DNA from: a virus
Length of the DNA stretch: 43,096 nucleotides
Virus record (IMG/VR): IMGVR_UViG_3300048549_001807
Span: 1-43,096 of that record
Direction: 5' to 3' (one strand)
The notes beneath the pieces are model-generated. The model was not told the origin of the DNA. It did no database searches and worked only from the letters and a program-made list of their open reading frames with translations. The translations under genes were made by a program, and so were the position numbers. Shown piece by piece: positions 1 to 43,096 of the stretch (positions within the stretch are counted from its first letter, which is position 1; each line of letters opens with the position of its first letter).

Positions 1-306
1 CTAAGGTGGACATGGGAAGAATTAGGGCATAAGTTTGAGAACAAATTTCCTGCTTGCATTAAAGTCTTTGCGAATTCTAAACTAGTAAACAGAAACGAAT
101 ACTTTCATTACAATGAAGTTTACAATTATACGAATGCAGATAAATCAAAGTTTAAGAATCTGTTCGTGATCGACAAAATTTCAATTGATTTAAGATTAAA
201 GGTTAGTTCGAGAGATCTTGTAAGAGTTATCGACAAAGGTACAGCTTTTAGGATTAAAGAGCAAAACATGGAAGATTTATTTCACAAAGAAGTTATTTTT
301 TCTTGA
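1..306 (+). CDS. C-terminal part of an unknown protein, cut by the window start
   Basis: Frame 1 is open from the first base to a TGA at 304-306 and encodes 101 residues with no start, so the gene begins outside the window. The peptide is basic and polar, with aromatic-rich stretches (NRNEYFHYNEVYNY) and ends HKEVIFS. I do not recognise it; no membrane segment or catalytic motif is visible. Its stop codon lies inside the -35 box (TTGACT, 303-308) of the promoter for the next genes, a packing seen again at 1740 and 4722. The long open frame and same-strand neighbours make it a real gene. Confidence 0.7.
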   Translation, partial: LRWTWEELGHKFENKFPACIKVFANSKLVNRNEYFHYNEVYNYTNADKSKFKNLFVIDKISIDLRLKVSSRDLVRVIDKGTAFRIKEQNMEDLFHKEVIFS

Positions 307-330
307 CTTTGATTATTAACCTGTCATAAT
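303..330 (+). promoter_or_regulatory. Promoter of the 337..1398 gene group
   Basis: TTGACT at 303-308, 16-nt spacer, CATAAT at 325-330, then exactly 6 nt to the ATG at 337. The predicted transcript starts on the start codon. The -35 box overlaps the TGA stop of the preceding gene. Confidence 0.65.
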
Positions 331-336
331 TGAACC

Positions 337-450
337 ATGATTAAGATTAGAAAAACCATTCTCTTCACCAAGTCGAGACCACACAAGGTCAAGGCAAAAG
401 TGATTCACCGTAAACTCAAACACAAGGAGAAACTCACCCATGTATCTTAA
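337..450 (+). CDS. Small basic peptide, 37 aa, unknown
   Basis: ATG at 337, TAA at 448-450. The peptide starts MIKIRKTILF and is extremely rich in Lys/Arg/His, with only one acidic residue, so it may bind nucleic acid or a host protein. The start is supported by the promoter whose -10 box ends 6 nt upstream, and by the opening ATGATTAAGA, which is shared with minus-strand early genes in this region. It overlaps the next gene by 11 nt; the AAGGAG at 423-428 inside it serves as Shine-Dalgarno of the 440 gene. It could alternatively be only a translated leader for the operon. Function unknown. Confidence 0.5.
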   Translation: MIKIRKTILFTKSRPHKVKAKVIHRKLKHKEKLTHVS

Positions 451-685
451 TGACCCAAGTCATCTACAAGTTCAAGACATTAGTTGCTCAACAATCGGCG
501 ATCATGTGATGGATTTTATTGATGAACGATTAGTTGAACCACTAATTCTTAATGATCTAATGAACGCAGAACAAGTAGAAGAATTATCTGTTGTTGGTGG
601 AGCGATTAAGATTCTTGCAGAAAAAGCTCAAGCATACGACAATTTGTTTGACAAAGACGGACAACTTCCTTATTCTTGTAATTAA
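440..685 (+). CDS. Hypothetical early phage protein, 81 aa
   Basis: Acidic 81-residue protein (MYLNDPSHLQ start) with mainly helical character and no recognisable motif. AAGGAG lies about 10 nt upstream of the ATG, a classical ribosome binding site, consistent with a position inside a transcript rather than at its 5' end. The stop TAA and the ATG of the next gene overlap by one base (TAATG), indicating translational coupling. Second gene of a five-gene plus-strand group in the early region. Function unknown. Confidence 0.6.
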   Translation: MYLNDPSHLQVQDISCSTIGDHVMDFIDERLVEPLILNDLMNAEQVEELSVVGGAIKILAEKAQAYDNLFDKDGQLPYSCN

Positions 686-876
686 TGAAACACTTGTTAA
701 CCAAATCAAATGACGGATGCTTTATCATTGTTCACTCAGAAGAGAAGACCGACAAAAATGATTTATTCATCTCTGAGGCGACATTCAAAAAAAACATTGA
801 AACAAAAACATTCGTACAACACAAAAATCTAACCCACAATGAACAACCAATCTACATCTACCATGAAGACCTTTGA
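685..876 (+). CDS. Hypothetical early phage protein, 63 aa
   Basis: 63 residues, rich in Lys, Asn and Thr, ending PIYIYHEDL. It is coupled to the upstream gene through a TAATG junction. The sequence (NDGCFIIVHSEEKTDKNDLFISEATF) suggests a small alpha/beta fold, but I know no family for it. It overlaps the next reading frame by up to 38 nt if that gene starts at 839, or by 14 nt if it starts at 863. Confidence 0.55.
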   Translation: MKHLLTKSNDGCFIIVHSEEKTDKNDLFISEATFKKNIETKTFVQHKNLTHNEQPIYIYHEDL

Positions 877-1225
877 TGACTTAAACTTCACACCTCACGC
901 TCACGCAAAAGACTTGGGCGTCTCAGCTACCTTAACTCTCGACAATGGCTATTCATTTAGTGTTGTCGCTAATACTGATGGTGGTGATCTGTTTTACGGC
1001 AATCACCCAAACACTTTTGAGGTTGCAATCTTCAATCAGCGAGGCGACTTTGTGCCACTCGGAGTTTGTGATGATGTGTTGGGCTGGCAACTTCCACATC
1101 AAATTACTGCATTGATGCATCAATTTGAGATTGATGGAATCAAGCACGAAAAATTACTTCACGATCTTCGGAGAGACTTCAACGAAAAAGTAGTAGCAAA
1201 ACAAGTAGAAAGGGCAGGATTATGA
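839..1225 (+). CDS. Conserved phage-type hypothetical protein, 128 aa
   Basis: The core (TLDNGYSFSVVANTDGG ... FEVAIF ... DDVLGWQ) resembles a small protein family seen in many phage early regions, in which a Phe/Asn-Gly-Tyr strand is followed by a GG loop and a DDVxG motif. No function is established that I know of. An internal ATG at 863 (MKTFDDLNF) would remove eight low-complexity residues and reduce the overlap with the upstream gene, so the exact start is uncertain. Its stop overlaps the next ATG (ATGA), suggesting coupled translation. Confidence 0.6.
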   Translation: MNNQSTSTMKTFDDLNFTPHAHAKDLGVSATLTLDNGYSFSVVANTDGGDLFYGNHPNTFEVAIFNQRGDFVPLGVCDDVLGWQLPHQITALMHQFEIDGIKHEKLLHDLRRDFNEKVVAKQVERAGL

Positions 1226-1398
1226 ACAGTTACCAAATACTAAAAAACGGTGAACCAATGGGTATTCAAGGAACTTTTGACTACATTGTCAACGCAATAC
1301 GAAACCTTGAATCAAATCTTGATCGAGCAACTCAACATTCACCTTTTACTATTGAGCTAATAAATACTAAAGTTAAAATAACAAATACTCTTGTCTAA
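1222..1398 (+). CDS. Hypothetical small protein, 58 aa
   Basis: ATG at 1222 overlaps the previous stop (ATGA); TAA at 1396-1398. An AGGGCAGGA sequence just upstream can act as Shine-Dalgarno. The peptide (MNSYQILKNGEPMGIQGTF start) looks like a short beta-hairpin followed by a helix, as in many small phage proteins. The 3' part of the gene is built on the beginning of a series of AAATAC repeats that continues into the intergenic region, so its C-terminus (TKVKITNTLV) may be constrained by DNA rather than protein function. Confidence 0.5.
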   Translation: MNSYQILKNGEPMGIQGTFDYIVNAIRNLESNLDRATQHSPFTIELINTKVKITNTLV

Positions 1399-1438
1399 AT
1401 ACCAAATACTAAATAATCAAATACAAATACACAAATAC
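1362..1438 (+). repeat. Seven irregularly spaced AAATAC repeats (iteron-like)
   Basis: AAATAC occurs at 1362, 1383, 1397, 1404, 1419, 1425 and 1433, starting within the end of the 58-aa gene and continuing into non-coding DNA. Spacing (6 to 21 nt) is irregular, so this is not a simple tandem satellite. It could be a protein-binding array or AT-rich unwinding DNA. Confidence 0.5.
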
Positions 1439-1517
1439 ATCATGCCATAGCAATGGAATAAGCACAAAAAAAAGTAGAATAGTACAGAAATTATATATTG
1501 TTGTAAGTATATTATTT

Positions 1518-1563
1518 TCAACGAGTTACAAAAAAACCTAGGGCCGGTTTCCTAAGTCGTTGA
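1518..1563 (-). terminator. Repeated terminator element, copy A
   Basis: On the minus strand: outer arm TCAACGA, then CTTAGG, a loop, CCTAGG, seven T residues, and outer arm TCGTTGA. It is one of four related copies (see 2860, 3691, 5321). The inner stem of this copy is weaker than the others, but the outer arms are perfect. It closes the minus-strand module 2738 to 1620. Confidence 0.55.
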
Positions 1564-1576
1564 TGTTTAAAAGGTT

Positions 1577-1606
1577 GGGAGAGGGCTGACCTCACAACCC
1601 TCTCCC
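1577..1606 (-). terminator. Hairpin terminator after the 28-aa gene
   Basis: GGGAGAGGG (1577-1585) pairs perfectly with CCCTCTCCC (1598-1606). On the minus strand the stem is followed by AACCTTTTAAA. It lies directly downstream of the gene ending at 1620. Confidence 0.5.
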
Positions 1607-1619
1607 CTGTTATTGTTGA

Positions 1620-1706
1620 CTAAAACTCTTCTTTTCCTAGTTGATCTTGCACCATTCTGATGATTCCCACGATTGAACTAACGATTAGAATTGTTGTAAT
1701 TTCCAT
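1620..1706 (-). CDS. Tiny single-helix membrane peptide, 28 aa
   Basis: The minus-strand ATG at 1704-1706 opens a 28-residue frame ending at 1620. Residues 3-16 (ITTILIVSSIVGII) form a hydrophobic segment and the C-terminus is charged (QDQLGKEEF). A consensus promoter, TTGACT-N17-TATAAT, ends 8 nt upstream of the ATG, which is the strongest argument that this very short frame is expressed. A hairpin terminator follows. Similar in size and character to the 4410..4490 peptide. Membrane-acting host-modifying peptide is a guess. Confidence 0.5.
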   Translation of the reverse strand: MEITTILIVSSIVGIIRMVQDQLGKEEF

Positions 1707-1714
1707 GTGCTTCT

Positions 1715-1743
1715 ATTATAGCAAAGGCGAGCAACTGAGTCAA
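1715..1743 (-). promoter_or_regulatory. Consensus sigma70-type promoter of the 28-aa gene
   Basis: Minus strand TTGACT (1743-1738), 17-nt spacer ending in TGC, TATAAT (1720-1715), 8 nt to the ATG. The -35 box overlaps the TGA stop of the upstream gene. Confidence 0.75.
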
Positions 1744-2039
1744 GCTTTTTCTTCAAAAATCTCACGCATGGACGGACTTATTGCAGTCATATCGTGCAAG
1801 TTTTCGTCATTATCGTAATCGTCATCTTCATCGGCTTTATCTTCGGCAGATGCGAATTCTTGGACTTGATCCTCGACTTCTTGTTTAGTTGCTTCGAGCA
1901 AACCATGCTCAACAACTATTTCTTCAGCGAGTTTTTCAGCTTTCAATTCATCAATGAAAGAAGCAAGTGCAGGACTTACTTGTGCGTTTGTATTTTCGGC
2001 AATTCTGCGAATGTTTTCGAGTCTTTGTGATTCTGTCAT
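1740..2039 (-). CDS. Acidic hypothetical protein, 99 aa
   Basis: Helical N-terminal two thirds (MTESQRLENIRRIAEN start) followed by a run of acidic residues (EDKADEDDDYDNDEN) and a short C-terminal helix. I chose the ATG at 2039 because a TTGCAA-N17-TAATCT promoter ends 8 nt before it; an in-frame upstream codon at 2057 would lie inside the promoter. The acidic tail could mimic DNA or bind basic proteins, as some small phage inhibitors do, but no family is recognised. Confidence 0.6.
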   Translation of the reverse strand: MTESQRLENIRRIAENTNAQVSPALASFIDELKAEKLAEEIVVEHGLLEATKQEVEDQVQEFASAEDKADEDDDYDNDENLHDMTAISPSMREIFEEKA

Positions 2040-2047
2040 AAGATTAT

Positions 2048-2076
2048 AGATTAGCAAGTTGTTTGTGGTTTTGCAA
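2048..2076 (-). promoter_or_regulatory. Promoter of the 99-aa gene
   Basis: TTGCAA (2076-2071), 17-nt spacer ending TGC, TAATCT (2053-2048), 8 nt to the ATG at 2039. It overlaps the 3' end of the upstream gene. Confidence 0.6.
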
Positions 2077-2236
2077 GCAAAAACTTTTCAAAAGTTTTCT
2101 GTCCCTCGCGAGCTTCTTGAATTTCGTCAAGTTGGATTTGAGCATTGATTACCATTTGCATGGCTTCAATGTTTCCTTCGTCAGCCACAGGCGTTTGTAT
2201 TCTGATGATTTCTTTTAGTTCTTGTTCTTTTGTCAT
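2051..2236 (-). CDS. Hypothetical small helical protein, 61 aa
   Basis: MTKEQELKEIIRIQTPVADE start; the sequence is predominantly helical and charged, possibly a helical hairpin. It has its own promoter (TTGACT-N16-TAGACT). No Shine-Dalgarno is visible, fitting translation from a very short leader. Second to last stages of the 2738-to-1620 module. Function unknown. Confidence 0.55.
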   Translation of the reverse strand: MTKEQELKEIIRIQTPVADEGNIEAMQMVINAQIQLDEIQEAREGQKTFEKFLLAKPQTTC

Positions 2237-2245
2237 AATGATTTG

Positions 2246-2273
2246 AGTCTAATGATTTGATTGTAAAAGTCAA
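2246..2273 (-). promoter_or_regulatory. Promoter of the 61-aa gene at 2236
   Basis: TTGACT (2273-2268), 16-nt spacer, TAGACT (2251-2246), 9 nt to the ATG. Confidence 0.55.
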
Positions 2274-2276
2274 GCC

Positions 2277-2483
2277 TTATTGCCAAATTGTTTCGACATC
2301 GTCATGAATTTGGGAGAAGGTGATGTCTTGCTCTTCGGCAAGTATTCTCTCAAGGTACGGAGATCGACCTGTTTTTTTGTCGATGTTCGCAGAACGAACT
2401 CGTGGATATTCTTGGGATGGGTTATCCCAAACTTTAACGCTGTAGTGGGTTGACCACTTTTTAATTCTAATTTTCTTAATCAT
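2277..2483 (-). CDS. Hypothetical small protein, 68 aa
   Basis: Start placed at 2483 (MIKKIRIKKWS), in the ATATGATTAAGA context common to the early genes here and 8 nt after a predicted -10 box; a nine-residue longer frame would begin inside the promoter. The protein has a basic beta-like N-terminus (IKKWSTHYSVKVWDNPSQEYPRV) and an acidic helical C-terminus (EEQDITFSQIHDDVETIWQ). No family recognised. Confidence 0.55.
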   Translation of the reverse strand: MIKKIRIKKWSTHYSVKVWDNPSQEYPRVRSANIDKKTGRSPYLERILAEEQDITFSQIHDDVETIWQ

Positions 2484-2491
2484 ATGTTTTA

Positions 2492-2520
2492 AACTTAAAC
2501 TATTTTTCATGCAATTGCAA
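2492..2520 (-). promoter_or_regulatory. Promoter of the 68-aa gene
   Basis: TTGCAA (2520-2515), 17-nt spacer, TAAGTT (2497-2492), 8 nt to the ATG at 2483. The block around the -35 (GCTTGCAATTGCAT) recurs at 5990-6003. Confidence 0.55.
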
Positions 2521-2537
2521 GCACAAAGTGATTTATT

Positions 2538-2738
2538 TTATGCATTTCTTTCGACTGATCGCCAACCAAAAGCAGAAACTTTGTCGTTGTAGCGAGCTTG
2601 TGGAAGCATAGCTTTCAGCTCAGAGATTCGAGCGTTGATCCAATCAATCTCGCTTTGATCCATTTTGCCATTCCACATGGCGAGCTGATTTTCTTCGAGA
2701 GCGATCTCTCGGTTTATTTGTTCTGTTGTCTTAATCAT
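2538..2738 (-). CDS. Small early protein, paralogue of the 4722 gene, 66 aa
   Basis: MIKTTEQINRE start in the shared ATATGATTAAGAC context, 8 nt after a -10 box. The last about 25 residues (ISELKAMLPQAR..D.VSAFGWRSVERNA) match the C-terminus of the protein at 4722..4946 almost position for position, so the two are paralogues with divergent N-termini. The fold looks like two helices followed by a short conserved tail, which is probably the functional part. First gene of the module that ends at terminator copy A. Confidence 0.65.
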   Translation of the reverse strand: MIKTTEQINREIALEENQLAMWNGKMDQSEIDWINARISELKAMLPQARYNDKVSAFGWRSVERNA

Positions 2739-2746
2739 ATACCTAC

Positions 2747-2775
2747 AAGGTAGCACAAAAAGAAGCAAATTGCAA
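2747..2775 (-). promoter_or_regulatory. Module-head promoter of the 66-aa gene
   Basis: TTGCAA (2775-2770), 17-nt spacer ending GTGC, TACCTT (2752-2747), 8 nt to the ATG at 2738. A TTATTCACA DnaA-box match lies upstream at 2792-2800. Confidence 0.6.
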
Positions 2776-2791
2776 GCAAAAACTTTAAAAG

Positions 2792-2800
2792 TTATTCACA
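2792..2800 (+). promoter_or_regulatory. DnaA-box match TTATTCACA
   Basis: Perfect match to TTATNCACA, set upstream of a module-head promoter. One of four copies in the same AAGTTATNCACA context. Confidence 0.5.
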
Positions 2801-2859
2801 AAATGCAATTTAAAGATTGGCATAAAACTTGTATAAACTTTTCTGTAAACGCTTGAAAT

Positions 2860-2905
2860 GCAACGACTTCCAGAAAACCGGAGGGCTGTTGCCCTAACTC
2901 GTTGA
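2860..2905 (-). terminator. Repeated terminator element, copy B
   Basis: Minus strand: TCAACGA, GTTAGGGC, loop AACA, GCCCTCCGG, TTTTC, then TCGTTGC. It lies 12 nt past the stop of the gene at 2917. The inner stem TAGGGC/GCCCT is perfect. Confidence 0.65.
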
Positions 2906-2916
2906 CCATTAGGACT

Positions 2917-3105
2917 TTAAAAGTCCGTTTGGTCGTGAAAACCCCAGTCGATGTCGGGTTGCTCCTCGAAGTCGAGGAGTGCGACCTTGTCCTGCAGGTC
3001 GCCCATTTCGTTGCGAATCGCAACGCGATCAGCGGAAGTGAGAACGGAGTCAGCGAGGACTTCGCGGAGGAGAGAGATTTTGTCGAGCATTTCTGTTTTA
3101 GTCAT
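2917..3105 (-). CDS. Hypothetical small protein, 62 aa
   Basis: MTKTEMLDKISLLREVLADS start; two predicted helices with heptad-like Leu/Ile spacing followed by an acidic tail (DFEEQPDIDWGFHDQTDF). It is preceded by its own TTGACT-N17-TAGATT promoter with 6 nt to the ATG and followed by terminator copy B. Plus-strand and other minus-strand frames in the same stretch lack promoters and look like shadows. Function unknown. Confidence 0.6.
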   Translation of the reverse strand: MTKTEMLDKISLLREVLADSVLTSADRVAIRNEMGDLQDKVALLDFEEQPDIDWGFHDQTDF

Positions 3106-3111
3106 ATAAGT

Positions 3112-3140
3112 AATCTAGCAAAGTTTTTCGGAAAAGTCAA
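3112..3140 (-). promoter_or_regulatory. Promoter of the 62-aa gene, leaderless geometry
   Basis: TTGACT (3140-3135), 17-nt spacer ending TGC, TAGATT (3117-3112), exactly 6 nt to the ATG at 3105. Confidence 0.7.
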
Positions 3141-3158
3141 GTTTTTTTTAAAGTTTTT

Positions 3159-3380
3159 TTATTCGTCCATAAGCCATTCGTCAAGTGCGTAAGTGTCAAG
3201 ATCTGGATCTTTGTAGCTCGCTCCGTCCGGAGTTGTGGGTGTGTCCATCTCTTCGAGCTTGTTCGCAAGATCTTTATAGTTTACAAATCTGCGAGAAAGC
3301 TTGTAAAGAGCTTCGTCATTTCCTAGCCAAAGAGCAACATTCCAAGTTGCCCAATTTTTCCAACCGTTGTAATTTTCCAT
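3159..3380 (-). CDS. Conserved phage protein with NGWKNWATWNVALW motif, 73 aa
   Basis: The N-terminal signature Y-N-G-W-K-N-W-A-T-W-N-V-A-L-W followed by N-D-E marks a small protein family found in many phages and some bacteria (DUF7249-like, from memory); no function is established. The C-terminus is acidic (DLDTYALDEWLMDE). It has its own promoter with 6 nt to the ATG. The promoter spacer holds TTTAACCCTTAAC, a sequence that recurs upstream of the Hsp20 gene. Confidence 0.75.
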   Translation of the reverse strand: MENYNGWKNWATWNVALWLGNDEALYKLSRRFVNYKDLANKLEEMDTPTTPDGASYKDPDLDTYALDEWLMDE

Positions 3381-3386
3381 AATTTG

Positions 3387-3415
3387 ATACTGACAGGTTA
3401 AGGGTTAAAGGTCAA
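3387..3415 (-). promoter_or_regulatory. Promoter of the 73-aa gene, leaderless geometry
   Basis: TTGACC (3415-3410), 17-nt spacer, CAGTAT (3392-3387), 6 nt to the ATG at 3380. The -10 box is weak. Confidence 0.5.
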
Positions 3416-3594
3416 GCAAAAAAGGGATGAATCTCAATTTGCCAAGGCATAAAGTTGAACCGATACTGAGAACGATACAACCTGCAAGTGATTAACTTGC
3501 CAAGGCTATCTTTGCGAGCGAAGCCCACGACTTGAAAGGTTTTACCCTTGTGTGTGCCATACTTGACACGAACAACATCATTTAACTTAATCAT
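3412..3594 (-). CDS. Small KOW/SH3-like basic protein, 60 aa
   Basis: MIKLNDVVRVKYGTHKGKTF start: a V-x-V-x-x-G-x-x-K-G-x-x-F pattern reminiscent of KOW or SH3-like beta-barrels that bind RNA or protein, followed by further strands (ITCRLYRSQYRFNFMPWQIEIH). The likeness is to a general pattern only. Start taken at 3594 because the module-head promoter ends 5 nt upstream; the longer frame would run through the promoter. First gene of the module closed by terminator copy B. Confidence 0.55.
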   Translation of the reverse strand: MIKLNDVVRVKYGTHKGKTFQVVGFARKDSLGKLITCRLYRSQYRFNFMPWQIEIHPFFA

Positions 3595-3599
3595 ACCTA

Positions 3600-3628
3600 A
3601 AGGTAGCACAGTACGAAGCAAATTGCAA
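3600..3628 (-). promoter_or_regulatory. Module-head promoter of the 60-aa gene
   Basis: TTGCAA (3628-3623), 17-nt spacer ending GTGC, TACCTT (3605-3600), 5 nt to the ATG at 3594. Confidence 0.6.
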
Positions 3629-3644
3629 GAAAAAAACGCAAAAG

Positions 3645-3653
3645 TTATTCACA
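3645..3653 (+). promoter_or_regulatory. DnaA-box match TTATTCACA
   Basis: Perfect TTATNCACA match upstream of the second module-head promoter, in the context AAAAGTTATTCACAAAA. Confidence 0.5.
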
Positions 3654-3690
3654 AAAGTGCATTTTATTTTGTGGTGCAAGTTGTTGTTTT

Positions 3691-3737
3691 TCAATGAGTT
3701 ACGGAAAAAGCCTTGGGCCGAAGCCCTAAGTTGTTGA
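3691..3737 (-). terminator. Repeated terminator element, copy C
   Basis: Minus strand: TCAACAA, CTTAGGGC, TTCG loop, GCCCAAGG, CTTTTT, then TCATTGA. The TTCG tetraloop on a GC-rich stem with a T run is a classical intrinsic terminator. It starts 4 nt past the stop of the gene at 3741. Confidence 0.75.
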
Positions 3738-3740
3738 TAC

Positions 3741-4364
3741 TTAAGAGCTTAGCTTGTAGCAAAGTTGAACTTGCCGAGCATTAGATTTGGAGTTTGAGTT
3801 ATCATTCAAGTAGAATCGTGCAGTCTTTAACTTTTTGTTTTCTTTCTTGACTTTTTCTCTTGTACCTTCAAAGCCTTTGATTGGATTTGACTTATCCTTT
3901 ACAAAAGCTACAATTTTCTCCATATGCTCGAAGTCTGATTCGTGCTTGCAAGGTTCGATTTTTATGATTTGCAAGTCGCAGACATTGCAAGGCTCTTGAT
4001 CGTAAAACGCGACAATCAAAACAAGTCCGTCTTTTATCTTTTGCATTTTCTTCATTGCGTCACCCATCAAAAAGACTTTGCGTTTCTTTTCGTAGAATTT
4101 GATTTCAATGTCGTGGTGGAATTCTTTTGGCAAGTTGCTACGCTCGGCAACAGATTTCGGGATGTCGCAAGCGTGTCCGTTTTGGTCGAACAGATTTCCG
4201 TTTTCATCTCTAAAATTAAAAAGTCTTGCAACTGCCATTTCTCCTGCCTTGCCGTGCTTCTTGTTTTGTGAGCCTTGAGCGTGGACAATTCCGTTTCTTA
4301 TATCACGCAGAGATTGATTAACATATGAGTGGAGATGATTCAATTGATTTTGTGCAAGTTTCAT
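3741..4364 (-). CDS. Putative PD-(D/E)XK-type nuclease, 207 aa
   Basis: The arrangement HGKAGEMAVARLF (helix with Glu, about residues 36-48) followed by HHDIEIKFY (about residues 82-90; D-x-E-x-K) resembles the alpha-beta core of PD-(D/E)XK nucleases, where the acidic pair and Lys bind metal and cleave DNA. The strand after it (KVFLMGDAMKKM) and the second strand (GLVLIVAFYD) fit that fold. The C-terminus is basic. Start at 4364 (MKLAQNQLNH) follows a TTGACA/TAATCT promoter; the longer frame would cross it. It may degrade host DNA or process phage DNA; a non-nuclease restriction-like protein is the alternative. Confidence 0.5.
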   Translation of the reverse strand: MKLAQNQLNHLHSYVNQSLRDIRNGIVHAQGSQNKKHGKAGEMAVARLFNFRDENGNLFDQNGHACDIPKSVAERSNLPKEFHHDIEIKFYEKKRKVFLMGDAMKKMQKIKDGLVLIVAFYDQEPCNVCDLQIIKIEPCKHESDFEHMEKIVAFVKDKSNPIKGFEGTREKVKKENKKLKTARFYLNDNSNSKSNARQVQLCYKLSS

Positions 4365-4372
4365 AATTTTAT

Positions 4373-4400
4373 AGATTATATTATTTTTATTTTTTGTCAA
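4373..4400 (-). promoter_or_regulatory. Promoter of the putative nuclease gene
   Basis: TTGACA (4400-4395), 16-nt A/T spacer, TAATCT (4378-4373), 8 nt to the ATG at 4364. Confidence 0.5.
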
Positions 4401-4409
4401 ACATTATTT

Positions 4410-4490
4410 TCAATCTTCTGATAAAAGATCTGACCACATAACATAAAAGACAAAAGAGAAAGAAGAGATGAGAATTATTTCTAAGATCAT
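4410..4490 (-). CDS. Tiny membrane peptide, 26 aa
   Basis: Minus-strand ATG at 4488-4490, stop at 4410. The peptide (MILEIILISSFSFVFYVMWS, then DLLSED) is one hydrophobic helix with an acidic end, much like the 28-aa peptide at 1620. I see no promoter of its own; it starts 17 nt after the stop of the 51-aa gene and could be read from that transcript. Weakly supported because of its length. Confidence 0.35.
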   Translation of the reverse strand: MILEIILISSFSFVFYVMWSDLLSED

Positions 4491-4506
4491 AATTTTTTGA
4501 GTTGAG

Positions 4507-4662
4507 TTATTTACTTGAGAGAATCGGAGCTTGAGTCTTTTCGCTTAAACGCTTTGCGATTTCCATAGCTTTGGCAAAAGTGCTTGCGTTGTCAATTAGT
4601 TCGCCATTAAAGACGACATTGAACCAACCTTGAAAGTTTGGGTTTCTGAATACATTTATCAT
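4507..4662 (-). CDS. Hypothetical small protein, 51 aa
   Basis: ATG at 4662, stop at 4507. MINVFRNPNFQGWFNVVFNG start: a short strand-turn-strand followed by a basic helix (FAKAMEIAKRLSEKTQ). Unusually for this region it has a long leader (34 nt) with an AAAGGAA ribosome binding site 8 nt before the ATG, downstream of a clear TTGACA-N17-TAATCT promoter. It may be controlled differently from its leaderless neighbours. Confidence 0.6.
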   Translation of the reverse strand: MINVFRNPNFQGWFNVVFNGELIDNASTFAKAMEIAKRLSEKTQAPILSSK

Positions 4663-4696
4663 TTTAGCAATTTCCTTTTTTAGATGTTATTCGTAA

Positions 4697-4725
4697 AGAT
4701 TAAACTAGTTGAGGCGACCTGTCAA
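4697..4725 (-). promoter_or_regulatory. Promoter of the 51-aa gene, with a 5' leader
   Basis: TTGACA (4725-4720), 17-nt spacer, TAATCT (4702-4697), 34 nt to the ATG at 4662. The -35 box overlaps the TGA stop of the gene at 4722. Confidence 0.65.
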
Positions 4726-4946
4726 GCATTTCTTTCAACAGATTTCCAACCAAAGGCACGGACTTGGTCTTCGTGGCGAGCTTGGGGAAGTCTAGCCTTG
4801 AGGCTTTGGATGCTTGCAAGAATCCACTTGCGAGTGTCGCCTGTGGCAGGCACAAACTTACGCAAGTCGTGATCGTAGTGGTCGCTGTTAAGGCGAGCTT
4901 CGAGGCGTTCGATGTCGAATTTAATGTCTTCAGTTTTCGTAATCAT
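4722..4946 (-). CDS. Small early protein, paralogue of the 2538 gene, 74 aa
   Basis: MITKTEDIKFDIERLEARLN start; helical N-terminus, then a C-terminal block (IQSLKARLPQARHEDQVRAF, then GWKSVERNA) that matches the end of the 2538..2738 protein. The central part (DLRKFVPATGDTRKWILASI) is longer than in its paralogue. It has its own promoter with leaderless geometry. The conserved LPQAR...AFGW.SVERNA tail is presumably the binding or active part; function unknown. Confidence 0.65.
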   Translation of the reverse strand: MITKTEDIKFDIERLEARLNSDHYDHDLRKFVPATGDTRKWILASIQSLKARLPQARHEDQVRAFGWKSVERNA

Positions 4947-4952
4947 ATTTAC

Positions 4953-4981
4953 AATCTAGTTTATTTTTCGGCAAATGTCAA
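4953..4981 (-). promoter_or_regulatory. Promoter of the 74-aa paralogue, leaderless geometry
   Basis: TTGACA (4981-4976), 17-nt spacer, TAGATT (4958-4953), exactly 6 nt to the ATG at 4946. Confidence 0.75.
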
Positions 4982-5009
4982 ACTTTATTTTACTTTTTTT
5001 TAAGTTTTT

Positions 5010-5234
5010 TTATCCGTTGTATTTGTAGTTTTTATCTTGCTCAAGAGCCTTTGCCCAAGATGCTGACTCCTCGTCATGTTGAATTGAAACGATCTTTGCA
5101 TCTTTGCCGTAGTCGGCAAGTCTTTCGGCTTTGAATGTCTCAATGCATTTTACGCCTGTGGCAGTTGATCGCTCGATCTTGCCGTTGAAAGTGGATTCAA
5201 TTATTATTTTCTTGTAGTTATTTGTCTTAATCAT
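5010..5234 (-). CDS. Hypothetical small protein, 74 aa
   Basis: Start at 5234 (MIKTNNYKKIII) in the shared ATATGATTAAGAC context, 6 nt after the -10 box; an in-frame codon at 5327 would add 31 residues read through the promoter. The sequence suggests a beta-beta-alpha-beta fold (YKKIIIESTFNGKIERS, then FKAERLADYGKDAKIVSI) resembling many small single-domain phage proteins. Function unknown. Confidence 0.55.
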   Translation of the reverse strand: MIKTNNYKKIIIESTFNGKIERSTATGVKCIETFKAERLADYGKDAKIVSIQHDEESASWAKALEQDKNYKYNG

Positions 5235-5240
5235 ATGTAC

Positions 5241-5269
5241 AACATAGCATGGGAAGTGCGAAAAGTCAA
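5241..5269 (-). promoter_or_regulatory. Promoter of the 74-aa gene at 5234, leaderless geometry
   Basis: TTGACT (5269-5264), 17-nt spacer ending TGC, TATGTT (5246-5241), exactly 6 nt to the ATG. Confidence 0.7.
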
Positions 5270-5320
5270 GTATTATTTTACTTTTTTTTAAAGTTTTTTT
5301 ATATCGTAAGTCGTTAACAC

Positions 5321-5365
5321 TTAACAAGTTACATAAAAACCTAGGGCCGGAGCCCTAAGTCGTTG
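5321..5365 (-). terminator. Repeated terminator element, copy D
   Basis: Minus strand: TCAACGA, CTTAGGGC, loop TCCG, GCCCTAGG, TTTTT, GTAACTTGTTAA. Strong inner stem. It starts 13 nt past the stop of the gene at 5378. A partial extra copy of the flank (TAAGTCGTTAAC) sits beside it at about 5307-5318. Confidence 0.75.
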
Positions 5366-5377
5366 ACTCTTTGCTAC

Positions 5378-5686
5378 TTAGAACACAAGAGGATCGGGCA
5401 ACTTTTGGTTGCTAGCAAACCAATCGGATGAGTCAATTACTTGACCGTTTAGAATAGGATCGAATTTGACTTGACAAACGCCCGCATTGGCTATGCCGTT
5501 CACGCGTTCGCGTGTGGTCGGTGTGTTCCAACCTGCGAGTGACCAACGCACGAGCCCGTCGGGATCGCGTTTGACAATCGCGTTGCCATGTAGCCAAACG
5601 GTCTTGCCGTCTGTGGAAGTGTTGCCAATTGTCTTGGCTTCACCGCGTTCAAATGCTTGTTTTATTTGTGCTGTTACTTTTCGCAT
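5378..5686 (-). CDS. Conserved phage-type hypothetical protein, 102 aa
   Basis: MRKVTAQIKQAFERGEAKTI followed by GNTSTDG.TVWLHGN.I and WSLAGWNTPTTRERVNGI. This signature (A-F-x-x-G, K-T-x-G-N-T-x-T-D-G, W-L-H-G-N, L-A-G-W-x-T-P-T-T-R-x-R-x-N) belongs to a small family common in phages and prophages, without a known function to my knowledge. Own promoter with 6 nt to the ATG; terminator copy D follows. Confidence 0.75.
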   Translation of the reverse strand: MRKVTAQIKQAFERGEAKTIGNTSTDGKTVWLHGNAIVKRDPDGLVRWSLAGWNTPTTRERVNGIANAGVCQVKFDPILNGQVIDSSDWFASNQKLPDPLVF

Positions 5687-5692
5687 AATTTT

Positions 5693-5721
5693 ATTATCAA
5701 CTATTAAAGGTTGAAAGTCAA
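5693..5721 (-). promoter_or_regulatory. Promoter of the 102-aa gene, leaderless geometry
   Basis: TTGACT (5721-5716), 17-nt spacer, GATAAT (5698-5693), exactly 6 nt to the ATG at 5686. Confidence 0.65.
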
Positions 5722-5724
5722 GTT

Positions 5725-5967
5725 TTATTTTCTGTCTGCAACTTCATTATGCAGAATGTTTTGCCATGCTTTGCGAGCTTGTTGCACAGCGTGCAAGGCG
5801 TCCATAATCGCCATGCCTTCGGTGATGCCAATCTTTGAGGCGTCAGAATTTGATTGCTGAGCCAAAAAGTTTAGGTTGCCTTCTGCTTTAGAGAGTGCGA
5901 GTCCAAGATCAAGCTTGGAGTCTAATTGTTTTCTAACTTGTGCGAGTGTGTTATTGTTGTCTATCAT
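5725..5967 (-). CDS. Hypothetical helical protein, 80 aa
   Basis: MIDNNNTLAQVRKQLDSKLD start; the whole chain is predicted helical with Ala/Leu-rich amphipathic stretches (LALSKAEGNLNFLAQQ, then AIMDALHAVQQARKAW). No motif recognised. Its promoter uses TTGCAA and a weak TAAAGT, again with 6 nt to the ATG. Second gene of the module headed at 6212. Confidence 0.55.
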   Translation of the reverse strand: MIDNNNTLAQVRKQLDSKLDLGLALSKAEGNLNFLAQQSNSDASKIGITEGMAIMDALHAVQQARKAWQNILHNEVADRK

Positions 5968-5973
5968 AGTATT

Positions 5974-6002
5974 ACTTTAAGAAATTTTTTATGCAATTGC
6001 AA
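5974..6002 (-). promoter_or_regulatory. Promoter of the 80-aa gene
   Basis: TTGCAA (6002-5997), 17-nt spacer, TAAAGT (5979-5974), exactly 6 nt to the ATG at 5967. Confidence 0.5.
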
Positions 6003-6020
6003 GCAAAAAGTGAATTATTT

Positions 6021-6212
6021 TTAGCTTATCCATTCGACAAGCTCAAACTTCCGAGGCAGTCCAAACTTGGCAAGATCTTTATTTAGATCCTCAATTGTTG
6101 CGTGGTGTTCGCATTTCATCATTACATTTGAGCTGATCAGCTCGCCTGTCTTGCGGTCAATTATATTTACTTTGGCAATGAAGCCGTTTACTTTACTATT
6201 TGTCTTAATCAT
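6021..6212 (-). CDS. Hypothetical small beta-rich protein, 63 aa
   Basis: MIKTNSKVNGFIAKVNIIDR start, in the shared ATATGATTAAGAC context. The pattern suggests a small beta-sheet (FIAKVNIIDRKTGELISSNV) plus a helix (TIEDLNKDLAKF) and ends FELVEWIS. Start taken at 6212, 8 nt after the -10 box. First gene of the rightmost early module. Function unknown. Confidence 0.55.
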   Translation of the reverse strand: MIKTNSKVNGFIAKVNIIDRKTGELISSNVMMKCEHHATIEDLNKDLAKFGLPRKFELVEWIS

Positions 6213-6220
6213 ATACCTAA

Positions 6221-6249
6221 AAGGTAACATACAAGCAAGCGAATTGCAA
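6221..6249 (-). promoter_or_regulatory. Module-head promoter of the 63-aa gene
   Basis: TTGCAA (6249-6244), 17-nt spacer, TACCTT (6226-6221), 8 nt to the ATG at 6212. Confidence 0.6.
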
Positions 6250-6265
6250 GAAAAAAAACATAAAG

Positions 6266-6274
6266 TTATTCACA
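6266..6274 (+). promoter_or_regulatory. DnaA-box match TTATTCACA
   Basis: Perfect TTATNCACA match upstream of the third module-head promoter. Confidence 0.5.
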
Positions 6275-6279
6275 ATTAG

Positions 6280-6513
6280 AGAGCCTAACCCTACCCATTA
6301 AATGAATTCATTTTGGCATTGTTTTCTGTGGTAGCGGCGGGGGGTGCCTTTTTTCAATATGAAATTCATTTTATATAATTTACTACATATGTTTGGGCCA
6401 AAAAAAATCGGCGGCTATTCTAAAAATAACCATTTTATAACTATAAATATTATATATCCGCCTATATAAAAAACAAAAAAACCGTGTACATATATAAACT
6501 ATAATATATAAAT
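6280..6513. other. AT-rich gap between the early and late regions
   Basis: No gene seen. It contains a perfect 14-bp palindrome (AAATGAATTCATTT, 6300-6313), a short G-rich patch followed by CCTTTTTTC, and long A/T runs. Near its right end lie GTGTACATATA (6484-6494) and TATAATATATAAATATG directly before the phoH start, possible late promoter sequences; TATAAATA also occurs around 6439-6446. Confidence 0.5.
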
Positions 6514-7248
6514 ATGCCTCGACGCAAGAAACAACCAGAAATAGTGAACGAGGAGGATATCGAAAGAATTCGTGACTCGTTAAGTAAGATAAATATCAAG
6601 CTAAAAAAAATAAGCCTTACAGATAAACAGCTTCAATTATTAAAAATTATATTTGATAATGATAGTAAAATAATATTTATTAGTGGTCCCGCGGGAACCA
6701 GTAAGACATATGTAGCAATATATGGCGCCTTACAGCTTTACAATATGAGCAATGATCGCGGCATTACATATGTACGAACAATTGCAGAGAGTGGAGAAAA
6801 AAGTCTCGGCGCATTACCTGGAGAGATGGCTGAAAAAATTAATCCATACATGATGCCTATGAATGAAAAGCTTGACGAGCTTTTGATTCCTGGTCAAGTC
6901 AGCATTGTTAAAGACAGAGAAATCATCAAAGGAATGCCAATCAATTATCTTCGCGGCGCAAGTTGGCGCAATGAGATAGTAATCGCGGACGAATCTCAAA
7001 ATTTTACTTTTAAAGAATTAACTACATTAATGACTAGATTAGGAGAAGGCAGTAAATTACTTATTTGCGGAGATCCTATGCAAAGCGATATCAATGGAAA
7101 AAGCGGATTCGCAGACATGTATTCACTTTTTAATGATGACGAAAGTAAAGACAAGGGCATACATACATTCTATTTTGGGCCAGAAGATATTAAAAGAAGC
7201 GAAATATTAAAATATGTAATTGAAAAAATACAAAAGAAAAAAGTGTAA
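6514..7248 (+). CDS. phoH: PhoH-like ATPase, 244 aa
   Basis: P-loop GPAGTSKT (residues 58-65), Walker B region IVIADES (155-161) and the PhoH-typical continuation QNFTFKELTTLMTRLGEGSK with CGDPMQ. This is the helicase-superfamily-1-like ATPase core of PhoH proteins; the first 35 residues are a charged extension. PhoH-like genes are very common in marine and other lytic phages, where their job is unresolved (RNA metabolism or phosphate-stress response have been proposed). It is the first gene of the plus-strand late region, preceded by AT-rich promoter-like DNA with no Shine-Dalgarno. Confidence 0.9.
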   Translation: MPRRKKQPEIVNEEDIERIRDSLSKINIKLKKISLTDKQLQLLKIIFDNDSKIIFISGPAGTSKTYVAIYGALQLYNMSNDRGITYVRTIAESGEKSLGALPGEMAEKINPYMMPMNEKLDELLIPGQVSIVKDREIIKGMPINYLRGASWRNEIVIADESQNFTFKELTTLMTRLGEGSKLLICGDPMQSDINGKSGFADMYSLFNDDESKDKGIHTFYFGPEDIKRSEILKYVIEKIQKKKV

Positions 7249-7251
7249 ATT
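7243..7251 (+). promoter_or_regulatory. Late-type promoter motif GTG-TAAATT
   Basis: GTG at 7243-7245, TAAATT at 7246-7251, exactly 6 nt to the ATG at 7258; no -35 box. It overlaps the phoH stop codon. Same layout as 10849 and 12754. Confidence 0.5.
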
Positions 7252-7257
7252 TTTGCT

Positions 7258-9780
7258 ATGGGAGAAACATTTTCATCAAGCGGTTCAATTTCTATTGAAG
7301 ACGCTAGGGTTTTTATGAATGGAAAAAACGGAGTCAATATCGGAGCTTCAAACATATCCTTAATAGGTTTATTCGACACTGCCGAAAATAATTCAATCGA
7401 TCTATCTGTCGGTAATAACTATTTGCGTCCTCATCGTCTAAGCGAATTGTATGGTATGAATTATGCGACTTTCGAAGGAGCATCTAGTTCTGTAGCAAGA
7501 GAATGGGTTAAATCTATGGATTTGTCTGGTTATAATGCAAGCGATGCGAAATATGGTAATCCTTCAGTTAATTGCGAAAAAATAAGAATTTCCAGAGATG
7601 CTTCGTGGGTTGCGGGTTATTCTACTTCATTATACCCTCAAGAATCTAGTGTGAGCCAATCAAATGGTTGCAAGTCTCCACAAGTTTTTGCCCATGATAG
7701 CTTAGACCCAGAAAATACATTAAAAATTTTTCGAGCACAGGATATATCTGGAATTTACTTTGGGGATACAAGCGTTATATCTAGAGCTAAAAATTTTGAC
7801 ATGACCAAACCCACCTCTGGATCATTTCAGGGAAATGTAATTGTTGCAGCTGGCTTTCCCACAGCTAATTTAAGGGCGAATAGAGTTTCTCAAGGAATTG
7901 TTTGTGTTTGGAGATTAGCCACAAACTCTCAAACCTGGCAATTTGATGGAGCCTTACATTTGCCAACAGACACAGGAGGAAGAAATCAATTCGGGTGGAA
8001 TGTTTGCATAAGTCATGACGGCCAAACGATAGCGGTTAATAGACCTCAACAAAATGGATCGTGGAATGCTATCATATACCTCTTCAAAAGAAACTCAAGC
8101 TTGTATAACGGATCAACACCTTCAGCTTCAAGCATATTATCAAATTCTACAAATGGAGCTGCATATGGTTGGCAAGCAGCAGGAACAATCACTTTAAATG
8201 CTGACAGAGATTTGGGCTATACAATGTGCATGAACGCTGCGGGAACAAGAATTTTTTTAGGCTGTCCTCATCTTGGAGATTCTGAATTTGGTTACAATAC
8301 TGGCTCAAATGGAACTGCAACTTATATACGAAATGGATTAAAAGGTCAAAATGGGCATTATTTTCGCAATGGTTTTGTTCGTATATACGATTATAATTCT
8401 TCAAACTCTTCATGGAGCGAAATAGCTAATTTAATGCAAAGAGCGGGAACAACTACATACAATAGTAATGGTGGATTTTATGTAACAAATTCTAATTTAG
8501 GTGATATTGGAAAGTCTTGGATAACATGCAATGATTCTGGTAGTAGATTTGGAGTTTCTTGCGAACAAAAAGGAAGCATGAGTAATGGCATAGCTTCTGT
8601 TGGTGTATTTTATGAACAAAGAACTGTCTCATCATCACAAGTTTCGTCGGGCGAAATTGAGTATTCTCATTTTCAAACTAAATCTGCAGGAAATAGCTAT
8701 TGGCATTTAATGCAATCTGCTCAATCTAATTTAACATTTTCTAACGATGTTGCAGCTTCAGATCATTGTTATGAACCAGGTCAAAGAAAAAATGGCACAA
8801 CCTCTAGAGAGGGAGTAAAATCAATAAATTGGCCTTTAGTTTTAGGTTATCAGCTTCCTTATAACGATTCTGTTGCGACTTTACGAGAAATAACAAGTGC
8901 TACATACAATCAAGACAAAGACATTGTTTCTCCTTATGATTTTAATCGATCAACCTTGGGTCCAAGTATAGCAGATTGCAGAATGTCTCCGGATGGAAAT
9001 TATATATGGATATTAGAAAATGTTTGGGGAAAAACCAAAAAAAATGATAGCAGCTCAGGAAGTAGATATTGGGATTATATCCCATTTGGCTTAAGCAAAT
9101 ACCAACTACATTCTTCTGGCAAATTAGAATGGGTGGACACGGCAAACATGTCTCATGTTTCAAATTTTTCAAATTCAGACATGAATAGAACAGAATATTC
9201 TGTTGATGGAAGTTTAGATTATTTTTATAGTTTTAGTCCATATTCCCATCGAGAGGTTTTGAGTCGATACTCTCCAACAATCGTAAATGGATTATTAACC
9301 TGGAAGTTGTTGAGTTCAAGTAGTACGCTACTAACACATCCAAACCCTAATAATTCAACTATTGATTACGCAAGTATGACCGAATATTTTTCAACTCATT
9401 CAAGCACTCTTAACAGCAGAAGAGTTGCAACTTTTCACTGGCCAACCTCCGCAGATATAGCGTGGAGTGTGGCAACTGCAAATTCTAGCTCAAAAGATAT
9501 ATTTATTGTTGGAAAAGGTACAGAAGATAAAGATCAAGATGCTGGGATTTATGGTTTTGATGTTTATAATCGTACTCCTTTATCGAGTTTAAGTACAAAC
9601 AGTAAAACTTATGAACATCCAGGGTTTACAATTTCTTCAACAGCCGACGGAAATTATGACTGGATATTTGTAAATCAAGAGGCTGATGGAACTTCAATAT
9701 CTGGACACCCAAAAATTGCATTTGCCCCACTGTATTGCGGAACTTGGGCTCTAGGGGAATCAGGGGGGAGCATTAATTGA
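7258..9780 (+). CDS. Large beta-propeller-like virion or adhesin protein, 840 aa
   Basis: Largest gene of the late region. At least six S-x-D/A-G-x-x-(h)-x-V/G repeats (ISHDGQTIAVNRP, MNAAGTRIFLGCP, CNDSGSRFGVSCE, MSPDGNYIWILEN, STADGNYDWIFVN and near the N-terminus ISRDASWVAGYS) resemble blades of FG-GAP/WD-like beta-propellers. The first about 70 residues (FSSSGSISIEDARVFMNGKN ... NYLRPHRLSELYGMNY) look like the attachment region of phage tail or fibre proteins. The chain is rich in Ser, Asn, Gly and Tyr with no signal peptide. A receptor-binding fibre or decoration adhesin is the likely role; a secreted protein is less likely. Confidence 0.6.
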   Translation: MGETFSSSGSISIEDARVFMNGKNGVNIGASNISLIGLFDTAENNSIDLSVGNNYLRPHRLSELYGMNYATFEGASSSVAREWVKSMDLSGYNASDAKYGNPSVNCEKIRISRDASWVAGYSTSLYPQESSVSQSNGCKSPQVFAHDSLDPENTLKIFRAQDISGIYFGDTSVISRAKNFDMTKPTSGSFQGNVIVAAGFPTANLRANRVSQGIVCVWRLATNSQTWQFDGALHLPTDTGGRNQFGWNVCISHDGQTIAVNRPQQNGSWNAIIYLFKRNSSLYNGSTPSASSILSNSTNGAAYGWQAAGTITLNADRDLGYTMCMNAAGTRIFLGCPHLGDSEFGYNTGSNGTATYIRNGLKGQNGHYFRNGFVRIYDYNSSNSSWSEIANLMQRAGTTTYNSNGGFYVTNSNLGDIGKSWITCNDSGSRFGVSCEQKGSMSNGIASVGVFYEQRTVSSSQVSSGEIEYSHFQTKSAGNSYWHLMQSAQSNLTFSNDVAASDHCYEPGQRKNGTTSREGVKSINWPLVLGYQLPYNDSVATLREITSATYNQDKDIVSPYDFNRSTLGPSIADCRMSPDGNYIWILENVWGKTKKNDSSSGSRYWDYIPFGLSKYQLHSSGKLEWVDTANMSHVSNFSNSDMNRTEYSVDGSLDYFYSFSPYSHREVLSRYSPTIVNGLLTWKLLSSSSTLLTHPNPNNSTIDYASMTEYFSTHSSTLNSRRVATFHWPTSADIAWSVATANSSSKDIFIVGKGTEDKDQDAGIYGFDVYNRTPLSSLSTNSKTYEHPGFTISSTADGNYDWIFVNQEADGTSISGHPKIAFAPLYCGTWALGESGGSIN

Positions 9781-9781
9781 T

Positions 9782-9976
9782 ATGAAAATATTTAGTATAA
9801 AGCACAAAAGAGATGATCTTTTTGTTATTTATTTAAATAATCTATATGAAATAGATCAAAAATTTAAAAGTAAACTTGAGGCCCAAATTTTAATAGATCA
9901 AATAAAATCTTTAAGCGAAGAAGAAATTATCACAAAATATACAAAATATTCTCAAGATAAAAATATATGCAACTAA
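9782..9976 (+). CDS. Hypothetical small protein, 64 aa
   Basis: MKIFSIKHKRDDLFVIYLNN start; charged, alpha/beta, with a C-terminal helix (SEEEIITKYTKYSQDKN). An AGGGGGGAG lies about 10 nt upstream inside the end of the large propeller gene, and only one base separates the two genes, so it is translated from the same mRNA. Possibly a chaperone or assembly factor for the upstream protein, judged by position only. Confidence 0.5.
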   Translation: MKIFSIKHKRDDLFVIYLNNLYEIDQKFKSKLEAQILIDQIKSLSEEEIITKYTKYSQDKNICN

Positions 9977-10278
9977 AAATCCAATCTTGCTTATCAGAAC
10001 CTCCGAGCGAAATATCTTGTTTTCGCGATGTTACATTATATGCAAAAACTTATATTTTCGAGGATATATTACTTGAATGTGCTCCTGGCACACGAACCAT
10101 GTATTGGGAGTGGTTAAAATCTTATGGTGCTCACGATTTTATTTCTGAGCTTATCTTGGAGAGCGAAAAAGAGCCCGGATACAGTATAGGAACTGCACCG
10201 GGCTACAATATTGTAACAGACCGAATCGCCTGCTATAATCTGGGCGAAATTATTAACTCGCTACAGCGGCTTCGTTAG
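9967..10278 (+). CDS. Hypothetical protein, 103 aa
   Basis: MQLKIQSCLSEPPSEISCFR start; the central part contains APGTRTMYWEWLKSYGAHDFI. It overlaps the preceding gene by 10 nt and its 3' end overlaps the convergent minus-strand gene at 10253 by 26 nt. No family recognised. Tail-fibre assembly or attachment is conceivable from position, nothing more. Confidence 0.5.
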   Translation: MQLKIQSCLSEPPSEISCFRDVTLYAKTYIFEDILLECAPGTRTMYWEWLKSYGAHDFISELILESEKEPGYSIGTAPGYNIVTDRIACYNLGEIINSLQRLR

Positions 10279-10576
10279 TCTCTTCGGAAATTTCTTCTAC
10301 CGCTTCATCGGCGGCAGATTCTGTTTTAGCTTTTTCTACAGCTTGTAGCAATTCAGTAACTTGATCATCTGTCATTTCTGACACTTGATTTTTTCCTTGT
10401 TCAATCGCTCTGTTTTGTACTAATTGCATCACTGCAGAAAGAGAAACTTGAGACAATGCTTCGCTTAATGTAGCTCTATTTAAAAATTCATTCGCTAGAG
10501 TAAGCGCAGCTTGTTCGCGTTCCTGCGAGACGTTATTTTCGGACTGTTCTTTATTTTCGGGGTTTTGATCTGTCAT
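10253..10576 (-). CDS. Acidic Glu/Ala-rich protein on the opposite strand, 107 aa
   Basis: MTDQNPENKEQSENNVSQER start, helical core (AALTLANEFLNRATLSEALS) and very acidic C-terminus (AADEAVEEISEETNEAAVAS). It is one of three minus-strand genes within an otherwise plus-strand late block. The upstream sequence AAAACTAAAAATTATATATA, followed by ATATAAAAC before the ATG, resembles that of the minus-strand gene at 12524, suggesting shared control. No family recognised. Confidence 0.6.
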   Translation of the reverse strand: MTDQNPENKEQSENNVSQEREQAALTLANEFLNRATLSEALSQVSLSAVMQLVQNRAIEQGKNQVSEMTDDQVTELLQAVEKAKTESAADEAVEEISEETNEAAVAS

Positions 10577-10611
10577 GTTTTATATTATATATAATTTTTA
10601 GTTTTTAAATT

Positions 10612-10806
10612 TTAATTTTGATTATATAATGGGTTTTGATTTGGCGACTGTGTTCTGATGTTGTACAGATTATGAAATATAACTTGTTGTTGTAGTGTGC
10701 GGATTTCCTCGTGTTGATTTTGTATTAATTTATTTTGGTCCCACATAAACCACATCATATAAAATATCAGCAACAAAATACTTATAATGCTCAAATGATC
10801 ATTCAT
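10612..10806 (-). CDS. Small membrane-anchored protein, 64 aa
   Basis: Start placed at 10806 (MNDHLSIISILLLIFYMMWF), giving an N-terminal transmembrane helix (about residues 5-22) followed by a Gln/Asn-rich cytoplasmic or periplasmic coil (QNKLIQNQHEEIRTLQQQ). The longer frame reaching 10956 would overlap the divergent gene at 10864 and adds an implausible Cys/Phe-rich segment. Topology (short N-terminus, helix, coiled coil) recalls Rz-like inner-membrane spanin subunits, but it is short and distant from the lysis genes, so this remains open. Confidence 0.5.
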   Translation of the reverse strand: MNDHLSIISILLLIFYMMWFMWDQNKLIQNQHEEIRTLQQQVIFHNLYNIRTQSPNQNPLYNQN

Positions 10807-10848
10807 TAATATATAGTATGGAAAAAAACAAAAAAATATATTATAATT

Positions 10849-10857
10849 GTGTAAAAT
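10849..10857 (+). promoter_or_regulatory. Late-type promoter motif GTG-TAAAAT
   Basis: GTG at 10849-10851, TAAAAT at 10852-10857, exactly 6 nt to the ATG at 10864; the 17-35 nt upstream are only A/T runs with no -35 box. Confidence 0.55.
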
Positions 10858-10863
10858 AAAGTT

Positions 10864-11349
10864 ATGGCAGAAAAAACTATAGATGATCTTCCTGAGTTGC
10901 AGGTTCAAAATGCAAACCCGAATCAAGACGTTATTATTGCCCAAAAAGCAGATCAAACAACATACAAGCTATCTTTAAATAATTTTAATAACGAAGTCAC
11001 AAGAAATATCACAGCTGTGTCTCCCTCGCAACAATTGGAGAAACCTACTCTAGTTGTAAAGCAATCAGAAAGAAAAGTCTACGATTTATCTGTTCCTGAT
11101 GATGCAAAAATAGCTGTAATGTCTTTATATTGGGTAGGAAGCTATCCAACTATAAAATTAAAATATTTCAATAATGCTAATTTTTCTGGTAATGGTTTTT
11201 CGTATAATTTTAGTAGGCATCGAGCTGGAAGAATGGGAGGAGATCATATTTTTGTGCCAATTATTAATAAAAAAGTTTATTTTCTGTATGAATATCGACA
11301 TATTTCTCATGCTGCAAATGCAGAATTAAGATTATTGGGTTACATATAA
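10864..11349 (+). CDS. Fibre-type protein with IDDLP N-terminal module, paralogue 1, 161 aa
   Basis: The N-terminus (IDDLPELQ...NQDVIIAQKADQTTYKLSLNNF) shares I-x-D-L-P, (D)-x-x-I-V/A-Q/H-K and T-Y-K positions with the next two genes. The rest (about residues 55-161) is a Tyr/Asn-rich beta domain ending LLGYI, comparable with HGYC and QGYS in the other two. The common N-terminus probably docks to the virion while the C-terminal beta domain binds a ligand. It stands first in a coupled three-gene set behind a late-type promoter. Confidence 0.55.
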   Translation: MAEKTIDDLPELQVQNANPNQDVIIAQKADQTTYKLSLNNFNNEVTRNITAVSPSQQLEKPTLVVKQSERKVYDLSVPDDAKIAVMSLYWVGSYPTIKLKYFNNANFSGNGFSYNFSRHRAGRMGGDHIFVPIINKKVYFLYEYRHISHAANAELRLLGYI

Positions 11350-11873
11350 TGAATAAACAAATTCAAGATCTTCCAAATTTAAGCCAAAATAACCTTGATA
11401 TAAATTCTGATTTTTTGATCGTGCAAAAACCTGGCGCGGATACATACAAGATGTTGATCAAGAACGCTTATAATACTTCATTGTCATCATTGATTATGTT
11501 TGACGACGAAATTATTATTGACAGTTGGGCAAACGGAACAACCGGAAGAAAAACTTACTCAACCAATCCTATTGTTGATCAAAATGGAAGCCAAATCGCA
11601 AGTCTCAATGTTGCCAATTTTGTTTATTGTAGCATTTTGCAAGTTGGCCAAGCTCATCCTCGGTTAGGTTTTTCTTATTTTTCTAGTTTAAATAGTAATG
11701 ATAATACTACTCCTGAAAACGAAGTTTATTTTGATTTATCTTATTATGATAGGGCCAAAGAGGATACTTGGTATTTTTTGATTCCAATTTTAAATAACAA
11801 TATTGAATTAAATATTTCAGTTGTTTATCATGGAAATCAATTTACCCAATTTAGATTTCACGGTTATTGCTAA
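11349..11873 (+). CDS. Fibre-type protein, paralogue 2, 174 aa
   Basis: N-terminal module IQDLPNLSQNNLDINSDFLI followed by VQKPGADTYKMLIKNAY corresponds to those of its neighbours; the C-terminal beta domain is different in detail and ends FRFHGYC. Start and upstream stop overlap as TAATG, so the three paralogues are translated as a coupled series. Tandem duplication followed by divergence of the ligand-binding part is the simplest reading. Confidence 0.55.
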   Translation: MNKQIQDLPNLSQNNLDINSDFLIVQKPGADTYKMLIKNAYNTSLSSLIMFDDEIIIDSWANGTTGRKTYSTNPIVDQNGSQIASLNVANFVYCSILQVGQAHPRLGFSYFSSLNSNDNTTPENEVYFDLSYYDRAKEDTWYFLIPILNNNIELNISVVYHGNQFTQFRFHGYC

Positions 11874-12367
11874 TGGCTAATCAATTTATAGATGACCTAC
11901 CTCCTTCTGATCTTGCTCCAGAATCTGATCGTTTAATTGTTCACAAAAAGAATCAGGGAACACATGCTGTCGCGGCATCATCTTTTATTCAAAATTTTTC
12001 GAGTTTAAGCTTTACTTTGCTTCCTGAAGAACGTCTTTTAAAAACTGTGGAAAATATTTCAGATGAAGAAATATCTATAAAATTACCAAATATATATTCT
12101 GCGGCAAATTCTGCATTAGTTAATTTTGAAAGTTACCCTTATTCATCTAATTCTTCATACGAGTATTCATTGCGCTTTCGGTACTACAATAATTCTAATT
12201 ATTCGGGAGGTCATCAGTTCAGGCAATCATATACGGTTAAACACAGAAGTTATATAAATGACTGGCATGATTCCCATAGAATATGGTTGCCTGTTGTAGA
12301 TGGAAGTATTTATTTAAAGTTAAGTTGTACAAATAAAATAGAAATTAAAATGCAAGGATATTCTTGA
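11873..12367 (+). CDS. Fibre-type protein, paralogue 3, 164 aa
   Basis: MANQFIDDLPPSDLAPESDR followed by LIVHKKNQGTHAVAASSF repeats the N-terminal module; the C-terminal domain is Tyr/Ser/Asn-rich and ends IEIKMQGYS. I use the ATG at 11873 that overlaps the TAA of the upstream gene (TAATG) rather than the TTG six bases earlier. The stretch RFRYYNNSNYSGGHQFR parallels KLKYFNNANFSGNGFSYNF of paralogue 1, so the similarity is not confined to the N-terminus. Confidence 0.55.
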   Translation: MANQFIDDLPPSDLAPESDRLIVHKKNQGTHAVAASSFIQNFSSLSFTLLPEERLLKTVENISDEEISIKLPNIYSAANSALVNFESYPYSSNSSYEYSLRFRYYNNSNYSGGHQFRQSYTVKHRSYINDWHDSHRIWLPVVDGSIYLKLSCTNKIEIKMQGYS

Positions 12368-12368
12368 T

Positions 12369-12527
12369 ATGCCAATACCTTCTCCTAATCCTGAAGAAAA
12401 AAACAGTGATTTTATGAATCGTTGCATGTCTTATTTATCAGACAAAAAAGAACTCAAAGATTCCAAACAAAGAGCCGCGGTTTGTTATAGTCAACTTGTT
12501 CGCAAGAAAAAATCCAAGAAAGATTAA
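12369..12527 (+). CDS. Small Cys-motif protein (F..RC....R.AVC), 52 aa
   Basis: MPIPSPNPEEKNSDFMNRCM start with the motif F-M-x-R-C-M ... K-Q-R-A-A-V-C-Y-S-Q. I know this F..RC ... QR.AVC pattern from phage head-gene neighbourhoods, where it occurs alone or appended to larger proteins; related motifs are present at 24398 and 42247 in this window. One base separates it from the upstream gene. The two Cys could bind metal or pair. It meets the minus-strand gene at 12524 tail to tail. Confidence 0.6.
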   Translation: MPIPSPNPEEKNSDFMNRCMSYLSDKKELKDSKQRAAVCYSQLVRKKKSKKD

Positions 12528-12715
12528 TTTTTTTTACTTTTTATTCTTTTTATTTCTTCGGGCAATATTTTAATAACTTTGTCTGTTTTATTTTCCATCA
12601 TTAATTCTGCTGGAGTAGACCCATTTAATTTTGCGTTTTCTGTTTTAAGCCACGAAGTAGATTGATATGAATTTAAATTTTTGCTTAATGTTTCGAGAAT
12701 AGATCTTTGCGACAT
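12524..12715 (-). CDS. Small protein resembling the MbcA/ParS/Xre antitoxin C-terminal domain, 63 aa
   Basis: The segment WLKTENAKLNGSTPAELMME followed by a Val/Ile-containing helix matches the W-L-x-x-x-N-x-x-L-x-G-x-x-P-x-E-L signature of the DUF2384 toxin-binding domain of Xre/MbcA/ParS antitoxins. It lacks a DNA-binding HTH and no partner toxin (RES domain) is adjacent. A free toxin-binding domain could neutralise a host RES-type toxin, i.e. work as an anti-defence protein; this is inference. It is read against the late genes from a GTG-TAATAT type start region. Confidence 0.55.
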   Translation of the reverse strand: MSQRSILETLSKNLNSYQSTSWLKTENAKLNGSTPAELMMENKTDKVIKILPEEIKRIKSKKN

Positions 12716-12720
12716 ACCTT

Positions 12721-12729
12721 ATATTACAC
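12721..12729 (-). promoter_or_regulatory. Late-type promoter motif GTG-TAATAT
   Basis: Minus strand GTG (12729-12727), TAATAT (12726-12721), 5 nt to the ATG at 12715. AAGG in those 5 nt could also act in ribosome binding. Confidence 0.45.
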
Positions 12730-12753
12730 ATATTTTTAGTTTTTTAAAAACAA

Positions 12754-12762
12754 GTGTATATA
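12754..12762 (+). promoter_or_regulatory. Late-type promoter motif GTG-TATATA
   Basis: GTG at 12754-12756, TATATA at 12757-12762, exactly 6 nt to the ATG at 12769; no -35 box. Divergent from the minus-strand copy at 12721. Confidence 0.55.
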
Positions 12763-12768
12763 TAGTAT

Positions 12769-13203
12769 ATGGGTCCTATTTTGAATACAATCATTGGAGC
12801 AGGAATCAAGCTGGCTTGCAATCTTATAAATGCATGGCTAGAACAAAAAAGGCAAGACCAATTAGCTTTAGCTGCAAGAGACGATAAAATGATGCAGGCT
12901 TTAATCGCTAGTCAAGAAGCAAATGCAAAGGATCCTTTTGTGAAAGTAACAAGAAGAATATTATTTATGAGTATTACTTTTACATTGTGTTTTTTGATGA
13001 TATATTATGCTATGAATCCTCATATATCTTATGACATAATAGTACCTAAAGGTGATGGTGCGAGACTCGGTTTTTTTAGCTGGATATTTGGCGCAAAAGA
13101 TTGGGAAGTGGTTCGTCTTACAGGGGGCCTTATGCTCGCTTCTTTTCTAGATTTATGTTTTATGGTTGTTGGATTTTATGCAATTCCAAGTAAAAGAAGA
13201 TGA
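12769..13203 (+). CDS. Putative holin-like membrane protein, 144 aa
   Basis: Hydrophobic/amphipathic N-terminus (residues 3-22), a charged helical linker, then two transmembrane helices (about 64-82 and 117-139) and a basic tail (SKRR). The layout and the K-D-P-F-V-K-V-T-R-R segment just before the first clear helix are similar to the three-TM holins of the GTA_holin type (D-P-x-x-R-R before a TM). It leads an overlapping set with a lipoprotein-plus-TM peptide and a membrane GAF protein, which supports a lysis role: pore formation in the inner membrane. No endolysin is seen beside it. Confidence 0.5.
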   Translation: MGPILNTIIGAGIKLACNLINAWLEQKRQDQLALAARDDKMMQALIASQEANAKDPFVKVTRRILFMSITFTLCFLMIYYAMNPHISYDIIVPKGDGARLGFFSWIFGAKDWEVVRLTGGLMLASFLDLCFMVVGFYAIPSKRR

Positions 13204-13427
13204 GATTTTTATTGTTGTTTATTAGTTTTTTATCTGGCTGTTCAAAAAAATTTATAGATAAACCTAAAAACCCCACGCAAACGGCTTCTCACAACACAAA
13301 AGAAGATGTAATATATAATATAGATGAATTACAAAAGTATGATATTAATGGGCCCTTGATATGGTTTGCTGTTATTATAGGAATCATAATGCTTTTGACA
13401 TTCTCTTCAGTATTTTTTAAGAAATGA
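13200..13427 (+). CDS. Small lipoprotein with C-terminal TM helix, unimolecular spanin candidate, 75 aa
   Basis: MRFLLLFISFLSGCSKKF: a lipoprotein signal with lipobox L-S-G-C (Cys14). Residues 15-50 are hydrophilic, and 52-72 (PLIWFAVIIGIIMLLTFSSV) form a transmembrane helix followed by KK. An outer-membrane lipid anchor combined with a C-terminal inner-membrane helix is the hallmark of u-spanins such as phage T1 gp11. The periplasmic part (about 36 residues) is much shorter than in T1, a point against it. Start overlaps the holin-like stop (ATGA), and its own stop overlaps the next start (ATGA). Confidence 0.45.
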   Translation: MRFLLLFISFLSGCSKKFIDKPKNPTQTASHNTKEDVIYNIDELQKYDINGPLIWFAVIIGIIMLLTFSSVFFKK

Positions 13428-14014
13428 GTGGAGGATTTGATATTATTAGTATGCTTGCGGGGGTTATCTCTGCAATTACCGCTGTACTCGGTATGTACTT
13501 CAAAATGAAGTATGACGAGAAAAAGAGTAAAGAATTTAACTATGATCCTTCGTTACATGATAATATCGTTTCTGCATTGGATTTTGTGATGGAAGAAACT
13601 GAAGCGGATAGAGTTTATATACTTGAATTTCATAATGGAGAGCATTACTTTTCAGGAAGAAGTCAACAAAAATTAAGCTGCACACATGAAGTGGTGAGCG
13701 AAGGAATTAGCGCTGAAAGTCATAACCTTCAAAATATTCGTATATCGAATTTCCACTGCTTAATTAAAAGTATTGCAAACGGAGACACCTTCAAGTGTCC
13801 TGAATTGCAAAAATTTAACTCGGATATAGCTTTCAAATCATTCTTGGAAAGTAAAGGCGTTAAAAGTTTATTTGCGAGACCAGTAAAAACTTTGAATGGA
13901 AAAACATTAGGCATTATAGCTTTAGAGTATGTAAAAGAAAATAGAGTGTGGAGCGAAGATGCAGAAGGCTTTGTGAGAAAACAAGCTAGGATAATTAGCG
14001 GTTATTTGATATAA
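13424..14014 (+). CDS. Membrane-anchored GAF-like domain protein, 196 aa
   Basis: N-terminal transmembrane helix (about residues 5-27: FDIISMLAGVISAITAVLGM), a basic linker, then a GAF-like fold: VYILEFHNGEHYFSGRSQQK (strand with ligand-type H-N-G), a central helix, ARPVKTLNGKTLGIIALEYV (strand-turn-strand) and a C-terminal helix. GAF domains bind small molecules or mediate signalling. Its translational coupling to the holin-like and spanin-like genes suggests that it senses something at the inner membrane, for instance to time lysis. No catalytic domain follows the sensor. Confidence 0.55.
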   Translation: MSGGFDIISMLAGVISAITAVLGMYFKMKYDEKKSKEFNYDPSLHDNIVSALDFVMEETEADRVYILEFHNGEHYFSGRSQQKLSCTHEVVSEGISAESHNLQNIRISNFHCLIKSIANGDTFKCPELQKFNSDIAFKSFLESKGVKSLFARPVKTLNGKTLGIIALEYVKENRVWSEDAEGFVRKQARIISGYLI

Positions 14015-14042
14015 TATTTTTTTTAGCTATAATAAGTATATT

Positions 14043-14402
14043 ATGGCTTTTTCTTATTGTCCCCATTGTGGTTATAAAAATATGTACTCTATGAATCCTC
14101 CTAAATTTTGCGGAGGATGTGGAGAAGGTTTAAACGTGTTGTCTGCGGCAAAAAATAGTTCAGACAAATCAACTACTCGACGCCCGCTTTCAAAAAAAGC
14201 GAGCAATATATCTATCGATGATCCAGATGGAGTAGATATATATGAAGTTCCAGAGATATCTAAATTATCATATAGCATTGAACAAGACGCGAATAAATTT
14301 AGTCTCAAAGAATTAGTTCCGCTTGATGAACTTAATGAATTTAAAGAGGATGAACCAACTGTAAAAAAGACTAAGAAACGTGGAAGACCAAGAAAATCCT
14401 AA
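14043..14402 (+). CDS. Zinc-ribbon protein with C-terminal AT-hook-like tail, 119 aa
   Basis: N-terminal C-P-H-C-G-Y ... F-C-G-G-C-G (Cys at about residues 6, 9, 23 and 26) is a zinc ribbon. The middle is low complexity and acidic (DDPDGVDIYEVPEI), and the end, TKKRGRPRKS, contains the G-R-P core of an AT-hook, which binds the minor groove of AT-rich DNA. The next gene, a sigma factor, begins inside this one (23 nt overlap), so the two are probably made together; a late-transcription cofactor is a reasonable inference. Preceded by TATAAT 9 nt before the ATG. Confidence 0.6.
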   Translation: MAFSYCPHCGYKNMYSMNPPKFCGGCGEGLNVLSAAKNSSDKSTTRRPLSKKASNISIDDPDGVDIYEVPEISKLSYSIEQDANKFSLKELVPLDELNEFKEDEPTVKKTKKRGRPRKS

Positions 14403-15123
14403 ATATAATTACGAAGACAAAGCGAAAGAAATTGATGTTGAAATAAAAAAAAGAAGGGGTAAGTGGTTTTTAGATTCGCTTGCTTGGTTCGACTTTGAGG
14501 ATGTTGAACAAATAATCAAAGCTCATATTCATAAAAAATGGGACCAATGGGATCAAAGAAGATCTCTTAAACCTTGGATCAATAAGATTATTACCAATCA
14601 AATGAAAAACATTTTGCGAAATAATTATAGCAACTTCGTGAGACCATGTTTAAACTGTCCATTTAATCAATCATGCGCGTCCAAAGATGGCGGAGAGTCT
14701 TCTCTATGCGGATTCACTAAAAGCGGTTTACAGGACTCTTCTTGTCCATTATACGCAAAATGGGAAAGAACGAAAAAATCTGCATACGAAATCAAGATGG
14801 CTCTAGCTCTCGAAAATCACTCGCACGAAGTATCTTCTATGCATGATAATAATTTTGATATAATAGATGCCCAAAAGAAATTAAATATTTATATGAAAAA
14901 AGAGTTAAGCGAAAAACAGTATCAAGTATATGAATTATTATTTGTAGAACATATGGACGAAGAAGATGTTGCAAAAAAAATGGGATACAAGACAAACGAG
15001 AAAGGAAGAAAAGCTGGATACAAACAAATTAAAAACTTAAAAAAAATGTTCAAGCAAAAAGCTCAAGAAATACTAGATCATCAAGATATTATTTGCGTTA
15101 GAGAGGGCCCTCCATGGATTTAA
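14380..15123 (+). CDS. Phage sigma70-family RNA polymerase sigma factor with Cys-rich insert, 247 aa
   Basis: Region-2-like segment at about residues 36-86 (WFDFEDVEQIIKAHIHKKWD, then RSLKPWINKIITNQMKNILR) and region-4-like HTH at 170-232 (LSEKQYQVYELLFVEHMDEE followed by DVAKKMGYKT). Between them lies a Cys-rich insert (Cys90, 93, 99, 110, 122), probably metal binding, which normal sigma factors lack. It should direct host RNA polymerase to phage late promoters. The start is a GTG at 14380 inside the zinc-ribbon gene; no ATG is available before region 2. It overlaps the next gene by 10 nt. Confidence 0.75.
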   Translation: MEDQENPKYNYEDKAKEIDVEIKKRRGKWFLDSLAWFDFEDVEQIIKAHIHKKWDQWDQRRSLKPWINKIITNQMKNILRNNYSNFVRPCLNCPFNQSCASKDGGESSLCGFTKSGLQDSSCPLYAKWERTKKSAYEIKMALALENHSHEVSSMHDNNFDIIDAQKKLNIYMKKELSEKQYQVYELLFVEHMDEEDVAKKMGYKTNEKGRKAGYKQIKNLKKMFKQKAQEILDHQDIICVREGPPWI

Positions 15124-16166
15124 CAGAAGAACAAAAACAGATTATCATTGAGCAAGCTGAAGATACTACAGACTTAACTGAATTAACAAGACTTGTTTTT
15201 CCTGAAGCAGAGAATATTGATGGCAGAAGCAAGCAAGGTAGAGCTGTAAGAAAATTTTTATCAGATAATGAAATTAATTATCAAACAAGGCATTTCGCAG
15301 GTAAAGATCCTGTCATTTTAGCTCAAGACCAAAAAGATTTTATAGATCAGTCAATTCAAGATGGTATGACTTGCTCTCAAATTGCAACCGTTCTTTTTCC
15401 TTCGGCGAGAATCACAAAAGTTGGGCAAGAGTATGTTGCAATTCACGCCTATGTGGAAAGCAATAACGAATTAACCACTCCAGCTGTCGAAAATGCAGCT
15501 TTTAGAAAATATTCTCCGCCTAAAGCTCCGAGCAAAATAATAAAAAAAATTAATGATTCCGCCCAAACAAATATTGATGAAAATAAATTAAGTATAACCG
15601 AAAAAAAGGGCGTAGAATCATTAGGAGCCTTTCTATCTTCTCCAAGATTTATTCAAGTAATTAACAACTATGATGGTCAAGAAGATCGAGATTTATTTGA
15701 GGCAGAGTTTGTTCGTGCAACTTGGGATAAGCCAGACTTAACTAGTGATGAAATTAATTTATATATTAATGTTTGTATGGATTATATTCACTTAAAAAAC
15801 ATTCAAGGCGCAATCAATAAACTTAATAGAATGTTTGATGACGCAGAAGAGCAGCAGGATCTAACTGTGCGTTTAGCAGAACTACTAAAAACAAAAAGCG
15901 AAGAATATAATCAATGCGAAAAACGAATGGAATCATTAATCCAGAAACTGCAAGGAGATAGATCAAAAAGGATTTCTTCAAAGCAGCAACAAAATGCAAA
16001 TATTCTTGCATTAGTTCAATTATTTCAAGAAGAAGAGGAAAGAGGGGTTATGCTTAAAATTGCAGAATTACAAAAAAAGGCTGCAACCGAAGAAGCTGAT
16101 CGACTTGAATCAATGCCTGACTGGAAGGCCAGGGTACTAGGCATCTCTAAAGAAGATATTGTATGA
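15114..16166 (+). CDS. Protein with two HTH-like repeats and long coiled coil, possible terminase small subunit, 350 aa
   Basis: Two similar segments, at about residues 2-56 (LTEEQKQIIIEQAEDTTDLT, then RLVFPEA) and 69-115 (LAQDQKDFIDQSIQDGMTCS, then TVLFPSA), look like duplicated helix-turn-helix units. Residues 225-335 are a long Gln/Glu-rich coiled coil. The protein is encoded upstream of the terminase large subunit, with only the beta-helix and ERCC4 genes between. DNA-binding repeats plus an oligomerisation helix suit a terminase small subunit or DNA-packaging regulator, but I see no direct family match. Ribosome site AGAGAGGG precedes the ATG. Confidence 0.45.
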   Translation: MDLTEEQKQIIIEQAEDTTDLTELTRLVFPEAENIDGRSKQGRAVRKFLSDNEINYQTRHFAGKDPVILAQDQKDFIDQSIQDGMTCSQIATVLFPSARITKVGQEYVAIHAYVESNNELTTPAVENAAFRKYSPPKAPSKIIKKINDSAQTNIDENKLSITEKKGVESLGAFLSSPRFIQVINNYDGQEDRDLFEAEFVRATWDKPDLTSDEINLYINVCMDYIHLKNIQGAINKLNRMFDDAEEQQDLTVRLAELLKTKSEEYNQCEKRMESLIQKLQGDRSKRISSKQQQNANILALVQLFQEEEERGVMLKIAELQKKAATEEADRLESMPDWKARVLGISKEDIV

Positions 16167-16840
16167 AAAAAATAGTCTTAGAGAATCAGGTTTTTTCTAG
16201 TGATGTCTGCGAGAAAACCGAAAGCAAATTTAACGGATTGAATGCGTTAGGTTTCAGCTGGAGACCTGGTCAGGAAATGTTTTCTCTAGAAATAAAGTCT
16301 TGCAAAATTGACGGCTTGGGCGTTGCCGAGGGATTAAAGTTATCTTTCTGTAGAAATGTAAAAGTGATCGACTCAACTATAATCGGCGGCTATGAAGATT
16401 GCGTGGACATCGTGAGAGGCGAAAACATAACATTTGAAAATTGTGACTTTATCGCAAACAGCGGCACAAAGCAACATATAACCTGTAAATGTGGCGCAAA
16501 AAATATAGTATTCAAGAATTGCAATTTCATTGGGTCTTTCCGTAATTGGTGGGATGGAGCATGTATAGACCTCGGTAACTGGGGAGATTATGACGATGTG
16601 GATCGACCAAAAGTTAGAGGCGTATCAATTATAAATTGCAAATTAAAAAATGTAATGTTCCCGATTTTATATAGACGCTTATATTCAAACACTCCTAGAG
16701 TTAAATCTTCGAGCGGTTTTGGTCTCAGGGTTCCGAACATATTTGTGAAAATATTTTGGCTTCTACAAAGAAAAGAGTTGATAGGTAAGCGTAGAAGGTT
16801 TCCCGAGAATTGGTTAAAAGTATATGATTTTGAGCTATGA
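16163..16840 (+). CDS. Right-handed parallel beta-helix protein, 225 aa
   Basis: Successive rungs such as NVKVIDSTIIGG, NITFENCDFIAN, NIVFKNCNFIGS and GVSIINCKLKNV show the short-strand, Asn/Cys-ladder pattern of pectate-lyase-like beta-helices; Y-E-D-C-V-D-I resembles the G-x-D-D/C loops of that fold. The last about 45 residues are basic and hydrophobic (FVKIFWLLQRKELIGKRRRF). Such proteins are often fibre or depolymerase domains, yet this one is embedded in the packaging operon with ATGA overlaps on both sides. No obvious catalytic triad can be assigned. Confidence 0.6.
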   Translation: MKKIVLENQVFSSDVCEKTESKFNGLNALGFSWRPGQEMFSLEIKSCKIDGLGVAEGLKLSFCRNVKVIDSTIIGGYEDCVDIVRGENITFENCDFIANSGTKQHITCKCGAKNIVFKNCNFIGSFRNWWDGACIDLGNWGDYDDVDRPKVRGVSIINCKLKNVMFPILYRRLYSNTPRVKSSSGFGLRVPNIFVKIFWLLQRKELIGKRRRFPENWLKVYDFEL

Positions 16841-17754
16841 ATAATTGTAAAATATGTGGTCAAAGTTTTGAGTCAGAAAAAAAGCTGCACATGCATCTGC
16901 GCTCTCACAAAATAACTTTAGCAGAATACTATACAAAATACTTTCCTAGAAATAATTTATTAACTGGAGATCCATTGCCTTTTAAAAACAAAGAGAATTA
17001 TTTCGACAGAGATTTTTCAAACAGAAAACAACTACTTCAATGGTGCCAAGAAAATCAGGGTGAAAAAGTAAAAAGCTATATCTTGAAAATCTTAAAACAA
17101 AGAATACAAAATAAAGAATTAAGTTTTGGTCCATCACATATAGAACTATCTACAAGTCAACTACCAACTATAGATTTATATAAAGAATATTTTGGATCAT
17201 ATAGTACGGCTTGTGAATTGTGCGGAGTAAAACCTTTGTTTGGTGCTGGATTGCCAGAAACATGGAGCGAAGAGGTTGATGAAAATATAAAAATATTTAT
17301 AGACACAAGAGAACGACAACCTTTGTCATTCAAAAATTCGGAGTCACTAAAATTAGACTTTGGAGATTACGCTGTAGGCCAAGAGCATTACGCCTATACA
17401 TATGTCGACAGAAAAAGCGAAACAGATTTTAAATCCACGCTTAGCAAAAATAATTTAGAGCGTTTTGAAGCAGAGCTGCAAAGAACAAAAGATTTCGATA
17501 GCTACTTGTTTGTAGTTACCGAAACAGACATGTCAACAATGGAGAAAAGAAATCGGTGGTCACCTCACACATCAAATATGAAATACATTTATCACAACAT
17601 GAGAGTATTGGCTCATAAATTTGCAGGAAATTGTCAATTTATTTTTACAGGCGGAAGAAAACAATCAGAAAAATTAATACCCAAATTATTGACAATGGGC
17701 AAAAGTTTATGGAACGTAGATCTTCAATACTACATAAATAAAAAAATAATATAA
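16837..17754 (+). CDS. C2H2 zinc finger plus ERCC4-type nuclease, 305 aa
   Basis: Residues 4-24 form a classical C2H2 finger (C4-x2-C7-x12-H20-x3-H24). Residues 152-285 contain an ERCC4/XPF-type nuclease core: IFIDTRER (153-160), FGDYAVG with Asp177, and V-D-R-K-S-E-T-D (Asp191, Lys193, Asp197), i.e. the GD...ERKxxxD motif with Asp in place of the first Glu, followed by FEAELQR. It should cut branched or flap DNA. Position directly before the terminase (TAATG overlap) suggests that it trims replication intermediates for packaging. Confidence 0.75.
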   Translation: MNNCKICGQSFESEKKLHMHLRSHKITLAEYYTKYFPRNNLLTGDPLPFKNKENYFDRDFSNRKQLLQWCQENQGEKVKSYILKILKQRIQNKELSFGPSHIELSTSQLPTIDLYKEYFGSYSTACELCGVKPLFGAGLPETWSEEVDENIKIFIDTRERQPLSFKNSESLKLDFGDYAVGQEHYAYTYVDRKSETDFKSTLSKNNLERFEAELQRTKDFDSYLFVVTETDMSTMEKRNRWSPHTSNMKYIYHNMRVLAHKFAGNCQFIFTGGRKQSEKLIPKLLTMGKSLWNVDLQYYINKKII

Positions 17755-19625
17755 TGGCTTGGGAAACAGGAAATCAACTATCAAGAAAAGAGTCTAAGAG
17801 CTTTAATGAAGAATTAGAACAAATTAAAGGTTTTATTGAAGAAAAAGACGCGAAAATACTACTATATAAATTTCTACGAGAAAATATTACATTTACCTCC
17901 GATCTTGTTAGCGGAGTGCAGCTCTTTCCTTTTCAGCATATGGCTATTAAGGCTATGTTTAGCACAGATTATTTCATGGGGGTATGGAGTCGCGGAATGA
18001 GTAAGTCATTTACCACCGCTATCTATGCTTATCTTGATGCCATACTTAATCAAGGAGTTGAAATAGGTATTTTATCTAAATCTTTTCGTCAAGCAAAAAT
18101 GATTTTTAAAAAAATCGAGGATATTGCTTCTAAGCCTGGCGCAACTTATCTTGCTCAATGTATATCTCATAAGTCTAAAAGTAATGATGAATGGCTGCTT
18201 GAAATTGGGTCAAGCAGAATTAGGGCTTTGCCTCTTGGTGATGGTGAAAAATTGCGGGGATTTCGTTTTCATAGAATTATTATTGACGAGTTTGCGCTAA
18301 TGCCTGAAAGGATTTATAATGAGGTTATTATACCGTTCTTGTCTGTAGTCGAAAACCCCACGCAAAGAGAAGAACTATATAATTTAGAAACAAATTTGAT
18401 AGAAAAAGGTGAAATGCAAGAAGATGAGCGTCATGTTTGGAGAAACAATAAATTGATAGCGCTTTCTTCTGCAAGCTACAAGTTTGAATATATGTACAAA
18501 GCTTACGAGCAATTTGAAGATCTTATTCGGGCTGGAAGCTCAAAGCAAAGCGATGCGCATAGAGTGATTATGCAATTCAGCTATGACTGCGCTCCAAAAC
18601 AACTTTATGATCAAAATTTGCTTGACCAAGCGAAATCAACAATGAGTCAGAGCCAGTTTGACCGCGAGTTTGGCTCAATTTTTACTGACGACAGCAGCGG
18701 CTATTTCAAAACGTCGAAAATGGCATCATGTACATTAAAAGATGGAGAAAGTCCAAATATTGAAGTTTCTGGAGAAGTTGGTGCAAAATATATTCTTGCG
18801 TTTGACCCGAGTTGGGCAGAGAGTGAAAGTAGTGATGACTTTGCGATAATGGTATTAAAGTTGAGCGACGAAAAAAAAATTGGTACTGTAGTTCATAGTT
18901 ACGCATTATCTGGAACAAATTTAAAACAACATATATTTTATTTTTATTATTTATTAACTCATTTTAATATTGTATCTATTATTGGCGACTATAATGGAGG
19001 AGTGCAATTTATAAATGCAGCGAACGAAAGTAGCCTGTTTAAGAAAAATAAAATTAATATAAAATGCATTAATACTAACTTTGACGACCTCGAACACTAT
19101 CAAGAAAAATTAATAGAAGGAAAGAAAGAATATAATTTAGAAGATAAAACGATATGTTATTTAAGAAAGCCAACTAGTCAATGGATACGTTTGGCGAATG
19201 AATTATTGCAAGCGAATTTTGATCATCATAGAATATTTTTCGCATCAAGAGCAATAGACGATGCCTACAATGAACAAAGAAAAAAGAAAATACCAATTCA
19301 AGATATTAAATTTTTAAGAACATCTCAGAGTTTAGAGCGTCAAACTAATGCTGCAAAAATGATTGATTTTGTAGAACATCAATTTGATATGATCAATTTA
19401 ATTAAAACTCAATGTTCATTGATTCAAATCACAACCTCTGCTAGTGGCACGCAAAATTTTGACTTACCCCCGAGCCTAAAAAGACAGACTGGCCCAGAGA
19501 AAGCTCGAAAGGACTCTTATTCTGCATTAGTGCTTGGTAATTGGATGGTCAAGCTTTACTATGATATGATGGATGCAAAGGTCAATAATGTTAACGCTAC
19601 TTTTACTCCCATGTTTATAAAGTGA
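17754..19625 (+). CDS. terL: Terminase large subunit, 623 aa
   Basis: ATPase domain: Walker A-like WSRGMSKS (residues 78-85), after the adenine-motif-like LFPFQHMAIKAM; Walker B IIIDE (175-179) followed by FALMPERIYNEVI. Nuclease domain of RNase H fold: AFDPSW with Asp351, and GDYNGG with Asp412. Length and motif order are those of T4 gp17-type motors that pump DNA into the prohead and cut it. Neighbouring genes (ERCC4 nuclease upstream, protease-scaffold downstream) fit, although no portal gene follows directly. Confidence 0.92.
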   Translation: MAWETGNQLSRKESKSFNEELEQIKGFIEEKDAKILLYKFLRENITFTSDLVSGVQLFPFQHMAIKAMFSTDYFMGVWSRGMSKSFTTAIYAYLDAILNQGVEIGILSKSFRQAKMIFKKIEDIASKPGATYLAQCISHKSKSNDEWLLEIGSSRIRALPLGDGEKLRGFRFHRIIIDEFALMPERIYNEVIIPFLSVVENPTQREELYNLETNLIEKGEMQEDERHVWRNNKLIALSSASYKFEYMYKAYEQFEDLIRAGSSKQSDAHRVIMQFSYDCAPKQLYDQNLLDQAKSTMSQSQFDREFGSIFTDDSSGYFKTSKMASCTLKDGESPNIEVSGEVGAKYILAFDPSWAESESSDDFAIMVLKLSDEKKIGTVVHSYALSGTNLKQHIFYFYYLLTHFNIVSIIGDYNGGVQFINAANESSLFKKNKINIKCINTNFDDLEHYQEKLIEGKKEYNLEDKTICYLRKPTSQWIRLANELLQANFDHHRIFFASRAIDDAYNEQRKKKIPIQDIKFLRTSQSLERQTNAAKMIDFVEHQFDMINLIKTQCSLIQITTSASGTQNFDLPPSLKRQTGPEKARKDSYSALVLGNWMVKLYYDMMDAKVNNVNATFTPMFIK

Positions 19626-19642
19626 GTGTACCTTTTACGTAA

Positions 19643-21250
19643 ATGTCTAAACCATATAAATATACCGCAACTTTTAACAGCGTACTTTTTGCTTCAAGCG
19701 AAATAGAAGAGTCTTCAATTAGCAAAGCTTCCCTTGAGGCTCTCAGACCTTTAATTCCTAATAATATAAATTTAGACAGAAATATTGATCTATTGGGAGT
19801 TGCGTTTAATGCTGCTGTTGTTAATAAATTTAATAAAAACGGAGACGGCATAAATAGTGAAGCCGCAGTAACAATTAAAGACTACTTTGTTCATAAGCCT
19901 ACAAATATAGAACATGATAGAGATAAGATTGTTGGTCATATAGTTTCAGCTGGTTTTTCAAAATATGATAATACTGCAGAGTTAATGACTGACGAACAAG
20001 CTTTAATTGAAGAAGGATCATATAATATAGCATTAGCGGCAGTCATATATAAAACAGCAAGCAAAGAATTTTCAGATTTAGTAGTAAATTCAACAGACGC
20101 AGAAAGCGATTTTTACCAAACCGTTTCTGCTAGTTGGGAAGTAGGCTTTAATGATTATGTAATTTCGGTAGGAGGGGACGACTTAAATGAGTCTACAATT
20201 ATTTCTGATCCTCAAGAAATTGAAGCATATTCTCCTTATTTAAAATCTTTGGGAGGAAAAGGCTCTTTAAATGATGGACGAAAGGTTAACAGATTAATAG
20301 TTGGAGAAATTTATCCATTGGGCATAGGTTTCACATCTAATCCTGCTGCAGATGTTAAAGGTTTAATTGCGGACGAAGGAAAGCCTGTTGAGCAAAAGTC
20401 CAGAAAAAACGAACCTATTGACAAGATAATCACAAAAAGCAAAAAAACTTCCCATTCCTCACAAGAAAATGTAAACAAAGAAACCAATCATAATATTATT
20501 ATGGATAAAGATACAATCATAAATGAATTCCGAGCAGCTTTAGACGAAAAGCTTGGCAACCAAGATTTCTCTGAAGAAAGCGTCGCCAGCATCTCCAAGG
20601 TGTTTATCGAGGCTATCCGCGAGAAAGGCGAACAGTATGTCGCTGATCTTGAAAAAGCTAAAGCTGAAAAAGAAGAGGCTGTTCAGGCTCAAAATTCTCT
20701 TCAAGAGAAAATGAGCGACGTAGAGCAGCAACTAGAATCAACCAAAGTCAAGCTTGCAGCTCTTGAAGAAGAGAATGCTGCTCGCGAAGCTGAAGTTCGT
20801 TTTAATTCCAGAATGGAAGCTTTAAACGAAATTTATGAACTTGACGAAGAAGATTCTAAAATCGTCGCTTCAGAACTTACATCATTAGATGATTCTGAGG
20901 AAAGTTTTGCAGACTACCAAGAAAAATTGGCAAAAGTCTGGAAGCATAAAAATAAAGAATTTATCGCTGCTGAACAAAAAGCATTTGAAGATCGCGTAGT
21001 TCAAGAAGTTGAAAAACGCATTTCTGAAACGGCCGAAGCTTCAGCTCAAACAGAAGTTGGCGAAGCATCTGAAAATGATTCAACTGAAGAATCGGAAGAA
21101 GATACTGCTGACGAGGTTGTCGATGCTCTTGATTCTCTAGAAGTAGAAGAGGCAGCTGTTGTTAATAACAACGAAAGCTCTTCCAATGGAGATTCTCTCA
21201 GAGAGCGTTTCGCAAAAACCTTTAAAGATTCTGTTAAAATTTCATACTAA
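19643..21250 (+). CDS. Prohead protease fused to scaffold, 535 aa
   Basis: Residues 1-245 are a prohead protease: NAAVVNKFNKNGDGI, then KPTNIEHDRDKIVGHI with the probable catalytic His91, and FYQTVSASWEVGF with candidate Ser162/164. A linker (about 246-286) leads to a Glu/Ala/Lys-rich coiled-coil scaffold (287-535) ending SVKISY. A Met at residue 287 could start a free scaffold (see 20501). The DNA of the scaffold part is less AT-biased at third positions than the protease part, as in highly expressed genes. GTGTACCTT lies 8 nt before the ATG, resembling the late motif. Confidence 0.8.
   Translation: MSKPYKYTATFNSVLFASSEIEESSISKASLEALRPLIPNNINLDRNIDLLGVAFNAAVVNKFNKNGDGINSEAAVTIKDYFVHKPTNIEHDRDKIVGHIVSAGFSKYDNTAELMTDEQALIEEGSYNIALAAVIYKTASKEFSDLVVNSTDAESDFYQTVSASWEVGFNDYVISVGGDDLNESTIISDPQEIEAYSPYLKSLGGKGSLNDGRKVNRLIVGEIYPLGIGFTSNPAADVKGLIADEGKPVEQKSRKNEPIDKIITKSKKTSHSSQENVNKETNHNIIMDKDTIINEFRAALDEKLGNQDFSEESVASISKVFIEAIREKGEQYVADLEKAKAEKEEAVQAQNSLQEKMSDVEQQLESTKVKLAALEEENAAREAEVRFNSRMEALNEIYELDEEDSKIVASELTSLDDSEESFADYQEKLAKVWKHKNKEFIAAEQKAFEDRVVQEVEKRISETAEASAQTEVGEASENDSTEESEEDTADEVVDALDSLEVEEAAVVNNNESSSNGDSLRERFAKTFKDSVKISY
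20501..21250 (+). CDS. Possible separate scaffold protein from an internal start, 249 aa
   Basis: The in-frame ATG at 20501 (MDKDTIINEFRAALDEKLGN) coincides exactly with the change from protease linker to scaffold helix and with a shift in codon choice. Nested protease-scaffold genes are known in lambda (C/Nu3). No clear Shine-Dalgarno precedes it (AATCATAATATTATT), which weakens the case unless translation here does not rely on one. Confidence 0.4.
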   Translation: MDKDTIINEFRAALDEKLGNQDFSEESVASISKVFIEAIREKGEQYVADLEKAKAEKEEAVQAQNSLQEKMSDVEQQLESTKVKLAALEEENAAREAEVRFNSRMEALNEIYELDEEDSKIVASELTSLDDSEESFADYQEKLAKVWKHKNKEFIAAEQKAFEDRVVQEVEKRISETAEASAQTEVGEASENDSTEESEEDTADEVVDALDSLEVEEAAVVNNNESSSNGDSLRERFAKTFKDSVKISY

Positions 21251-21271
21251 ATAAATTAGGAGAAAAAAATT

Positions 21272-21892
21272 ATGGCAAAAAGAATACTACCATACCGAGA
21301 CTACAGTGAGCATGACGTTGTAAACTTGTTCGCACTTGAAGTTGATAGTGGAGACTCTCTCGCAGATTGGGTTGAAGCTGGAAGCGGAAAGTGGGACGCA
21401 GGCGTTGTTGTTTCTGTAAGTGCGGGAGCTCTACCTGGTGAGGTTTCCGAATTGCGCGCGTCAACACCTGATAAACTTCGTGATTATCTTGGTGCTAGTT
21501 TTAGCGGTGCGCATATTGGATTCAATGGATACCCCGCTAACGGTATGACCGTTGCTCCTGCTTCTGCTGGCAGTCGTGGACTTGGAATCACTCTTCGTGA
21601 AACCTTGGCTTTCGACGAGAATGGAGAAAAACTTCTCTATTACAAGCAAAAACTTGATGAAGCTCAAGCTGTTCTTCCTGGTCAAACAGTTCCTGTTCTG
21701 ACCCGCGGACTAGTTCTTCTTGCTGCTGGTGCAATCGACGGAACTCCATCTGTTGGAGACGATCTGGAGGTTAAAACTGGCGGTAAATTAGGAACACATG
21801 GTTCTGGAGTTGCAGTTGGTTCTGTAGTCGCTATCGGAGAAGAAAGCGATAACTCCTCTGCAAAGAAATATCTTTGCCGAGTTAGCTTCTAA
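21272..21892 (+). CDS. Probable capsid decoration or stabilisation protein, 206 aa
   Basis: Lies between protease-scaffold and major capsid genes, as decoration proteins often do. MAKRILPYRDYSEHDVVNLF start; the protein is Gly/Val/Ser-rich with many short strands and a terminal G-D-D-L-E-V...G-S-V-V-A-I-G barrel-like segment, typical of head-surface proteins. A strong AGGAG ribosome site sits 9 nt before the ATG and codon use is of the highly expressed kind, matching a protein made in many copies. Assignment rests on context and composition. Confidence 0.6.
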   Translation: MAKRILPYRDYSEHDVVNLFALEVDSGDSLADWVEAGSGKWDAGVVVSVSAGALPGEVSELRASTPDKLRDYLGASFSGAHIGFNGYPANGMTVAPASAGSRGLGITLRETLAFDENGEKLLYYKQKLDEAQAVLPGQTVPVLTRGLVLLAAGAIDGTPSVGDDLEVKTGGKLGTHGSGVAVGSVVAIGEESDNSSAKKYLCRVSF

Positions 21893-21910
21893 GAAAGGAA
21901 TTAAAGAATA

Positions 21911-23053
21911 ATGAAAATTACTTTAGAAAAAACCCCCGAGCAAGTCGAGCTTATTAAAGCTATGGCTTCTAAGAATAGAGATGTAGCTTATGAAGCTCAA
22001 ACTGCATTGGCTGAATTTATCGGCCCAGTTTTGGCAGAAGTTGTAAATACAGCTCCTACTGTAAGCAACATGTTTACCAGTCTTCAGTTTAACAGCGATG
22101 AGAGCCCAAGTATTCCTTTGGATCTTTATCACGATATTACTGACGAAGATTACATCCAAGTATGGAGTCAATCAGTTCCTGGCGGGCTTCCTACCAACCA
22201 AGTCGCTCCTTCACAAAGCGAGCTTAAGTTCACAACTTATACTCTTGATAGTGCATTGAGTTTCGATAAGCGTTACGCTTCTCGTTCTAGGCTTGACGTT
22301 GTTAGCAAGACATTTACTCGTATGGCCCAAGAAGTTCTTCTTAAACAAGAAAAAACTTCTGCCAGCATGATAATGACCGCATTGGCTAACGGAAACACAA
22401 ACGGAGAGCAACACGTTATGCGTAGCGCTCAAGCCGGACGTTTCTTACTCTCTGACCTCAATAAATTGTTCACCAAAGCAAAAAGAATCAATACTTCTTG
22501 GACTGGCGGAACACCTGCAGAGCGCAGAGGAAGAGGTATTACTGATCTTCTTGTTTCTCCTGAAATTGTAGAGGAAATTAGAGGTTTGGCATATAATCCA
22601 ATCAACACTAAGGGCGCAGACGGAAATGCTCCTAGTGGTAATACTAATGGTATTGCTGGAACGGATTCTATGAGAGACGCTATCTTCAACAGCGCTGGAA
22701 TTCCTGAGTTTTATGGCGTTTCCATTCAAGAATATAATGAAATGGGTAACGGCCAAAAATGGAACACCGTTTTCGGCACAGCTGCAGGCAGCACTACATA
22801 TGCTGACAATTATGCAGTTACTGGAGCAGGCGTGGCAACAATTCAATCCTCTGAAGAAATCCTTGTTGGTGTTGACCTTAGTCGCGAATCTATGATTCGT
22901 GCGGTTGCTACTGACTCTGATTCTGGAGATGAATTCTCGCTTGTTGCGGATGACCAGTTTGTAACTCGTCAATCTAAAATTGGTTATTACGGCTCTCTTG
23001 AAGAAGGTCGTATGATCATTGATGATCGTGTGTTACTCGGTCTTATCGTTTAA
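21911..23053 (+). CDS. Major capsid protein, 380 aa
   Basis: Position after protease-scaffold, size, high-expression codon use, AAAGGAA ribosome site and a strong terminator directly after it all indicate the major capsid protein. The N-terminal helix (EQVELIKAMASKNRDVAYEA) is followed by beta segments and an E-loop-like region; the central part LLSDLNKLFTKAKRINTSW with DLLVSPEIVEEIRGLAYNPI is typical of HK97-fold capsid proteins of myoviruses. I cannot place a protease cleavage site with certainty. Confidence 0.8.
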   Translation: MKITLEKTPEQVELIKAMASKNRDVAYEAQTALAEFIGPVLAEVVNTAPTVSNMFTSLQFNSDESPSIPLDLYHDITDEDYIQVWSQSVPGGLPTNQVAPSQSELKFTTYTLDSALSFDKRYASRSRLDVVSKTFTRMAQEVLLKQEKTSASMIMTALANGNTNGEQHVMRSAQAGRFLLSDLNKLFTKAKRINTSWTGGTPAERRGRGITDLLVSPEIVEEIRGLAYNPINTKGADGNAPSGNTNGIAGTDSMRDAIFNSAGIPEFYGVSIQEYNEMGNGQKWNTVFGTAAGSTTYADNYAVTGAGVATIQSSEEILVGVDLSRESMIRAVATDSDSGDEFSLVADDQFVTRQSKIGYYGSLEEGRMIIDDRVLLGLIV

Positions 23054-23077
23054 TTTTTAATTAAATTAACATTTATT

Positions 23078-23110
23078 AAATCCACCTCAGGTAACTGGGG
23101 TGGATTTTTT
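23078..23110 (+). terminator. Strong terminator after the capsid gene
   Basis: AAATCCACCTCA pairs with TGGGGTGGATTT (one G-U pair), loop GGTAAC, followed by TTTT. Perfectly placed 24 nt after the capsid stop. Confidence 0.85.
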
Positions 23111-23166
23111 ATTTTATCAATTTACTATATATTAGTGTATAACCATACAAGGAAAAAGGTATAATT

Positions 23167-23580
23167 ATGGCAAATAAGAAAAAAACTACGAGCAAGTCAA
23201 AAGCTTCTACAAAAACAAAGAAGCAAGATAAACTTGATAATCTTCAGCAAACCAATGGTAAAGTTTATGAGGATCAAATTTCTAAAGCTAGAGAACTAGA
23301 AGATATTTTGGGTATTCCTAAAATTAATCCATTTAAGACAAATGATAAAAGAGTATTTAATGAAATGCTTCAAGATATGAACTTAACCGATTTACAGGCT
23401 TTCGCTGTAAAGGTTGGTGTTTTCCCCGCAGGAAATAAAACTGTTTTGAAAAATAAAATCAAAAGAGCGTTTGACTCTAGTCTGCATGGAAAAGGGAGCG
23501 TGCAAATTATGGGGGAACCTATGAAGTTAGACCCCAACAACCCAAAGCATAAAGAGGTTATAGATTATCTAAGGGATTGA
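23167..23580 (+). CDS. Basic protein with SAP-like helix pair, 137 aa
   Basis: The first 27 residues are almost only Lys/Thr/Ser (KKKTTSKSKASTKTKK), a DNA- or scaffold-binding type tail. Residues 76-110 (MNLTDLQAFAVKVGVFPAGN, then KTVLKNKIKRAF) match the pattern of a SAP or LEM-like helix-extended-helix DNA-binding motif. It starts a new transcription unit after the capsid terminator with GTGTATAAC and a clear AAGGAAAAAGG ribosome site. A role in head completion or DNA contact is inferred from place. Confidence 0.5.
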   Translation: MANKKKTTSKSKASTKTKKQDKLDNLQQTNGKVYEDQISKARELEDILGIPKINPFKTNDKRVFNEMLQDMNLTDLQAFAVKVGVFPAGNKTVLKNKIKRAFDSSLHGKGSVQIMGEPMKLDPNNPKHKEVIDYLRD

Positions 23581-23581
23581 T

Positions 23582-24379
23582 ATGTCTGGAGATCCAGAAA
23601 TTGTATCTTTTGTAGAGCCACTTGCAAGTGGCTCAACAGAGTATTTTGTAGCATTTCCGGATTATTTTGCTGGACCGCCTTTGGTAACTGCATCTCTTCA
23701 GAATGATATAACATCTCAGATTGTTCCTTATATTATATCAGATATATCTGCTTCAGGTTTTAATATTAATTTTGGTACTGAATTATCAACTGAAGGCTAT
23801 AAATTAAATGTTAGCGCACAAGTTGAGGGCTCTCATTCTATTGGTGACGCTGCAGATATGTATGTCCCAGGACAATTTAACGGAACCTCTTTGGGTGTTC
23901 TTGCAACAAAAATATATGATGAAGAAATAGGGTTTTATACTTCTGGTAGCGCAAGAACAACAGAAATAGGTTTAATAGCTAATTGGCTAGAAGGTCACCT
24001 GGGTGAATTAAATAATTTACTATTCACATCTTTCAGCGGTTACAACCCAGAAGGTTTTAATCTAGAGGAACAAAGTATTTTAAGAGAGTTGTACTTGAGT
24101 GAGTACAATAGAAAAGCTCATCGAAGAGTGCTAAGAGGTATTGATGGCAGCGATGGAAGTCCAGATTTTCAGGTTATTAGAGAAGGAGATTCTATGATTC
24201 AAAAGTCTAATAAAAACGTTACTGCAAAAAGTTATCGAGAAGCCTATTTAGATAGCCAAGAAAGGGTCAAGGATTTAGTTTATGCGTATAATCTATATGG
24301 AGCTAAGCCTAATCAAGTATATGGCGCTGATGCGCCTGCTACAGGACAAAATTCAATGCTAGACGGATATTATTATTAA
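23582..24379 (+). CDS. Virion protein with N-terminal H-type-lectin-like domain, possibly neck, 265 aa
   Basis: Residues 8-90 have the pattern of an H-type lectin-like beta-sandwich common in marine phage structural proteins (YFVAFPDYFAGPPLVTASLQ, then ISDISASGFNINF). The C-terminal two thirds are helical (IGLIANWLEGHLGELNNLLF; EAYLDSQERVKDLVYAYNLY), as in head-tail connector or neck proteins. Only one base separates it from the upstream gene. Exact role uncertain: neck or head-completion protein is my best guess. Confidence 0.5.
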   Translation: MSGDPEIVSFVEPLASGSTEYFVAFPDYFAGPPLVTASLQNDITSQIVPYIISDISASGFNINFGTELSTEGYKLNVSAQVEGSHSIGDAADMYVPGQFNGTSLGVLATKIYDEEIGFYTSGSARTTEIGLIANWLEGHLGELNNLLFTSFSGYNPEGFNLEEQSILRELYLSEYNRKAHRRVLRGIDGSDGSPDFQVIREGDSMIQKSNKNVTAKSYREAYLDSQERVKDLVYAYNLYGAKPNQVYGADAPATGQNSMLDGYYY

Positions 24380-24383
24380 ACCA

Positions 24384-24392
24384 GTGTAATTA
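24384..24392 (+). promoter_or_regulatory. Late-type promoter motif GTG-TAATTA
   Basis: GTG at 24384-24386, TAATTA at 24387-24392, 5 nt to the ATG at 24398; no -35 box. Confidence 0.45.
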
Positions 24393-24397
24393 TAGAC

Positions 24398-24922
24398 ATG
24401 AGCGATATATCAGAAAGTAATTCGTATTCCAATTCAAACGACAATAAAAAAGTCAAATCTGAACTGTTTCATATTTGGAAAAAAGCAAGAGTAATGTATG
24501 AGACAGTTAAAGATGACTCTAAAATGGAAGATTGGGTTAAAAAAAATATCACAAAAGCTTATGAGTTGATTGACGAAGCAATGAGATATTCAGAATACGA
24601 AAAAATATTTCCAAATTCAGAAGAAAAAGAAGAATTAGAAGGCGATAAAAATAACTTTCTGTCCAACGAGGACAAAAGATATCCAACTCCCGCCGCTCAA
24701 GAAACCGGAGATGAATTTATCACAAGATGCATTTTAGATGCAAATATGAAAAAAAGATATCCTGTTCAGGGAGACAGGTTTTCTGCATGCATGTCTATTT
24801 ATAATGATAAAAAGAATGATGTCTCTGAGGACTTACATAATAATCCTGGAGAAAAATTTGAAGATCCTATGTTAACTAAAGATCTAGAATTACCAAATCC
24901 AGTTAAACCTCTTCTTCCTTAA
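24398..24922 (+). CDS. Helical protein ending in an F..RC....R..AC motif, 174 aa
   Basis: The N-terminal part is a charged helical bundle (ELFHIWKKARVMYETVKDDS). The second half carries YPTPAAQETGDEFITRCILD, then YPVQGDRFSACMS, the same Cys motif as in the 52-aa protein at 12369. Its end overlaps the convergent clpC-like gene by 20 nt, with no terminator between them, so the two units read into each other. Likely a minor head or packaging protein; unproven. Confidence 0.5.
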   Translation: MSDISESNSYSNSNDNKKVKSELFHIWKKARVMYETVKDDSKMEDWVKKNITKAYELIDEAMRYSEYEKIFPNSEEKEELEGDKNNFLSNEDKRYPTPAAQETGDEFITRCILDANMKKRYPVQGDRFSACMSIYNDKKNDVSEDLHNNPGEKFEDPMLTKDLELPNPVKPLLP

Positions 24923-27380
24923 TTTCGTATTTTATATTTTCTTTTAATATAGAAAATTTTATTTCTGAATTTTCTTTTAAGACTTTACCAAGAATAAGTT
25001 TACTTAGTTCGTTTTCTATTAATTTTTGAATAATTCTTTTGATTGGTCTTGCGCCCATTTTTTCTTCGTGAGCTTTTGTTGATATATATTCAAAGATTTT
25101 AGGTGTTGCAGATAGTGTTATATTTTTATCTTTTAGCTTGTCGCAAACTTTATTAAATTCTAACTTAGATATCTTAACAAGTTGAGGCAAATCAAAATCT
25201 TGGAATAAAATAATATCATTTAAGCGATTTAAAAACTCGGGCCTAAAAAAGCCCTTAAGTTCTGACCTAAGTTTATCTAGAGCTATAGACTCCGAAGAAC
25301 TTTGTCCAAATCCTATATTAGGCTTTGCAGCTTTTTCACTACCAATATTACCTGTTAAAATAATAATTGTATTATTGAAATTAATTTTTCTACCAGAATT
25401 GTCTGTTACAACCCCTTCTTCCATGATTTGCAATAAAATATTTAAAACTTCAGGATGGGCTTTTTCTACCTCATCAAACAAAATAACACTATACGGATTT
25501 CTTCTTACTTTTTCTGTCAGCTCTCCTCCTTCTTCGTATCCTACATACCCAGGAGATGCTCCAATTAATCTAGAGGCAGAGATTTTTTCACTATACTCGC
25601 TCATATCAATTTGAATCAATGTGCTTTTACTTCCAAAAATAAACTCAGAGATGCATTTTGCAGTATAAGTTTTTCCTGTGCCGCTTGCGCCCACAAGAAG
25701 AAAACTACCTATAGGTTTTTTTGGGTCTTTAAGTCCTGATTTTGAACGCAGTATAGATTCGGAAATTTCCTCCAAGGCTTTTGATTGACCAATAATTTTT
25801 TTATTCAAGTTTTTAAATAGGTTTAACATTTTTTCAGAATCTTTTTTACTTATTTCTTGCATTGGTATCCCTGTTCTCGAGGAAAGTACTTCATAGATAT
25901 CTGAAGGTTTGACCTTTATTTTTGATTTACTGATTTTATTTGCCCATTTAGTTATGACTGCATCATATTCTTCTAATAAATCTAATTGCTCATCTTCAAT
26001 ATCTTCTATACTAAAACCAAGAGACTGCTTTCTGGATTCTTTGAGTGCAAGCAGCTCAAGCTCATTTTCTATATCTTTTGCCTCTTGTGGTCGTTTAATG
26101 TTTTTAATTTTTACTTTAGACCCCGCTTGATCCATAATATCTATCGCTTTATCTGGAAATTGTTTATCTAAAATATATTTAGAAGACAAGTCTACAATTA
26201 AATCCAAAACTTCTTCTGGATAGTGAATACTATGAAAGCTTTCGAATTTAGATTTTACGCCATCAAGTATCTGCCTCGTTTGCTCTTTTGTTGGTTCTAT
26301 AACTTTTACAGACTGAAACCTTCGATCAAGCGCTCCATCTTTAAGTATAGTTTTTTTGTATTCATCCTGGGTTGTAGCTCCAATACATTTTAATTCTCCT
26401 CGGGCCAATAAAGGCTTTAAAAGATTTGCGGCATCCATACTGCCTTCTGCGCTACCAGCACCTACTAAAGTATGAATTTCATCAATAAATAAAATTATCT
26501 CTTGATTTTTTCTAGCTTCTTCTATTACGCCTTTTAAGCGCTCTTCAAATTGACCTCTGTATTTAGTTCCTGCAATTAAAGATCCAAGATCTAAAGAATA
26601 TATTATTTTAGCCAAGAGAAAGTCAGCGCAATCTTGTTTTTCAATTTGTTGAGCCAAGCCTTCCACTATTGCCGTTTTACCAACTCCAGGTTCACCAAGT
26701 AAAACAGGATTATTTTTTGTTCTTCTGCATAAGATTTCTGAAACATCATAAATTTCAGATTCTTTTCCAATTATGTTATCAAACTTTCCTTTTGCTGCTA
26801 ATTCATTTAGATTAGTGGCATATTTTTCTAGATTAGGAATCTTACTTTCTTTAACTGTTTGTGCTGATTTTTTAATTTGTTGAATTCTGCTTTTTTTATC
26901 TACAGATGTTTCTTTTGAAATATGTAAGTAATCCCTGACTTGAGCAATAACGTCTTCTTCGGACGCATTGAATTTAACAAAAAATAATGGTATATTCGAG
27001 TGCTCATATTTTAAAAGAGCTAAAATGATATGTTCTACTCCTACATACTCATGTCCAAGTTTATGAGCAATCGATGCGGAAACTTTTAGAACTAGATGAA
27101 AATGTTCATCGTATTCTGGGTTAATAGAGTCATTCATAAAATTTTGATGCTTTTTATTGATTTTGTAAAAAGAGCGTTCTATATCTTCTTTCAGAAGCTC
27201 TCGGTCGATTTCAAGCAAAAATAATATTTCACTAAGTATACCAGCATTTAAATTAACCATTCCATAGAAAAGATGTTCCAATTCGACATGTTCATTGGAA
27301 AATTTTTTGGCTACCCTTTTCGCTTCACTAATTGCTTGTTGCGCTCTCGGCGTAAAATTAGGTTTAGGAGTCATTTTCAT
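24903..27380 (-). CDS. clpC: ClpC/ClpA-type AAA+ unfoldase with ClpP-docking loop, 825 aa
   Basis: Clp-N domain (residues 5-150), AAA-1 with GEPGVGKT (229-236) and [13 protein letters not shown], a short middle domain (about 430-485), AAA-2 with GASGTGKT (564-571), [14 protein letters not shown] and [12 protein letters not shown]. After sensor 1 the loop reads PNIGFGQ (IGF at 689-691), the position and sequence of the ClpP-binding tripeptide of ClpA/ClpC/ClpX, so it should dock a ClpP peptidase. No ClpP is encoded in view; the host's is the likely partner. ClpB is excluded by the short middle domain and IGF loop. Starts: ATG 27380 or ATG 27374, the latter 7 nt after GTG-TAATTT. Confidence 0.88.
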
Positions 27381-27381
27381 T

Positions 27382-27390
27382 AAATTACAC
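27382..27390 (-). promoter_or_regulatory. Late-type promoter motif GTG-TAATTT before the clpC-like gene
   Basis: Minus strand GTG (27390-27388), TAATTT (27387-27382), 7 nt to the ATG at 27374. It could give the unfoldase a second, late promoter inside the replication operon. Confidence 0.4.
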
Positions 27391-27395
27391 AATAA

Positions 27396-29954
27396 TTACT
27401 TAACGTCAGACATTTTCATGTATATCTTTTCGTCCATAATATTAATTGAATCAAGAAATAATATATCTTCTGCTTTTCTGCCATATGCTATTATAATACT
27501 CTTTTTTAAGGGAGTTTTCTCTTTTCTCTCAAAATATCTATCATAATAATTTCCCCTTCTAGAATTTAGAAGCATAGCATCGTATTTACCGTATTCATCT
27601 GAAATAGAAAGTTTCATGTATTTATTACCATTTCTTGAGGTTCTTTTAATGCAGTCATCCACTACGCCTATAAATTTACCTTTATCATCTAAGTCCATAA
27701 TATTTAGATCTCTAGAATCTAACAAAGAATTATAATTGTCTATAAAGCAGCTTTTTAAATTGCAGCTATGACTGTATCCAAGAAGTTCCGTCTCAAAGTA
27801 CCAATTTGCGAAGCTTTGATATTCTTTATTTTTATCATAAATAGATTTATATATATCATATTTCTTTTTGAATGTTTTGAATCTAGATTCTTTCATTAAG
27901 GGTTTTCCGTCGTCCCCAACTAATTCTCCCTTTTTTGCATCTGCTATACAATTTAAAAGTTTATATTCATATTTTTCTCCTAAAGCAATAAAGTTACGTT
28001 TCTCGCGATCAGTTAATAAATTAAATGCTTGAGCTTCAAGCACCATTAGCGATCTATTTTCACCTTTACTCTCTAATGCTCCAGCTTGAATTAGAGCACT
28101 TAAAACTCCAATATTTAATCCCGCCTGTTTTGCGGCAAGAAAAATATCATACTTTGTTGGGGTTTCGCTTGATCTAAAATCTTTTAATGACTGCAAAGAT
28201 TTTTCGCTCACACCCTTTATGCTATTTAAGCCAAATCTAATATTTTTACCCTCAATCGAGAAGTCCATACCGGATTTTGCTAAGTCTGGAGATAATAATT
28301 TAATACCAAAATGAGATAATTCTTTACATATTTTTGCAATTTCTTCTTGAGGAGAGGGTTCGTATTTCGTCATCTTCAATAAAGAGATGAAAAACTGCTG
28401 AGGGTAATTAAATTTAAGATAACTTGTCCAAGCTGATAATGTAGCATATGCCAAAGAGTGAGACTTGTTAAAGGAATAGTTTGCACTATCCTCTGCAACG
28501 CTCCACAGTATCTGAGAAATCTCTCTAGGTAGATCATTTTCTACTACTTTGTCTTCGATTTTCTTTTTCCATGCGGGCATTTGATCTACTTTTTTCTTGC
28601 CAACGATCCTTCTTAATTGCTCTGATTCGTCAAGTGTAAACCCAACCTTAACTGCCATCTGCATTAACTGTTCTTGGTATAGCGGAATACCTCCTGTATA
28701 ATCTAAAACATCACTGAAAAATTCATGAATTACTTGAGCTTCTTCGGTTTCAGAATATGTAGCATAGTTGTCCAAGAATTCCAATGCGCCAGGCCTGCCA
28801 ATTGCAACCACCGCACTAAGCTGCTCTAGGTCTCTAGGTTTAATCTTTTTACAAACCCTATAGTTAGTATCAGATTCAAGCTGAAAAAGTCCATGAGGGG
28901 TTCTTAGCGCTTGTAATGGCTTGTATACATTTGAATCATTTAAGTCTACGGCGGAGATGTCTATATCTAAGTTGCTGCATACATCATAAATCACGCTCAA
29001 AGTCCTCAAACCAAGAATATCAAATTTAACCATGAGTTCTGCAACCCAATTCATATCATAACCTGTAACCAAGGCTCCGTCATTAGATTTTTGAATTGGG
29101 CAGATATCTGTAATTTTTTGAAAAGAAATTGCAATACCGCTAGGGTGAACTCCAGTATTTTTATTTAGACCTTCTAGTTTCAGCGCGATCTCAAAAACTT
29201 CTGGGTTTTTAGCTGACCAATCTGCAAATTTTTCACTTTCTTCAATCGCAGATAAAATTGGCATAACAACTCCAAATCTCTTTGGGATCGTATCACTTAC
29301 TTCGTTAACTTCTTGCTCGGAAAATTCCCCAACGATTTTGCCACATTCTTTTACGCAAAGCTTTCCGCTCAAGGTATTTAATGTTAAAATCTTAGCTGTA
29401 CGAGCTGGATGTTTCTTTTCAATATATTCGATAACTTCGGCTCTTCTTTCATAAGCAATATCGTTATCTACATCAGCTAAAAGACTGCCATCAAGGTATG
29501 TGATTCCATCTTTCTCTATTTTTCTAGCTCTGCTTTTAGAAACAAATCTCTCGAAGAATAAACTATACTTTACGGGATCAACATTAGTAACGCCAATTAA
29601 ATACAGCACTAAAGAGCCTGCTGCAGACCCTCTTCCTGGACCTGTTGGTATATCGTTTTCGTGGCAATAATTTAATATATCCCAGTTTAACAAAATATAA
29701 TCTATGAATCCTAGCTCATCTAAAATTTTTAATTCTGATTTTGCTCTATCAAAGTATTCTTTTTTGTTTTTAAATTTATCAATACCTTTATCATAAACAC
29801 CTTTGTGGCAAAGCTTGCGAAGAAAGTCTAAATTAGAAATATCTTCTGGAGCCTCAAGTATTTCATAATATTTCTTTTCGATCTTAATTTCAGGAAGTCT
29901 TACGCCTGGAGGAGCGCAATCTTCGTAGCTTGTAAATTGTTCTGTAAAATTCAT
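27396..29954 (-). CDS. dnaE: C-family DNA polymerase body (DnaE without PHP domain), 852 aa
   Basis: Starts just before the palm: PTGPGRGSAAGSLVLYLIG (103-121), catalytic Asp161 and Asp163 in ADVDND, and Asp312 in VKFDILGL. Further DnaE landmarks are GLFQLES (355-361), IGRPGALEF, PLYQEQLMQMA, LRRIVGKKK and FNKSHSLAYA, followed by HhH-like GLNSIKGVSEKSL and a C-terminal OB-like domain (GKFIGVVDDCIKRTSRNGNK). The PHP domain is encoded two genes upstream. Start taken at the ATG overlapping the exonuclease stop (TAATG). It should be the replicative polymerase; no beta-clamp-binding peptide was assigned. Confidence 0.9.
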   Translation of the reverse strand: MNFTEQFTSYEDCAPPGVRLPEIKIEKKYYEILEAPEDISNLDFLRKLCHKGVYDKGIDKFKNKKEYFDRAKSELKILDELGFIDYILLNWDILNYCHENDIPTGPGRGSAAGSLVLYLIGVTNVDPVKYSLFFERFVSKSRARKIEKDGITYLDGSLLADVDNDIAYERRAEVIEYIEKKHPARTAKILTLNTLSGKLCVKECGKIVGEFSEQEVNEVSDTIPKRFGVVMPILSAIEESEKFADWSAKNPEVFEIALKLEGLNKNTGVHPSGIAISFQKITDICPIQKSNDGALVTGYDMNWVAELMVKFDILGLRTLSVIYDVCSNLDIDISAVDLNDSNVYKPLQALRTPHGLFQLESDTNYRVCKKIKPRDLEQLSAVVAIGRPGALEFLDNYATYSETEEAQVIHEFFSDVLDYTGGIPLYQEQLMQMAVKVGFTLDESEQLRRIVGKKKVDQMPAWKKKIEDKVVENDLPREISQILWSVAEDSANYSFNKSHSLAYATLSAWTSYLKFNYPQQFFISLLKMTKYEPSPQEEIAKICKELSHFGIKLLSPDLAKSGMDFSIEGKNIRFGLNSIKGVSEKSLQSLKDFRSSETPTKYDIFLAAKQAGLNIGVLSALIQAGALESKGENRSLMVLEAQAFNLLTDREKRNFIALGEKYEYKLLNCIADAKKGELVGDDGKPLMKESRFKTFKKKYDIYKSIYDKNKEYQSFANWYFETELLGYSHSCNLKSCFIDNYNSLLDSRDLNIMDLDDKGKFIGVVDDCIKRTSRNGNKYMKLSISDEYGKYDAMLLNSRRGNYYDRYFERKEKTPLKKSIIIAYGRKAEDILFLDSINIMDEKIYMKMSDVK

Positions 29955-30598
29955 TATACTTCTATTTCCCATATCATTTTTTTAAATACTTCGTAGTTAA
30001 CTCTAATGTCATATAAAGCATCATGCAATTTTTTCTCATCAAAGTCAACATCAAAATCTTTACAGCATTGTTTAAGATTGCAGCTTAAACCTCTCTCAAT
30101 CAAGTGGTTAAGGCGATATTGCCATGCTAAAAAATTATCGTCTTTGTCCAGCTTAATTCTCTTCTTTAGAGCTTTTGCCAAGCAAAGAGTATCCACAAGG
30201 TTTTCTGTATAACTAAAATCAGATTTTGCGTTTGAATCTATAAGTTTGCGATGCAGGTTATGCATATAAACATCAAAGCCAAGTAAGTTATGACCAACCT
30301 TGAGATACGAATCGTCATATAAATATTTCTCAAAATGATCTAATGCAGCTTTAGGACATGTGGCTTTTTTCTTGTATTTCGCCTCTGTAAAGCCAGTAAT
30401 CTTTGCGGCATCAGGAGATACATTTAATTTGTCCCATTTGAGCCAGTAATCTTTTTGCTCAACAATTTTGTTGTTTTCTATAACAAGAAATGCTAATTGC
30501 CATGGTTTATTATTGGACACAAGATTTAAATTACATGTTTCATAATCAAACAGTAAGTATTTTTTATTTTTTTGAAATCTAAGCAGTGATTCTTTCAT
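29954..30598 (-). CDS. dnaQ: DnaQ-like 3'-5' exonuclease, 214 aa
   Basis: DEDDh exonuclease: Exo I LFDYETCN (Asp18, Glu20), Exo II VGHNLLGFDVYMHN (Asp109), Exo III HDALYDIRVNYEVFKKM (His192, Asp197). The start at 30598 is chosen because GGAAGGAG lies 4-11 nt upstream; an earlier in-frame ATG at 30631 lacks such a site. It overlaps the PHP gene by 20 nt and the polymerase by one base, so the three are produced together; it should proofread for the split DnaE. Confidence 0.88.
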   Translation of the reverse strand: MKESLLRFQKNKKYLLFDYETCNLNLVSNNKPWQLAFLVIENNKIVEQKDYWLKWDKLNVSPDAAKITGFTEAKYKKKATCPKAALDHFEKYLYDDSYLKVGHNLLGFDVYMHNLHRKLIDSNAKSDFSYTENLVDTLCLAKALKKRIKLDKDDNFLAWQYRLNHLIERGLSCNLKQCCKDFDVDFDEKKLHDALYDIRVNYEVFKKMIWEIEV

Positions 30599-31352
30599 TT
30601 TTCTCCTTCCAGCTTTCGAAGCAAAATTCATTGCTACCGAAGTGATCTAAGTTTGGTTTTGATAATGTTTTATTGCCAAAGCTTCTACCTGTTATACATT
30701 TGTATGTTTGTAAAGCTTTTACGTCTTTTTTATTTTTATAATATATACTTTTTACTTTTTCTGTTTTCAGTGATTTATTGTTTGCATATTCTTGAACTTT
30801 CTTAGATAAGAAGATGTCAAATGGCAGAGAATTATCCTCAATAAAAAATGTTGGACCACAAAAAGAAAAGTTTGGAGAGCAGTTGGAAAATTTCATCAAA
30901 TTATTATATATAAAACTATCATAAAAAGGGATAGCTAATAATAAATCCTTATCGCTCCAGTGCTTTTTGAGTATTTTTTCGTCAACACAATTAAAGTTTT
31001 CAGAAAATGCTTCGCTGTATATGCTGTTTAGCAACTTGCATCCTTTGGAATTTTTAGAGAAAATTATAATTTTATGAGAACTATCTACAGATTCTTCTTT
31101 TGGATCTAAAGAAGCTTTTTCTCTCATGTTAACTCTGAGCCCGAAAATTAATTTTAGATTTAAAGAATCTGCATTTTTTTTGGCTTGCAAGAACCCTGTT
31201 AGAGAATCTTCTACTAAAATTATTTCTTTTAAATTATTTTCTACAGCAATCGAAAAAATACTATCTGCACCCCCTTCTTTATGTGTACTAGGATTGTCTA
31301 GAGTTAATATACTTTTGCCGATAGAAAAGTGACTTTTAAATAATGGTATCAT
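30579..31352 (-). CDS. Separate PHP domain of a split DnaE, 257 aa
   Basis: The N-terminus LFKSHFSIGKSILT corresponds to the H-x-H-S-x-Y-S-x-x-D-G start of DnaE PHP domains, and AVENNLKEIILVEDSLTGFL followed by ADSLNLKLIFGLRV fits the A...G...A-x-T-D-H ... G-x-E core. C-terminal segment (KALQTYKCITGRSF) matches the end of DnaE PHP. First His of H-x-H and the His of the T-D-H motif are replaced (Phe or Lys region, Ser), so metal binding is probably lost and the domain structural. First gene of the replication operon, directly after a consensus promoter. Confidence 0.75.
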   Translation of the reverse strand: MIPLFKSHFSIGKSILTLDNPSTHKEGGADSIFSIAVENNLKEIILVEDSLTGFLQAKKNADSLNLKLIFGLRVNMREKASLDPKEESVDSSHKIIIFSKNSKGCKLLNSIYSEAFSENFNCVDEKILKKHWSDKDLLLAIPFYDSFIYNNLMKFSNCSPNFSFCGPTFFIEDNSLPFDIFLSKKVQEYANNKSLKTEKVKSIYYKNKKDVKALQTYKCITGRSFGNKTLSKPNLDHFGSNEFCFESWKEKNERITA

Positions 31353-31358
31353 GCTAAT

Positions 31359-31387
31359 ATTCTAGCAAAAAAACAGTTTCATGTCAA
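31359..31387 (-). promoter_or_regulatory. Promoter of the replication operon, leaderless geometry
   Basis: Minus strand TTGACA (31387-31382), 17-nt spacer ending TGC, TAGAAT (31364-31359), exactly 6 nt to the ATG at 31352. Near consensus. Confidence 0.8.
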
Positions 31388-31397
31388 CAAAGAAAAG

Positions 31398-31406
31398 TTA
31401 TCCACA
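31398..31406 (+). promoter_or_regulatory. DnaA-box match TTATCCACA between divergent promoters
   Basis: Exact match to the strongest form of the DnaA box, 11 nt from the -35 of the replication promoter and 15 nt from that of the nrdA promoter. Context AAAAGTTATCCACAA repeats that of the three early copies. Confidence 0.55.
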
Positions 31407-31420
31407 ATAAGGGTTTCAGA

Positions 31421-31449
31421 TTGACACAAACGCAGTAAAATGTTAATAT
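31421..31449 (+). promoter_or_regulatory. Promoter of nrdA
   Basis: TTGACA (31421-31426), 17-nt spacer ending TGT, TAATAT (31444-31449), 12 nt to the ATG at 31462. Confidence 0.75.
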
Positions 31450-31461
31450 TTAAAACTCAAT

Positions 31462-33876
31462 ATGGAAATAAAAGTAAAAAAACGAAACGGACGACTTCAG
31501 GACTTTAATGTCGAAAAAATTAATGCAAACGTAGAGCGAGCTTGCGATAACGTAGCAGATGTATCTGTGAGCGAAATCGTTCTAGATGCACAACTTCAAT
31601 TGTACGACAAAATTACCACCAAAGAAATTGATACAGCTCTTATATTAAGCGCTCGCGAGAAAATTGAAAAAGAGCCTAACTATAGTTGCGCTGCAGCTAG
31701 ACTATTATTAAATACAGTATATAAAGAGGTATTTAAAGAAGGTGTTGATTCAGATATTTTCAAATTACAATACAGAAAAAGTTTCGTCCAAGGAATCAAA
31801 AAGCTTGTTAAGGTCGGCCGCTTAAATCAAAGAATGCTAGAATATGATTTAAGCAAACTCTCTGAAGCGATTAGGATTCGCAGAGACCTATCTTTTAAAT
31901 ATTTAGGCATACAAATACTTACTGACAGATATTTCGTTAGGCAAGATGGTAAAATCATGGAGGCTCCTCAGTGCTTTTGGATGCGTGTAGCAATGGGACT
32001 GGCTCTTAATGAAGAAAATAAGGAAGAATGGGCTATAAAATATTACGATATGTTTAGCCAGTTTCTTTATACATCCTCAACCCCTACCCTTTTTAATAGT
32101 GGAACCGTGCGTTCTCAATTAAGCTCTTGTTACTTAAATACTTTTGATGATAGTATTGATGGTATTTTTGATGGAGCTTGGCAAGAAGCTAGAAAAAGTA
32201 AATATGCAGGAGGGCTTGGTTTAGATGTTACGCCTTTTCGATCAACCGGTTCGCATATTCAGGGAACCAATGGAGTATCTAGCGGGCTTGTTCCTTGGCT
32301 TAAGATTTATAATGACCTTCTTGTCGCTGTTAATCAAGGAGGTAAGCGTCCAGGCGCGGGATGCGCTTATTTAGAACCTTGGCATTTAGACTTCGAAGAT
32401 TTCTTGAATTTGAGAAGAAACACTGGGGACGATAGATTAAGATGTCACGATATGAATACGGCTTCTTGGGTTCCTGACGAATTTATGCGCAGAGTTCAAA
32501 ATGAAGATGCATGGTACTTTTTCGACCCCAAAGAGTCTGGTTTGCACGATTTATTTGGCGAAGAATTTGATAAAAAATATAATGAATTATGCAATCAAGC
32601 AGAAGAAGGCTTAGTAAAAAATTATAGAGTAACCCCCGCAAAAGAATTGTGGAAAAAAATGCTTAAAGTTCTATTCGAAACTTCTCACCCGTGGAATACT
32701 TTTAAAGACCCATGTAATATTAGATATACAAACCAACATGAGGGAGTAGTGCATAGTAGTAATCTATGTACAGAAATTACTCTTCATACAAAATCATCTG
32801 AATATCAAAAAGGAGAAAAAGTTAGTGTTGGAGAAACAGCTGTGTGCAACCTTGGATCTGTAAATCTACTCAATCATTTAAACGATGATAATACTTTAGA
32901 TTATGATAAATTACAAAATACAATACATACTGCTATTAGAGCTTTAGATAGCGTTGTAGATCTTAATTTTTATCCAACCAAAGAAGCAAGAAATAGTAAT
33001 CTGAAGCATAGGCCTATTGGTTTAGGTATGATGGCATTGCACGATGTGTGTCACCGAATGAATATTAATATCGATAGTGATGAAGCTGTAGAATTTAATG
33101 ATAAATTATTTGAGTTTTATTCTTATCATGCGATTTATGCAAGCTCTTTATTAGCCAAAGAAAAGGGTCGATATGAAACTTTCGAAGGTTCGTTGTGGAG
33201 TCAAGACAAGCTTCCAATTGATTCCTATGCAGACCTAATGAAATACAAGGGTAATCCCTTTAAACCTAAGGCCACTCTTGATTGGGGTGCTGTTAGAGAA
33301 AGTATTTCCCAAAATGGTATGCGTAATAGTAATGTTATGGCTATTGCTCCGACAGCCACTATTGGTTATATCAATGGCGTAGAGCAAAGTATAGAGCCTA
33401 ACTTTTCTGTATTATTTGTATACGAAAACAAGAGTGGTAATTTCTTTATTACAAACGAACATTTTATTAATGACATGAAAAATGCTGGTCTGTGGAATAG
33501 TGAAATCGCAAAGCTCGTTAAAAGCGTTGATGGAGACCTTTCATTATTAAACGGAGATATTCCATCTGAGCTCAAAGAAAAATATAAAACGGCTTTTGAT
33601 CGTGATATGTTTAAATTGATTGAATGTAATGCAACTAGACAAAAATGGATAGATCAGGCTGTAAGTTTCAATCTTTATAATAAATCTACTTCATTAAAGT
33701 ATTTAAATGATGTTTATATTTCTTGCTGGGAGGCAGGATTAAAAACAACTTATTATCTTCGCAATAGAGCTGCATCCAAGGTAGAAAAAGCAAATACTGA
33801 GGAAAAGACTACTGAGGCTACTGCTTGCAGTATCGAAGCTATGAAAAATGGTGGCACTTGCGAAAGTTGTCAATGA
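31462..33876 (+). CDS. nrdA: Class I ribonucleotide reductase large subunit, 804 aa
   Basis: N-terminal ATP-cone (residues 1-90; KKRNGRLQDFNVEKINANVE), then the catalytic barrel with redox Cys223 (SSCYLNTF), radical-site motif N-L-C-T-E (Asn434, Cys436, Glu438), second redox Cys462 (AVCNLGSVNLL) and the phosphate-binding region PTATIGYINGVEQSIEPNFS. The C-terminus ends C-E-S-C-Q, the Cys pair that re-reduces the active site. It makes dNDPs from NDPs with NrdB. The full domain set suggests allosteric control by ATP/dATP is kept. Own promoter; next gene overlaps by ATGA. Confidence 0.95.
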   Translation: MEIKVKKRNGRLQDFNVEKINANVERACDNVADVSVSEIVLDAQLQLYDKITTKEIDTALILSAREKIEKEPNYSCAAARLLLNTVYKEVFKEGVDSDIFKLQYRKSFVQGIKKLVKVGRLNQRMLEYDLSKLSEAIRIRRDLSFKYLGIQILTDRYFVRQDGKIMEAPQCFWMRVAMGLALNEENKEEWAIKYYDMFSQFLYTSSTPTLFNSGTVRSQLSSCYLNTFDDSIDGIFDGAWQEARKSKYAGGLGLDVTPFRSTGSHIQGTNGVSSGLVPWLKIYNDLLVAVNQGGKRPGAGCAYLEPWHLDFEDFLNLRRNTGDDRLRCHDMNTASWVPDEFMRRVQNEDAWYFFDPKESGLHDLFGEEFDKKYNELCNQAEEGLVKNYRVTPAKELWKKMLKVLFETSHPWNTFKDPCNIRYTNQHEGVVHSSNLCTEITLHTKSSEYQKGEKVSVGETAVCNLGSVNLLNHLNDDNTLDYDKLQNTIHTAIRALDSVVDLNFYPTKEARNSNLKHRPIGLGMMALHDVCHRMNINIDSDEAVEFNDKLFEFYSYHAIYASSLLAKEKGRYETFEGSLWSQDKLPIDSYADLMKYKGNPFKPKATLDWGAVRESISQNGMRNSNVMAIAPTATIGYINGVEQSIEPNFSVLFVYENKSGNFFITNEHFINDMKNAGLWNSEIAKLVKSVDGDLSLLNGDIPSELKEKYKTAFDRDMFKLIECNATRQKWIDQAVSFNLYNKSTSLKYLNDVYISCWEAGLKTTYYLRNRAASKVEKANTEEKTTEATACSIEAMKNGGTCESCQ

Positions 33877-34142
33877 CTAGACATAAACATCTAAAAGCAT
33901 TTAAAGAAGCTATAGCAAGATGTAAATTAATTCGTAAAGATTTAGAAAAAATCAATTCTAACATAGAAGCTTGGAATTATAGACAGCAGAAAGATTTCGC
34001 AGAAACTGCTTATATTCAAACACTTGAAGAAATTATTAACCAAGGTAGGAAATATCTGAGTTTAAATCCAGAAGCAGACGAATCAATTAGAGTTGCCATT
34101 GATATGGATAAGTATCAACAAATTTTAGAAAATTTAACTTAA
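33873..34142 (+). CDS. Small helical protein between nrdA and nrdB, 89 aa
   Basis: MTRHKHLKAFKEAIARCKLI start; entirely helical and highly charged, resembling a coiled-coil pair. I use the ATG at 33873 that overlaps the nrdA stop (ATGA); a longer frame extends back into nrdA. No glutaredoxin or thioredoxin motif is present, so it is not the reductant. It could assist reductase assembly, judged only from position. Confidence 0.6.
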   Translation: MTRHKHLKAFKEAIARCKLIRKDLEKINSNIEAWNYRQQKDFAETAYIQTLEEIINQGRKYLSLNPEADESIRVAIDMDKYQQILENLT

Positions 34143-34150
34143 ACTTAATC

Positions 34151-34179
34151 TTGACTTTAAACGTTATGTATTATACAAT
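34151..34179 (+). promoter_or_regulatory. Promoter of nrdB, leaderless geometry
   Basis: TTGACT (34151-34156), 17-nt spacer, TACAAT (34174-34179), exactly 6 nt to the ATG at 34186. Confidence 0.75.
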
Positions 34180-34185
34180 AAAATT

Positions 34186-35199
34186 ATGAATGATAAAACA
34201 GGAGAATTATTAACAGAAAATATAGCTGGGGTAAATAGAATTTTGCCTCATAAACATAAATATGCATGGGATTTATTCCTAAAAAGTTGTGCCAATAACT
34301 GGATGCCCACAGAAATTAGCATGCAAAATGACATCAAACAATGGAAAAATAATGAAATCACAGAAGATGAAAAATTACTCGTTAAACGCTGCCTTGGATT
34401 CTTTGCTGGATCTGAGTCTTTGGTTGGCAACAACTTGCTTCTTTCGGCTTTTAGATTTATTACTGATGCTGAGTGTCGTCAGTACATTCTTCGTCAAGCT
34501 TTTGAAGAAAGTCTTCACAATCTCACGGTGGTATATGTGTGCGATAGCCTTGATCTAAATATAGAAGAAGTTTTTGCTGCATACGAAACAATTCCAAGTA
34601 TAAAAGCCAAAGATGATTTTTTAATGGAAATCACTAATGACATTAGTCGTCAAGACTTTGATCCTCATACTACAGAAGGCAAGCAGGAAATCTTGCGAAA
34701 CTTTCTAACTTATTGGATAGTATGCGAAGGAACATTTTTCTTTAGCGGATTCGCCATGCTTTTGGCGCTGGGTCGACAAAATAAGCTGCAGGGAATCTCT
34801 GATCAAATCAAATATACTTTGAGAGATGAAAGCTCTCATATTGCATTTGGTACATATTTAATTAATACTTTAATAGAGCAAAATCCTGAAATTTGGACGG
34901 AAGAAATTCAGAACGAATTTGTTGAGCATATGAAAAAAGCTGTTGAGCTTGAGATTGCATACGCTCATGACGTTTTGCCTACTGGGATCCTTGGTTTAAA
35001 TGCGGATATGTTCGTCGACTATATGTATTACATTGGTAATCGTAGGCTTGAAGGTATTGGATTAGATTATCGTTTTCCTAGCGACAAAAATCCTTTTCCT
35101 TGGCTTAGTGAAGTAGTTGATGTTCAAGCGATGGGTAATTTCTTTGAGCGCAGGGTTAGAGAATACCAGCAAAGTGGAGCTCTTGAGGACGATTTTTAA
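34186..35199 (+). CDS. nrdB: Ribonucleotide reductase small subunit, class Ic-like, 337 aa
   Basis: Ferritin-like R2 with metal ligands Glu77 (GSESLVGNN), Glu108 and His111 (FEESLHN), Glu181 (CEGTFFF), Glu215 and His218 (RDESSHIAFG). The radical Tyr of class Ia lies four residues after the first His; here that residue is Val115. The first ligand is Glu rather than Asp. Both changes recall the Mn/Fe class Ic enzyme of Chlamydia (Glu; Phe at the Tyr site), and the surrounding sequence (ESLVGNN, RQYILRQAFEE, IPSIKAKDDFLM) is of that type. Works with NrdA; radical type to be established. Followed by a two-way terminator. Confidence 0.9.
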   Translation: MNDKTGELLTENIAGVNRILPHKHKYAWDLFLKSCANNWMPTEISMQNDIKQWKNNEITEDEKLLVKRCLGFFAGSESLVGNNLLLSAFRFITDAECRQYILRQAFEESLHNLTVVYVCDSLDLNIEEVFAAYETIPSIKAKDDFLMEITNDISRQDFDPHTTEGKQEILRNFLTYWIVCEGTFFFSGFAMLLALGRQNKLQGISDQIKYTLRDESSHIAFGTYLINTLIEQNPEIWTEEIQNEFVEHMKKAVELEIAYAHDVLPTGILGLNADMFVDYMYYIGNRRLEGIGLDYRFPSDKNPFPWLSEVVDVQAMGNFFERRVREYQQSGALEDDF

Positions 35200-35245
35200 T
35201 CTTAGAATAAGTTTGCAAAGTTATTAAGTTAATTCTTTATTCTAC

Positions 35246-35273
35246 AAAAAAGCCCCCAAATGGAGGCTTTTTT
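35246..35273 (+). terminator. Two-way terminator between nrdB and the DUF1501 gene
   Basis: AAAAAAGCCCCC, AAAT loop, GGAGGCTTTTTT: one mismatch in a 12-bp stem with A and T runs on both sides, able to stop transcription from both strands. Confidence 0.85.
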
Positions 35274-35292
35274 ATTAAGCTGATATATAATG

Positions 35293-36576
35293 TTAAGCCA
35301 ATATATCAAGTAAAGGTTCACCTTTATGAGCTATTGTAAATGGCCTTCCAGAAGGAGAATACTGGTAGTCATTTAGAGGAAGTCCTAAAGTATGAGCAAT
35401 AGTTGCATTCAAGTCTTCTGGCTTGATTGGTTTACCTTCTATAGGAGATCTTCCTGTTTTATCGGTTTCCCCGTAAGTCATACCGCCTTTGATTCCGCCT
35501 CCTGCAAGAAATGCGGTAAAACAGTAAGGCCAATGATCTCTTCCGTCTCTACCGTTAATATTTGGGGTTCTCCCAAATTCAGAAGTTAATACCACCAAAG
35601 TCTCCGAAAGTAGACCTCTCCTGTTCAAATCAAAAAGTAATCCGCTTAAAGCCTGATCTATGTCTGCGCAATTCGCTGCTACTCTATCAAAGTTGTTATC
35701 GTGAGTATCCCATCCTCCTCGTGTTACTTCGACATATCTAACACCGTTTTCAACCAATCTTCTTGCTAATAAACAACCTTTTCCGAAATTAGTTTGACCG
35801 TAAAGCTCGCTTGTTGCTACTGTTTCTTTTGTTATATCGAAAGCGTTTAAATCGTCACTATTCATTAATTTAACTGCATCTTTATATAGATCAGAGTAAG
35901 CTCTAACTTGTTTTTGAGGAAACTGAGTAGAAAAATTCTCATTTAATGCCTCTGCGATAGATATTCTGCTTTGAAAATGCTCGTGATCTAGATATGATGC
36001 CATTTTACTATTAGATAATCCTGCGGCTGGATTATTGATTGGTAAGGCGCCATATTTAGATTCTAGAAATCCTGCTCCGCCTCCTCCTCCGCCAATTTTA
36101 ACATTGGATGGAATGGTTCTATTTATTGCACCTCCAAGTTTAGAAACCCAGCTACCAAACGTTGGGTGCACAATAGTGCCTCTTTTGAGGTAACTGGTAT
36201 GCATAAGATAACTCGCTTGTTCATGAGCTCCCTGACTAGTATTCATAGTTTTAATAATTGCACCATGATGCATAAACTGTGCGGTTTTGGGTAAATTTTC
36301 TGATAAAATCACTCCGTCTGCACTAGTTGGAATAGATTTTGTCGGCCCCTGAATATCTGGCGCATCAGGCTTTGGCCCAAAAGTATCAAGGTGAGACATG
36401 GCTCCTGACATATTTAAATATATAACGTGTCTAGCTGTTGGTATTCTGGATGCAGGCTCAAGGGCGCTAACATTGTTATGTATATAAGCTCCGGCCATAG
36501 GCATTAAGCCTACCCCAAAGCACGCTTTTGCGGCATACGCAATAAATTCTCTTCTTCCTAATTCATTTACTTTCAT
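35293..36576 (-). CDS. DUF1501 family protein with Tat-type signal, 427 aa
   Basis: Begins with a twin-arginine-like signal (G-R8-R9-E-F-I-A-Y-A-A-K) as usual for DUF1501. Family landmarks follow: HVIYLNMSGAMSHLDTFGPK, the HEQASYLMHTSY region, a Gly-rich loop, RYVEVTRGGWDTHDNN, LVVLTSEFGRTPNINGRDGR followed by DHWP, and FLAGGGIKGGMTYG. DUF1501 belongs to the alkaline-phosphatase/sulfatase superfamily and abounds in Planctomycetota and Verrucomicrobiota, where it pairs with DUF1549/DUF1553, as here. It would act outside the cytoplasm; substrate unknown. Very unusual as phage cargo. Second gene of the operon from 38868. Confidence 0.9.
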   Translation of the reverse strand: MKVNELGRREFIAYAAKACFGVGLMPMAGAYIHNNVSALEPASRIPTARHVIYLNMSGAMSHLDTFGPKPDAPDIQGPTKSIPTSADGVILSENLPKTAQFMHHGAIIKTMNTSQGAHEQASYLMHTSYLKRGTIVHPTFGSWVSKLGGAINRTIPSNVKIGGGGGGAGFLESKYGALPINNPAAGLSNSKMASYLDHEHFQSRISIAEALNENFSTQFPQKQVRAYSDLYKDAVKLMNSDDLNAFDITKETVATSELYGQTNFGKGCLLARRLVENGVRYVEVTRGGWDTHDNNFDRVAANCADIDQALSGLLFDLNRRGLLSETLVVLTSEFGRTPNINGRDGRDHWPYCFTAFLAGGGIKGGMTYGETDKTGRSPIEGKPIKPEDLNATIAHTLGLPLNDYQYSPSGRPFTIAHKGEPLLDILA

Positions 36577-36597
36577 AATTTTATTTGGTTTTAGTTT

Positions 36598-38868
36598 TTA
36601 TTTTATAAATATAAATTCGTGTGTGTTTATTAAAGTCCAGATTATTTCTTTATATACCTCTTTCTTGTCTTTTAATGACGATTTAAATAATGATATTTCT
36701 TTTGAGGATGGATTTCTATTTAAAATATATCTAAATCCAACTTTAATTTTATCATCTAGAGATTTTTGAGATTGCAATGCTTTAATAATTTCAAAGTTTT
36801 TATTTTTTAATAATCTTGTTTCTACAAAGCCATTAAGTAAATTGAGCACCTGTGTTGCAGAAGCGCTTTTGTTTGCGTTTTCGATCTGCTCTCTGTCTGA
36901 ACCCCCAAACTCGCGAATAAGGTGTCCTACAGGCGCAGGAGAGGGTAATTCGGAGGCTCGTACAGAATTGCGGTCTTTCACGAAGTTTTGTTTGTAATCG
37001 TCTTTCTTGGTTTGTTGCTGGGATTTAAATTTATCAACACAAGATTCGCAGCAAAATGCAACCGTCTCTCCGTTTTCATTAAGAGCTAATAAAGTTGGAT
37101 CAATAGCTCTGCCTGGTTTAATTGGGCAATCTGTATTTATTGGTTCTGTGAATTTTGGTTTATTTGCTGTTTTTGGCCTTTCGGTTTTATTTATTTTGGC
37201 CATAAGATCTTGAAATAATTCTTCGCCAGTCATTGCCGAAAAGTTTTGAAAGTCTTCGTAGCCTTTTGTGTTTTGCTGAAGTTTTCTGGAATCTATATCG
37301 TTAAACGTTAAATTTACTAATGAATCCCAGACTTGTTCGCCACTCATTCTTTCAAGCATTGGCCCTTGATAGAAATATGGAATAGCGTTGTGAGATTGTT
37401 TTTCAGAATTTGGTCCTGCGATAATCCATTTTACATCTACAGGCATAGACTGATCTTTATTATCTTTTGGGATAACATCTCTTATTACAGATTGACGCTG
37501 AAAAGTTTTTGTGTTATATAATACCCTTAAAAACTCTTTTAAATCGTAATCTAAAGCTACCATAACTTTTTCCAAATGTAGCTGAAGTTTTGGATCTGTA
37601 GCTAATGTATCATCAAACATGTTATCAATTGGCTCAATTAAAGCTAGTCCAAAAGCTTCTTTCCATAACCTATTTACAATAACAGCTGTAAATCTAGGAT
37701 TCGAATCTGTTGCAAGCCAATTTGCATATATTTCTCGAGACCCTGCTTGAGGGGCTTTTGTTTTTATGTCGATTTCTTTTCCAAAAATTGTTTTTCCAGA
37801 TAATGTTTCGCTTGGCTTTGCGTTGTCGTATTGATAGTCATTTGGTAAATTAATTTTTCCTGAACCCAGACTATCTAAGCCTGTTTGAAGAATGTCTTGA
37901 ATGCCCCTAGATTCATTTCTTAGCTGTCTAGATTTTTGCGGCTCACCTGCTTGCTCTAGCCTTCTTTGTTCTGTATTAACCAATCTATTAAATTGACCTA
38001 AATTATCAACACCTCTTCTTCTTAGATTTGTCGAACCGCTTGTGAACGCAGCCATTTCGTAGAATTGTTTTTGTGTCCAGCGATCAAATGGATGATCATG
38101 GCACTGGGCGCATTCAAGACTAGTGCCAAGAAAGATGCGAACTGTATTGGCCATATTGTCGAGGGGCATGTTTACATCTCGCGCAAAGTAACTAACTCCT
38201 TCATTACCTCTTTCCCATAAAGCTCCAGATGAAGAAAGCATTTCTCTTACCCAAACATCATATGGTCTATTGTTTGATATAAATTCTTTTACATAATTTT
38301 TATATGGTATACCTGATACTCTATTATTTAATCTATCTTTTATTCTTAATATATCAGCCCAAAAGTTAAACCAATGACTCACATACCCTTCGCTGCCTAA
38401 TAGTTGATCTATTAATTTTGATCTTTTGTTTTTGCCTTTACTATTTAAAAAGGTGTCTACTTCCGTTAACGACGGAGTTCTCCCGATAACCTTTAAATAA
38501 GATCTGCGCAAAAATGTAGCATCATCAACTTCTTTGTTTGGTTTGAGGTTATATGATCGTAATTTTGTTTCAATTAAACTATCAATATATCTTGCATGGG
38601 TATTTAAATCTTTATCTGATAGTGGTTTTTTAAATTTCGGCAAAGCTTCGTGGCTTGGCGGGAAGTTGTTTTTGATATAAGCTTGATTATCTTCTGTAAG
38701 AGAATCTATTGCTATTCTAAATAATTGTAGATCACTTGCTCTTTTTATTAAAGCGTGAGTCGCATTCGCTTCAAGAATATCTCCTTTCAAGTCTTTTCCG
38801 TTATTAAAGTATAATGTATCTCCAAGACAATAAAAAGACGAGATTAATAATAAAAGTAGTTTTTTCAT
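36598..38868 (-). CDS. DUF1549/DUF1553 protein with heme-type CxxCH and YHS-like insert, 756 aa
   Basis: Signal peptide (residues 1-16, KKLLLLLISSFYCLG), then a small domain (DTLYFNNGKDLKGDILEANA ... LTEDNQAYIKNNFP) of the kind found at the start of verrucomicrobial secreted proteins. DUF1549 covers about 90-275, with FLRRSYLKVIGRTPS and C253-A-Q-C256-H257 followed by DHPFDRWTQ; DUF1553 follows from about 375 (YANWLATDSNPRFTAVIVNR). A Cys-rich insert (C581-P-I ... F-C606-C607-E-S-C610) resembles YHS/TRASH metal-binding domains. Exported; CxxCH may hold heme c. Promoter with leaderless geometry; the DUF1501 gene follows. Confidence 0.88.
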   Translation of the reverse strand: MKKLLLLLISSFYCLGDTLYFNNGKDLKGDILEANATHALIKRASDLQLFRIAIDSLTEDNQAYIKNNFPPSHEALPKFKKPLSDKDLNTHARYIDSLIETKLRSYNLKPNKEVDDATFLRRSYLKVIGRTPSLTEVDTFLNSKGKNKRSKLIDQLLGSEGYVSHWFNFWADILRIKDRLNNRVSGIPYKNYVKEFISNNRPYDVWVREMLSSSGALWERGNEGVSYFARDVNMPLDNMANTVRIFLGTSLECAQCHDHPFDRWTQKQFYEMAAFTSGSTNLRRRGVDNLGQFNRLVNTEQRRLEQAGEPQKSRQLRNESRGIQDILQTGLDSLGSGKINLPNDYQYDNAKPSETLSGKTIFGKEIDIKTKAPQAGSREIYANWLATDSNPRFTAVIVNRLWKEAFGLALIEPIDNMFDDTLATDPKLQLHLEKVMVALDYDLKEFLRVLYNTKTFQRQSVIRDVIPKDNKDQSMPVDVKWIIAGPNSEKQSHNAIPYFYQGPMLERMSGEQVWDSLVNLTFNDIDSRKLQQNTKGYEDFQNFSAMTGEELFQDLMAKINKTERPKTANKPKFTEPINTDCPIKPGRAIDPTLLALNENGETVAFCCESCVDKFKSQQQTKKDDYKQNFVKDRNSVRASELPSPAPVGHLIREFGGSDREQIENANKSASATQVLNLLNGFVETRLLKNKNFEIIKALQSQKSLDDKIKVGFRYILNRNPSSKEISLFKSSLKDKKEVYKEIIWTLINTHEFIFIK

Positions 38869-38874
38869 ATCATG

Positions 38875-38902
38875 ATATTACACTATTTTGATTGCTTGTC
38901 AA
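38875..38902 (-). promoter_or_regulatory. Promoter of the DUF1549-DUF1501 operon
   Basis: TTGACA (38902-38897), 16-nt spacer ending GTG, TAATAT (38880-38875), exactly 6 nt to the ATG at 38868. It combines the early -35 box with the GTG-TAnnnT form of the late motif, so it might be read by both holoenzymes. Confidence 0.7.
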
Positions 38903-38924
38903 GAAATTTTCATATAAATCGCGC

Positions 38925-38952
38925 AAAAAAAGCCACCCATTTCTGGGTGGCT
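38925..38952 (-). terminator. Terminator after the porin operon
   Basis: AGCCACCCA and TGGGTGGCT form a perfect 9-bp stem with a TTTC loop; on the minus strand it is followed by seven T residues. Confidence 0.9.
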
Positions 38953-38984
38953 GTATGAACATTAATTAGATAATTAAAGTTTTA

Positions 38985-39215
38985 TTAATCTTTTTGCTTA
39001 AAAAGCGCAACAATAAGTAATAGCGTGATTACTCCTGCAAGAGAGGCTCCTTGCCCTACGAAACCTGCGACTACCTCTTGAAGGTTGCCAATAACGTTAA
39101 TGGGTGCTCCTTCGCCAAACACAACTTGTGCGACAACGAGCAATCCGATAATAGAGAGCAGGACGCTTGTAACTCCTCCTGCGTAATTTTTGATTGTATC
39201 TATTGTATTTTTCAT
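38985..39215 (-). CDS. Small two-helix membrane protein, 76 aa
   Basis: Start at 39215 (MKNTIDTIKNYAGGVTSVLL); the longer frame reaches into the upstream porin gene. Two hydrophobic segments at about residues 15-33 and 50-71 flank a short loop (GEGAPINVIGNLQEVVAGFV), and the protein ends KQKD. It starts 8 nt after the porin stop and shares its transcript, which ends at the strong hairpin. Alternatives are a holin-like pore or a porin-associated inner-membrane partner; the sequence does not decide. Confidence 0.6.
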   Translation of the reverse strand: MKNTIDTIKNYAGGVTSVLLSIIGLLVVAQVVFGEGAPINVIGNLQEVVAGFVGQGASLAGVITLLLIVALFKQKD

Positions 39216-39222
39216 AATTAAA

Positions 39223-39876
39223 TTAGAAAGACAAAGTGAATGCTGCAGATAATAAATCTTCTCCGTCAATAGAATCTGAGTTTACACGAGTATAACCAAT
39301 GGAAGCTCCTACTGATTCGGATAGGTTCTTTGATAAAGAAGCTCCAAGTGAGTGGTAATCATTATCCTCAATACCATATCTATCTGCATTTCCCAGAGAA
39401 CCTGCTAAGGTTAAATCTGCGAAATCTAGATCAAACTTATGAGAAATTCCTCCTTCAAAAACATAGTTATCATCGCTCGTATCTCTTAAAATCAAAAAAT
39501 ATGGAGATAGAGCGTAATCAAGATTAATGCTGAGTGCCGCATCAAGTTGACTGCCTCCGTCAATAATTTCTTCATGTTGAATTCCGATGTAAACATTTAA
39601 TAATTCTCCAATTGCGTTGGAAACGCCTCCAGAAAATGTATAAACACTTTGTCCGTCAGACAACTCATCGACAGACGAGGCAGAGCCTTCAACATTTAAG
39701 CCTCCGATTTGCGCGCCATAAGATACCGAAGCTGAAATACTTTCTTCTGTCAAAAGCGAACCTTTGCTAAATGTATCGGTGCCATAACCCAAGGAAACGG
39801 TGCCTGATCCAGCATGGACTGCGTTAATAAATAAAGCTGCTACAAGAGCAGTAACTGTTAGTAGTTTGGTTTTCAT
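39223..39876 (-). CDS. Outer-membrane beta-barrel (porin-like), 217 aa
   Basis: A clear signal peptide (MKTKLLTVTALVAALFINAV, cleavage after HA) precedes about ten alternating-residue beta strands (GTVSLGYGTD, SISASVSYGAQ, LNVEGSASSV, VYIGIQHEE, ASIGYTRV), and the last residue is Phe in AAFTLSF, the recognition signal for barrel insertion. It should sit in the host outer membrane and pass small solutes or mask a receptor. Phage-encoded porins are rare. Promoter TTGACA-N17-TATAAT lies upstream with a 14-nt leader. Confidence 0.8.
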   Translation of the reverse strand: MKTKLLTVTALVAALFINAVHAGSGTVSLGYGTDTFSKGSLLTEESISASVSYGAQIGGLNVEGSASSVDELSDGQSVYTFSGGVSNAIGELLNVYIGIQHEEIIDGGSQLDAALSINLDYALSPYFLILRDTSDDNYVFEGGISHKFDLDFADLTLAGSLGNADRYGIEDNDYHSLGASLSKNLSESVGASIGYTRVNSDSIDGEDLLSAAFTLSF

Positions 39877-39890
39877 AATTAAAACTCATA

Positions 39891-39919
39891 ATTATAAATC
39901 ATTTAATCACTAATGTCAA
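39891..39919 (-). promoter_or_regulatory. Consensus promoter of the porin operon
   Basis: TTGACA (39919-39914), 17-nt spacer, TATAAT (39896-39891), 14 nt to the ATG at 39876. Both boxes are perfect consensus; it lies at the 3' end of the Hsp20 gene. Confidence 0.8.
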
Positions 39920-40362
39920 GTAATTTTTATTTTATTTTTAGATTTATTTTCTTTTCTTGGAATTCTTATTTCTAATATACCATTGTTCATTTTTGCGGAA
40001 ATCTTATCTTCATTTACTTCTCCGTTTAATTTAAATGTGTTTTTAAATCCATCTTTAAATATTTGTTGTTGAATGTATTCTCCTTCTACAGAGATTTCTT
40101 TTGGGGTTTTGTATGAGACAATTAATTTTCCTTTTTCGCAATCAATATTGATATCTTCTTTGGGAATGCCAGGGGTTAAAAGCTCGATTAAAACTTCGTT
40201 TTCTTTTGATAAAACATTTGCCTGCACAGGATAGTCATCGAGTTCATTGAAAAATTCATAATCATCTGATGATGAAAAATTAAGGAATAGATCGTTTAGC
40301 AAACTGTTCATTGTTGATTTTGTTGATTTTGGTCTATAATTTTTTTTAAAGTAATATGCCAT
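39916..40362 (-). CDS. Small heat shock protein, Hsp20/alpha-crystallin, 148 aa
   Basis: The alpha-crystallin domain spans about residues 45-137: VLIELLTPGIPKEDINIDCE with GKLIVSY, and the signature A-K-M-N-N-G-I-L-E-I-R-I-P near the C-terminus. The N-terminus (MAYYFKKNYRPKSTKSTMNS) is polar, and the tail is Lys-rich without an I-x-I anchor except IKIT. Hsp20 genes occur in many T4-like marine phages and hold unfolded proteins. The upstream region contains TTAACCCTTAAC, also present before the gene at 3380. Confidence 0.9.
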   Translation of the reverse strand: MAYYFKKNYRPKSTKSTMNSLLNDLFLNFSSSDDYEFFNELDDYPVQANVLSKENEVLIELLTPGIPKEDINIDCEKGKLIVSYKTPKEISVEGEYIQQQIFKDGFKNTFKLNGEVNEDKISAKMNNGILEIRIPRKENKSKNKIKIT

Positions 40363-40421
40363 AGTTATATATTTGTTAAGGGTTAAAGTATAATAACCTA
40401 TTATTGCAAAAGTTATGCCAA

Positions 40422-41042
40422 TTATTTTTTAAAAAGAAAATTTTTCCATTCAGGCCTTTCATTTTGAAAGGGGTAAAAGAAGGGGAACGGATTAGAAGGC
40501 TTAAGGTTTTCACCTTTATAATTTTTATAAGGATAAATTGCAGCTTTTTTGCAGTTGCATTTTTTACACGTAATAGTGACATTATGACTCTCCTTTGTCC
40601 CACCTTTGCATCTTGGATATATATGCTCTATACTCATATTGCTGATATCATGTTTGTCTCCGCATATTTGACATCGACCTTTATATCTTTTGTATAAATA
40701 CCTTAAGTTCGGCTTTTGCTTGGTTTGATATGCCCATTTAGAAGTAGTTAATAATATTGTTGGAACTGGATATAATCTTTTGCAGGAACATAAAAATGGT
40801 TGGTTTTTATAATAACTTGATCTTTCTGGGTTCACCCAATCTTCCCATGTCAAAGGCTCTCCAGAGAAACTTAATGCAAGAACGGTTGGATCTTGTAAAC
40901 GTGTTGATCCGCATGAAATTAATTTTCTTATACCTTCTCTTGCAGTAGTAATATTGATAGGTGTCCAGAAATGAGATAAAATTAAAACAACCCTATCTTT
41001 TGTGTCGCAAATATGGGAATTGCGGTCAAGATTTTTATCCAT
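40422..41042 (-). CDS. HNH endonuclease-type protein, 206 aa
   Basis: The C-terminal HNH module reads RYKGRCQICGDKHDISNMSI, then EHIYPRCKGGTKESHNV and TCKKCNCKKA: two Cys pairs around an E-H...H/N core, as in phage-encoded HNH enzymes. The N-terminal half (VVLILSHFWTPINITTAREG) is of unknown fold. It overlaps the upstream fibre-type gene by 8 nt. Most likely a homing-type or DNA-nicking enzyme; a packaging HNH is less likely as it is far from the terminase. No own promoter seen. Confidence 0.8.
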   Translation of the reverse strand: MDKNLDRNSHICDTKDRVVLILSHFWTPINITTAREGIRKLISCGSTRLQDPTVLALSFSGEPLTWEDWVNPERSSYYKNQPFLCSCKRLYPVPTILLTTSKWAYQTKQKPNLRYLYKRYKGRCQICGDKHDISNMSIEHIYPRCKGGTKESHNVTITCKKCNCKKAAIYPYKNYKGENLKPSNPFPFFYPFQNERPEWKNFLFKK

Positions 41043-41301
41043 TGCTTACGGCGATTACGCCATTATTGTTCCATAGTTGACCAGCAGTATTTGGGTCAGA
41101 GGTTGGTAAATTTTCAAGCATAAGAATTGTTGTATTATTTTCAGTGGTTGTCGTGAGTATGTTGTCATCTATAGACTCAATCGTTAAAACTTCATCGTCA
41201 TCAACATACAGTTTACCCTCTATTTCTTGCAAAATTATATTTTTTGCAGTATCATTACTGGTAGTTAACCTAATTTTGTTAAAACTTTGTATTCTGGCCA
41301 T
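41035..41301 (-). CDS. Short fibre-type protein, paralogue of the 41311 gene, 88 aa
   Basis: N-terminus MARIQSFNKIRLTTSNDTAK followed by LQEIEGKLYVDDDEVLT matches the neighbour's MARAQNFHKVRLTTSN...LLEEIHGNLYADNVLVLT; the C-terminus LPTSDPNTAGQLWNNNGVIAVS matches LPSSQPSTSGQVWNNNGVLAIA. Only the middle is short here, so it is a minimal version with both end modules and no inserted repeats. The LPTS...GQLWNNxGVL end is common in phage fibre proteins. TAATAT ends 6 nt before the ATG. Confidence 0.65.
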   Translation of the reverse strand: MARIQSFNKIRLTTSNDTAKNIILQEIEGKLYVDDDEVLTIESIDDNILTTTTENNTTILMLENLPTSDPNTAGQLWNNNGVIAVSNG

Positions 41302-41307
41302 TTTGAT

Positions 41308-41313
41308 ATATTA
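41308..41313 (-). promoter_or_regulatory. Possible -10 box TAATAT before the short fibre-type gene
   Basis: TAATAT (41313-41308), exactly 6 nt to the ATG at 41301. It overlaps the stop of the upstream gene and has no clear -35 box. Confidence 0.35.
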
Positions 41314-42243
41314 TGCTATAGCTAATACACCATTATTATTCCAAACTTGACCGCTAGTTGATGGTTGGGATGAAGGTAAGTTATTAATTGTTATCTCTGT
41401 GGTTGATACATTTTTGTCGTTTAGCCAATATACAACTGGAGAATTTCTCCATCCTTGACTTGTGTCCGCATATATAAAATCATCATCGTAATCGAATCCA
41501 TCTGAATCATAATCTACGGGAGAATATTCTGCATCAATAATCGGTATTCTTCCCCATCTCGTATTTTCTATGCAAACATAGTAAAAGAAGTCGTCTTTAT
41601 CCAAGTCTCCTTGATTACCTGCAGAGCGAACTGTTTCCGCCATAGCCATTTGTCTTGAGTTATTAGAGCTTGTAACTATTCTGTACTTAGATTCTTCAAT
41701 ATAAACATCTCCAGCAACAACTTCGGACGTAGGTAATTCTGGTTCTGCATATGCGAGAGGAGCTTCTTTCCAACCTTCCGATGTTAAAACATATATATAA
41801 TCATTATCAAAATGAAAGTTTGGCGAAAATGTATTGGATGAATAAAAGTCTGAATCAACTAGAGGTATTCTTCCCCAGCGAGTTCCTTCTATACATATAT
41901 AGTAAAAATCATCTTCTATAAAAGAATCCTGGGGATTACCTGATTGCCTAGAGACTTCTGCCATAATAATCTGCCTCCAAACATTATCGTTTGTAACAAT
42001 CTTATATCTGGGAGATCCACTGCGTACAACTGGCGCTTCTGAAGGAGGGTCTATGATGTCTCCCCTGGAAACAGAATTTCCTTCTAAATTAACAGAAGGT
42101 TTATATTTTATTATATTTGCTTCAGTTAATACAAGTACATTGTCAGCATATAAATTGCCGTGAATTTCTTCAAGTAAAAGGTCGTACTGCTGATTGTTGC
42201 TTGTGGTTAGGCGGACCTTATGAAAATTCTGCGCCCTTGCCAT
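41311..42243 (-). CDS. Fibre-type protein with internal domain duplication, 310 aa
   Basis: N-terminal module (1-41) and C-terminal LPSSQPSTSGQVWNNNGVLA (289-308) as in the 88-aa paralogue. Between them are two copies of a domain of about 87 residues: 79-165 (RYKIVT...RQIIMAE...GN...DDFYYICIEGTRWGRIPLVD) and 186-272 (KYRIVT...RQMAMAE...GN...DDFFYYVCIENTRWGRIPIID). The acidic, Tyr-rich composition suits a surface beta structure. It follows the 42247 gene after three bases, without its own promoter. Confidence 0.7.
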   Translation of the reverse strand: MARAQNFHKVRLTTSNNQQYDLLLEEIHGNLYADNVLVLTEANIIKYKPSVNLEGNSVSRGDIIDPPSEAPVVRSGSPRYKIVTNDNVWRQIIMAEVSRQSGNPQDSFIEDDFYYICIEGTRWGRIPLVDSDFYSSNTFSPNFHFDNDYIYVLTSEGWKEAPLAYAEPELPTSEVVAGDVYIEESKYRIVTSSNNSRQMAMAETVRSAGNQGDLDKDDFFYYVCIENTRWGRIPIIDAEYSPVDYDSDGFDYDDDFIYADTSQGWRNSPVVYWLNDKNVSTTEITINNLPSSQPSTSGQVWNNNGVLAIA

Positions 42244-42246
42244 GGC

Positions 42247-43096
42247 TTATTTTTTTTCATGATGCCCACTTTTTGAGGAGTTTGGTTTTTCATGGGTATA
42301 CCCCATTTTTTTCATTTTTAAATGATCCTCTAAAGTATTTGCTTTATAACCCTTTCCTGTTTTGGGGTCATACATCATATGAGGTTTAAAATCTTTTTCT
42401 TCATCCGCTGATTGAGCTTTGTCCCAAGCTTTTTTGCTTGGACGATCTTTGCTTCCAGGTTTTGCGGGTTTATAGTTTTTCCCCATTCTTTTTTTCTTTT
42501 TGCGAATATTTTCCCAAAGACCTGATTCGGATTCTTTCATGTCTTCATTTTGCTTTTTTAAGATAGCATCTTGAATTGGTTTTGGTAATTTTTTTTGCTT
42601 TTCAGTTAGTCCAGCTTCTCCTTTTTCATATAAAGAGCTTTTCATTTTTTTATATTGTATCGCGCAAGCCGCATAGGTTTTGTCTTTATCCATGCCAGCT
42701 GTATTGACAAGATCTTCATCATATTTGGCGCAATGATCCATGAACGCTTTTTCCATGTAATTTGAAGCAGAAGCGTCGGATGAATCCTCCGCAGGTTTTT
42801 CAACTTCATCTACATTTTCTTCTTCTCCTTTTGTGACTTTTGTTACGCTTTTTTTACTCCACATTTTACAGCTCCAGTAACGAGCTTTTGTTTTAGGGCC
42901 GGGATTTGCACAATTATGTCGAGCTCTAAAGTTTTTTCGGCGCCCTGGGTCATCACGCTTGATTTCCATGTTAGGGTCTCCAAAGTTTACTTTTACGACA
43001 TTCCCCTTTTCGTTTTTAACATAAACTGAAAACTTTTTAGGTCCTCCTGGAGTGCGAAATGGTTTGTTTAATTTTTTACCTTTATTTGCTTCTGAG
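42247..43096 (-). CDS. Virion-associated protein, 5' end cut by the window edge
   Basis: The frame stays open upstream of the internal ATG at 42969 to the window edge, and the extra residues belong to the same domain: KPFRTPGGPKKFSVYVKN, then VNFGDPNMEIKRDDPGRRKN and FRARHNCANPGPKTKARYWS. I know this FRTPGGPKKF...FGDPNM...RARHNC..PGPK.KARYWSC block from structural-gene regions of many phages, with no assigned function. Downstream come an F.DHC....AAC motif, a Lys-rich linker and a repeat-poor basic tail ending GHHEKK. At least 282 residues; a head or packaging protein is likely. Confidence 0.7.
   Translation of the reverse strand, partial: SEANKGKKLNKPFRTPGGPKKFSVYVKNEKGNVVKVNFGDPNMEIKRDDPGRRKNFRARHNCANPGPKTKARYWSCKMWSKKSVTKVTKGEEENVDEVEKPAEDSSDASASNYMEKAFMDHCAKYDEDLVNTAGMDKDKTYAACAIQYKKMKSSLYEKGEAGLTEKQKKLPKPIQDAILKKQNEDMKESESGLWENIRKKKKRMGKNYKPAKPGSKDRPSKKAWDKAQSADEEKDFKPHMMYDPKTGKGYKANTLEDHLKMKKMGYTHEKPNSSKSGHHEKK

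Follow-up and report, generated by a model that had tools for sequence, protein, structure and literature searches.

Our main finding is that the window, by which we mean the whole 43-kb stretch of viral DNA that was analyzed, encodes an intact and competent-looking two-ring ClpC-type AAA+ unfoldase. Four of its properties can be read from the sequences themselves: the ATPase and pore machinery, an invariant PhiGF loop, the loss of the M-domain tip, and strict linkage to a DNA polymerase gene. A hijack of host regulated proteolysis by this protein is plausible, and the case for it is now stronger than the initial annotation could make it. On balance, we lean toward a model in which a ClpC from the Verrucomicrobiota branch would dock on ClpP, act free of adaptors, and feed host ClpP during phage replication.

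A ClpC-type gene at the end of a polymerase gene run

The gene encodes 825 amino acids from an ATG start at 27380. A longer alternative frame (24903-27392, minus strand) opens with TTG and spans 829 amino acids; the ATG is the conserved start and lies 15 bases past the dnaE stop. Although the initial annotation had the coordinates and length right, we corrected the strand to minus because the plus strand at 24903-27380 contains many stops. The features of the locus are as follows, with the basis for each in parentheses.

24903-27380, minus: clpC-type gene, 825 amino acids (reading frame, Pfam, solved relatives)
26946-27380, minus: Clp_N N-terminal domain, about residues 1-145, boundary approximate (Pfam Clp_N at 107-155 of the 829-residue frame, alignment, model)
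25944-26123, minus: M-domain helical hairpin, about residues 420-479, lacking the aromatic tip motif of bacterial ClpC and shorter by 2-3 residues (alignment, model)
25308-25316, minus: PhiGF (IGF, residues 689-691), predicted tip of the ClpP-docking loop (alignment; positions computed from residue numbers)
27396-29972, minus: DNA polymerase III alpha (DnaE), polymerase part, 858 amino acids, directly upstream of clpC (Pfam, NCBIfam, PHROG)
29954-30631, minus: DnaQ-type exonuclease, second gene of the run (Pfam, PHROG)
30579-31352, minus: PHP (N-terminal) part of the split polymerase, first of the run (phrog_405 profile positions 62-291)
24398-24922, plus: convergent gene, function not assigned, its last bases overlapping those of clpC (frames, relatives' neighborhoods)
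31359-31387, minus: best promoter-like site of the region, upstream of the run, TTGACA-17-TAGAAT with TG before the -10 (consensus match only)

All parts expected of a ClpC, namely Clp_N, two AAA+ rings, and a D2-small domain, were recovered by Pfam, the structural model, and structure search. The Pfam matches are Clp_N, AAA, AAA_lid_9, AAA_2, and ClpB_D2-small. In an alignment of 26 phage and host rows, the Walker A and B motifs, pore tyrosines, arginine fingers, and sensors, to which we presume the corresponding functional roles, are invariant in both rings. The description of a full two-ring ATPase with a Clp-N domain is thus borne out, as is the assignment to the ClpC type, on which solved relatives, model matches, and the tree described below agree. 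The closest solved relatives are the ClpCs of S. aureus and B. subtilis (667 bits). For an AlphaFold2 model (mean pLDDT 82.3, pTM 0.55), the top eight PDB matches were all ClpC chains; in a viral structure library, the top match was ClpA of Klebsiella phage K64-1. NCBIfam models for ClpB, ClpA, and other Clp proteins matched below their cut-offs, and the 25 matches listed include no ClpC model. PHROG 4871 (“ATP-dependent protease”) covers the full length of the protein (E 6.6e-241), and therefore a phage family had already been catalogued.

As the initial annotation proposed, clpC comes last in the polymerase operon: after the PHP fragment, exonuclease, and DnaE, it is the fourth and final gene of a minus-strand run. 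We use the name PHP for the first fragment on the presumption that the usual order of polymerase domains applies. DNA polymerase III alpha is split in this phage (27396-31352, minus), such that the N-terminal part, an exonuclease gene, and the polymerase remainder form separate frames, and the PHP-Exo-DnaE order is common to relatives. An extra late promoter for clpC, also suggested at the outset as a possibility, finds no support, given that the region holds 30 promoter-like sites versus 28.7 +/- 4.9 in shuffled sequence. Two back-to-back promoter-like sites, both with TTGACA and TG before the -10, lie at 31359-31450, with the polymerase run on one side and the ribonucleotide reductase genes on the other.

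Relatives of the phage ClpC, with 37-80% identity, were found on 30 viral contigs. A polymerase gene lies directly upstream of clpC in all 24 relatives that include this region; one further contig (L020) starts inside ClpC, and five loci (L023, L025, L026, L028, and L030) do not have the polymerase neighborhood. DnaE is better conserved than ClpC in each of these 24 relatives (62-91% versus 45-80%). For six pairs of clpC genes, five of which have dS values above 1, dN/dS ranges from 0.032 to 0.054, which indicates strong purifying selection.

The predicted ClpP-docking loop and its likely partner

Counted from the ATG at 27380, the IGF tripeptide occupies residues 689-691, exactly as first numbered. 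Loss of the loop in homologous phages had been named as evidence that would count against docking, and yet [IVLM]GF is present at the aligned place in all 30 viral relatives. G690 and F691 are invariant in the 25 clade rows, and the same G and F occur in 78/78 bacterial ClpC rows (the best 80 matches listed, with 2 dropped). Across residues 681-711 of a 20-row alignment of the clade, no column other than 690 and 691 is invariant. The tripeptide is therefore more than a chance occurrence. In the AlphaFold2 model, loop residues 688-694 have pLDDT values below 50. According to a report on S. aureus ClpC, the equivalent loop (AGF, residues 671-673) makes contact with ClpP, and the interaction is abolished by the substitutions G672D and F673D (PMC12521514). 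At the loop, E. coli ClpA carries IGL and the ClpB-like protein encoded by a 735-kb phage carries QGM; no PhiGF motif is seen in ClpB of E. coli, ClpK of plasmids, or ClpL in the same alignment.

The conserved loop bears on two other readings. One, which we judge unlikely, is that the protein serves mainly as a ClpP-independent remodeler that takes apart or recycles replication complexes, such as the phage polymerase, with the loop a leftover or of secondary use. ClpX acts in a like manner on Mu transposase. The gene arrangement fits this idea, since clpC always comes right after dnaE, even in contigs with no structural genes seen on the flank (L021 and L022), and the same gene run occurs in G338 and G345. 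However, gene order alone may mirror shared timing, and an invariant GF within a fast-varying loop would be difficult to account for if the protein made no use of ClpP binding. The other reading, to which we give a very small chance, casts the phage ClpC as a decoy that would occupy host ClpP and block degradation by host ClpCP and ClpXP. Retention of the docking loop agrees with it, but a passive blocker would not need ATPase and pore residues, all of which are kept under purifying selection.

If the protein docks on a ClpP, the partner could come from the phage or from the host. Neither the window nor G030, a 125-kb relative, has a ClpP gene (PF00574); since the window comes from a linear viral contig of 43 kb, absence of a gene from it proves little. 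PF00574 was found in 3/31 viral contigs. When the check for a phage ClpP elsewhere was extended to relatives, some of them did yield a ClpP-like protein, and this protein looks unfit as a partner. In G016 and G017 it has a long N-terminal extension, its relatives occur in 80 viral loci, and its best PHROG is the head maturation protease phrog_94. The loci with a head-maturation-type protease of this kind and its long N-terminal extension include L189 (9947-10720), L113, and L114. Separately, contig G029 (L030, L112) carries a ClpA-type unfoldase plus a genuine-looking ClpP.

A fully phage-encoded Clp protease, formed by ClpC with this ClpP-like protein, therefore deserves to be weighed, and we find it very improbable. 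Both genes occur on five of 43 contigs (G016, G017, G337, G338, and G345). On the 211-kb contig G338, PHP-Exo-DnaE-ClpC is immediately preceded on its own strand by the ClpP-like gene, as part of one gene run, and the catalytic Ser, His, and Asp are kept in 49/49 rows. Set against this are the head-maturation class of the protein, the 38 contigs that have the protease and show no ClpC relative (many of them fragments), and the absence of any such protease from the window and from G030. The state of the docking site also argues against it. We take eight ClpP positions (48, 60, 62, 82, 90, 112, 114, and 189) to form the hydrophobic docking pocket. At six of these, nearly all 49 phage rows have a polar or charged residue or a glycine (48 T, 60 E, 82 mostly E/D, 90 G, 114 G, and 189 R/K), although 62 (V/I) and 112 (W) are still hydrophobic. 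The phage ClpP-like protease was thus rejected as the partner despite its intact triad.

ClpP is encoded by 14/14 bacterial genomes of the likely host group that carry related ClpCs. These host ClpPs keep L48, Y62, and L114 in 14/14 and F82 in 12/14; position 60 is non-hydrophobic in most of them too. On sequence grounds, host ClpP is therefore a more probable partner than the phage ClpP-like protein, which lacks most of this docking site. A review (PMC9035409) names none of the docking-site residues that we looked for, and the part of a second paper available to us describes the pocket without residue numbers (PMC8745299).

Loss of the M-domain tip and its predicted consequence

The M-domain hairpin is present in the AlphaFold2 model, with helices at residues 432-454 and 459-485. 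Between G420 and W479, bacterial ClpCs share a single spacing and an aromatic-acidic-x-A-(A/V/S) tip in 78/78 rows (again the best 80 matches listed, with 2 dropped), and a staphylococcal ClpC has the same spacing and tip. In contrast, the M-domain of the phage clade is 2-3 residues shorter and the aromatic tip motif occurs in 0/25 rows; all of these counts were made on the alignment (25 clade rows and 78 bacterial rows). The ClpCs of G338 and G345 likewise lack the tip. It is kept in L023, L025, L026, and L028 (4/4), and the loss is a single event in one lineage. Of the pArg-site glutamates, the E32-like residue is replaced in 8/25 clade rows (7 D, 1 N) and the other is kept in 25/25.

In S. 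aureus ClpC, the F436A change at the tip removes the resting state and makes the protein constitutively active, as described in PMC12583610. The aromatic tip is regulatory and is dispensable for being a ClpC. By analogy with the S. aureus protein, whose tip keeps it inactive, loss of the tip in the phage clade suggests a de-repressed phage ClpC, and we predict that it is always on.

The steps of the favored model can be laid out as follows. The phage lineage would have acquired its ClpC long ago, from the ClpC branch of Verrucomicrobiota, and kept it by purifying selection within the polymerase gene run. Hexamers of the protein may then use their PhiGF loops to engage the hydrophobic docking pockets of host ClpP. 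Since the phage protein is without the tip that holds S. aureus ClpC in the resting state, assembly would presumably proceed without an adaptor and bypass host control, and the complex would feed substrates to host ClpP during replication. These substrates may be host or phage proteins, and the host regulators and defense proteins suggested by the initial annotation would be candidates. Some observations weigh against the model, namely that ClpC is less conserved than DnaE, that the tip loss is a single event, and that the E32-like glutamate is replaced in part of the clade.

More tentatively, and as a possibility that we hold to be well short of even, a whole lineage of large phages (contigs up to 211 kb) may make a de-repressed ClpC together with its polymerase, as a degrader powered by host ClpP that ignores host adaptors and clears chosen proteins in replication. 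Such a protein would be a natural counterpart of F436A, and Staphylococcus phage SpP and the L023/L025/L026 group would have recruited ClpC independently. If that is true, capture of ClpP-competent unfoldases would be a repeated phage strategy. Should the phage ClpC dock on host ClpP without adaptors, it would give the phage a means of its own to redirect regulated proteolysis, and would serve as a natural test of how M-domain control of ClpC can be removed with activity left intact. The residues expected to matter are G690 and F691 in docking and, in regulation, the shortened tip of the M-domain.

Origin of the phage ClpC and its relation to known systems

Among the best 80 matches listed, the bacterial proteins nearest to the phage ClpC are from Verrucomicrobiota nearly throughout, and identity to the nearest of the matches listed is 41-44%. 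Recent host contamination was excluded because of this low bacterial identity and the polymerase-ClpC neighborhood shared by 24/24 relatives.

A tree was built from 71 chosen rows, whose bacterial members were gathered using patterns of the query ClpC from the best 80 matches listed. Several gut and wastewater “phage” records judged to resemble host DNA served as outgroups only, L050 and L069 were dropped because their frames were too short after extraction, and the partial ClpC of L020 was left out of the length-filtered alignment. The polymerase-linked phage ClpCs form one clade (21 rows, support 100), which, along with the long-branched L028, joins the Verrucomicrobiota ClpCs (support 98), although long branches make some joins in this tree unsure. 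The phylogeny called for by the initial annotation thus puts the phage protein in its own clade beside Verrucomicrobiota ClpC. A second group of phage-contig ClpCs (L023, L025, and L026; support 100) is separate and adjoins bacterial ClpCs (support 90), near those of Verrucomicrobiota; its members have an intact M-domain tip and no polymerase neighbor.

The likely host phylum is probably Verrucomicrobiota, as favored by the ClpC tree. The phage also carries DUF1501 and DUF1549/DUF1553 (PSCyt2/PSD1) genes (35293-38868, minus), which we take to be typical of PVC bacteria, and DUF1501 matches occur in 14/30 relative loci and in G030, G018, G016, and G017. The best DUF1501 identity was 53% among 145 Verrucomicrobiota genomes versus 54% among 149 Planctomycetota genomes. 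A literature search for Verrucomicrobia, phage, and DUF1501 jointly found no paper.

The phage protein groups with ClpC and away from ClpA, ClpB, and ClpK. This placement weighs on a further reading, which we regard as quite unlikely, that the protein is a stress chaperone or disaggregase that would act with a phage Hsp20 to protect phage proteins, like the plasmid hsp20-clpK pair. The window does contain an Hsp20 gene (39916-40362), Hsp20 matches occur in five clade relatives (L004, L005, G030, G016, and G018), and plasmid clpK is annotated beside hsp20. However, ClpK and ClpB are without the PhiGF loop, and neither that lack nor grouping with ClpB, the marks of such disaggregases, is found in the phage ClpC. 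A porin-like gene lies beside the Hsp20 gene (39223-40362, minus), and both recur in relatives.

Bacterial ClpCs (S. aureus, B. subtilis, Mycobacterium ClpC1, and Verrucomicrobiota) have the same N-D1-M-D2 order, ATPase residues, PhiGF loop, and fold as the phage protein, which differs in being phage-encoded, in its distance from the nearest bacterial matches listed, in its lost M-domain tip, and in its dnaE linkage. Two-ring Clp ATPases with a GF loop are also encoded by Agrobacterium phage Atu_ph07, Xanthomonas phage XaC1, and Sinorhizobium phage Phosso, all large phages whose proteins are of the ClpA type. Unlike the phage ClpC, these proteins and L030 group with E. coli ClpA in the 71-row tree, lack an M-domain where shown (Atu_ph07 and L030), and have other genes as neighbors (DnaJ in Atu_ph07 and Phosso). 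The phage ClpC has neither the missing M-domain nor the ClpA-branch position of RaK2-type phage ClpA. Another phage-encoded ClpC with an LGF loop is the “hypothetical protein” WZK93690.1 of Staphylococcus phage SpP. Its origin is separate, since it groups with staphylococcal ClpC; it lies beside small genes and an integrase rather than dnaE, and it has the bacterial M-domain spacing.

No paper describing a phage-encoded ClpC was found in the literature searched, where most subscription papers were lacking. To this extent, the view that such a hijack is undescribed stands, but related phage factors are in print. Atu_ph07 encodes ClpX, ClpA, ClpB, a ClpP, and ClpS, of which ClpA is shared by most RaK2-like phages (PMC6102473), and a ClpA family is among the shared families of “moraphages” (PMC12619734). 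Jumbo phages with ClpP, ClpS, ClpA, and ClpX are known, and phage ClpS is suggested to bring targets to host ClpAP (PMC7824862). SPO1 Gp53 is an adaptor-like modulator of host ClpCP (PMC6873191); it also represents phage control of ClpC-dependent proteolysis, but as a small adaptor on host ClpC, whereas here the phage brings the unfoldase.

Elsewhere in the window, two plus-strand genes gave matches just below the Pfam cut-off: a weak sigma-70 region 2 match at 14380-15123 and a zinc-finger plus ERCC4-like nuclease match at 16837-17754.

Follow-up and report, generated by a model that had tools for sequence, protein, structure and literature searches.

In the E. coli Pol III core (alpha, epsilon, theta) the DEDDh exonuclease is a separate subunit, epsilon, with a C-terminal docking tail and a clamp motif, and a variant, metal-less PHP domain is fused to alpha. 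PHP stabilises E. coli Pol III, has lost several metal ligands in E. coli DnaE, and is reported to be a strictly conserved, stabilising part of replicative C-family polymerases; the variant form accompanies a separate exonuclease, the lost ligands being frequently replaced by Arg (PMC3666897). Why PHP is kept in these polymerases even when catalytically dead is an unsettled question. PolC combines PHP, exonuclease and C-family polymerase in one chain with an N-terminal OB/NTD, and has its Exo set within PHP (PMC3919608). In phages such as Moorella phage MTATph1 and Streptomyces phage Yaboi the DnaE-like polymerase is fused (phrog_405), with an N-terminal PHP in the same chain as palm, fingers, HhH and OB and no exonuclease gene in between, and in Pseudomonas phage F8 (Pbunavirus) and Serratia phage MTx a DnaQ-type exonuclease/epsilon gene of the phage DnaE operon lies directly upstream of a whole DnaE, in which PHP is still fused to the polymerase. 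DnaE also occurs in pieces, in cyanobacterial split DnaE and in HNH- or intein-interrupted phage DnaEs (KLEB27-3, phiT1), where the breaks fall inside palm/fingers and, in the case of split inteins, protein splicing mends them, and in the cultured Microbacterium phage Gilda (Krampusvirus, MT818420), whose DnaE is cut at the PHP|palm border into adjacent genes, gp56 and gp57, both annotated as DnaE-like polymerase III.

The locus described here lies in a 43-kb phage fragment (IMG/VR record IMGVR_UViG_3300048549_001807, positions 1-43,096), the whole of which is referred to as the window, and codes for a stand-alone PHP-domain protein (PHP), a DEDDh exonuclease (EXO) and a DnaE-type polymerase body (POL). 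These three genes likely encode the core of the replicative DNA polymerase in a large uncultured tailed-phage lineage, in which a DnaE was probably split secondarily at the PHP|palm border, a gene for a proofreading DEDDh exonuclease stands between the parts, and the products would assemble again. The cut is the same as in Gilda, where, unlike here, no exonuclease gene lies between the parts and the PHP motif residues look intact. The linear order is similar to that of PolC, although POL is distant from it in sequence and fold; the separate exonuclease and the metal-less PHP resemble the E. coli core, although EXO has neither docking tail nor clamp motif; and POL shares palm, fingers, HhH and OB with the fused phage polymerases, at no more than about 34% identity. 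In the literature searched no description of the three-gene form was found. The statement in the earlier note that no case of this split had been described therefore holds for that form but not for the PHP|POL split as such, since the Gilda pair, without EXO, had been deposited.

Layout of the locus in the window

PHP, EXO and POL are separate, overlapping open reading frames at the positions first reported, and the domain calls made at the time for all three agree with Pfam profile matches (Table 1). The likely EXO start codon has AAGGAG (SD) in front of it, and a longer EXO frame, from 30631, would give 225 aa. The promoter-like element before PHP was the best of 30 matches at a threshold where chance alone would give 28.7, and as a candidate promoter it would yield leaderless or near-leaderless mRNA. 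Coupled translation may keep the three proteins in step in the window.

Table 1 Features of the three-gene locus and its immediate surroundings
Feature	Position	Strand	Remark
PHP, stand-alone PHP-domain protein	30579..31352	-	257 aa, degenerate metal site
EXO, DEDDh (DnaQ-type) exonuclease	29954..30598	-	214 aa from likely ATG at 30598
POL, DnaE-type polymerase body	27396..29954	-	852 aa, ATG at 29954
PHP 3' end / EXO start overlap, 20 nt	30579..30598	-	from sequence
TAATG, EXO stop / POL start overlap, termination-reinitiation type	29952..29956	-	from sequence
Promoter-like TTGACA-17-TAGAAT, 11/12	31359..31387	-	ends 6 nt before PHP ATG
ClpA/ClpB-type AAA+ ATPase gene, immediately 3' of POL	24903..27392	-	conserved neighbour

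Features of the three proteins

POL comprises palm, fingers, HhH and OB domains without a PHP (Pfam DNA_pol3_alpha 3e-61, finger 3e-33, HHH_6 2e-15) and resembles DnaE more than PolC in sequence (494 bits versus about 40 with NCBIfam; 36.6 bits against the PolC profile TIGR01405, whose cut-off is 1043), in the tree, and in fold (DnaE 4e-41, PolC 2.6e-17 against the PDB; AlphaFold2 model with pLDDT 88). The earlier view of a split DnaE-type polymerase whose PHP and polymerase genes flank one for a DnaQ-type exonuclease was upheld. Residues D161, D163 and D312 and the GRGS motif, aligned with E. coli DnaE, occur in all 112 family members (100%), and at the break-side end G17, V18, L20 and P21 are conserved at 99% or more. 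The protein stops soon after the OB fold, with no aligned counterpart of the E. coli DnaE C-terminus and apparently no C-terminal tau-binding domain. Split inteins occur in the family inside POL (L364, L459).

PHP scored 25.3 bits (2.1e-5) against Pfam PHP, just under the cut-off of 26.4, and aligned with DnaE N-termini as a complete domain (residues 6-249 of the window protein; hhalign probability 99.2%, E 1.2e-19). Its AlphaFold2 model (pLDDT 91.5) had 18 significant matches in the PDB, all of them DnaE alpha chains. An active metal site of nine ligands is absent: the ligand columns of the alignment hold K6, E48/D49, R73, K94 and S202/Y204, and the ligand positions are replaced across the three-gene family, in agreement with the degenerate site noticed earlier. 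The break-side end is conserved (P233, S240 and F243 invariant) and dN/dS is about 0.06-0.12; the protein evolves faster than POL (median identity 49% versus 60%).

EXO matches Pfam RNase_T (3.7e-13) and has the D, E, D, H, D set of DnaQ/epsilon-type exonucleases in an RNase_T fold, its catalytic D29, E31, D120, H203 and D208 (225-aa numbering) being invariant in 50 diverse rows; an LLR(F/Y) motif is conserved at its N-terminus. It ends 17 residues past the last catalytic Asp, too early to include the clamp motif and the PHP-binding tail that E. coli epsilon has at its C-terminus. In NCBIfam its top match was PolC's exonuclease part (1.4e-13), among PDB profiles a PolC-type exonuclease (2.3e-9), and profile comparison matched both PolC-type and DnaQ exonucleases without pinpointing a source. 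DnaQ-type exonucleases are widespread, and the match to PolC is therefore weak evidence.

Conservation and genomic setting

A metagenome search for the same three-gene order, proposed in the earlier note, gave at least 236 distinct contig groups in IMG/VR. Wherever the fetched stretch shows all three genes (222/222 groups), they stand in the order PHP-EXO-POL on one strand, with PHP as a separate gene rather than at the N-terminus of POL and with no fusions, and a further contig (L096) agrees in order and strand, its POL lying about 8 kb downstream. The three-gene arrangement is real and far beyond chance. Inserts of more than 300 nt, made up of ordinary, unrelated genes, are found between PHP and EXO in 82 groups and between EXO and POL in 25, so that PHP, EXO and POL can only be separate proteins in those groups. 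Purifying selection acts on all three (dN/dS about 0.02-0.12). Their mutual distances correlate (r 0.85-0.91), but those to the Clp neighbour do so at least as well, and the co-evolution is therefore not specific. C-family polymerases, earlier called uncommon in phages, are a minority but not rare, with 1323 of 50,697 phage records matching POL; the cultured-phage collection is without a close relative of the three-gene lineage.

The usual setting is a replication operon with RecA/UvsX, DnaB, primase and a PD-(D/E)XK nuclease, followed by the ClpA/B-type ATPase, which lies downstream of POL in 138/221 groups, with a median gap of 0 nt. A T4-type clamp-loader-like protein is present in most long contigs. 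In 19 contigs of 102-211 kb, none of the contigs being reported as at least 90% complete, one C-family polymerase was counted in each and no further polymerase of the A, B or C family was found (no PolA, no PolB). No sliding clamp was recognised with PF02768, and none with PF02916 (T4-type), in a search without a working control.

Assembly and origin

As far as can be read from the sequences, the three proteins would assemble physically into one core, in which POL would carry out DNA synthesis, EXO would proofread for POL, and the metal-dead PHP would most likely bind POL in trans where the N-terminal domain has been lost, stabilise it, and help to dock EXO. Counting against this reading are the missing epsilon-type docking tail of EXO, the unspecific distance correlation, the lack of a recognised clamp, and a set of contigs without one listed as 90% complete or more. 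It is conceivable, though doubtful, that the core is an obligate heterotrimeric C-family replicase fixed before the large phage lineage radiated, with the dead PHP as a free adaptor bridging polymerase and exonuclease and a dedicated ClpA/B-type ATPase as replisome remodeller. As PHP would be supplied naturally in trans, its role in stability, exonuclease docking and fidelity could be tested by leaving it out, and the gene set would define the replicase of a widespread phage lineage and supply three marker genes.

PHP could instead be a free protein with its own role, a regulator or DNA-binding factor not bound to a body that works without it, and its own gene, sometimes parted from EXO and POL by other genes, and its faster evolution fit such a role. 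This is unlikely, since every complete stretch has PHP upstream of EXO and POL, and PHP retains the DnaE-type fold and represents a domain that is reportedly strictly conserved and stabilising in its polymerase family (PMC3666897). Joining of the three parts into one chain, by split inteins after translation or by frameshifting, is highly improbable: the frames overlap in the window and split inteins exist in the family inside POL, but PHP stops right at its domain end, POL begins only 16 residues before the conserved GVRLP, and the unrelated genes between the parts exclude frameshift fusion as a general mechanism. Inspection found no intein blocks at the PHP/EXO/POL junctions, and split-intein joining there was rejected. 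An assembly error, or remnants of a decaying DnaE, is a negligible possibility with nothing seen in its favour, and it was refuted by the 222/222 contig groups from many samples, the purifying selection, and the lack of a second, complete DnaE in the 19 long contigs; the two grounds for doubt named earlier, sequencing error and a complete DnaE elsewhere, were thereby both looked at and neither applies.

Of the two origins offered in the earlier note, the evidence favours secondary fragmentation rather than a step towards PolC. A tree with DnaE and PolC, of the kind proposed there, was run under a mixture model, and the body, with the split clade at 100 and one origin, joined the fused phage DnaEs at 97, its nearest relatives being of the phrog_405 kind. 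That the gene string is an ancient step between DnaE plus DnaQ and fused PolC is very unlikely; it accords with the PolC-like gene order and the best matches of EXO, and is retained because AU tests did not reject the split clade and PolC on one side (p 0.31 and 0.13), under which PolC would join next to the clade. It is opposed by the bit scores and fold of the body, by the tree, and by the slight weight of the EXO match, and the locus has neither a single chain with a PolC-type palm profile nor an exonuclease within PHP. Since PHP is a complete domain, EXO lies after it and not inside it as in PolC (PMC3919608), and the gene arrangement most plausibly goes back to an ancient secondary split of a phage DnaE, probably of the fused kind and in the ancestor of the clade. 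One genome scan for a bacterial source gave, among the matches listed, only DnaEs at 36% identity or less. The split in Gilda is an independent event, a joint clade with the three-gene family being rejected (AU p 0.001).

PHP, exonuclease and DnaE-type polymerase body as three genes in the window and in related phages

The window, 43,096 bases long and recorded in IMG/VR as a virus, carries genes for the terminase large subunit, PhoH and ribonucleotide reductase. The PHP domain, DEDDh exonuclease (EXO) and DnaE-type polymerase body (POL) were located with the lengths assigned to them by the earlier note (257, 214 and 852 residues, respectively). AAGGAG precedes the EXO start within the 3' end of PHP, the stop codon of EXO and the start codon of POL overlap in TAATG, and a promoter-like TTGACA-17-TAGAAT has its 3' end 6 nt ahead of the PHP start.

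Features of the window and of database loci (L-numbers) fetched for comparison
Feature	Location	Strand	Remarks
PHP	31352-30579	minus	Pfam PHP 2e-5, just below Pfam cut-off
EXO	likely ATG 30598, end 29954	minus	Pfam RNase_T 4e-13
POL	29954-27396	minus	Pfam DnaE palm, fingers and HhH domains
Probable capsid gene	21911-23053		own reading; PHROGs without match
DUF1501, PSCyt2/PSD1 (DUF1549/DUF1553) genes	35293-38868
POL broken by split intein	L364:9664-13605; L459:7995-11903
POL with in-frame insert	L485:9249-13037
Small acidic protein	L441:5230-5652		between EXO and POL
183-aa protein	L114:11942-12490		shortly downstream of POL
Gilda gp56/gp57	L236:2866-6217
KKP_3916 DnaE ORFs	L220:4095-10718

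In a search of 50,697 phage records, POL matched 1323 (identity at most 34 % among the matches listed), EXO one and PHP none. Six scans of IMG/VR, whose counts are lower bounds, gave at least 433 family loci in at least 236 groups (distinct sequences with no core sequence identical between groups, not independent species), and the POL sequences formed 76 clusters at 80 % identity. Loci were sorted by profile score, in which a wide gap parts family POLs (~960 bits and more) from other DnaEs (~430 and less; figures from a sampled ranking). The order PHP, EXO, POL on one strand was found in all 222 groups with the three genes visible, and none of these showed a fusion among them. The remaining groups were interrupted by contig or locus ends, except locus L096, where POL lies ~8 kb further along the contig, by its coordinates, on the same strand.

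The gap exceeds 300 nt between PHP and EXO in 82 groups and between EXO and POL in 25. Because the ORFs inserted there are unrelated (named by reading their sequences, a SET-like protein, an IMPDH/GuaC-like protein and a cupin, among others), one continuous product is excluded in these groups. No intein blocks were found at the PHP/EXO/POL junctions. A split intein breaks POL further in four groups (L364, L459, L368 and L359), between FNK and SHS, with ~0.2-0.9 kb separating the two frames; this position probably lies no more than a few residues from the cyanobacterial DnaE split-intein site. One further group has an insert of ~400 residues with intein-like ends between RR and CVGKKK. A small acidic protein of ~125 aa, with no function assigned, is encoded by 47 ORFs in all.

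Conservation and proposed roles of the parts

The POL palm aspartates D161, D163 and D312 were present in 112 of 112 sequences, and EXO D29, E31, D120, H203 and D208 were invariant among 50 diverse sequences. The POL structure model (pLDDT 88) matched DnaE at 4e-41 and PolC at 2.6e-17. PHP aligned end to end with the DnaE N-terminal domain (hhalign 99.2 %, E 1.2e-19), and all 18 PDB matches of its model (pLDDT 91.5) at E < 0.001 were DnaE alpha chains. By the hhalign mapping of ligand positions, the PHP metal ligands are lost, and K6, E48/D49, R73, K94 and S202/Y204 occur there in most of 225 sequences. In bacteria, PHP ligands are reported to be exchanged for positive residues, and variant PHP to co-occur with a separate exonuclease (PMC3666897). 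PHP had dN/dS values of ~0.06-0.12, EXO and POL values of ~0.02-0.04.

PHP would bind POL in trans, replacing the lost N-terminal domain and keeping POL stable. The strictly conserved ends at the break (POL G17, V18, L20, P21; PHP P233, S240, F243) fit a retained interface. EXO is predicted to proofread and, since it lacks the tail of epsilon, may use the LLR(F/Y) motif conserved at its N-terminus for docking.

Relation to other C-family polymerases

A 91-palm tree (LG+C20+F+G4) showed a single split clade (support 100), which had a long stem and joined the fused phage DnaEs (97; 88 in a smaller tree); DnaE2 and PolC stood apart. PolC lies on a very long branch with a tentative attachment point, and holding it together with the split clade was not rejected (p 0.31; p 0.13 in the smaller tree). 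The cultured Microbacterium phage Gilda has its DnaE cut exactly at the PHP-palm border; its PHP motif is apparently intact, whereas the window family has lost the metal ligands, and uniting the two splits was rejected (p 0.001). In Alicyclobacillus phage KKP_3916, four ORFs annotated merely as hypothetical proteins share DnaE.

Bacterial forms covered by Timinskas et al. (PMC3919608) and a 2026 survey (PMC12926913) are fused, carry the exonuclease within PHP or N-terminally, or are intein-split, and a phage polymerase survey (PMC11348598) leaves PHP unmentioned. No description of PHP-EXO-POL as three genes was found in the open-licence PMC literature, and the sequence collections searched may lack those records that are closest to the window.

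Genomic neighbourhood

Among 221 groups, a ClpA/B-type gene lies immediately downstream of POL in 138, and upstream neighbours include a PD-(D/E)XK nuclease (180), DnaG-type primase (170), DnaB helicase (155) and RecA/UvsX protein (117); NrdA and NrdB take the upstream place of these replication genes in the window's own subgroup. The 183-aa protein, of no clear family, is encoded in 96 groups and is a candidate replication accessory protein. Each of 19 contigs of 102-211 kb, for none of which a completeness of 90 % or more is listed, has one C-family polymerase; searches for PolA, PolB and a bacterial-type clamp were negative in all 19, and 16 encode a gp44-like clamp-loader protein (~310-340 aa). 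Of 221 related groups, 26 have DUF1501 and 20 have PSCyt2/PSD1 genes; both kinds are known mainly from Planctomycetota and Verrucomicrobiota and may hint at the host.
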